Origin: a virus
IMG/VR virus record: IMGVR_UViG_3300025305_000077
Coordinates: 1-32,103 of that record
Direction: 5' to 3' (one strand)
Length of the DNA: 32,103 bases
Within the stretch, counting starts at the first letter, position 1. Each line of letters starts with the position of its first letter. A program made the translations under genes and the position numbers. Below, in pieces: positions 1-32,103 of this stretch. The notes beneath the pieces are model-generated. The model was not told the origin of the DNA. It was given only the letters and a program-made list of their open reading frames with translations, and did no database searches.

Positions 1-1
1 A

Positions 2-700
2 GATTCTGCTTCTGTTGAGTCTTACGTGAACTCAAAACTCGGAAGTACGCTCTTGGAGGAGCGAGAAATCGAAGCTTTGCGTGATTTGCAGAACAGACCC
101 TTCTGGAAAGACCTTCAAAAGCAATTTTCTGAAGACGAATTGCAATCCCTTCTCTACCACTGGGGCAGAATTATCACCCAATTCCGCGATGACGTACTTC
201 CAACGGAAGAATTGCAGATAATTGACGCTATCAAACTCGAAATTTTGATGAACCGCGCCCTAATAGGCCAACAAACCAACATGAAAGACATTCAAAGCTA
301 CGAAGAATTGGTAACAGTCGAGAAGGCCAAAGCCTTAGAGATACAAGATAAGGACTATATCTTTAGTTTAGAGCGCCAAGTTGCCGTTTGTAGAGCCGCC
401 CAAGAGTCTTTAACCCGCGAATACAAAGATTTGCAAACAAAAAAGGCTTCCATGCTCAAAGATTTGAAGGCTACCCGTGAACAACGCATTAAAAGACTAG
501 AAGATTCTAAACAAACCTTTATTGGATGGGTAAGAAATCTCATGTCTAACCCCGAAGCTAGGCGTTCAATTGGTATTCAAATGGAAAAAATGCGTCTAGC
601 AACCGACAAGGAGGCTGCAAGGCTGTCTGAATATCACAAATACGAAGACGGAACAATAGATCAACCATTTTTAACGCCCAATAGCGTTAAGGAAGACTAA
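2..700 (+). CDS. Coiled-coil protein of unknown function (5' end outside window)
   Basis: The reading frame is open to the first bases of the window, so the gene probably starts upstream; a GTG at 26 is the first internal start candidate but has no good ribosome site. The visible part (224 residues from GTG 26) is almost wholly helical and charged. Residues about 80-165 are rich in Glu, Lys, Gln and Arg with heptad-like spacing, which suggests a coiled coil. There is no signal peptide or membrane segment. It ends in TAATG, sharing one base with the sulfotransferase-like gene, so the two are probably translationally coupled. I do not recognise the family. A small terminase subunit is possible from its size and helical character and because the large terminase lies in the same gene series, but five kilobases of accessory genes intervene and no helix-turn-helix is obvious. 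Confidence 0.75.
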   Translation, partial: DSASVESYVNSKLGSTLLEEREIEALRDLQNRPFWKDLQKQFSEDELQSLLYHWGRIITQFRDDVLPTEELQIIDAIKLEILMNRALIGQQTNMKDIQSYEELVTVEKAKALEIQDKDYIFSLERQVAVCRAAQESLTREYKDLQTKKASMLKDLKATREQRIKRLEDSKQTFIGWVRNLMSNPEARRSIGIQMEKMRLATDKEAARLSEYHKYEDGTIDQPFLTPNSVKED

Positions 701-1440
701 TGAAAACTGATTTGATTGTCAGTATGCATCGTACTGGACATCACGCAGTCGCGGTATGGTTACTACACCAAAGAGAAGGCATAACAGATTTTTCAATCTC
801 AACCATAACTCGCTGGCTGTTTGCTGTTGGTGATGATAGCAATCTCTATATGATGGCCAATAACCCTCTTAAAACTGGCCCCAATGAACATCCCGACAAA
901 GAAAAGCTTCCCTCAATAATTTCCGAAGTTAAACCTGCCGGTTTAATTATTACCCACGAACAAGATAAGATTAACGACACGCTTTTTAAAGCACATAAAT
1001 CCCCCTTTTCCTTTAATGAACCAATAGTAGTTATTCGTGATTTTAGAAACTGGGTAGCAAGCTGTGTCAAGATGGCCCTACGCGATAACAAGATTATCGA
1101 AGATGTTATCAATAACGAAAAGGTTTCTGAATACAAAGACCACCTTCTAAACTATGATAAGCCCGATTGTTACTATATAATATTTAATGATTGGGCTACC
1201 AGCAGACTTTACAGGAAGGCTATTTGCAATGATCTGGGATACACATTCACCGACGCGGCAAAAGACCAACTGTCTATATTTGGAGGTGGAAGCTCTTTTA
1301 CCGGCATGGACTACTTAAAAAATGCCTCCCAAATGGATGTAAACAACCGCTACCAAGAAATAGAAACACATCCATACTACGAAATGATTATGAGTAAACA
1401 CGAAGAAGTATTAAAAATAAGCGATAGTATATTCAAATGA
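700..1440 (+). CDS. Sulfotransferase-like P-loop protein
   Basis: The protein has 246 residues. The N-terminus reads IVSMHRTGHHAVAVWLL (residues 6-22), which matches the place and pattern of the 5'-phosphosulfate-binding loop of PAPS-dependent sulfotransferases (beta strand, R-S/T-G, then W-L). A second strand and helix, VVIRDFRNWVASC (110-122), matches the 3'-phosphate-binding motif (R-D-P-R-x-x-x-x-S). If active it would transfer sulfate from PAPS to a sugar or other hydroxyl in the cytoplasm. The first loop is degenerate (HRTGHH), so a non-catalytic or different P-loop role remains possible. It starts inside the previous stop (TAATG) and overlaps the following GDP-mannose dehydratase by ATGA, so the three form one translational unit. 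The neighbour supports a glycan substrate; this is inference. Confidence 0.6.
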   Translation: MKTDLIVSMHRTGHHAVAVWLLHQREGITDFSISTITRWLFAVGDDSNLYMMANNPLKTGPNEHPDKEKLPSIISEVKPAGLIITHEQDKINDTLFKAHKSPFSFNEPIVVIRDFRNWVASCVKMALRDNKIIEDVINNEKVSEYKDHLLNYDKPDCYYIIFNDWATSRLYRKAICNDLGYTFTDAAKDQLSIFGGGSSFTGMDYLKNASQMDVNNRYQEIETHPYYEMIMSKHEEVLKISDSIFK

Positions 1441-2441
1441 AAAAAGCTGTCATATACGGCGTAACAGGACAAGACGGATCATACCTATCTGAATTACTAC
1501 TTTCCAAAGACTACATAGTATATGGAATAGCCCGTAGAACTTCGGTAAGCAACACTCTCAGAGTAAATCACTTATTAACACAAAAACAGTTTCACTTGAC
1601 TCAGGGCGACGTAACTGACTCTGGAAGCATCTACCGACTCCTGAACGAAGTTCAGCCCGACGAGGTTTACAACCTCGCGGCTCAGTCTCATGTGGGGACA
1701 TCCTTTGACCAGCCGAAATTAACTTGGGACGTAACAGCACAAGGCTGCATGAATATTCTCGAAGTAATTCGTTCGATGGGGAACCGTCCACGGTTCTACC
1801 AAGCAAGTAGCAGCGAAATGTTTGGAGATCAATACAATCTCTATAACAAGGAAAAATACCAAGACGAACAAACAAAATTTAATCCCCAGTCTCCGTATGG
1901 AATAGCAAAGCTGGCCGCTCATCACTCTGTGAGGCTCTACAGGGACTCCTACGGCCTCTTTGCCTGCGGAGGTATTCTGTTCAATCATGAGAGCGAAAGG
2001 CGCGGAGAGAGCTTCGTGACGCGCAAGATAAGCCGCTACGTTGCAGATCTGTACTGGGCGACCCAAGGGGGTCGTAGTATTCCCAACCTTCAACTTGGGA
2101 ATCTAGCTGCTAAACGCGATTGGGGACATGCAGAAGACTATGTAAAAGCTATGTGGTTAATGCTACAGCAAGAAGAACCAATGGATTTTGTAATAGCAAC
2201 CGGAAGTAGTCATTCTATAGAAGATTACTTAAAAGAGGCTTTTCAGTGTATAAATATTAATGAGTGCTTAGATTATGTAGAGATAGACAATAATCTATTA
2301 AGACCTTCTGAAGTTCCATATTTAAGAGGGTTAGCTAGGAAGGCGAAAAGAAGGCTCGATTGGAAACCAGAGATTAGCTTCGAGGGCTTGGTTAACAGAA
2401 TGGTTCAACATGATATACAAAGTTTCAATGGAAATAAATAA
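1437..2441 (+). CDS. gmd: GDP-mannose 4,6-dehydratase
   Basis: This is a short-chain dehydrogenase of the extended family, 334 residues, close to the usual length of Gmd. It converts GDP-D-mannose to GDP-4-keto-6-deoxy-mannose, the precursor of GDP-fucose, GDP-rhamnose and perosamine sugars. The NAD(P) loop GVTGQDGSYL is at residues 8-17, the catalytic S/T-E region ASSSEMFG at 123-130, and the Y-x3-K pair at Y154/K158. NHESERRGESFVTRKI (183-198) is the signature that separates Gmd from other nucleotide-sugar epimerases. The start overlaps the sulfotransferase-like gene by ATGA. The composition is uneven: sampled 60-base blocks in the middle are about 57% GC, while a block near the 3' end is about 27%. 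No fucose or rhamnose synthase is present in the window, so the final sugar must depend on host or other phage enzymes. Confidence 0.95.
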   Translation: MKKAVIYGVTGQDGSYLSELLLSKDYIVYGIARRTSVSNTLRVNHLLTQKQFHLTQGDVTDSGSIYRLLNEVQPDEVYNLAAQSHVGTSFDQPKLTWDVTAQGCMNILEVIRSMGNRPRFYQASSSEMFGDQYNLYNKEKYQDEQTKFNPQSPYGIAKLAAHHSVRLYRDSYGLFACGGILFNHESERRGESFVTRKISRYVADLYWATQGGRSIPNLQLGNLAAKRDWGHAEDYVKAMWLMLQQEEPMDFVIATGSSHSIEDYLKEAFQCININECLDYVEIDNNLLRPSEVPYLRGLARKAKRRLDWKPEISFEGLVNRMVQHDIQSFNGNK

Positions 2442-2673
2442 GAAGGCACTTGAAACCCTCAAGAAGATGGGTATTCAAAAAAGTGTTACTACTAAAAATA
2501 TGTATTTTGTAGATGGTAACGACCCTGATTCTGTTTGCTTTGAGGCTTTTAATAAACTAAAAGACTCAATTGTAGACGAAAAAATAAGTGAAGAGATTGT
2601 TGAATATCTTGAAGAAGACCTGCGCAACGAAGTGAAAGTTACAAAGTTATTGAAAGTTAGACCTTATGCCTAA
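2410..2673 (+). CDS. Small hypothetical protein
   Basis: This is an 87-residue acidic/basic helical protein of unknown function. The frame opens at ATG 2410 inside the end of gmd; a second in-frame ATG at 2428 would give an 81-residue product beginning MEINKKALETLKKMG, which looks like a natural N-terminus. Neither start has a strong ribosome site, so translation probably depends on coupling to gmd. Near residues 24-40 it has a short Thr/Lys-rich then Asp/Asn-rich stretch, followed by a helix rich in Glu. No membrane segment, cysteine cluster or known motif is visible. The stop codon lies inside a short open frame at 2666-2734 that bridges to the next gene. Confidence 0.6.
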   Translation: MIYKVSMEINKKALETLKKMGIQKSVTTKNMYFVDGNDPDSVCFEAFNKLKDSIVDEKISEEIVEYLEEDLRNEVKVTKLLKVRPYA

Positions 2674-2734
2674 CGGCAAAAGACTTAAGGAGGAAAATTT
2701 AAACGACATTTATAAATTAGAAAAGAGGCAGTAA
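2666..2734 (+). CDS. Candidate 22-residue bridging peptide
   Basis: A 22-codon frame starts at ATG 2666, eight bases before the end of the preceding stop codon, and ends in TAATG at 2732-2736, sharing its last base with the next start. It fills the whole gap between two genes, the layout expected of a coupled small gene. The peptide is very polar (Lys, Glu, Asn, Arg). It contains an AAGGAGG run at 2687-2693 with no start codon at a useful distance, so that run is probably just Lys-Glu codons. It may be a real small protein or a leader that passes ribosomes on; chance is not excluded. Confidence 0.3.
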   Translation: MPNGKRLKEENLNDIYKLEKRQ

Positions 2735-3084
2735 TGAAAAAAGTGATTGTATTCCTCTTGTTGTTAAATTTTACCGCAACCATAGCGGTTGGGTATACCA
2801 TTTATAAAAACAACTCGAAAAAGCCATATGAAATAAATATCGAAAGCCCCAGTAAAATAGAAGATGAGCAGTTTAAGGCTAACGTGTATGAAGGCATGAA
2901 CCGACTAATGATGGGCCAAAACATGATCAATCTTAGAATGTTAAGTCTTCACCATTTTGCAAAGCCCCACGGAGAAGATTTTTATGAGCATTGTCCAGAG
3001 TGTCAATTAGAGCAACAAAAAATTCTAGAAGAGCAAAAAAACAATATCACCTTTAGTGCGGGGGTGAACGAATGGACTTTTTGA
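2734..3084 (+). CDS. Small membrane-anchored protein with CPEC motif
   Basis: The protein has 116 residues. Residues 4-22 (after MKK) form one hydrophobic segment, which fits an uncleaved signal anchor or signal peptide; the rest is soluble and would lie outside the membrane if the usual positive-inside rule holds. The middle is Met-rich (residues 54-70). A cluster of possible metal ligands follows: H73, H74, H79, H86, C87 and C90 (CPEC), then a short Gln/Glu helix. There is no lipobox cysteine. The start shares a base with the bridging frame upstream, and the 3' end overlaps the next small membrane protein by 13 bases. I do not recognise the family. Spanin-like or periplasmic roles are possible, but no endolysin is present nearby. 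Confidence 0.65.
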   Translation: MKKVIVFLLLLNFTATIAVGYTIYKNNSKKPYEINIESPSKIEDEQFKANVYEGMNRLMMGQNMINLRMLSLHHFAKPHGEDFYEHCPECQLEQQKILEEQKNNITFSAGVNEWTF

Positions 3085-3275
3085 ACGTAACTAAATTTTT
3101 AATTATTCTCGTATTCTGCACCATCTTTATTTGGGATGTTGCCGTTATGTTTTTTGCTAAAGATCTAAACGCCACAATTAGTTATGCAATATATACAATA
3201 TCTTGTGAACACCCTATAATATCCTTTGCAATTGGTGTTTTATGTGGTCATGTTTTCTGGCCCCTTAAATCGTGA
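3072..3275 (+). CDS. Small two-pass membrane protein
   Basis: The protein has 67 residues and two hydrophobic segments, about residues 7-28 and 46-63, separated by a short polar loop. It ends with GVLCGHVFWPLKS. Small phage membrane proteins with a terminal G-H-h-F-W pattern are common but of unknown function. The size and two-pass layout would also suit a holin, but there is no endolysin neighbour to support that. It begins 13 bases before the end of the preceding gene and ends eight bases before the GAPDH start at 3283, so it lies in the same polycistronic run. Function unknown. Confidence 0.6.
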   Translation: MDFLNVTKFLIILVFCTIFIWDVAVMFFAKDLNATISYAIYTISCEHPIISFAIGVLCGHVFWPLKS

Positions 3276-3282
3276 GAAATAT

Positions 3283-4230
3283 ATGATTAAAGTCGGAGTA
3301 GTTGGATATGGAACAATAGGCAAGCGTGTGGCAGACGCTGTATTGTTGCAAGATGACATGGAACTTGTTGGCATTACCGCAAACACTTATAACTATAGAA
3401 TCAAAACGGCTTACGAAAAGGGAATAAAAATATTTCCAGTAAATTCTTTGCTTAATATGGTTTGGAGTGGAATAGGGGTAGAAGGCGACTTCGATGATTT
3501 AGTTAAGCAGTGTGATGTGGTTGTAGACTGCGCACCAAAAGGCGCTGGCCAAAAAAACAAAGATCGGTACAAATATTGGGGAATCAAAGCGATCTTTCAG
3601 GGAGGAGAAAAGTCAAGCGTAGGAAAGAGCTTTGTTTCTCAATGCAACTATGACGAAGTTCTTGGTTCTGATTTTATAAGGGTGGTTAGCTGTAACACCA
3701 CCGGCCTTTGCAGAACCCTACATGCTGTAGATAAAAGGTATGGTGTTGAAAGTGTTCACGCAACAATAGTAAGAAGGGCTGCTGACCCTTGGGATATATA
3801 TCACGGCCCCATTAATGCTATTGTCCCAACCTTAGAACTTCCTTCGCATCACGGGCCTGATGTTCAGACCGTTCTTCCTCACATAGAGATATTTACCACA
3901 TCTATGACTGTTCCCACAACCGTTATGCATATGCATAGTGTTACAATAGACCTAGCAAAAGAAGCTACTTTGCGCGATGTAATAGAATTGTTTGATAATA
4001 CCGAAAGAGTTCGGATTGTAAAAAACACCGAAGGGATACGATCCACGGCAGAAATAATAGAATATGCAAAAGATTTAGGTCATTCTAGAGGAGACATGCC
4101 AGATATTTGTATCTGGGAAGAAACAGTTGGTATAGCAAAAAACAAACTGTTTTATTTGCAAGCCATTCATCAGGAAAGCAATGTTATTCCAGAAAATATA
4201 GATGCTATTAGAGCAGCTATGGGGAAATAA
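3283..4230 (+). CDS. gap: Archaeal-type (type II) glyceraldehyde-3-phosphate dehydrogenase
   Basis: The 315-residue product matches archaeal phosphorylating NAD(P)-dependent GAPDH along its whole length, not the bacterial/eukaryotic type. The Rossmann loop GVVGYGTIGKRVA is at 5-17, IFQGGEK at 104-110, and the catalytic cysteine is C137 in VVSCNTTGL (134-142). RRAADP is at 164-169, PSHHGPDVQTV at 187-197 and HQESNVIPENIDAIR at 296-310. It would oxidise glyceraldehyde 3-phosphate to 1,3-bisphosphoglycerate, or run in reverse. All hallmark residues I can recall for the family are kept. The C-terminus stops about 20-25 residues earlier than typical archaeal enzymes (about 335-345). An upstream ATG at 3226 is in frame but lies within the previous gene; 3283, eight bases after that gene's stop, gives the standard N-terminus. 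An orphan GAPDH among phage genes is probably an auxiliary metabolic gene. Confidence 0.92.
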   Translation: MIKVGVVGYGTIGKRVADAVLLQDDMELVGITANTYNYRIKTAYEKGIKIFPVNSLLNMVWSGIGVEGDFDDLVKQCDVVVDCAPKGAGQKNKDRYKYWGIKAIFQGGEKSSVGKSFVSQCNYDEVLGSDFIRVVSCNTTGLCRTLHAVDKRYGVESVHATIVRRAADPWDIYHGPINAIVPTLELPSHHGPDVQTVLPHIEIFTTSMTVPTTVMHMHSVTIDLAKEATLRDVIELFDNTERVRIVKNTEGIRSTAEIIEYAKDLGHSRGDMPDICIWEETVGIAKNKLFYLQAIHQESNVIPENIDAIRAAMGK

Positions 4231-4234
4231 GTTT

Positions 4235-4522
4235 ATGAGACGAGATTACAGCGACCCCGTTTACGCCGAATGGAGAAAGAGGGTTTTCTCTAGAGACAAG
4301 CGTAAGTGTCAAATGCCCGGATGTGGATATAAGAAAGCATTAAACGCTCATCACATAAAAAGATGGGCAGATGCTCCATATCTAAGATATGATGTTGATA
4401 ATGGAATTACCCTGTGCTGGAGATGCCACAAGCAAATAACGGGGTCTGAGGCTCAATACGAACCTTTGTTTATGGATTTAGTTAGAAACAACAATGACAA
4501 TACCAACACTGATAGTAAGTAA
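4235..4522 (+). CDS. HNH endonuclease
   Basis: The protein has 95 residues from ATG 4235, which has a GGGGA ribosome site; in-frame bases from 4202 overlap the GAPDH gene and are not needed. It has the zinc-stabilised beta-beta-alpha-metal fold pattern: C25-x4-C30, then AHHIKRWAD with the general-base His at 39/40, N56, and C61-x2-C64-H65 (LCWRCH). It is a complete small HNH domain with almost nothing else. In many phages such a protein sits next to the terminase and helps genome cleavage during packaging (HK97 gp74 is the known case). Here an ERCC4-type nuclease and the terminase follow within 1.5 kb, so the same role is plausible; a free-standing homing nuclease is the alternative. The end overlaps the glycosyltransferase start by 29 bases. 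Confidence 0.88.
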   Translation: MRRDYSDPVYAEWRKRVFSRDKRKCQMPGCGYKKALNAHHIKRWADAPYLRYDVDNGITLCWRCHKQITGSEAQYEPLFMDLVRNNNDNTNTDSK

Positions 4523-5312
4523 AAATAGATCTTGTCAATTAAGACTTCTTCTAGAAAGTCTTTATTTTAATGCTACTGGTATTTTTAAGCCCCATATTGT
4601 ATGGACGGCAACCACGCCAGAGTTTGAAACTGGGTACGAAAAAGTAGAGGCAGAATTTCCTCAAGCCATCTTCACAAGAGAAACGTATCTCTTAGTTGAT
4701 TTCTATCACTTTTTAAAAAAACATCAAGATGGTCATTTTGCTTTGTTCATGGATGATTGTATTTTTTACAAGTCCCTAAGAGTTTCTCCTGAAGAGTTGA
4801 TATCCAAGATGGATAATGATACTTGGTGCTTAAGCTTGCGTCTAGGAAATAACACTACGGAGAATACAGAAAAGCCAATAGTTCCAGTTTCTGAAGATGG
4901 AGATTTTATAAAGTATAAATTCAAGGAGTATAGCCCATACGATAACTACGGTTTTTGTTTTAGCTGGGATGGCGTTATATACAAAACCCAAGATGTTTTG
5001 GATTTATTTGACGATGATGATTTTACCAAAACAACGAACCAGTGGGCGATATTGCCACAGAAGATAGAAAACTTTACACAGAACAATAGAGATAAAATAT
5101 CTAAAAATCTCATATGCTGCCCAAAGCAAAGCCATGTTGTTTCTATGAATTACAACACAACGCACTCTGCCGTTGGGAATTATCATCCAATTGATGAATT
5201 AAACCGTAGGTATATCTATGGCCAAATTATTGACTTTAGTAGTATAGAATTTGAAGATATTGAAGGCACTCATGCTTACAGGGGTTTTTCTATGCGGCAA
5301 CAGCAAACATGA
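4494..5312 (+). CDS. Glycosyltransferase (GT-A fold, GT2-like)
   Basis: The protein has 272 residues. The start TLIVSKNRSCQLRLLLESL (5-23) is the usual first strand and helix of a GT-A nucleotide-sugar transferase. An acidic metal site, FALFMDDCIFYK, lies at 82-93, with D87/D88 in the place of the DXD motif. Later parts contain Tyr/Phe/Trp-rich acceptor-side segments and HPIDELNRRYIYGQ near residue 232. It would transfer a sugar from a nucleotide-sugar donor to an unknown acceptor in the cytoplasm. It lies between two nuclease genes, overlapping the HNH gene by 29 bases and the ERCC4 gene by ATGA. With gmd and the sulfotransferase-like gene it hints at sugar modification of a host glycan, of phage DNA or of virion proteins; the sequence does not say which. 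Confidence 0.78.
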   Translation: MTIPTLIVSKNRSCQLRLLLESLYFNATGIFKPHIVWTATTPEFETGYEKVEAEFPQAIFTRETYLLVDFYHFLKKHQDGHFALFMDDCIFYKSLRVSPEELISKMDNDTWCLSLRLGNNTTENTEKPIVPVSEDGDFIKYKFKEYSPYDNYGFCFSWDGVIYKTQDVLDLFDDDDFTKTTNQWAILPQKIENFTQNNRDKISKNLICCPKQSHVVSMNYNTTHSAVGNYHPIDELNRRYIYGQIIDFSSIEFEDIEGTHAYRGFSMRQQQT

Positions 5313-5797
5313 CACAAAAATATATAATCCTAAAAGACACTAGAGAAAAAAACGGTTGGAATTTTGAATCTTTTGATAGATGTCAAACCGTTGCCAAGTG
5401 GGGTTTAAAGACGGGTGATTATACAGCCAGAGGCTTAGAAAAAGAGCTTGTTATTGAGCGAAAGGCTTCCACGGGTGAATTAGCCATTAACCTCGGAAAA
5501 AAAAGAAAAGCATTCGAGGCTGAAATTGAGCGCATGGCCAACTTTCGTTGGAGGTATATTATTTGTGAATTTTCCATAGACGACCTAATGAACTTCCCCA
5601 AGAACTCAGGGATTCCCAAAAAGCAAATTCAATATGTAAGAATGAATGGTAAATTTATGTGGAAGAAGCTTTGCGAATATCAAGAGAACCACGGAGTTCA
5701 GGTTATCTTTTGTGAAAACAAAGAACACGCAGAAGAAAGAGCAATTATGATATTTGACGAAGTATCGGAGATACTCCTACGTGAGCAATCAAACTGA
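5309..5797 (+). CDS. ERCC4-type (XPF/Mus81-like) nuclease
   Basis: The 162-residue product is an ERCC4 nuclease domain on its own. The core motif is complete: D10 in ILKDTREKNGW, G-D-Y at 36-38 (D37), and the E-R-K triad at 50-52 in LVIERK, followed by the helix KKRKAFEAEIERM (64-76). This family cuts branched or flap DNA structures using divalent metal. There is no helix-hairpin-helix tail, so partner proteins or an unrelated specificity are likely. It starts within the previous stop (ATGA overlap) and overlaps the likely terminase start. The position suggests a role in resolving replication or recombination branches before packaging; that is inference. Confidence 0.9.
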   Translation: MTQKYIILKDTREKNGWNFESFDRCQTVAKWGLKTGDYTARGLEKELVIERKASTGELAINLGKKRKAFEAEIERMANFRWRYIICEFSIDDLMNFPKNSGIPKKQIQYVRMNGKFMWKKLCEYQENHGVQVIFCENKEHAEERAIMIFDEVSEILLREQSN

Positions 5798-7757
5798 AAA
5801 TATAAAAGAGATTAATGACGCTTGGCTCAATCTTAAAGTAGATGAGTCAAAAATAATCAATCCATTTAGTGTTCAAACTGAGCAAGAATTTACAACCAAG
5901 CTAACGTGGTTGATGACCACTCCAGAATATTTCTCATTCATTTGCAAGGAGATGTTCAACATAGACCTTCTTCCCACTCAAGCCTTAATGCTTAGAGAAA
6001 TGTGGAATAGAAAGTTTCCAATGCTTATAGCCAGTCGTGGTTTTGGAAAGTCTTTTATATTATCTGTCTATGCGATTCTTCGTGCTTTATTAATGCCGGG
6101 AAGAAAAGTCATTATTGTTGGTGCCGCTTTTAGACAGTCTAAGATTCTTTTTGAATACATGGATGGAATATGGAGAAATTCTCCTATTCTTCGGGATATT
6201 GTTGGCGGTGGTGGTGGCCCTAGACGTGGTGTTGATATGTGTAGGTTGACGATAGGTGAAAGCACAATAACGTGCTTGCCACTTGGTGATGGCACTAAAA
6301 TTCGTGGTCAACGCGCCAACGATATCATTGCAGATGAATTTGCGTCTATTCCACGCGAAATATTTGAAAATGTTGTGGCTGGTTTTGCTGCCGTTACCGC
6401 CTCTCCAGTAGAAAATGTAAGGAGAATAGCATCACAAAAAAAGGCCATAGAGCTTGGAGAAGTAGAAAATAACGAGCAGGCAATTTATGAGGGGCTTGGA
6501 AACCAAATCATACTTTCTGGTACTGCTTATTACGACTTTAATCACTTTGCTGAATATTGGAAAAAGTGGAAACAAATTATCCAAAGCAAGGGACATCCTA
6601 AAAAGCTAGCCGAAATATTTGGAGGAGATGAAATTCCAGCAGACTTTGATTGGCGGCAGTATTCTATCATTCGTGTTCCTTTTGAGCTTCTGCCAGAAGG
6701 ATTCATGGACGCCGCTCAGGTGGCTAGATCTAAAGCCACTGTTCATTCTGGCATTTATCAGATGGAATTTGGAGCATGTTTTGCTACGGATAGTCATGGG
6801 TTTTTCAAACGTTCTTTAATAGAAAGCTGTGTTGTTTCTCCTGAAAACCCGATTAGTTTGCCAAGCGGAGAGGTCAATTTTCAATCCGTAATTACTGGCA
6901 ATCCAAATTGTAGATATGTGTACGGAATTGATCCAGCCTCTGAAGTAGACAATTTTTCTATAGTGGTTATGGAAGTGCATGAAGACCATAGTAGGGTTGT
7001 TTATTGCTGGACAACAAACAGGGGTAGACACAAGGAACAACTAAAAGCAGGAGTCGCTGATGAAACAGACTTTTATTCTTACTGCTCTAGAAAAATTAGA
7101 GACTTGATGAAGGTGTTTCCGTGTGAAGAAATTGCGCTAGACGCACAAGGGGGCGGTATTGCTATTATTGAAGCGCTACATGATAAAGACAAAATTCAAG
7201 AAGGCGAATTGGCTATTTGGCCCACTATCGACGAGAAAAAGGAAAAAGATACAGACGGTGAACCGGGACTGCATATTGTAGAGATGATTCAATTTGCTAA
7301 GGCAGACTGGGTTGGCGAAGCTAATCATGGATTACGAAAAGACTTTGAAGATAAAACAGTTCTATTTCCGTATTTTGATTCAGCAACATTGGGCCTTGCC
7401 ATATCTGACGATAAATTAAAAGACAGGATATATGACACGTTGGAAGACTGCGTTATGGAGATCGAGGAGCTTAAAGATGAGCTTTCTATGATAATTATGA
7501 TGCAAACCGTAAGCGGTAGGGATAAGTGGGATACGCCAGAAGTTAAACTTCCCGGTGGCAGAAAAGATCGCCTAAGAAAAGATAGGTATTCTTCTTTGAT
7601 TATGGCGAACATGTCTGCAAGAAAGATATTGCGCATACCGCCTCCTCCTGTTTATGATACTATTGGTGGTTTTGCAGGAGGCGTAAAAGGCAAAACAGAC
7701 GGCCCAGAATATGTAGGGCCAGCTTGGTTTACAGAGGGAATGAAGGATGTTTATTAA
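5781..7757 (+). CDS. terL: Terminase large subunit
   Basis: The packaging motor and nuclease has 658 residues from GTG 5781 (GGAG at 5767-5770); an in-frame TTG at 5754 is the alternative start and would overlap the ERCC4 gene more. The ATPase Walker A is SRGFGKS at 85-91, Walker B IIADE at 182-186, and coupling-type serine/threonine SGT follows near 246-248. The RNase H-like nuclease follows: first acid D384 in YGIDPASEVDNFS, second D454 in ALDAQGGG, third about D601 in RKDRYSSL. All catalytic residues expected for a TerL are present. A glycine run (five Gly) at 142-146 lies in the ATPase domain. It docks on the portal, whose gene follows after a 63-base promoter-bearing gap. Confidence 0.97.
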   Translation: MSNQTENIKEINDAWLNLKVDESKIINPFSVQTEQEFTTKLTWLMTTPEYFSFICKEMFNIDLLPTQALMLREMWNRKFPMLIASRGFGKSFILSVYAILRALLMPGRKVIIVGAAFRQSKILFEYMDGIWRNSPILRDIVGGGGGPRRGVDMCRLTIGESTITCLPLGDGTKIRGQRANDIIADEFASIPREIFENVVAGFAAVTASPVENVRRIASQKKAIELGEVENNEQAIYEGLGNQIILSGTAYYDFNHFAEYWKKWKQIIQSKGHPKKLAEIFGGDEIPADFDWRQYSIIRVPFELLPEGFMDAAQVARSKATVHSGIYQMEFGACFATDSHGFFKRSLIESCVVSPENPISLPSGEVNFQSVITGNPNCRYVYGIDPASEVDNFSIVVMEVHEDHSRVVYCWTTNRGRHKEQLKAGVADETDFYSYCSRKIRDLMKVFPCEEIALDAQGGGIAIIEALHDKDKIQEGELAIWPTIDEKKEKDTDGEPGLHIVEMIQFAKADWVGEANHGLRKDFEDKTVLFPYFDSATLGLAISDDKLKDRIYDTLEDCVMEIEELKDELSMIIMMQTVSGRDKWDTPEVKLPGGRKDRLRKDRYSSLIMANMSARKILRIPPPPVYDTIGGFAGGVKGKTDGPEYVGPAWFTEGMKDVY

Positions 7758-7759
7758 TT

Positions 7760-7770
7760 TGGTGTATAAT
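7760..7770 (+). promoter_or_regulatory. Phage promoter motif TGGTGTATAAT (copy 1, ahead of portal)
   Basis: The box TGGTGTATAAT lies in the 63-base gap between terL and portal, 50 bases before the portal ATG. It is one of four near-identical copies in this window, all in gaps ahead of late genes. It contains a perfect TATAAT -10 hexamer, but there is no -35 hexamer at 16-18 bases upstream. Confidence 0.65.
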
Positions 7771-7820
7771 CATTTAGATTAATTTGCCATCATTCCAATT
7801 ACAATTCAATAGGTGGAACA

Positions 7821-10058
7821 ATGCCCGACGATAACCCAATAAAAGACCAAGAAAAAGCACAATCTTTTGTTACTTGGTCTGATGAATCTGGTAAACAGCA
7901 AGCTCTTTCTGATATAGCAGATAATATTGATGCTTATGATGGCATCCAAAAGTCCGTGGCTTATAATCGTAGATCATTTCTTGATATAGAACCCAATCGT
8001 TCGGTAAGAACCAGTTTTACTAGGCAGGACTATAACAGGTTCCGTTCAGAAGAATCTGTACCCCAGCAGCAAAAAGAAGCCATGAAAATGTGCATGGCTG
8101 CATACGATAAGGTTGGAATAATTAGGAATGTTATTGACCTTATGGCTGACTTTGCTGGTCAGGGAATTAATATTGTTCACCCAAACAAGAGAATTGAAAA
8201 GTTCTTTAGGGCGTGGTTTCAAAAGATTAACGGTAGAGAGCGAACGGAAAGATTTCTAAATACGCTGTATAGATGTGGAAACGTGGTAGTAAAAAGAAGA
8301 ACCGCAAAGATAAATAAGAAAACAGAAAAACAGCTTCGTTCGATGGGCGATGCTGATATGCAAATAGTTGATCTGAAAGTTAACAGAAGAGAAATCCCTT
8401 GGAAGTTTGATTTCTTAAACCCAATGTCTATTGAAGTTGTTGGCAACGAACTCGCCACCTTTGTTGGGCAACCGCAGTATGTTTTGAAGGTGTCAAAGCT
8501 TGTTAGAGGTTTAACCAACAGGGGTCTTAGTGGTAACACGCCTTTTCATAGAAATCTAACAGCCCTGCTTCCCCCGGACATACTGGAGTCCATAAAGAGT
8601 GGAGAAACTGTTATACCGCTAGACCCAGAAAAGGTATCGGTACATTATTACAAGAAAGACGACTGGCTAGTTTGGGCCAACCCCATGATTTATGCCATAC
8701 TTGATGACATTATCATGCTAGAGAAGATGAAGCTGGCCGATGTGTCTGCTCTTGATGGAGCCATTTCCAATATAAGACTTTGGAGTCTTGGAGATTTAGA
8801 CAATAAGATACTGCCGACAAAAGCTGCTATTAATAAGTTAAGAAACATACTAGCGAGTAATGTCGGCGGTGGCACAATGGATCTTGTGTGGGGGCCAGAA
8901 TTAAAGTTTACAGAATCTAGCACTCAAGTTTTTAGATTCTTGGGAAAAGAGAAATATGAACCGGTGCTTACCAATATATACGCTGGCCTTGGTGTGCCTC
9001 CTACCCTCACTGGCATGGCCAGCGGCAGCGGTGGCTTCACTAATAATTTTATTAGTCTTAAAACTCTTGTTGAACGGCTGGAATACGGTCGTCAAATACT
9101 GGTTAACTGGTGGAACCAAGAACTAGAGATAGTTCAAAAGGCGATGGGATTTAGGCTTCCAGCTAAAATTCATTTTGACCAAATGGTTCTTTCTGACGAA
9201 GCTTCCGAGAAGAACCTACTTATTCAGCTTGCCGATAGAAATGTTATTAGTTCCGAGACGCTTGTTGAACGATTTGGAGAAATTCCTGAAATTGAAAAGA
9301 TCAGAATTCGTCGGGAAGTAAAAGAAAGAAAAAAGGAATCTATGCCACAGAAAGCTAGTCCTTATCATAATCCGCAACATCGCAATGATCTTGAGAAAAT
9401 TGCTTTAACTAAGGACATGATAGCCCCCGAAGATGTAGGTGTTGTTCCTTGTGAGGATACTGGCGACCATCCTTTGACTAACCCTCAAGATAGACGAAGT
9501 GATGATAAAATTCAGGATAGCAAGGATGAATTAAAAGACAAGCAGGACGAACGAGATCAAAAGAAGTTTGATAAACAGCAAGAGAAACAAAAGGAGTTTG
9601 ATCCCGTTGGAAGGCCAGAAGATGGAAGGCCAAAAAACGCAAAAGATAAAGAAAAAAGAAAAGAAAGAGAAGTCACCCCTAGAAAAACTGTTAAGTCTTT
9701 TGATTTAGTTAATACCACTATTTGGGCAACCGAAGCGCAGTCAAAGGTGTCTGAATTTGTTAATCCGGCAATGCTGGCGCATTATGGAAAGGCTAGCCTT
9801 CGCTCTTTAACCAAAAGCGAAATGGATCAACTTGAACATTTAAAACTGTGTATCCTGTGTAATATAGAACCCTTTATTGAGATTACCCCGGATGTTCTTA
9901 ACAGCCTACTTAAACAACCCTTAAGGCTTGAATCTAGTTTAGCAAAAATGCTTGCAGATCTTAAAGATGATTTTCTTAATAGAAACGAAAGGCAACCGAC
10001 CATTGACGAAGCAAGGCAAATCAATGTATCGGGTTATGCTTTAAGTAAAACAGCTTAA
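7821..10058 (+). CDS. Portal protein
   Basis: The protein has 745 residues, longer than most portals, and the start is supported by AGGTGG five bases before the ATG. The portal core runs to about residue 510: an N-terminal helix region with IIRNVIDLMADFAGQGI, a beta-rich wing, and the stem/clip part with GVPPTLTGMASGSGGFTNN and the helix GRQILVNWWNQELEIVQKA. It forms the dodecameric ring at the capsid vertex through which DNA enters. A long, very charged Lys/Asp/Glu/Gln linker with GRPEDGRPKN (about residues 545-645) follows, and then a separate folded C-terminal domain of about 100 residues of unknown role. Position directly after the terminase and before the protease supports the call. The linker DNA is A-rich but in frame throughout. 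Confidence 0.93.
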   Translation: MPDDNPIKDQEKAQSFVTWSDESGKQQALSDIADNIDAYDGIQKSVAYNRRSFLDIEPNRSVRTSFTRQDYNRFRSEESVPQQQKEAMKMCMAAYDKVGIIRNVIDLMADFAGQGINIVHPNKRIEKFFRAWFQKINGRERTERFLNTLYRCGNVVVKRRTAKINKKTEKQLRSMGDADMQIVDLKVNRREIPWKFDFLNPMSIEVVGNELATFVGQPQYVLKVSKLVRGLTNRGLSGNTPFHRNLTALLPPDILESIKSGETVIPLDPEKVSVHYYKKDDWLVWANPMIYAILDDIIMLEKMKLADVSALDGAISNIRLWSLGDLDNKILPTKAAINKLRNILASNVGGGTMDLVWGPELKFTESSTQVFRFLGKEKYEPVLTNIYAGLGVPPTLTGMASGSGGFTNNFISLKTLVERLEYGRQILVNWWNQELEIVQKAMGFRLPAKIHFDQMVLSDEASEKNLLIQLADRNVISSETLVERFGEIPEIEKIRIRREVKERKKESMPQKASPYHNPQHRNDLEKIALTKDMIAPEDVGVVPCEDTGDHPLTNPQDRRSDDKIQDSKDELKDKQDERDQKKFDKQQEKQKEFDPVGRPEDGRPKNAKDKEKRKEREVTPRKTVKSFDLVNTTIWATEAQSKVSEFVNPAMLAHYGKASLRSLTKSEMDQLEHLKLCILCNIEPFIEITPDVLNSLLKQPLRLESSLAKMLADLKDDFLNRNERQPTIDEARQINVSGYALSKTA

Positions 10059-10083
10059 CGTTTCCAACAATAATTTTTCTTTA

Positions 10084-10094
10084 TGGTGTATATT
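10084..10094 (+). promoter_or_regulatory. Phage promoter motif TGGTGTATATT (copy 2, ahead of protease)
   Basis: This is the same box with one change (TATATT instead of TATAAT), in the 51-base gap between portal and protease. It ends only 15 bases before the ATG at 10110, so the transcript leader would be very short, with just the GAGG ribosome site at 10100-10103. Confidence 0.55.
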
Positions 10095-10109
10095 CTTTTG
10101 AGGTAACAC

Positions 10110-11675
10110 ATGAAAATATATCAAAGCGAACTAGATTCGGGCCTAGAAGAAGCCATTAAAGCAAGCGCTAGTGTGGCATACGCTTCCCCGGTTAGCATAT
10201 ATATACCGAGCAAGAAACAAAAAGAAGACATTAGACAAATTATTTTTGCTCAAGAAGAAACGTTAGCGGAAAATAAAGACCAGCTTGATCTTTATTATTT
10301 AAATTCTATTCTGGTTTCTACCGGTTGGAATAAAAACGATGACGTTTTTGACACAAAAGAAACTTGGTCTGCTAAAGATACTCCGGTTGACAAGCAGTTC
10401 AACTTTATGCATGACGAATCAGATATTATTGGCCATATAACAAGTAGTATTGTTATTGACGAAAATGGGCAAGAAGTAGAAAATATTGATACTATTAATA
10501 GGTTCGACATTGCAACAAGCGCGGTTCTTTACAATAGCTGGACAACGTCAGAGCTAAAAGAAAGAATGGAGAAAATAATTTCTGAAATTGAAGAGGGCAA
10601 ATGGTTTGTTTCTATGGAGTGCCTCTTTAATAATTTTGATTATGCCGTTATTACTCCCAAGGGAGAAAAGAAGGTTATATCAAGAGACGAAGCATCTGCA
10701 TTTTTAACTAAACATTTAAGAGCATATGGAGGAACAGGGGAATATGAAGGATACACCGTAGGAAGACTTTTAAGGAATATTGCATTTTCTGGGAAAGGAC
10801 TTGTTAACAATCCTGCTAATCCGCGCAGCGTGATTCTTAACGACGTTGACCCCTTTGAAAGTTCGCAAGCAGAACAAATAATCAACTCTAGTTTTAATAT
10901 GGAGAATAAAGATATGTCTGAGGTTCTCAAAGAACAAGTAGACGAGCTTAAGGCTGAATTAGCTCAGGCTAAAAAGGCGCATGACGCACTTAAGGCCGAA
11001 ATTACTCAGCAAAAAGACGAAGAATTTCAATCGAAGATTGAAGCTTTTGAAGCTACTGTTTCCGAAAAAGACACGGCTGTTGCCGACGCTCAAGTTGCTG
11101 TAGAAGCTGCTGAAGCTAAGGTTGCCGAACTTGAAGAAGCAATCGCTAAAAAGGACGAAGAGTTGGCTACCGCCAACGAAAAGATCGAAGCCCACGAAGC
11201 TGAAAAGAGATTGTTTGCTCGTAAGAGTTTGCTTCTTGAGGCTGGTTTGGACAGTGAAGAAGCTGAAGCAGCTATTGAAAGGTTTGCCGAAGCGAGCGAC
11301 GAAATGTTTGAAGAAGTTGTTTCCCTTATCGCTAATAAGAAAAAGGGCGCACTTCCTCCGTGGCTGAAAAAGGACGAAGACGATGAAGAAGATAAAAAGA
11401 AGAAAGACGGCATGTCATACCCCAAGAAGAGGGGTAGTGGCGAAGAAGCAGAAGTAGAAGCTGAAGAAGTAGAAGCTACCGAGGCTGACGAAGCCACGGA
11501 AGAAGAAACTGATGAAGCCGAAGGTGAAGCCGAAGCTGAAATTCTTGAGGATGTAGAAGAAGAAGTTGAAGCTGCCCTAGCTGATGCTGGCGACGATTCG
11601 GAAGAATTGCAAGCAAGTGTTAGTGAGTGGCTTGAAACCAACGTACTTCGTTCCACGGCAACTCTTAATAAGTAA
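10110..11675 (+). CDS. Prohead protease fused to scaffold protein
   Basis: The protein has 521 residues. Residues 1-250 are a prohead (herpes assemblin-like) serine protease: His101 in FNFMHDESDIIGHI, the nucleophile Ser168 in WFVSMECLF, and the late motif FSGKGLVNNPANPRS (226-240). Residues 270-370 form a long coiled coil rich in Ala, Glu and Lys, followed by a helical part (370-405) and a very acidic Glu/Ala tail (about 420-500). That is the usual look of a scaffold or core protein. The protease would cut the scaffold out of the prohead before DNA packaging. An in-frame ATG at 10914 with a good ribosome site probably makes the scaffold alone. The GC and codon use of the scaffold part lean toward GAA/GCT, in line with repetitive Glu-Ala content. 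Confidence 0.93.
   Translation: MKIYQSELDSGLEEAIKASASVAYASPVSIYIPSKKQKEDIRQIIFAQEETLAENKDQLDLYYLNSILVSTGWNKNDDVFDTKETWSAKDTPVDKQFNFMHDESDIIGHITSSIVIDENGQEVENIDTINRFDIATSAVLYNSWTTSELKERMEKIISEIEEGKWFVSMECLFNNFDYAVITPKGEKKVISRDEASAFLTKHLRAYGGTGEYEGYTVGRLLRNIAFSGKGLVNNPANPRSVILNDVDPFESSQAEQIINSSFNMENKDMSEVLKEQVDELKAELAQAKKAHDALKAEITQQKDEEFQSKIEAFEATVSEKDTAVADAQVAVEAAEAKVAELEEAIAKKDEELATANEKIEAHEAEKRLFARKSLLLEAGLDSEEAEAAIERFAEASDEMFEEVVSLIANKKKGALPPWLKKDEDDEEDKKKKDGMSYPKKRGSGEEAEVEAEEVEATEADEATEEETDEAEGEAEAEILEDVEEEVEAALADAGDDSEELQASVSEWLETNVLRSTATLNK
10914..11675 (+). CDS. Nested scaffold protein (internal start in protease gene)
   Basis: ATG 10914 is in the frame of the protease gene (residue 269) and is preceded by GGAG at 10901-10904, nine bases away. 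The product, 253 residues, begins MSEVLKEQVDELKAELAQ, exactly where the coiled coil starts, and contains all of the scaffold and none of the protease. Such nested scaffolds are known in lambda (Nu3 within C) and relatives. Another in-frame ATG lies at 10899. This is inferred from sequence only. Confidence 0.5.
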   Translation: MSEVLKEQVDELKAELAQAKKAHDALKAEITQQKDEEFQSKIEAFEATVSEKDTAVADAQVAVEAAEAKVAELEEAIAKKDEELATANEKIEAHEAEKRLFARKSLLLEAGLDSEEAEAAIERFAEASDEMFEEVVSLIANKKKGALPPWLKKDEDDEEDKKKKDGMSYPKKRGSGEEAEVEAEEVEATEADEATEEETDEAEGEAEAEILEDVEEEVEAALADAGDDSEELQASVSEWLETNVLRSTATLNK

Positions 11676-11700
11676 ATATGTTTTTTAAGGAGACATAAAA

Positions 11701-12207
11701 ATGGCTTTAAAAGCAGATAGACATGAACTCGATGTCGATATTAGCTATTTCATGAACGAAACGGCTGAAAGAGGTCAGATTGTTGTTCTCAGTACCGTAG
11801 GTTCTGGGGCAGCAATGGATCAAGCTGGCGCATTGGTAACCGTTGCTGCTGCAACAGCTACCACGATTCCAGTAGGCGTTTTGCTCAATGATGTAGTTAA
11901 TCTTGATCTCACTCGCCAGCATATCAACTGGCACAAAGATGAAGTCCAGAAAGGTGGAAAGGTTTCCATCCTGAAGAAGGGTTATATCGTAACTGATCAG
12001 ATTGAAGGCACGCCTACCGCTGGCGTTCTTGCATATCTTGATGACGCAGACACTGGCAAGTTCGCTGTAGCAGCTTCCGTGGCAGATGGTAAGTACAACG
12101 CTGTTGGTCGTTTTATGTCCACTTTGGACGAAGATGGCTATGCAAAGGTTGAAGTTAACTTGCCAGTGCCAATGAACGTCGCTGTAGCCGCCGCTGCCGA
12201 TGCTTAA
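11701..12207 (+). CDS. Head decoration-like protein
   Basis: The 168-residue protein is Ala/Val-rich, with a strong ribosome site (AAGGAG) nine bases before its ATG. The fold looks beta-rich: an N-terminal arm with polar residues, then GQIVVLSTVGSGAAMDQAG, a helix-poor Ala-Thr segment, and IPVGVLLNDVVNLDLTRQH. Gly-rich and Val-rich strands run to a short Ala tail. Genes of this kind sit between the scaffold/protease and the major capsid protein in many phages and encode capsid decoration or stabilising proteins. The call rests mostly on position, size and general pattern. It is 29 bases from the capsid gene with the same type of ribosome site, so it is probably expressed at a similarly high level. 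Confidence 0.7.
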   Translation: MALKADRHELDVDISYFMNETAERGQIVVLSTVGSGAAMDQAGALVTVAAATATTIPVGVLLNDVVNLDLTRQHINWHKDEVQKGGKVSILKKGYIVTDQIEGTPTAGVLAYLDDADTGKFAVAASVADGKYNAVGRFMSTLDEDGYAKVEVNLPVPMNVAVAAAADA

Positions 12208-12236
12208 TATTAACCCTTAATAAGGAGACTATAAAA

Positions 12237-13244
12237 ATGAGTAGAATGACTAAACCCGATGATCATTTTATCGAACTCATTCAGCGCTCCGGTAGCGCCG
12301 ATAAGAATGAGGCTCTTGCTGCACAGCGAGAACTCGCGGTCGCTCTGGAAAGCCCCCTTCGTAAGGGTGTTTTAGTAGGCGACGTGCTTGATGGCATCTT
12401 TGAAAAGATCCAAATGGCTCCCGGTTCTGCTGCTGAATTTCCACTTGACCTCTTGGCCCCCGGCACAGAGAACGATCATGTGGCTTACACTAATCCCGGT
12501 CACGGTCGTATTCCCGAACGTGCTGTTGAAGGCGATTACGTCATGGTTCCAACCTATACGGTTGCTTCCTCGATTGATTACCTTCTTCGGTATGCCCGCG
12601 AAGCCCGTTGGGATGTTGTGGGTCGTGCCATGCAAGTTCTCGAAGCTGGATTTGTCAAGAAGATGAATGACGATGGTTGGCACACACTGTTGGCCGCTGG
12701 CGTTGACCGAAACGTATTGGTCTATGACGCTGACGCAGCCGATGGTCAGTTTACCAAGCGTTTGATTTCTCTGATGAAGACTGTTATGCGACGTAATGCT
12801 GGTGGTAACACTGGTTCGTTGAATCGCGGTCGTCTGACTGACATTTACCTCTCGCCGGAAGCCCTTGAGGACATCCGCAACTGGGGTATTGATCAGGTTG
12901 ACGAGATTACTCGTCGAGAAATTTATCAGGCTGGTGACGACGCCGCCGCAATCACTCGCGTTTTTGGCGTGAACCTCCACGACATGGACGAAATGGGTGA
13001 ATCTCAGGAATATCAGTTGTTCTTTGCTAACCAGCTTTCTGGTAGCCTGAACGGTACTGATCCTGAACTCGTAGTAGGTCTTGACCGATCTGCAAACGAC
13101 AGCTTTATCATGCCTGTCAAGCAAGATGTCCAGATCTTTGAAGATGATGCCCTGCATCGTCAGCAACGCGCTGGATTCTATGGTTGGGCTGAAATTGGCT
13201 TTGCCGTTCTGGATAACAGACGTATCCTGCTTGGTTCTTTCTAA
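12237..13244 (+). CDS. Major capsid protein (HK97 fold)
   Basis: The protein has 335 residues. Its place (after protease/scaffold and decoration protein, before a strong terminator), length and pattern fit an HK97-fold shell protein. It has an N-terminal arm (1-45), an EFPLDLLAPGTENDHVAY strand region (66-83), a GRIPERAVEGDYVMVPTY loop (90-107) like an E-loop/P-domain, a long spine helix (115-150), and a C-terminal A-domain region with WGIDQVDEI and FGVNLHDMDEMG. It has a very good ribosome site (AAGGAG). The DNA is clearly richer in GC than its neighbours (57% in the block 12301-12360, against 35% in a portal block) with many C-ending codons, which fits selection for high expression. No protease-cleaved delta domain is apparent, since the scaffold is separate. 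Confidence 0.93.
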   Translation: MSRMTKPDDHFIELIQRSGSADKNEALAAQRELAVALESPLRKGVLVGDVLDGIFEKIQMAPGSAAEFPLDLLAPGTENDHVAYTNPGHGRIPERAVEGDYVMVPTYTVASSIDYLLRYAREARWDVVGRAMQVLEAGFVKKMNDDGWHTLLAAGVDRNVLVYDADAADGQFTKRLISLMKTVMRRNAGGNTGSLNRGRLTDIYLSPEALEDIRNWGIDQVDEITRREIYQAGDDAAAITRVFGVNLHDMDEMGESQEYQLFFANQLSGSLNGTDPELVVGLDRSANDSFIMPVKQDVQIFEDDALHRQQRAGFYGWAEIGFAVLDNRRILLGSF

Positions 13245-13275
13245 GAATCGTAGGTTATAGAGTCAACGAGAGAAG

Positions 13276-13305
13276 ACCGCCTCTATTTATAGGGGCGGTT
13301 TTTTT
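13276..13305 (+). terminator. Intrinsic terminator after major capsid gene
   Basis: A 10-bp stem ACCGCCTCTA / TAGGGGCGGT (13276-13285 with 13290-13299, one T-G pair) with loop TTTA is followed by a run of seven T ending at 13305. It lies 31 bases after the capsid stop codon, so it should end the head transcript. The next promoter motif begins only four bases beyond the T-run. Confidence 0.92.
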
Positions 13306-13308
13306 ATA

Positions 13309-13319
13309 TGGTGTATAAT
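13309..13319 (+). promoter_or_regulatory. Phage promoter motif TGGTGTATAAT (copy 3, ahead of fibre block)
   Basis: This is an exact copy of the box at 7760, placed right after the capsid terminator and 38 bases before the ATG at 13358. The tight terminator/promoter pair marks the border between head and fibre transcription units. Confidence 0.68.
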
Positions 13320-13357
13320 ACTATGGAATAATAGAAATGTAATTGGATTACTTTTAT

Positions 13358-13639
13358 ATGACCAAAAGAACTAAAACAGAGCTATCAACACAAGTTAGTG
13401 ACCTACTTCCTGATAATTCCTCTGGGGAAATTAGCCCAGAAGATATTAGAATTGTTTTTACTGATGTTGGTGATTCTTTGCTTTTTTGGGACAACACTGT
13501 TCCAGCAAGCGATTCAGCAACATGTGCTGCGGGAGAAGTAAAATTTGGTTTAACTACTATTGGTGAAACAACCGTATGCCATCTCTATGTATGTGTAGCT
13601 ACCGATACATGGAAGAGGGCGGAATTAACATCTTTCTAG
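13358..13639 (+). CDS. Small virion-associated protein with fibre-type N-terminal motif
   Basis: The protein has 93 residues from ATG 13358; a TTG at 13343 in the same frame would add five residues. It carries the pattern LSTQVSDLLPDNSSGEISPE then hydrophobic residues and D-x-x-x-S (about 9-42), which recurs at the N-terminus of the S74 fibre gene at 21934 (DNDTGAIT...IVDSV) and is common at the start of phage fibre and surface proteins. The C-terminal half is beta-like with two cysteines and ends in TWKRAELTSF. It is the first gene after the fibre-block promoter. Likely a structural accessory or head-fibre protein; its exact function is not known. Confidence 0.65.
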   Translation: MTKRTKTELSTQVSDLLPDNSSGEISPEDIRIVFTDVGDSLLFWDNTVPASDSATCAAGEVKFGLTTIGETTVCHLYVCVATDTWKRAELTSF

Positions 13640-13658
13640 AAAATAGGAGACATCAAAT

Positions 13659-14063
13659 ATGTCAGCTATGTCAACATATCTCGAAAATGCACTTGCTAGT
13701 CATGTTTTGAGAAACACTGCATTTACTACACCCGGAACTAGTGTATATGTGGGTCTTATTAAATTTTATGAAGCTACAAAACTTGAAGCTGGAACCCTCA
13801 CACAAGAAGCTAGTGGTGGTTCATATGCAAGAATTCAAGTAACGGCATGGGATGCTCCTAGTGATGGAGCAACACAAAACACTAGCGCAATTACTTTTGC
13901 AACAGCCAGCGCTGATTGGGGAAATGTGTCTGGTGTAATTGTTGCAGACGCAGCAAGTGCTGGTAATGTTTTACTGCATGGCTCTTTGACTACAGCCAGA
14001 GACGTTAAAAATGGCGATGTTTTTAAGTTCAACGCTGGTGATTTAGATATTACATTTGCATAA
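13659..14063 (+). CDS. Phage virion/tail-fibre accessory protein
   Basis: The protein has 134 residues. The ribosome site AGGAGA is ten bases before the ATG. It opens MSAMSTYLENALASHVLRNT, then VYVGLI, SGGSYARIQVTAW, TFATASADWGNVSGVIVADA and GNVLLHGSL. This series of beta strands belongs to a widespread family of small phage structural proteins often noted as tail-fibre associated. It is entirely beta-rich and has no transmembrane segment. It sits between the small anchor-motif protein and the giant fibre, so it is probably part of the same appendage or of the capsid surface. The biochemical role is unknown. Confidence 0.78.
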   Translation: MSAMSTYLENALASHVLRNTAFTTPGTSVYVGLIKFYEATKLEAGTLTQEASGGSYARIQVTAWDAPSDGATQNTSAITFATASADWGNVSGVIVADAASAGNVLLHGSLTTARDVKNGDVFKFNAGDLDITFA

Positions 14064-14090
14064 TCACCTTTCTTAATTAAGGGGTGAGTT

Positions 14091-17000
14091 ATGGCTCTAG
14101 TAGTTAAAGACAGAGTAAAAGAAACTACCACTACTACCGGTGATGGTACAATTGATCTTGCTGGTGCTGCAACTGGTTTTAAAACCTTTGCTGCCGCTAT
14201 AGGTACTACTAATACAACCTTCTACGCCATTGAAGATGCTAATGGTTCGGCGTGGGAGGTGGGTATTGGTACTGTAACCGACAATGCCGGTTCCCCAGAT
14301 ACCCTTGCCCGCACCACTCTTCTTGCTAGTAGCACTGGTTCTAAGCTAGAGCTTACTTCCGGTACGCATACAGTTTTTGCAACTTATCCTGCGGACAAGG
14401 CTGTATATCTCGATGCTAGTGGCAACCTATCCCATACTGTTGATATCAGCAGCGATACTAACCTAGTTGCTGGTGCTGGTATTACGCTTACTGGAGATAC
14501 TCTTTCTGCGACAGGCACTACATATTCTGCTGGAGATGGGCTTGATCTAAGCGGCACTACATTCTCTACTGATCTTAAAGCCAACGGCGGCTTAGTGATT
14601 GAATCCACAGAGGTTGCTGTAGATCTTGCGGCAAGCAGTATAACTGGAACACTTGCTATTGCAGATGGGGGTACTGGAGCTACCACTCTAAATAATCTTA
14701 TAACCCTTGGCACACATACCACAGGGAGCTATGTAGCAAGTTTAACTGCTGGAGCCTTAATTGATCTACAGAACAATAGTGGCGAAACTGCTACTCCTAC
14801 TATTGATGTTGATTTATCCGAAGCCACCGAAGCTGTTCTTGCAGATGGCGATTATATTCTTTTCTTAGATGGTGGTGTAACTGGAACAGCGGCAAAAGAA
14901 GGGCTTGCTGATTTAGCAACACTATTTGCTGGCGATGGTCTAGTGGCTGCTAATTCTGTGTTAGCTGTCAATGTTGATGATTCCACAATCGAAACCGATT
15001 CGGACGCTTTACGAGTAAAAGATAATGGAATTACTCTTGCTAAGATGGCAGGCATAACAAGAGGTAGTATTATCTATGGCGATGCAAGTGGAGATCCCGC
15101 ATACTTAGCTGTTGGTTCAGCCAACACCGTACTCCAGTCTGACGGAACGGATGCGACGTGGGACACAGTAGCCACCGCTATGATAGCGGACAACGCTGTT
15201 ACGCTTGCTAAAATGGCAGGCATAACAAGGGGCAGCATTATACATGGTGACGCAAGCGGAGATCCCGCATACTTAGCTGTTGGGGCGGCTAATAAGGCTC
15301 TTACGAGTGATGGAACCGACGCTTCTTGGACAAGTGTTTCCAATGCCATGCTAGCCAATGACTCCGTGAGTTATGGAGGGGTTGAAGTCGATTTGGGTGC
15401 AAGCGATGCTACTCCAGCATTCAATTTAGCTGACGCAACTGGGTTACCAATAGTGGCTGGAACAACTGGAACTTTATCAGTGGCTCGCGGCGGAACAGGG
15501 GCCACTACTTTAAATGATCTTATAACTCTTGGAACTCATACAACTGGCAATTATGTAGCAACCCTTACTGGTGGAACTGGTATTACGTCAACCGGAGCAA
15601 CTACCGGAGAGACTATTGCTCACTCAATAAGCACAGACGCTTCTCAAACTCACGTTACGGGGTTAGGCACTATTGCCACTGGCGTTTGGGAAGGCACGAA
15701 GATTGCCGTTGCATATGGCGGCACCAATGCGACATCCTTTGCTGATAAAGCGGTTATTATCACTCAAGATTCTGGTGATGACACTTTAGCTGCTGTAACT
15801 ATGTCTACTAATGGGCAATTATTAATAGGTGGATCTAGCGGCCCAGCGGTTGCCACGTTGACAGAAGGCGACAATATAACAATTACAAATGCGGATGGGG
15901 CAATTACCATAGCTTCTGACCCTGCGGCAACTGAAACCATTCAAGATGTTATTGGGGGGTGTTTAACCGCTGGAACAAGAACCCGTATTAATGTTACATA
16001 TCAAGACGGCGCAAACGCGATGGATTTTGTAGTCGATGATGATTTAGACAATTATAATAATACAATTAGTCAATTTGTTAAACGAGCAGATATTTCTGGT
16101 GGAACAAACGTTGACGCTACTTTTGACGGTAGCTCATTAACAATCTCCTCTCCCGACACTAGAGATAATGTTCAAACAATTGATAAGGCAAGCTCTGCAA
16201 CTGATAGTGTTACAGATGTCTTGATTCTTAAGTCTCAGTCTACTGGCACTCCCGCTGCTGGACTGGGTTGTGGTATGGGTTTTGCCGTAGAAACCGCCGT
16301 GGGCAACGTTGAAACAGGAGCTAGGGTCGAAGCGGTAGTCACCGATGGAGACTCAACAAATGAAGATATAGATATGGTTTTTTATACCATGTTGAATGGA
16401 GACACCGCCACAGAATCTCTTCGTATACATGATGATGGAAACTTAACAGTGGCTGGGAGTTTAACTCTAGGATCAGCCTTGAGTGTTAGTAATGGTGGAA
16501 CAGGATTATCTAGTATTTCAACGCTGCTTAATTCTAACGTCGAAGGCACTGGAACAAAGTCCACAGGAGAAACCGGTGGAACTAAATTTCTTCGAGAAGA
16601 CGGCGATGGTACTTCTAGTTGGCAAACCCCCAGCGTCGAAGGTACTGGAACGAAGTCTACAGGAGAAACCGGTGGAACCAAATTTCTTCGAGAAGATGGT
16701 GATGGTACTTCTAGCTGGCAACCTCCTCCAGATACGACAGTGGCGGGTGATAGTGGCTCAACAGGCATGACTCCCGGTGACACCCTAACGATTGCTGGTG
16801 GAACCCGATGTACTACAGTGATGAGTGGCGACACTTTAACCATCAATGCTAATGCAGACACGGCATACACGGCTGGCGACGGGTTAGATCTTGCTGGCAC
16901 TGAATTTTCTACAGACTTAAAAGCTAACGGTGGGTTGGTAATAGAAAGTACAGAAGTTGCCGTAGATTTAGGCGCAAGTTCCATAACCGGCACTCTTGCT

Positions 17001-19070
17001 GTTGCTGATGGTGGTACTGGGGCCGTGTCTCTTACCGATGGTGGGGTTTTGTTGGGTTCTGGCACAGGCGCTGTTACTGCGACTGCTGTGTTAGCAGATG
17101 GAGAAATTCTTATAGGTGATGGAAGCGGCGACCCCGCCGTTCTTGATATCGGTGGAAGTAGTGGAATTACAATACTTGGAACTATTGCCACTGGAGTTTG
17201 GGAAGGTACTAAAATAGCCGGTGGATATATTGCTGATGACGCCATAGACTCACAACATTACGCCGATGGCAGTATTGATAACGCCCATATAGCTGACGAT
17301 GCAATTGATAGTGAACACTACGCAGACGGCTCTATTGATACTGCTCACATAGGTAATCTACAGGTCACAACTGGTAAGATAGCAGCAGACGCTATTGACG
17401 GAACAAAACTAGCTGATAATGCTGTAGACAGCGAACATTACACGGATGGAAGTATCGACAACGCACATATTGCAGATGATGCAATTGATAGCGAGCATTA
17501 TGCTGATGGATCAATAGACACGGCACATATAGGAAACTTGCAAGTAACTACTGGTAAAATTGCGGCTGATGCTATTGATGGCACTAAACTCGCTGACGAC
17601 GCTGTTGATTCAGAGCATTATACCGATGGTAGCATTGATAACGCGCATATTGCAGACGACGCCATTGACAGTGAACACTACGCAGATGGCTCAATAGATT
17701 TTGTTCACATTCAAGACATTGCTGCTAATTCTGTATTAGGAAGAAACGCTAATAGTTCAGGCGTGCTATCAGAAATAGCCTTAGCAACCACCCAACTTCT
17801 TATTGGTGATGGCACAGGGTTTACGGCGGCGGCTTTGTCGGGCGACGTTACAATGACAAACGCTGGCGTGGTAACAATTGGTGATGACAAAATAGACTCG
17901 CAACATTATGTAGACGGTTCTATTGATTTTGTTCACATTCAGGACGTAGCCGCCAATTCTATATTGGGAAGAAACGCAAACAGTTCAGGTGTACTATCAG
18001 AAATAGCTTTAACAACTACTCAAATTCTTATTGGTGACGGCACAGGATTTACAGCAGCAGCCTTGTCAGGCGATGTCACAATGACAAATGCTGGCGTAGT
18101 AGCAATTGGTAACGATAAAATAGATTCGCAGCATATTGTAGACGACGCAATTGATAGTGAACACTACGCTGCTGGGTCGATTGACACAGCGCATATAGCT
18201 GATGATCAAGTAACTCTTGGTAAGATGGCGGGTATCACTAGAGGTAGCATAATTATCGGAGATGCCAGTGGAGATCCTGCTGCTTTAGCTATTGGGGCTG
18301 ATACTTATGTATTAACCTCTGATGGTACTGATATTGCTTGGGCTGCTGCTGGTGGCGGTAGTGGTGATATTACAGGAGTAACTGCTGGAACTGGGCTTAA
18401 CGGAGGTGGAGCCTCTGGTGGTGTGACTCTGAATGTAGACGCCGCACAAACTGTAATCACCTCTCTCTTGGCTACCGATATCAAGATTGGCGAAGATGAC
18501 CAAACAAAGATTGATTTTGAGACAGCCGATGAGATTCATTTCTATGCCGCTAATGTAGAACAGGTTTACCTTGCGGATAATATTTTCGGCCCACAATCTG
18601 ACAGCGACGTTGATTTAGGAACCACCGGAGTTCGATGGAAAGACGCCTATATAGACACGATAACTACTACTGGCAAGATAACTATCGGTGGTTCTATTAA
18701 TCAGGCCATCACAAGTGCTACCGAAGATGCTACCGTAGTAATAGACCTAAGTACCAGTAATTACTTTGAAATAACTTTAGGGGCAAACGTAACAGATATA
18801 GATTTTACCAATGGTTCGGTTGGTCAAAGATTTATCATTAGATTTGAACAGCCATCAGGCGCAAATTATAGCATCGTTTATAGCGCCGTAACACACGACG
18901 CTGATGGCGGTGGAAGCCCAGCGGCTGTTACGGTTAGTTGGCCCGGAGGAACCGCGCCCACAATGACAGCTACAAATGATAAGGCAGACACTTATGGATT
19001 TATAGTGCGGGCAGAAGGTCATTTTGATGGTTATGTAATAGGTCAAAATATTGCGGAAACTACTAACTAG
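14091..19070 (+). CDS. Giant repetitive tail/virion fibre protein
   Basis: The protein has 1659 residues and is rich in Gly, Thr, Ala, Asp and Ser. Residues 1-105 are a typical fibre N-terminal domain (VKDRVKETTTTTGDGTIDL, WEVGIGTVT, LLASSTGSKLELTSGTHTVF). The shaft is built from recurring modules: two AGDGLDL...LKANGGLVIESTEV units (from about residues 144 and 924), GGTGATTL units, three MAGITRGSII-GDASGDPA units, two 32-residue units (DNA 16539-16730), three copies of a 20/60-residue unit (17235-17714) and two 76-residue units (17685-18140). The last 160 residues (from about GVRWKDAYIDT) form a separate beta domain that could be the tip. The protein is probably an elongated homotrimer that binds the host surface. 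There is no S74 chaperone at the end. A GGGGTG ribosome site lies just before the ATG. Confidence 0.9.
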   Translation: MALVVKDRVKETTTTTGDGTIDLAGAATGFKTFAAAIGTTNTTFYAIEDANGSAWEVGIGTVTDNAGSPDTLARTTLLASSTGSKLELTSGTHTVFATYPADKAVYLDASGNLSHTVDISSDTNLVAGAGITLTGDTLSATGTTYSAGDGLDLSGTTFSTDLKANGGLVIESTEVAVDLAASSITGTLAIADGGTGATTLNNLITLGTHTTGSYVASLTAGALIDLQNNSGETATPTIDVDLSEATEAVLADGDYILFLDGGVTGTAAKEGLADLATLFAGDGLVAANSVLAVNVDDSTIETDSDALRVKDNGITLAKMAGITRGSIIYGDASGDPAYLAVGSANTVLQSDGTDATWDTVATAMIADNAVTLAKMAGITRGSIIHGDASGDPAYLAVGAANKALTSDGTDASWTSVSNAMLANDSVSYGGVEVDLGASDATPAFNLADATGLPIVAGTTGTLSVARGGTGATTLNDLITLGTHTTGNYVATLTGGTGITSTGATTGETIAHSISTDASQTHVTGLGTIATGVWEGTKIAVAYGGTNATSFADKAVIITQDSGDDTLAAVTMSTNGQLLIGGSSGPAVATLTEGDNITITNADGAITIASDPAATETIQDVIGGCLTAGTRTRINVTYQDGANAMDFVVDDDLDNYNNTISQFVKRADISGGTNVDATFDGSSLTISSPDTRDNVQTIDKASSATDSVTDVLILKSQSTGTPAAGLGCGMGFAVETAVGNVETGARVEAVVTDGDSTNEDIDMVFYTMLNGDTATESLRIHDDGNLTVAGSLTLGSALSVSNGGTGLSSISTLLNSNVEGTGTKSTGETGGTKFLREDGDGTSSWQTPSVEGTGTKSTGETGGTKFLREDGDGTSSWQPPPDTTVAGDSGSTGMTPGDTLTIAGGTRCTTVMSGDTLTINANADTAYTAGDGLDLAGTEFSTDLKANGGLVIESTEVAVDLGASSITGTLAVADGGTGAVSLTDGGVLLGSGTGAVTATAVLADGEILIGDGSGDPAVLDIGGSSGITILGTIATGVWEGTKIAGGYIADDAIDSQHYADGSIDNAHIADDAIDSEHYADGSIDTAHIGNLQVTTGKIAADAIDGTKLADNAVDSEHYTDGSIDNAHIADDAIDSEHYADGSIDTAHIGNLQVTTGKIAADAIDGTKLADDAVDSEHYTDGSIDNAHIADDAIDSEHYADGSIDFVHIQDIAANSVLGRNANSSGVLSEIALATTQLLIGDGTGFTAAALSGDVTMTNAGVVTIGDDKIDSQHYVDGSIDFVHIQDVAANSILGRNANSSGVLSEIALTTTQILIGDGTGFTAAALSGDVTMTNAGVVAIGNDKIDSQHIVDDAIDSEHYAAGSIDTAHIADDQVTLGKMAGITRGSIIIGDASGDPAALAIGADTYVLTSDGTDIAWAAAGGGSGDITGVTAGTGLNGGGASGGVTLNVDAAQTVITSLLATDIKIGEDDQTKIDFETADEIHFYAANVEQVYLADNIFGPQSDSDVDLGTTGVRWKDAYIDTITTTGKITIGGSINQAITSATEDATVVIDLSTSNYFEITLGANVTDIDFTNGSVGQRFIIRFEQPSGANYSIVYSAVTHDADGGGSPAAVTVSWPGGTAPTMTATNDKADTYGFIVRAEGHFDGYVIGQNIAETTN
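16539..16730 (+). repeat. Tandem 96-base repeat in fibre gene (2 copies)
   Basis: Two 32-codon units (16539-16634 and 16635-16730) share their first 29 residues, which include GTGTKSTGETGGTKFLREDG. Only 7 of those 29 codons differ, all silently, so this is a fairly young duplication. The last three residues differ (TPS and PPP). Confidence 0.9.
17235..17714 (+). repeat. 180-base repeat in fibre gene (two full copies and 120 bases of a third)
   Basis: Each 60-residue unit is made of two near-identical 20-mers (DDAIDSEHYADGSIDNAHIA type) and one 20-mer NLQVTTGKIAADAIDGTKLA. Full units lie at 17235-17414 and 17415-17594; the third keeps the first two 20-mers (17595-17714). Protein identity is nearly complete, but codons are largely different between copies. 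Confidence 0.92.
17685..18140 (+). repeat. 228-base repeat in fibre gene (2 copies)
   Basis: Two 76-residue units (17685-17912, 17913-18140), each starting DGSIDFVHIQD and including ANSSGVLSEIAL and GDGTGFTAAALSGDVTMTN. They differ at only a few residues (for example I/V, V/I, A/T, L/I). The first overlaps the end of the 180-base repeat array, so the two repeat families are fused in frame. Confidence 0.9.
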
Positions 19071-19078
19071 GAAAAATA

Positions 19079-19717
19079 ATGACAGTATTAACCGTACAGG
19101 TAGAAGCCAATGGAGACGACGGCCACAGAACATGGGATGAAGGACTGTCGGATTGGAGCTTCGTCAACAACGGCAACTCGGTCTACTTAGGGTCGGAAAA
19201 CAGCGGAATGGAGGCCACCTCCACAACTTGCTACTTCCGATTCTTGGATGTAGACATACCGGCGAGCGCTACCATTAATTCGGCTAAACTTCAGTACAAG
19301 CTGGGCGCTAGCTACTCTTACAGCAGTAAGTCGTGCAGAATATATGCTGATGCTCGCTCTGCTAGCTCGGCAGCTATTGCCAGCGATGGCAACCTGTCGG
19401 GCGCTCAAGGCAGCATGACAACCGATTATGCGACGTGGAATCTGTCAACATCTAGTTCCACCAGCTTTCTCGACTCTGCCGACTTTACCGATGTCATAGA
19501 TGAAGTCATTAATACTGCCGGTTGGGATGCTAGTAGCAATAATATTACCATCCTTTTATATAACCCAACAGATGCAGATATGATGGATTCTTGGGTACTG
19601 GATATAAAAGCTCACGAAGTAAGCAGCGGAGCGGACGCAGTTAAGTTAGTGATAGATTATACGGAAGCGTCCGAGGGGGCTGCTACCAGTGAAGCTTTTT
19701 TATTGTTTGTTGATTAG
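19079..19717 (+). CDS. Beta-rich surface protein (DNRLRE/CBM-like)
   Basis: The protein has 212 residues. The core YFRFLDVDIPASATINSAKL (about residues 52-71) follows the pattern F-x-h-x-x-I-P-x-G/S-A-T-I-x-x-A-x-L, seen in DNRLRE and related carbohydrate-binding-like beta sandwiches. Ser/Ala/Tyr-rich strands, WDASSNNITILLYN (about 155-168) and a hydrophobic end ALLFVD-like tail follow. It probably decorates a fibre or the capsid and could bind polysaccharide. An AGGA site is eight bases before the ATG, eight bases after the giant fibre stop. GC is higher than around it at the 5' end. Family assignment is by pattern only. Confidence 0.62.
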   Translation: MTVLTVQVEANGDDGHRTWDEGLSDWSFVNNGNSVYLGSENSGMEATSTTCYFRFLDVDIPASATINSAKLQYKLGASYSYSSKSCRIYADARSASSAAIASDGNLSGAQGSMTTDYATWNLSTSSSTSFLDSADFTDVIDEVINTAGWDASSNNITILLYNPTDADMMDSWVLDIKAHEVSSGADAVKLVIDYTEASEGAATSEAFLLFVD

Positions 19718-19727
19718 GGGGTAAGCC

Positions 19728-21104
19728 ATGTTTGGTTTTGGAGCAATAAGTGAACTGCCCCTTTCCACCCTGCCTGCGGTGGGGGCTGTTACGCATACAG
19801 GTACAGCAACCCTTAATGCATCTGCGTCAGTATCTAGCGATCCTTCGCTAGAAATAAATGTTGCTTCAAGCATATCTGCTGCCGGAACGACCCTTAACGT
19901 TGGCGCACTAAATATAGCCGCCGCTAGTTTATTGGCTGATACTGGGTCTGTGTCTGGTTCTGGCCTTCTCACTATGGTGGCGGCGTCTACCGCGTCAGCT
20001 ACCGCCACGCAGTCTGCTACGTCTGTAATGGTGATGGTGGCAAGCACCTCTACGTCTGCGTCTGGTACGGTAGTAGCGACCCCAGCGATTACAATAAAAG
20101 GCGTGTCTGCATTAAGCGGTACGGCAACCGTTTCTGCTGATGGAGAGCTAACTAAACTAGGAACTGGTTCGCTACCAACATCTGGTACTGTTTCAGCCGC
20201 TGGAGAATTAACTAAGCTTGGAACCGCGCCTTTATCTTCTTCTGTTACCATAGCTGCGCATCCACAACCTTTATCGACAGGAGCTACACTCTCTGGATTA
20301 GCTACCGTTTCTGGTAGCGGGACATTAACCAAGCTTGGAACTGCTACACTTTCTGCTTCTGGAACAACTCTAAACGTTGGGATAGCCCATATAAGTGCCG
20401 CTAGTTTATTAGCTGATACTAGTACAGTCTCTGGTAAACTAGTAGGAACTGTGGTTCTTGCTGGAGGACTGTCTTGTAGCGCAACAGTGTCTGGCGTTCC
20501 AACCAGAATAATACACGTAGATACAAATGCTGGTGGTTCTGCATCAGTTTCTTCTGCTGGCGTTCTTGAAAAACTTGGACAAGCCCATCTTAGCAATTTA
20601 GGGGCGTTTACTTCAGGGTTTAGTCAAGGTTTTGTTCGTGGGTCACAAGTTTCTGGTAGTCCTTTTCTGTCGCAAAATCACTTAGCTGGTCGTGCAACTT
20701 TAATTGCCAACGGCGTAGTAGACAGGGTCTCACATAGCCTTTCGCTATCAGTAAACGCAAGTATGGCGACATCACCATCTTTTCAGCATGGGGTATTCTC
20801 TACTTTACAAAGTATAGGATCTTTGTCTGGAAATAGTGTATTATTACATGGAGGGTCTATTAATCTTAGCTCTATTGCTAGGTTGCAACCAAGACTTTCA
20901 ACGGAATACGACCAGCCGGATATTATTGCGCTTACGCTTTATGTAGACAGGCTACGCAGCCTAAATGGATACATAAGTAAGACAAAGGATTTTACAGGTT
21001 ATATTGATAAGCAACTTAGCATAACCTCTAACATCGACAAAACAAGCGGAGTTACGGGATATATAGACAAGGTTGTAGAAAAAACACTTGTTAAAGAAAG
21101 ATAG
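19728..21104 (+). CDS. Low-complexity repetitive structural protein
   Basis: The protein has 458 residues. The start MFGFGAISELPLSTL is a recurring N-terminus of phage surface proteins. Residues 25-300 are Ala/Ser/Thr/Gly/Val-rich repeats: units with ATVSADGELTKLGTG, TVSAAGELTKLGTA and TVSGSGTLTKLGTA, plus two longer related blocks, LNVGALNIAAASLLADTGSV and LNVGIAHISAASLLADTSTV. The C-terminus switches to a charged repeat with GYISK, GYIDK, SNIDK and GYIDK spaced about 12-13 residues (about 412-450), then a Lys/Glu tail, which may form a trimeric coil or a docking segment. It is probably a fibre or surface filament. A GGGGG ribosome site precedes the ATG, and the stop is two bases before the next ATG. 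Confidence 0.75.
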   Translation: MFGFGAISELPLSTLPAVGAVTHTGTATLNASASVSSDPSLEINVASSISAAGTTLNVGALNIAAASLLADTGSVSGSGLLTMVAASTASATATQSATSVMVMVASTSTSASGTVVATPAITIKGVSALSGTATVSADGELTKLGTGSLPTSGTVSAAGELTKLGTAPLSSSVTIAAHPQPLSTGATLSGLATVSGSGTLTKLGTATLSASGTTLNVGIAHISAASLLADTSTVSGKLVGTVVLAGGLSCSATVSGVPTRIIHVDTNAGGSASVSSAGVLEKLGQAHLSNLGAFTSGFSQGFVRGSQVSGSPFLSQNHLAGRATLIANGVVDRVSHSLSLSVNASMATSPSFQHGVFSTLQSIGSLSGNSVLLHGGSINLSSIARLQPRLSTEYDQPDIIALTLYVDRLRSLNGYISKTKDFTGYIDKQLSITSNIDKTSGVTGYIDKVVEKTLVKER

Positions 21105-21106
21105 CC

Positions 21107-21415
21107 ATGCCAGCAAACGAAATACATTTAAGTGATATAGGAACAAAGTTCTTAGTGACTATTACAGATGGTTCTAGTGCCGTAGATGTTTCTAGCGCAA
21201 GCACAAAGCAAATAATTATAAAAAAGCCATCTGGATCTAAGCTGACAACAACCGCGTCTTTTAACAGCGACGGTACTGATGGAAAGATATATTACACCAC
21301 CGTGGCCGACGACCTAGATGAGGCAGGCTCGTATAAACTACAGGGCAAAGTAATTATATCAGACGGAACTTTTTATACGGATATAACCAGTTTTAAAGTT
21401 CATAGAAATTTATAG
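21107..21415 (+). CDS. Small Ig-like virion protein (BppU-N-like)
   Basis: The protein has 102 residues, one compact beta sandwich by pattern: NEIHLSDIGTKFLVTITDG (4-22), STKQIIIKKPSGSKL (32-46), FNSDGTDGKIYYTT (52-65), DLDEAGSYKLQGKV and FKVHRNL at the end. The D-G-T-D-G-K-I-x-Y and A-G-x-Y/W-x-L-Q steps are those of the domain at the start of siphophage baseplate proteins such as BppU, here as a free protein. It is likely a fibre or baseplate adaptor. It begins two bases after the previous stop with weak ribosome-site signal, so it is probably coupled to that gene, and is followed by the neck protein with a strong AGGAGA site. Confidence 0.75.
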   Translation: MPANEIHLSDIGTKFLVTITDGSSAVDVSSASTKQIIIKKPSGSKLTTTASFNSDGTDGKIYYTTVADDLDEAGSYKLQGKVIISDGTFYTDITSFKVHRNL

Positions 21416-21424
21416 GAGACGAAA

Positions 21425-21934
21425 ATGCCTTGGCAAAATGAAATGACACTTATAGTTCGTCACCTAGTGAACGATTTAGATTCAAGCAGTTATATCTTCA
21501 CCGACTCTCGACTAGAAGAGGCCGTTTTGGTTTCTGCACAGTTAGCGTCTTTAGAAATTGATTTCGAGAACACATACACAATTGATGTGGATTCTGTTTC
21601 TCTTTCTCCAGACCCAACAGACTCATCAAACAAAGACGACTCTTTTATTAATTTAGTTTCGTTAAAAACTTCGCAAATGCTTTTGGGTAGTGAGCTTAAA
21701 ACACATTCACTTAATGCTATTTCTTTAAGAGATGGGCCGTCTGCTCTTGACTTAAGGGGTATTGTTGCTGGTCTTAAAATTTTGTTTGATGATATTAATA
21801 AAAGATACGAAGAGGCCATAATGCAGTACAAGCTCAATGGTGTTGTTGGCCAAGCTATACTTGGGCCTTACGCACCGGGAAGTGATGCTGTAGCAAGAAC
21901 ACATTTATCTAACAGGGCAGGATGGTTTGAATAA
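21425..21934 (+). CDS. Head-tail connector (neck) protein
   Basis: The protein has 169 residues, mainly helical. It opens MPWQNEMTLIVRHLVNDLDS, followed by DSRLEEAVLVSAQLASLEI, a strand region with SLSPDPTDSSNKDDSFINL, and two later helices with ALDLRGIVAGLKILFDDINK. The S-P-D-P-T-D-x-x-N-K-D-D segment recurs in a family of phage head-tail adaptor proteins, and size and fold pattern agree. It would sit under the portal at the neck. It lies, unusually, between fibre genes; the next gene (S74 fibre) begins within its stop codon (TAATG). A strong ribosome site AGGAGA lies seven bases before the ATG. Confidence 0.75.
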   Translation: MPWQNEMTLIVRHLVNDLDSSSYIFTDSRLEEAVLVSAQLASLEIDFENTYTIDVDSVSLSPDPTDSSNKDDSFINLVSLKTSQMLLGSELKTHSLNAISLRDGPSALDLRGIVAGLKILFDDINKRYEEAIMQYKLNGVVGQAILGPYAPGSDAVARTHLSNRAGWFE

Positions 21935-24147
21935 TGGCCGAATATAAAAAAGCAGATTTAAAAAGCAAGCTAGAAATTGATCTAGCTGATAACGATACTG
22001 GTGCTATTACAGCTAAAACTATTAGAAACAGCATGTTACATATTGTTGATTCTGTTACCCCTATTATTGCCAGTGGAAGTGACAATTACTACAAGTATTC
22101 TCTTGACATTAGAGATAGTGGAGTAACGACCGCAAATAGTCCCCTTAATATGATCCATTCTCAGTGGGATGGCAATAGTGTTTCTAGTATTGAATTTGTT
22201 TCTGGCGATGACACCACAAACAAAGAAGATGGTGGCATCAATTTTTACACTTCTAATTCTGGGGTAGCTATTGGCGGGGTGGGAAAACAAAAGAGGGTTT
22301 CCCTTAAGCCAGATGGTCAAGTTCATATCTATGGTAGCGGAGTAAACCCGCCAATTAGAATAGATCGTTCTCATCCAGAATCTGGGGTGGCTATTTATGT
22401 TCGCACTAGCCCCAACCTTTTGGCTGCTGGTAGCGGAACCAATATGAACTTTGGTCACCTTGATGCCAGAACAAACACCCTAACAAAAAGATTTGCTGTC
22501 GATACTGACGGCAAATTCGGAATAGGCCACGAATATCCTTCTGAACCACTACATGTTAGAGCGTCTGGTAATGCTTTGAGACTTGATCTTCAAAGCTCTT
22601 TAACCAATACCGCAGATGTAATCATATCTAAATACAAGGGCGGCGAACCCACCGTTCAGAATAACTTGCTAGCTACCTTTGGGTTGGGCGTAGACACAAA
22701 CGCTAGCGGGGCTGCTAGGTTCTTTATCGGGTATGACGATGATAGAAAACACAGGGTTAATTTCGGAGAGGCGCTGTTTGTTGTTACTAGCGGAGGCAAA
22801 GCCTCAGTGGGTTCGCTTTATCCAAAAGAACAATTTGTGGTTGGAGATGACATTGGCAAGCACACTGTAGCAAGCGGTGATCGAGCTTTGGTTGTTGGCG
22901 CACAATACGGAAATGCGGAATTGTTCATTGGTTCTGGAAACACAAATACTGACATCTCTAATTTTGCTCGCTTTAGATGGAACAGTTCCACAAAACAACA
23001 AATCGTAGAGACAAGATCCGCTGGAATAACAAGACATAACCAACTCGTACTAGATTCCACAAACAATAACATAGGGTTTGCAAGCTCTGGGGTTCGACGA
23101 ACAGACTGGCGACCTTTATTTAACACACATGTGTACGCTAGCGGAGCAGCCACCACAGCCTTGGAGACACCAATAGGTAGCCAATCTGCAATCTATATCG
23201 GCTCTAACACTTCTGGAAGTGGAGATCCTTTGATTGGAAACTGGTCTACCATTGGCTATAAGGCATATATTGGTGATGACACAGAAGACGTATTAAAGAT
23301 AAATAATTCTGGGTCGTTTGTTCCTAGCCACCTGACTATTGATCGTGAGGGTCGCGTTGGTATTAATACTGCTGCACCTTATGACAATTTTGCTGCCGGA
23401 ACAAACTATTTCCACGTAAGTGGTAATGATGCGTCAATGATGGTTGGCAACAATGCCACGTATTCAGCGCTCAGGCTGCTTGGTTCTAGAAGTACAACTG
23501 ACTCAGCTTATATACAAGCCGGAACCAGCGCTGCGGATACTGGCGCTAAATTAGTAATTAGTAGATTTGATAGTGACACTTCTAATATTTCAGACTTTAT
23601 TATCCGATCTGATAAAACAACCTACCACGGCAATATAGCCCTCAACGACAAGTATATTAGTAATGATGGTGGAGATGAGGGAATTAGAGTTACTGACGAT
23701 GGAAAGGTTGGTATTAACATAGTGCCAACCTATGAACTTCAGTTGAGCAGTAATTCTGCTGCAAAGCCTGTTAGTTCTGTTTGGAATGTTGATTCTGACG
23801 AAAGGGTTAAGACCGACGTTTCAACCATTACTGGTGGTCTAGATAAGATTGATTCCTTAAGACCTGTTAAATTTAAGTACATAGATGACTACTGCCATTG
23901 TCATGATGGCGTAGAATCGGACACGTACTATTACAACTTTATCGCTCAAGAAGTGGAAGTTGAATTCCCCGAAGCCGTGACGGAAAGCGGTCAAGATATA
24001 TTGGATCGCGACACTGACGAACTTTTAGTTGAAAACGTTAAAACCCTCGACTCTCATATGATTAATGTTTACTTAGTTTCCGCTATCAAAGAGCTTAAGG
24101 CTGAACTTGATGCAGCTAAAGCAAGAATAACAACACTAGAATCCTAA
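21934..24147 (+). CDS. Fibre/spike with C-terminal S74 intramolecular chaperone
   Basis: The protein has 737 residues. The N-terminus (1-45, DLKSKLEIDLADNDTGAITA and IVDSV) is the anchor-type motif also seen in the gene at 13358. The long body is Gly/Ser/Asn-rich beta structure with many short strands, like a beta-helix or triple-stranded shaft. The last 124 residues are a peptidase S74 chaperone: the self-cleavage motif S621-D-E-R-V-K626 (Ser-Lys five apart), LRPVKFKYID, YNFIAQEVEVEFPEAV, and an end helix AIKELKAELDAAKARI. The chaperone trimerises the fibre and then cuts itself off before Ser621. Cysteine-histidine pairs in DDYCHCHDG (652-660) are an unusual insertion in this domain. It is translationally coupled to the neck gene. 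Confidence 0.92.
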   Translation: MAEYKKADLKSKLEIDLADNDTGAITAKTIRNSMLHIVDSVTPIIASGSDNYYKYSLDIRDSGVTTANSPLNMIHSQWDGNSVSSIEFVSGDDTTNKEDGGINFYTSNSGVAIGGVGKQKRVSLKPDGQVHIYGSGVNPPIRIDRSHPESGVAIYVRTSPNLLAAGSGTNMNFGHLDARTNTLTKRFAVDTDGKFGIGHEYPSEPLHVRASGNALRLDLQSSLTNTADVIISKYKGGEPTVQNNLLATFGLGVDTNASGAARFFIGYDDDRKHRVNFGEALFVVTSGGKASVGSLYPKEQFVVGDDIGKHTVASGDRALVVGAQYGNAELFIGSGNTNTDISNFARFRWNSSTKQQIVETRSAGITRHNQLVLDSTNNNIGFASSGVRRTDWRPLFNTHVYASGAATTALETPIGSQSAIYIGSNTSGSGDPLIGNWSTIGYKAYIGDDTEDVLKINNSGSFVPSHLTIDREGRVGINTAAPYDNFAAGTNYFHVSGNDASMMVGNNATYSALRLLGSRSTTDSAYIQAGTSAADTGAKLVISRFDSDTSNISDFIIRSDKTTYHGNIALNDKYISNDGGDEGIRVTDDGKVGINIVPTYELQLSSNSAAKPVSSVWNVDSDERVKTDVSTITGGLDKIDSLRPVKFKYIDDYCHCHDGVESDTYYYNFIAQEVEVEFPEAVTESGQDILDRDTDELLVENVKTLDSHMINVYLVSAIKELKAELDAAKARITTLES

Positions 24148-24161
24148 TAAGGAGATAAAAA

Positions 24162-24719
24162 ATGGCTGATGTAGCTACAAACGTAAGATTAACCGCAGAT
24201 GCTGCCTCAAGAAATGGTAGCGTTATTGTTGGCGCACCAAAGGGTGCTAAAACCGACGCAATTGGAACTAACTATAGAATAAGGGCTGGTGGCGAAGCTG
24301 CTACGGCAACTGTCACCTTTACTGGTGCCGCGACCGCCGATGAAACCATTGTAATCATTGATGCCGATGGCGTTTCTAAAACGTACACGGCTAAAGATGC
24401 AACCGCCGCAGGAAGTCTTCAGTTTATTAAGACTGACAAGAACGCCGCCGCCACAGCTTTAAAGCTTTGTATTGATAACGCCGCTGGTCACAATGGATCA
24501 ATTGCTGTCGCTGATGACCTAGCTGGCGTTTTGACTTTAACCCAACTGAAACCCGGAATTAGAGGCAATACTACTATTACTGAAGGTTTGAGTAATTGTA
24601 CTGTAGTAAGCTTTACTGGTGGAACATATGAGTCTGGCGTGAATGACGCAAGTCTTGTTACTGGCTTGGATACAAAGTGGACAGCTAGATTTGATGATAA
24701 GACTTATTACACTAGTTAA
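24162..24719 (+). CDS. Virion structural protein, beta-rich
   Basis: The protein has 185 residues with low complexity and an Ala/Thr/Gly bias. The middle part (ATATVTFTGAATADETIVII at about 46-65, then FIKTDKNAAATALKLCIDN) resembles a beta-alpha domain found repeatedly in phage surface proteins, where a T-I-x-I/D-G-x-x-x-T-Y-T strand pair precedes a helix with A-A-x-x-L-x-x-x-I. The strong AAGGAGAT ribosome site and the gap of only 14 bases to the S74 fibre suggest good expression. No membrane segment or catalytic motif is visible. Capsid decoration or fibre accessory roles are both possible. Confidence 0.65.
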   Translation: MADVATNVRLTADAASRNGSVIVGAPKGAKTDAIGTNYRIRAGGEAATATVTFTGAATADETIVIIDADGVSKTYTAKDATAAGSLQFIKTDKNAAATALKLCIDNAAGHNGSIAVADDLAGVLTLTQLKPGIRGNTTITEGLSNCTVVSFTGGTYESGVNDASLVTGLDTKWTARFDDKTYYTS

Positions 24720-24737
24720 TATTATTAGGTAATCAAA

Positions 24738-25229
24738 ATGGCTCTTAATTTACCCGCAAGTGCGTTCACAAAGTTGAATGAAGCTATTCTTCTATTCAAC
24801 CGAACATGCAATGTGGTATATCCAGAAAGAAGACAAACGTGTGAAAATTGTGTTACTAACACTTTTGGGGGAAGGTCTACAAATACTTATGTAACTGGTG
24901 GCCCTATCCCCTTTAGCAGGGGGTCAACCTGCCCACTTTGTGGGGGCGAAGGTTTTAAGAATGTAGAAAGCACCGAGTCTGTTGAGTTAAGAATATATTA
25001 CAGAAGGAGAGATTTTATTGACGTTGGTATTAACGTGGACATACCCAACAACGTAATACAAACGGTTGGATATATGGACGACTACGCAAAACTAACTAAA
25101 GCTAAAGAGCTATTGGTAGATGTGGGAAGTCATAATCAAGGTAGATATAGCAGAATTTCTGAGCCATATAGCCAAGGCTTTAAACAAAACCCAACACAAT
25201 ATATTGTTATATTTTGGGAGAGGATCTAA
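24738..25229 (+). CDS. Zinc-ribbon neck/connector protein
   Basis: The protein has 163 residues. It has a cysteine-based metal site: C24, C35-x2-C38 and C65-P-L-C68-G-G-E-G, the second pair in a DnaJ-like C-P-x-C-x-G-x-G form. A beta-rich part follows: ELRIYYRRRDFIDVGINVDI (82-101), IQTVGYMDDYAKLTKAKELL and YIVIFWERI at the end. This family is common in the neck region of phages; it probably joins portal and tail or forms head-closure contacts. It ends in TAATG overlapping the next gene, which is also a neck-type protein. Ribosome site AGG is weaker than in its neighbours. Precise position in the particle is inferred. Confidence 0.72.
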   Translation: MALNLPASAFTKLNEAILLFNRTCNVVYPERRQTCENCVTNTFGGRSTNTYVTGGPIPFSRGSTCPLCGGEGFKNVESTESVELRIYYRRRDFIDVGINVDIPNNVIQTVGYMDDYAKLTKAKELLVDVGSHNQGRYSRISEPYSQGFKQNPTQYIVIFWERI

Positions 25230-25891
25230 TGGCTGGAAAACTTTGGGTTGAACTTACTGCTAAACCAGAGGAATTTGAAAAGTTTATTTTATCTGCTTTG
25301 AAGAAGGCTCTTGCAGCAACGCTTAAAAAATCGCTTAAGACAATTGAAAATGGTTTTTCGGACTTAGTTTATTCCGCAGTTTATAATTGCATGGAACTAG
25401 ACCAACTTAGAAGTGGAACATTACGTCATGAATTAGGGCTGTCATCAAGCCAAAGTAGTAACGCTTCAGAAGACATAGCAAGGGCTGTTAGCAGGTCTGT
25501 TTTTGTGGAAATTCAAGAGCCAAAAGGAAAGGGTATTGGCGGTCTTAGTGTAAATATTCAGCCAACAAATTTTGCAAATGTATTATCCATTTCTGGTTCT
25601 ACCGTTGATTATTTTTCCAAGAGAAGCAAAGAGCTTGTTACCCTCGAATGGTTAGAGTGGCTACTAACGAGGGGCGACACAATCATTGTGGGAAGATTTC
25701 ACTTTGAACCCAAAGCGGGCCGAGGAAGAACTGGGGGAGGACGTATGGAAAAGGGCGGGGCTTGGAAAATAGATTCTCAGTTTTCAGGTACAGTAAGTGA
25801 CAATTTTATTAGCAGGGCATTAGGCGAAAAGAGCGTGCGAGCAAAGATGCAAAGAATCATCGAAAAGACAATAAAGAAAAACTGGAATTAA
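25229..25891 (+). CDS. Neck/tail completion-type protein
   Basis: The protein has 220 residues from ATG 25229, which overlaps the previous stop as TAATG and has GGGAG/GAGG upstream; an in-frame ATG at 25214 is the alternative, five codons earlier. Residues 1-70 are helical and Lys-rich, then a Ser-rich link, then DYFSKRSKELVTLEWLEWLL (about 127-146), IIVGRFHFEPKAGRGRTGGG (about 151-170) and FSGTVSDNFISRALGEK. The W-L-L-x-x-G-D-x-I-I-V and R-T-G-x-G-x-M steps match a recurring phage head-tail joining family. It is likely to bind the portal/neck ring. The call is by pattern and place. Confidence 0.68.
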   Translation: MAGKLWVELTAKPEEFEKFILSALKKALAATLKKSLKTIENGFSDLVYSAVYNCMELDQLRSGTLRHELGLSSSQSSNASEDIARAVSRSVFVEIQEPKGKGIGGLSVNIQPTNFANVLSISGSTVDYFSKRSKELVTLEWLEWLLTRGDTIIVGRFHFEPKAGRGRTGGGRMEKGGAWKIDSQFSGTVSDNFISRALGEKSVRAKMQRIIEKTIKKNWN

Positions 25892-25892
25892 G

Positions 25893-26954
25893 ATGACTAA
25901 ATGGCTAAAAAAAATAGGCAATGTTGGTGACAGCACAGTTTCCTCAATAATACAAGACAACTTAATTGAACTTTTTGACTGGGGTCTTATAGACGCTGGT
26001 GGTTTTTTTAATGTTGAGATACCAACATCCGGTCAGTTTGGGGGAGACAAACACAAGCTCAGGCTGGTAGATGATCCCAGATACACAAAAGGTCAAGTGT
26101 GGGAAGGTTTTAGATCTAATTGGGTTTGGCAAAGTGGCGTGTCAACAACTGCTCAACCTAAGACCTTAACAAAGCTAAAGCCAGATTCAACCGACTACCC
26201 CAATTCAATACATTCTCCCGGCATTTCGGGGGTGTTTGTTGGTGGTGCATTTCAACCAACTTCTGGTGTTGGTACTTATAAACACCATGTTGATTATCCA
26301 AATGGCAGGGTGGTCTTTGATAGCGCGATTAGCACAACCAGCACAGTAACCGCTGAGTTTAGCTATAAATGGACTAAAGTAACAAAATCAAACGAAGACT
26401 TTTTTCGAGAGGTTCAATATAGATCAGAACGCGCGGATGGTGATTTTACCCTAGAGGCTTCTGGTGATTGGTCACAATTAGCAGAAACTAGACTCCAATT
26501 ACCCGCAATGGCAATTGAGGTTGTCAAAAGAAGAGATTCTGAACCCTATTCTTTAGGGTCGTTAGCTCATTATGTTAACACTGATGTGTTATTTCATGTT
26601 TTGGCAGAAGATGATTACGATAGAGATAAGCTGTTAGATATAGTGTCTTTTCAACAAGAAAATACCATAAGTATGTTTGATAGTGATATGATTGGAAGGA
26701 ACAACGCTTTTCCGCTGGATTACAGGGGTATGACATATAGTAATGTAGTGGAGCATCCCCATGCGTCACAGATATACCCCTTGTTGTTACAGTCTAGTGG
26801 AATCTTACATGGAGGATTTAAGTATGGTGAAACACTTTCAGATAGTCATGGTAAAACATTGCACATCACTACGGCAAATGTTCAACGTTCTGAAGAAATT
26901 TCACCAAATTTATATCACGGAGTAGTGAGAATGAATACCGAGGTAATTACCTAA
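25893..26954 (+). CDS. Virion structural protein, probably neck or tail terminator
   Basis: The protein has 353 residues. It begins with helices (residues 1-33), then a beta-rich body: GQFGGDKHKLRLVDDPRYTK (47-66), YPNGRVVFDSAISTTSTV (about 135-152), a C-terminal part with SMFDSDMIGRNNAFPLDYRG (about 261-280) and GFKYGETLSDSHGK. The Y-P-N/D-G-x-V-x-F segment, typical of a beta hairpin, recurs in phage neck and tail proteins. It comes after two neck-type genes and before the tail tube, so a tail-end or tail-terminator role is plausible. I do not recognise a specific family. Start is one base after the preceding stop. Confidence 0.65.
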   Translation: MTKWLKKIGNVGDSTVSSIIQDNLIELFDWGLIDAGGFFNVEIPTSGQFGGDKHKLRLVDDPRYTKGQVWEGFRSNWVWQSGVSTTAQPKTLTKLKPDSTDYPNSIHSPGISGVFVGGAFQPTSGVGTYKHHVDYPNGRVVFDSAISTTSTVTAEFSYKWTKVTKSNEDFFREVQYRSERADGDFTLEASGDWSQLAETRLQLPAMAIEVVKRRDSEPYSLGSLAHYVNTDVLFHVLAEDDYDRDKLLDIVSFQQENTISMFDSDMIGRNNAFPLDYRGMTYSNVVEHPHASQIYPLLLQSSGILHGGFKYGETLSDSHGKTLHITTANVQRSEEISPNLYHGVVRMNTEVIT

Positions 26955-26968
26955 CTAATTATCTCAAT

Positions 26969-26979
26969 TGGTGTATAAT
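26969..26979 (+). promoter_or_regulatory. Phage promoter motif TGGTGTATAAT (copy 4, ahead of tail tube)
   Basis: This is an exact copy of the boxes at 7760 and 13309, in a 66-base gap, 41 bases before the tail tube ATG. No -35 hexamer is seen; the flanks are A/T-rich. Confidence 0.66.
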
Positions 26980-27020
26980 ATGTTAGAAAGATAAACTTTT
27001 TCCTTTTAGGAGAGACATAA

Positions 27021-28058
27021 ATGGCTAATAAAAGAACATACTGGGCAGTTGAAGCCCTTGGCGTGGCCGCAGAAGGCACCGGCGAAACAATTAGTAATGC
27101 GCAATTTGTTCCCGGCGTTCAAAGTGTAGGCATCACCACAAATTTTAACTTAGAACAAATTTTTCAACTCGGTCAGCTAGAAATCTATCAAGATCTTGAA
27201 GAAGTTCCAGATGTAGAAATTTCTGTTGAAAGGGTTCTGGATCAATTTAATTGCATGTATGGTCGCACAATGGATGTAGGTACGCCTACTGCTATTACAA
27301 TTGCAGGTGATCAAAACAATAAATGTGATATTGTTTTTAGTGTCAATAATGAAACCACAGATGATGTTGCTGGTGATAATGACCCACTCGCCGCTGTTTG
27401 GTGTTCTGGAATGTTTTGTTCTAGTGCATCGTTTACTTTTGGCGTTGATGGTAATTTCACTGAATCTACTACTTTGGTTGGTAATCATAAAAAGTGGGCG
27501 GCTGCACCCGGAGCCTCCATAGCGGGCTTGCCTACTGACGCGACGGTTATTGCTGGAGATGATCCAACAGCCGGATTGGTTTCAAAGAGACAGCATATCT
27601 GGATGACCTCAACCCCAGCACCAATCTCCGATCTTACTACGGCAGAAAAGGCTATTCAAAGTATTAATGTTAGTGTTGACTTTGGGCGTGAAGAAATTAA
27701 TGCCCTTGGCACAAGACTTCCTTATCACAGATTCGTCACCTTCCCAGTTGAAGTTTCTTGTGAAATTGAAGCTATTGTTACTGATATTACTGACATGGCT
27801 ACAGACGCTTTGCCAAATGCAAACAATACCACTGCTCAATCTATCGCGTTTAACGTCGGGGATGTTGCCGTGGGCGATATTGCATCAGGCGGTGCTTCTT
27901 CTGCTATTCACACCTTTAATTTAGGCAGTAAGAACAGAATGCAATCTGTTACATGGAACGGCATTGATACGGGTGGTGGAAACGCCAGCATAACGTATTC
28001 ATTCCGTAACTTTAATAAGCTTGATTACACCTATTCTGGTGCTGCTGGTTTGAATTAA
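27021..28058 (+). CDS. Major tail tube protein
   Basis: The protein has 345 residues. The N-terminal part (MANKRTYWAVEALGVA, then FVPGVQSVGITTNFNLEQIF, QLGQLEIYQDLEEVPDVEIS) has the polymer-forming beta layout of tail tube proteins, with the pattern G-Q-L-x-I-Y-Q-x-x-E-x-V-P-x-V-E-x-S-V seen in tube proteins that precede the chaperone pair. A larger beta insertion with Ala/Gly/Asp-rich loops follows in the middle, and SKNRMQSVTWNGIDTGGGNA near the C-terminus. It has its own promoter motif and a very good AGGAGA ribosome site, fitting high demand. It is followed by a hairpin and then the tail-chaperone-like gene, the usual order tube - chaperone - tape measure. Confidence 0.85.
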   Translation: MANKRTYWAVEALGVAAEGTGETISNAQFVPGVQSVGITTNFNLEQIFQLGQLEIYQDLEEVPDVEISVERVLDQFNCMYGRTMDVGTPTAITIAGDQNNKCDIVFSVNNETTDDVAGDNDPLAAVWCSGMFCSSASFTFGVDGNFTESTTLVGNHKKWAAAPGASIAGLPTDATVIAGDDPTAGLVSKRQHIWMTSTPAPISDLTTAEKAIQSINVSVDFGREEINALGTRLPYHRFVTFPVEVSCEIEAIVTDITDMATDALPNANNTTAQSIAFNVGDVAVGDIASGGASSAIHTFNLGSKNRMQSVTWNGIDTGGGNASITYSFRNFNKLDYTYSGAAGLN

Positions 28059-28075
28059 GAATTTTACTGATAACT

Positions 28076-28099
28076 AGGGGGCTGGGAAGCCAGCCCCCT
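28076..28099 (+). terminator. Strong GC hairpin after tail tube gene (no clear T-run)
   Basis: The stem AGGGGGCTGG / CCAGCCCCCT has 10 perfect base pairs and loop GAAG. It begins 18 bases after the tail tube stop. Only TT follows before ATG-rich sequence, so it may stabilise the 3' end of the tube mRNA or be a processing site instead of a full terminator. Confidence 0.6.
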
Positions 28100-28102
28100 T
28101 AT

Positions 28103-28236
28103 GTCAGTTCACATAGCGATAGCCACTTTTTGGGATAGGCAAGTGAATGAACTGACTTTAGATAATGGACTTAGGGAACGGGAAAACTACACTTCCCGTA
28201 TAAAGTTATGGAACTTTATGAGCGGGAATTTTTTTT
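28103..28236 (+). promoter_or_regulatory. Structured leader with competing hairpins and terminator-like stem over the start codon
   Basis: Several inverted repeats are seen. GTCAGTTCA (28103-28111) pairs with TGAACTGAC (28148-28156), enclosing CACTT (28124-28128) / AAGTG (28141-28145). ACGGGAA (28178-28184) pairs with TTCCCGT (28193-28199). The alternative is a terminator-like stem: TTCCCG (28193-28198) with CGGGAA (28223-28228) and ATAAAGTT (28200-28207) with AACTTTAT (28212-28219), loop ATGG (28208-28211), then eight T (28229-28236). The last two use the same TTCCCG arm, so they exclude each other, like an antiterminator/terminator pair. The start codon of the next gene is the loop. No Shine-Dalgarno site is visible. 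Confidence 0.7.
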
Positions 28237-29236
28237 GTCACGACTATTACTTGATAAAAAAATTGTAGAAATTGGCGATTTGGTTTTACACATACATCCA
28301 TTAACCATTGAGCAAAACTATATCGCACAAAAGGTTTTTAGGGATTCTTATGAAGAGGCTTTATTTTCTGGTGTTTTTGCCAGAAAAGAAATGCGTCAAT
28401 TGATGGTTGATCAGGGAGTTTGGTCAGAAGAAGAAGAAGGTAGGCTAACAAGAAACACTAAAAAAATAGAAGATTTAAAATTAGCTATTTATAATGATTT
28501 TTTAGTGCCAGTAAAAAGAGAAAGAATAAGATCAGAACTTAGGGAATTGGAAAAAGAACAAGGAACACTATACCAACAAAAACATGGAAATGATCACTTA
28601 GACTGCGAAGGGTTAGCAACATACGCCAGATGGAACTGGATAATTGAAAACACAACAACACACCCAGATGGAACCTCATATTTATTTGAGGAACTAGATA
28701 TAACGACGGTATTAAGATTAAACAATGAATGCGACATAGACACAATATATTTAAGAGAGATGTCTAGAACAGACCCTTGGGTTAGCATTTGGAGAAATTC
28801 AGGAAAAAACGCAGAAAAGATTTTTAGAAAACACGTTTTTGAGCTTACAAAGGATCAAGACGAAATAGTTAGCTGGACTGGTTTATATGAAAATGTAGCA
28901 GAAGCTTATGAATCCCCAAAACGTGAAGTCATAGAAGATAATGATGCTCTTGATGGGTGGTTAGTAGCACAAAGAAGAGAATCAGAAAAAGACAAAAGCA
29001 AAAAACAGCTAGAAGGATTTGAAAGCGCACACGAAAAGGCAGACGAAGTTTATCTTGTATCTAGAAGTAAAGAAGAGACCGATGCTATATACGCCCTAAA
29101 TGAGGGCGAATCCAAAATGACAGTTAAATCTAGGATGAACCAAGTAAAAGAAGCTGGCGAAGACGGAATAAAGTATGAAAAATTTACGGACGTTAAAATG
29201 AGAGTAATAAATGAAGCGAGTCAAAAATTCGGATAA
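28208..29236 (+). CDS. Tail assembly chaperone-like protein (paralog A)
   Basis: The protein has 342 residues, mostly helical and charged. It begins MELYEREFFLSRLLLDKK, and the YERxFFxSR step looks like the conserved start of a family found ahead of tape measure genes. The segment YEEALFSGVFARKEMRQLMV followed by DQGVWSEEEE (about 48-77) is clearly related to one in the gene at 29628. The rest includes LKLAIYNDFLVPVKRERIRS, a Trp-rich middle (YARWNWIIENTTTH) and a Lys/Glu-rich end. Its place between tail tube and tape measure is where tail assembly chaperones lie; such proteins bind the tape measure during tail building. The frame is closed upstream by a stop at 28172, so ATG 28208, inside a terminator-like hairpin, is the first possible start. 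No gpG/gpGT-type frameshift is apparent. Confidence 0.68.
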   Translation: MELYEREFFLSRLLLDKKIVEIGDLVLHIHPLTIEQNYIAQKVFRDSYEEALFSGVFARKEMRQLMVDQGVWSEEEEGRLTRNTKKIEDLKLAIYNDFLVPVKRERIRSELRELEKEQGTLYQQKHGNDHLDCEGLATYARWNWIIENTTTHPDGTSYLFEELDITTVLRLNNECDIDTIYLREMSRTDPWVSIWRNSGKNAEKIFRKHVFELTKDQDEIVSWTGLYENVAEAYESPKREVIEDNDALDGWLVAQRRESEKDKSKKQLEGFESAHEKADEVYLVSRSKEETDAIYALNEGESKMTVKSRMNQVKEAGEDGIKYEKFTDVKMRVINEASQKFG

Positions 29237-29248
29237 TGGGAGGGCATA

Positions 29249-29641
29249 ATGGATGAATCATATGCTGAATTAGTAAGAAAGTCGGATCAATATAAAACCG
29301 ATAGGTCTAGCAAATACAAGGAGGTATCAAAAGAAAGGCTTCTAAAGATATCAAAGAAAAAGATACAGACAACCATGATTGGTGCATTAAGCACTGTAGA
29401 AAAATATCTTGGTTTTTTGTGGGGGCATGAAAGTTCAGAAGAATTGACTCCTGAGCAAGAACACCTTAAACAGATATATGAAGAAGTGAGATCGGAAATA
29501 CTTGACAGGGGAAATAATCAGGCCAGAAACTTAGAGGCAGAATTTGCCAGCTATGATATTAACTGGCTACGATATCAGATTACTTTACCTGTTAAGCCTA
29601 CTACATCAATGGAAAAAGGAGAAGAAGATGGCGAAGAATAA
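29249..29641 (+). CDS. Conserved small phage protein, tail module
   Basis: The protein has 130 residues and looks helical. A basic N-terminal third (SSKYKEVSKERLLKISKKKI, about residues 20-39) is followed by TTMIGALSTVEKYLGFLWGH (41-60), an acidic section with LTPEQEHLKQIYEEVRSEIL, and EFASYDINWLRYQITLPV near the end, then an acidic tail. I know proteins with the KIQTTMIGAL...FLWG and IRSEILDxGN patterns from several unrelated phages, but not their function. It is placed between two related chaperone-like genes, and the next gene begins 14 bases before its end. GGGAGGG is a strong ribosome site. A DNA or RNA contact by the basic end is possible, but there is no direct evidence. Confidence 0.72.
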   Translation: MDESYAELVRKSDQYKTDRSSKYKEVSKERLLKISKKKIQTTMIGALSTVEKYLGFLWGHESSEELTPEQEHLKQIYEEVRSEILDRGNNQARNLEAEFASYDINWLRYQITLPVKPTTSMEKGEEDGEE

Positions 29642-30701
29642 GAAAAACCGGATTAAAATTGAGTCTGAAGACTTAGACGGTAAGAAGAAAATTGTCTACA
29701 TAAAGATTCCAGACACTAGAATAAATAAAGAAGCTCAACTGGCTTATAACCAAGCCTTTAGAGACGCTTTACAATCTGGGGCGGTTTTAAGACAAAAGCT
29801 TAGTAACGTCCTAGAAGAGCAAGGTGTTTGGGACGATGAAAAAGAAAAGCAATACAAGGATGTAATGAATTCAATTAGCGATGGAGAGAAAGAATTGAAA
29901 CAGGGTGGTATTACTCTTTCTGAAGCTAGAGAAACAGCCCTTGGCATGAGAAGAAAGCGTGGAGAATTTCGGAACCTAATCTCAGAGCGTAGCTCAATGG
30001 ATGGCAATACCGCAGAGGGGCAAGCAGATAATGAAAGATTTTCTTTTTTAGTCTATCGCTGTTTACTTCAGGATAACGGGTCGCCGTTGTTTGCTACTAA
30101 AGAAGAATATGAAGAAAATGCTAATGAGCCATACGTGGTTGATGCGGCTGGAGAACTGGCCCAAAAGCTTTATGGCCTAGACCCAGACTATGAAAGTAAT
30201 CTTCCAGAAAGCAAATTCCTAACAGATTACAAGCTAGCCGATAAGAAACTGCGCCTTATTAATAAAGATGGTCATTTGATTGATATTGACCAAGAGGGCG
30301 TCGAAAGATTGATTGATGAGGATGGTAGATTCATTGCTTATGACGACGATGGTGAAAGCTACTACATTAGCAGATCAGGCGATAAAATTGATAAAGAGGG
30401 AGATGTTATTGGTGAAGATTTTTCTCCTTTTCTAGATGATAATGGCGAACCGATTCCAGTACCGGGAAAAAAAGAAGCCAAAGTTGAAGCCTCTGACGAT
30501 ACTGAAGAAACAGAAGAGTCTGAAGATTCTGAAGAAACGGAAGAGCCTGAAGCTTCTGAAGAAACAGAAGAAGACGAACTGGCTGAAATGGTAGGAGATT
30601 TAGGCGAAGGCGAACCGATGCCGGGAACCCCAAAGGAGCCTGAAGAAGCCCCCGCCAAAAAAAGAGGACGACCAAAGAAAACACAGGCAACAACCGAATA
30701 G
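29628..30701 (+). CDS. Tail assembly chaperone-like protein (paralog B) with DG repeats and AT-hook tail
   Basis: The protein has 357 residues from ATG 29628, preceded by AAGGAG; the frame is open from 29544 but that part overlaps the previous gene. Residues about 44-73 (ALQSGAVLRQKLSNVLEEQG and VWDDE) match paralog A (28208). Residues 212-277 hold a row of Asp-Gly units: NKDGHLIDIDQEG, DEDGRFIAYDDDG, KIDKEGDVIG and LDDNGEPI. After residue 285 comes a Glu/Thr/Ser/Asp-rich acidic tail, and then basic KKRGRPKK (344-351), an AT-hook-type RGRP core. The first half is probably the folded chaperone-like part. It comes directly before the tape measure gene and is separated from it by a terminator. 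Confidence 0.68.
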   Translation: MAKNKKNRIKIESEDLDGKKKIVYIKIPDTRINKEAQLAYNQAFRDALQSGAVLRQKLSNVLEEQGVWDDEKEKQYKDVMNSISDGEKELKQGGITLSEARETALGMRRKRGEFRNLISERSSMDGNTAEGQADNERFSFLVYRCLLQDNGSPLFATKEEYEENANEPYVVDAAGELAQKLYGLDPDYESNLPESKFLTDYKLADKKLRLINKDGHLIDIDQEGVERLIDEDGRFIAYDDDGESYYISRSGDKIDKEGDVIGEDFSPFLDDNGEPIPVPGKKEAKVEASDDTEETEESEDSEETEEPEASEETEEDELAEMVGDLGEGEPMPGTPKEPEEAPAKKRGRPKKTQATTE

Positions 30702-30715
30702 TAAACATTGGAAAG

Positions 30716-30760
30716 TGGGTGTGTCGTTAGCAGAGAGCTACCGGTATACCCATTTTTTTT
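30716..30760 (+). terminator. Intrinsic terminator before the tape measure gene
   Basis: A long stem, 30716-30731 with 30737-30752 (TGGGTGTGTCGTTAGC against GCTACCGGTATACCCA; 15 of 16 positions paired, three of them G-T, one mismatch), loop AGAGA, is followed by eight T (30753-30760). It starts 15 bases after the stop of paralog B and ends 11 bases before the tape measure ATG. Confidence 0.88.
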
Positions 30761-30771
30761 AGGGTGTCCGA

Positions 30772-32103
30772 ATGGCCGAAAAATTTGTATTAACAGCCCA
30801 ACTTAACCTGCAAGCTCCGACAAACGTCAAGCAAGTTCTTGGCTCGATGCAGAAAGACTTACAGAACGTTTCTGTCGATGTTGAGGTTAAGAGAGGGGCG
30901 CAGAGTGTTAAGCAATTAAACCAAATTGCCAAAGCTACCAAGCAGGTTGAAAAAAGCACAAAAGGCGCTGAAACTGGCGCGGACAGAATGGGCAAGGCTT
31001 TTGGCTCTGCCTTGAAAAACGTTCTTAGGTACGACCTTGCTCGTAGAGTTTTCTCTGCATTTACTAATACTGTTGAGCAAGGAATTCAAGACGCCATCAA
31101 GTTTGAGCGAGAGATGATCAAAATCGCTCAGGTTGCTGGCCTGACCACAAAACAGCTAAAAGGTCTTGAGCAATCAATTACCAGACTTTCTACCTCCCTT
31201 GGGGTGTCTTCAGCAGGCTTGGCTAAGATCGGCCTGATTCTAAAGCAAACGGGCCTTAGTGTTGATGACACTAGAATTGCTATGGAGGCTCTTGCTAAGA
31301 CCGAGCTTGCTCCTACGTTCGATAATATCACCAATACTGCTGAAACAGCCGTTGCTGCTATGAGGCAGTTTAGATTAGAAGCAAGCCAGTTAGAAGTTCT
31401 TCTAAGTAAAATCAATACGGTAGCCGCAAACTTTGCTGTTGAAGCTTCCGATATTGGTGTGGCTATCAAGCGTGCTGGTGGTGCTTTTCGTTCTGCTGGT
31501 GGCGAAGTAGAAGAACTTATTGCTTTGTTCACTTCTGTGCGTGCTACAACCCGTGAAACAGCAGAAACAATTGCTACTGGTTTTCGTACTATCTTTACTC
31601 GTATGCAAAGGCCCACCACGATTAAGTTTATGCGTCAGTTTGGCGTTGAGCTAACGAACTTAAATGGGCAATTTGTTGGGCCATACGAGGCTGTTAAAAG
31701 ATTAAGCAACGCCCTACAAGGTTTAGAGTCAACAGATCTCAGATTCTCTGCCATTGTTGAACAGCTTGGTGGTTTCCGTCAGGTTTCTAAAGTAATCCCT
31801 CTTATTCAAGAGTTCAGCACCGCTCAGGCTGCATACAAAGCCCAGCTACAGGGAACAGACAGTCTTGCTAAAGACGCTGAAAAAGCACAGCAATCTCTTG
31901 CTATTCAGATAATGAAATTAACGGAAAACGTTAAAGAGCTATTCCGTGAAATTGCCAATTCTACCGCGTTTAAGGAAATGGCTAAATTTGCTCTAATGTT
32001 CGCTAATGCCGCCGTAGAGCTAGGAAAAGCTCTTGCTCCTATCATACCCATGCTGGCCGCAATGATGGCGTTTAGGGGCATTGGGTGGGCTGGTGGTAAG
32101 CTG
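30772..32103 (+). CDS. Tail tape measure protein (partial, 3' end outside window)
   Basis: A 444-codon frame from ATG 30772 stays open to the last base of the window. AGGG lies seven bases before the start, directly after the terminator's T-run. The N-terminus (MAEKFVLTAQLNLQAPTNVK) and a helical lead-in precede a TP901-type tape-measure domain, about residues 105-345: FEREMIKIAQVAGLT, LEQSITRLSTSLGVSSAGLA, TELAPTFDNITNTAETAVAA, QFRLEASQL, and TRETAETIATGFRTIFTRM. A hydrophobic stretch near the right edge (APIIPMLAAMMAF) is typical of the membrane-like segments of tape measures. It fixes tail length and later enters the host envelope. The full gene is likely several kilobases longer. Confidence 0.95.
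   Translation, partial: MAEKFVLTAQLNLQAPTNVKQVLGSMQKDLQNVSVDVEVKRGAQSVKQLNQIAKATKQVEKSTKGAETGADRMGKAFGSALKNVLRYDLARRVFSAFTNTVEQGIQDAIKFEREMIKIAQVAGLTTKQLKGLEQSITRLSTSLGVSSAGLAKIGLILKQTGLSVDDTRIAMEALAKTELAPTFDNITNTAETAVAAMRQFRLEASQLEVLLSKINTVAANFAVEASDIGVAIKRAGGAFRSAGGEVEELIALFTSVRATTRETAETIATGFRTIFTRMQRPTTIKFMRQFGVELTNLNGQFVGPYEAVKRLSNALQGLESTDLRFSAIVEQLGGFRQVSKVIPLIQEFSTAQAAYKAQLQGTDSLAKDAEKAQQSLAIQIMKLTENVKELFREIANSTAFKEMAKFALMFANAAVELGKALAPIIPMLAAMMAFRGIGWAGGKL

Follow-up and report, generated by a model that had tools for sequence, protein, structure and literature searches.

A conserved hairpin enclosing the start codon of a gene that follows the tail-tube gene suggests a cis-acting RNA lock in a group of uncultured phages

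We analyzed a 32-kb phage record from IMG/VR, the whole of which (32,103 nucleotides) is termed the window in the following, and all results presented here are sequence-based. The junction between two genes of this record comprises the following features:

27021–28058, + strand: major tail tube protein gene (AlphaFold model compared with phage major tail proteins; PHROG 985)
28076–28099, + strand: T1, terminator-like GC-rich hairpin of 10 perfect base pairs with a weak U-tract, located behind the tube gene and at the same place in near relatives
28103–28156, + strand: E1, consisting of a P1 stem, a GAUA/RA internal loop, P2 and an apical GGA, defined by a covariance model
28173–28177, + strand: Shine-Dalgarno-like (SD) AGGGA, read from the sequence; AAGGA at the same place in L024 and L032
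28178–28199, + strand: hairpin A, ACGGGAA (28178–28184) / TTCCCGT (28193–28199), competing with the outer arm of hairpin B
28193–28228, + strand: hairpin B (E2), TTCCCG+ATAAAGTT / AACTTTAT+CGGGAA, whose loop holds the start codon; conserved in 41 leaders
28208–29236, + strand: hairpin-bearing gene, 342 aa, all-helical, its start backed by L025–L028
28229–28236, + strand: T8 run abutting hairpin B, forming the codons Phe-Phe-Leu

Judged by its predicted fold, the gene preceding the hairpin is the tail tube gene, as its AlphaFold model matched 8xan_A (E 4.8e-13) as well as the tubes of T5, DT57C and P74-26, and in 13 relatives it is assigned to PHROG 985 ('virion structural protein'). High expression of this gene is expected. 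The 342-aa gene has a conserved position between the tail tube gene and a gene for a 130-aa protein. Searches of Pfam, PHROGs and PDB sequences together with fold comparison gave no convincing name for its product, and its designation as tail chaperone-like in a preceding sequence-only reading was not borne out, the predicted fold matching nothing. Homologues in annotated phages were found neither for the 342-aa gene nor for the tube gene, the 130-aa neighbour or the upstream gene. The 130-aa protein gene (29249–29641) shows 50–90% identity across relatives, yet has no match in annotated phages, and is a good marker gene for this phage group.

We placed the start codon of the 342-aa gene at 28208, because four relatives (L025–L028) carry an ordinary SD 6–9 nt ahead of the same ATG. 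An upstream in-frame start, considered on account of L024, where the frame is open from an ATG before the SD, was rejected: in the window this frame is broken by one extra A, and L025–L028, whose start corresponds to 28208 and is preceded by a normal SD, also speak against it.

Hairpin B encloses this start codon. Its left side is formed by TTCCCG (28193–28198) and the eight nucleotides at 28200–28207, its loop ATGG (28208–28211) holds the start codon, and its right side comprises the complementary segment at 28212–28219, a GAG spacer (28220–28222) and CGGGAA (28223–28228). Direct reading of the sequence bore out the previously given positions of both stems and the frame ELYEREFFL, which is encoded by the 3′ arm and the T-run, so that structure and coding sequence are indeed overlaid. 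The description of a terminator-like stem around the start codon likewise held, with a predicted folding energy of −14.9 kcal/mol and the T8 flush with the stem; for stem A the prediction was −9.0 kcal/mol. RNA folding had been suggested as a check; for the 206-nt leader it gave z = −4.9, more stable than all 200 shuffles, and the segment 28170–28245 alone gave z = −3.0 with none of 200 shuffles equally stable. Among the 24 gene starts tested in the window (−20 to +22), that at 28208 was the most structured with −15.6 kcal/mol, the next lowest value being −8.4 kcal/mol. A simple terminator scan does not list hairpin B because it requires a single unbroken, GC-richer stem; in the window, G-C pairs make up 5 of the 14 stem pairs.

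The claim that no Shine-Dalgarno site is present could not be upheld. In the window AGGGA ends at 28177, separated by 30 nt from the ATG at 28208, and the corresponding distances in L024 and L032 are about 29 and 32 nt. The competing stem noticed earlier on the same left arm, ACGGGAA/TTCCCGT, is present as hairpin A and folds out 22 nt, leaving an SD-AUG spacing of 8 nt in the window and L024 and of 12 nt in L032. This split-SD geometry is seen in L023, L024 and L032; L024 has the same hairpin A design and L032 builds it from other bases (TCGGG/CCCGA). The two stems had been regarded as mutually exclusive, which is correct for the outer six pairs of hairpin B, whereas its inner 8-bp AU-rich stem holding the AUG is compatible with hairpin A. 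In folding predictions for the growing transcript, hairpin A forms at once (P 0.99) and the inner stem of B joins without conflict; full B is predicted to replace A only once 28227–28229 emerge, with the probability of A falling to 0.37 and then to 0.06. At equilibrium B is favoured with −14.9 over −13.7 kcal/mol for A plus the inner stem, energies so close that a bound ribosome could plausibly tip the balance.

Throughout the leaders with hairpin B the SD precedes the ATG by about 33–58 nt and lies on the far side of the left arm. It is followed in 30 of the 41 leaders by an ATG opening an ORF of 1 to 17 codons, and most of these leader ORFs enter or cross the left arm, ending just before, on, or 11 nt past the real start. 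An SD-led leader ORF is absent in the window, L024, L032 and eight others. Eight leaders (L040, L068, L089, L094, L102, L112, L117 and L136) contain the upstream SD and hairpin B but lack both an AUG leader ORF and a rival hairpin. The leader peptides differ, and the left arm is read in three frames (LP/FP, SR, TP), for which reason passage of the ribosome, not the peptide, is likely the point; the peptides showed no conserved regulatory (stalling) codons.

The relatives were collected by several routes. Direct searches yielded four relatives of the 342-aa gene with 77, 45, 43 and 44% identity, and a profile of the 130-aa neighbour led to 80 IMG/VR loci with the order tube – 342-aa gene – 130-aa gene, including L035, where the tube lies past the contig end. 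These loci represent 72 distinct leaders (L020 included), 32 of them with hairpin B. A pattern scan of the whole of IMG/VR, with the outermost base left free, returned 36 hits, of which 35 are located at the start of the 342-aa gene family; for one of these (L111) the contig stops after 14 codons, but the leader is identical to a known one. The remaining hit, L128, appears to be a chance match within an unrelated gene and was discarded. Merging the synteny and pattern-scan sets resulted in 41 distinct leaders with hairpin B, whose predicted energies range among the relatives from −13.7 to −24.5 kcal/mol.

Conservation of the pairing with compensatory changes, named in the sequence-only reading as a test of its stem, was found in these 41 leaders. 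The left arm matches codons 6–7 in every one of them, as UUCCCG/CGG-GAA, CUCCCG/CGG-GAG or AACCCG/CGG-GAU, the last variant having one mismatch at the second pair. The outermost pair is complementary throughout (C-G in 31, U-A in 9 and A-U in one), and CTCTCG and CTCCTG occur in the left arm as G-U intermediates. Sliding and shuffle controls were run to keep shared ancestry from passing as structure. For the 7-pair outer helix in a 29-row alignment, 97.8% of the cells are paired compared to 93.6% in shuffles and at most 67.6% in slid versions, and the covariation of 0.240 exceeds the 0.155 of the shuffles, with none of 500 shuffles reaching as high a value. Measures counting pairs or pair types do not exceed shuffles for the outer helix, since only two pairs vary on both sides, and the covariation of the outer helix by itself is therefore modest.

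To this the synonymous codons add a further signal. As the right arm is also constrained by the protein, only the wobble positions and the left arm provide free evidence. The 32 leaders of the synteny set all use CGG for Arg codon 6, a triplet that accounts for 2.7% of Arg codons there, and in the four hairpin-less orthologues nearest to the window (L025–L028) the left arm and CGG are both gone, with AGA in its place. We assessed the inner stem in 25 leaders against a null of synonymous codons and shuffled upstream bases with the outer arms held fixed. The inner stem around the AUG reached p ≤ 0.03 in 22 of these leaders (mean z −2.9; exceptions L030 with p 0.067, L064 and L088), although its sequences differ between clades, and for hairpin B as a whole the mean z was −5.4. 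The tree shows hairpin B to be an old feature of the clade that disappeared near the branch of the window itself, or else was lost there and gained again. These comparisons indicate that hairpin B is conserved and not a product of chance.

The sequence comparison establishes the stem and the compensatory changes in it, as well as codon choice, SD, leader ORFs and rival stem, and from these we infer that the gene following the tail-tube gene probably has a conserved cis-acting RNA lock at its start. In its closed state, the stem would join the region just before the gene to codons 2–7 with the AUG in or next to the loop, and would keep a ribosome from easily seating on the start codon; where a U-run follows the stem, RNA polymerase may also stop. 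The ribosome would load at the SD upstream of the left arm. In most relatives, a ribosome translating the very short ORF would run into the left arm or across it, open the lock and finish near the real start, resulting in translational coupling, whereas in the window and two relatives the rival hairpin would capture the left arm and fold away the excess distance, so that the SD comes to within 8 nt of the AUG (12 nt for L032). The lock would likely serve to hold the 342-aa gene low relative to the abundant tube protein of the same operon. A point against it is that opening is not uniform, since an SD-led AUG leader ORF and hairpin A are both absent from 8 of the 41 leaders; moreover, the leader ORF could be a by-product given its unconserved peptide and three reading frames.

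The start-codon lock is compatible with a second reading, in which hairpin B and the T-run form a working intrinsic terminator and act as a transcription attenuator. RNA polymerase would stop at codons 8–10 when the SD, leader and AUG are empty, and read through when a ribosome is present there or hairpin A holds the left arm. We regard this as quite possible, though somewhat short of an even chance. A T-run of at least five directly follows the stem in 35 of the 41 leaders, Phe codon 8 is always TTT (27/27 versus a background of 75%), stem-less orthologues other than L028 are without such a T-run, and the predicted switch from A to B coincides with transcription of the T-run. On the other hand, Phe-Phe/Leu codons are T-rich in any case, the G-C content of the stem in the window is low, and in six genomes (L060, L064, L074, L079, L081 and L122) the retained stem is followed by a T-run of only 0–4. 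The termination function proposed earlier is possible but is weakened as the main job of the hairpin by these six, which make start-codon control the more likely conserved job and termination optional. Termination is likely an extra in many members, beside the conserved control of the start codon.

The MS2 coat protein represses translation at the replicase start hairpin, and in an analogous manner a phage protein, for example the tube or the 342-aa product, might bind hairpin B and repress translation. While the overlap of the hairpin with a start codon within a virion gene cluster and the strong conservation of the CCCG/CGGG outer helix would suit such an operator, we consider it unlikely, as the sequence and length of the loop and the inner stem are very different from clade to clade, a pattern uncommon among hairpins read by a protein, and no candidate binder emerged. 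That the hairpin has no RNA function, the agreement of its arms deriving from shared ancestry and protein constraint or from an inverted duplication, is very improbable, for even though the right arm belongs to the coding sequence, the relatives have a common ancestry and changes of the outermost pair are few on the tree, the rarest Arg codon is kept throughout with AGA confined to leaders that have lost the left arm, three pair types occur at the wobble position, G-U intermediates exist, the inner stem is selected in differing sequences, and the pairing is far better than in slid controls.

Bacterial and phage genes ordinarily have unstructured start codons. The present large group of uncultured phages maintains a strong hairpin precisely at this place and bends its codon choice to preserve it. 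If the lock operates as proposed, it would be a compact natural design for setting two adjacent genes at very different levels. Lock and attenuator might moreover be combined in one gate, where an intrinsic terminator is built around the start codon, partly in synonymous codons, and a single initiation event would open translation and at the same time license transcription of the remaining operon. In evolution, this gate would have two interchangeable openers, either the leader ORF or the rival hairpin that also makes the split SD. We hold this combination to be possible but rather doubtful; if true, it would be a gate of a new kind. The hairpin offers a clear test of whether a single element gates translation and transcription together, and the two interchangeable openers constitute a useful evolutionary experiment.

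Individual elements of the proposed lock have counterparts in known systems. In genes 38 and 25 of phage T4, an intervening hairpin shortens the SD-AUG distance from 22 to 5 and from 27 to 11 nt, respectively (PMC3014915). Hairpin A resembles these split ribosome-binding sites (Nivinskas, Malys) in bringing a distant SD near, here from 30 to 8 nt, but its arm can instead pair with codons 6–7 and thereby close the start codon; such a rival fold does not appear in that review (PMC3014915), and there is no homology. The coat gene of MS2 (de Smit, Berkhout, van Duin; PMC9894550) likewise has its start codon in a hairpin whose stability sets initiation, with a yield of 20% at −9.5 and 4% at −10.3 kcal/mol at 42 °C, and the coupling of MS2 coat and replicase through upstream translation is a further parallel to the proposed lock. 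By its predicted energy, the present hairpin should be stable enough to limit initiation. In contrast to MS2, it belongs to a dsDNA tailed phage, is about twice as stable, leaves the SD outside, reaches as far as codon 7 and in many cases precedes a U-run.

As in bacterial leader-ORF attenuators and uORF-linked premature termination (PMC7815308), 30 of the 41 relatives have a short ORF near or across an arm of the terminator-like stem. Here, however, the terminator would surround the regulated start codon itself, the peptide is unconserved and free of stalling codons, and the window has no SD-led leader ORF. Mutually exclusive stems together with an upstream structured RNA, E1, are reminiscent of riboswitch expression platforms that hide the SD or AUG or form terminators; there is, however, no Rfam match, and E1 and hairpin B are independent, so that E1 is not clearly the sensor of B. 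In the part of the literature covered, no terminator or hairpin of this kind was described at a phage tail gene.

E1, a second conserved and strongly covarying RNA structure that the earlier reading had not mentioned, has a core of GCGAUAG ... RAG with an apical GGA. A covariance model built from eight sequences detected it as a single copy in the window (74.5 bits) and in 32 phage records only at the junction of the tube and 342-aa genes, barring weak chance-level hits; it is found in about 30 leaders of uncultured phages, located solely between the tail tube gene and its downstream neighbour. In a 25-sequence alignment, made by fitting to the model and containing L057 as a probable chance match, 97.9% of the cells are paired versus 86.6% after shuffling, 11 of the 14 pairs show changes on both sides, and the covariation is 0.253 versus 0.116, with none of 500 shuffles as high. 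E1 is truncated in L027 and degenerate in L024. Rfam gave no match at the gathering score in the window, L029, L031, L057 and L060, returning only chance-level hits with E up to 10. A role of E1 as sensor for hairpin B was not supported, each occurring without the other, and E1 can be regarded as a separate module since it is found with or without hairpin B. It is a further candidate RNA family, and because it adjoins the tube stop codon, one may guess that it protects or processes the tube message. Upstream of E1, hairpin T1 is likely a terminator or an mRNA end passing only part of transcription.

Two further observations were made in the window. The ORF 29544–30701 resembles the N-terminal half of the gene at 28208 (about 20–31% over 50–140 aa), on which basis the two look like paralogues. 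The phage genome also contains a GAPDH-like gene at 3226–4230 (Gp_dh_C, E 2.9e-25), located near a nucleotide-sugar epimerase-like gene at 1437–2441.
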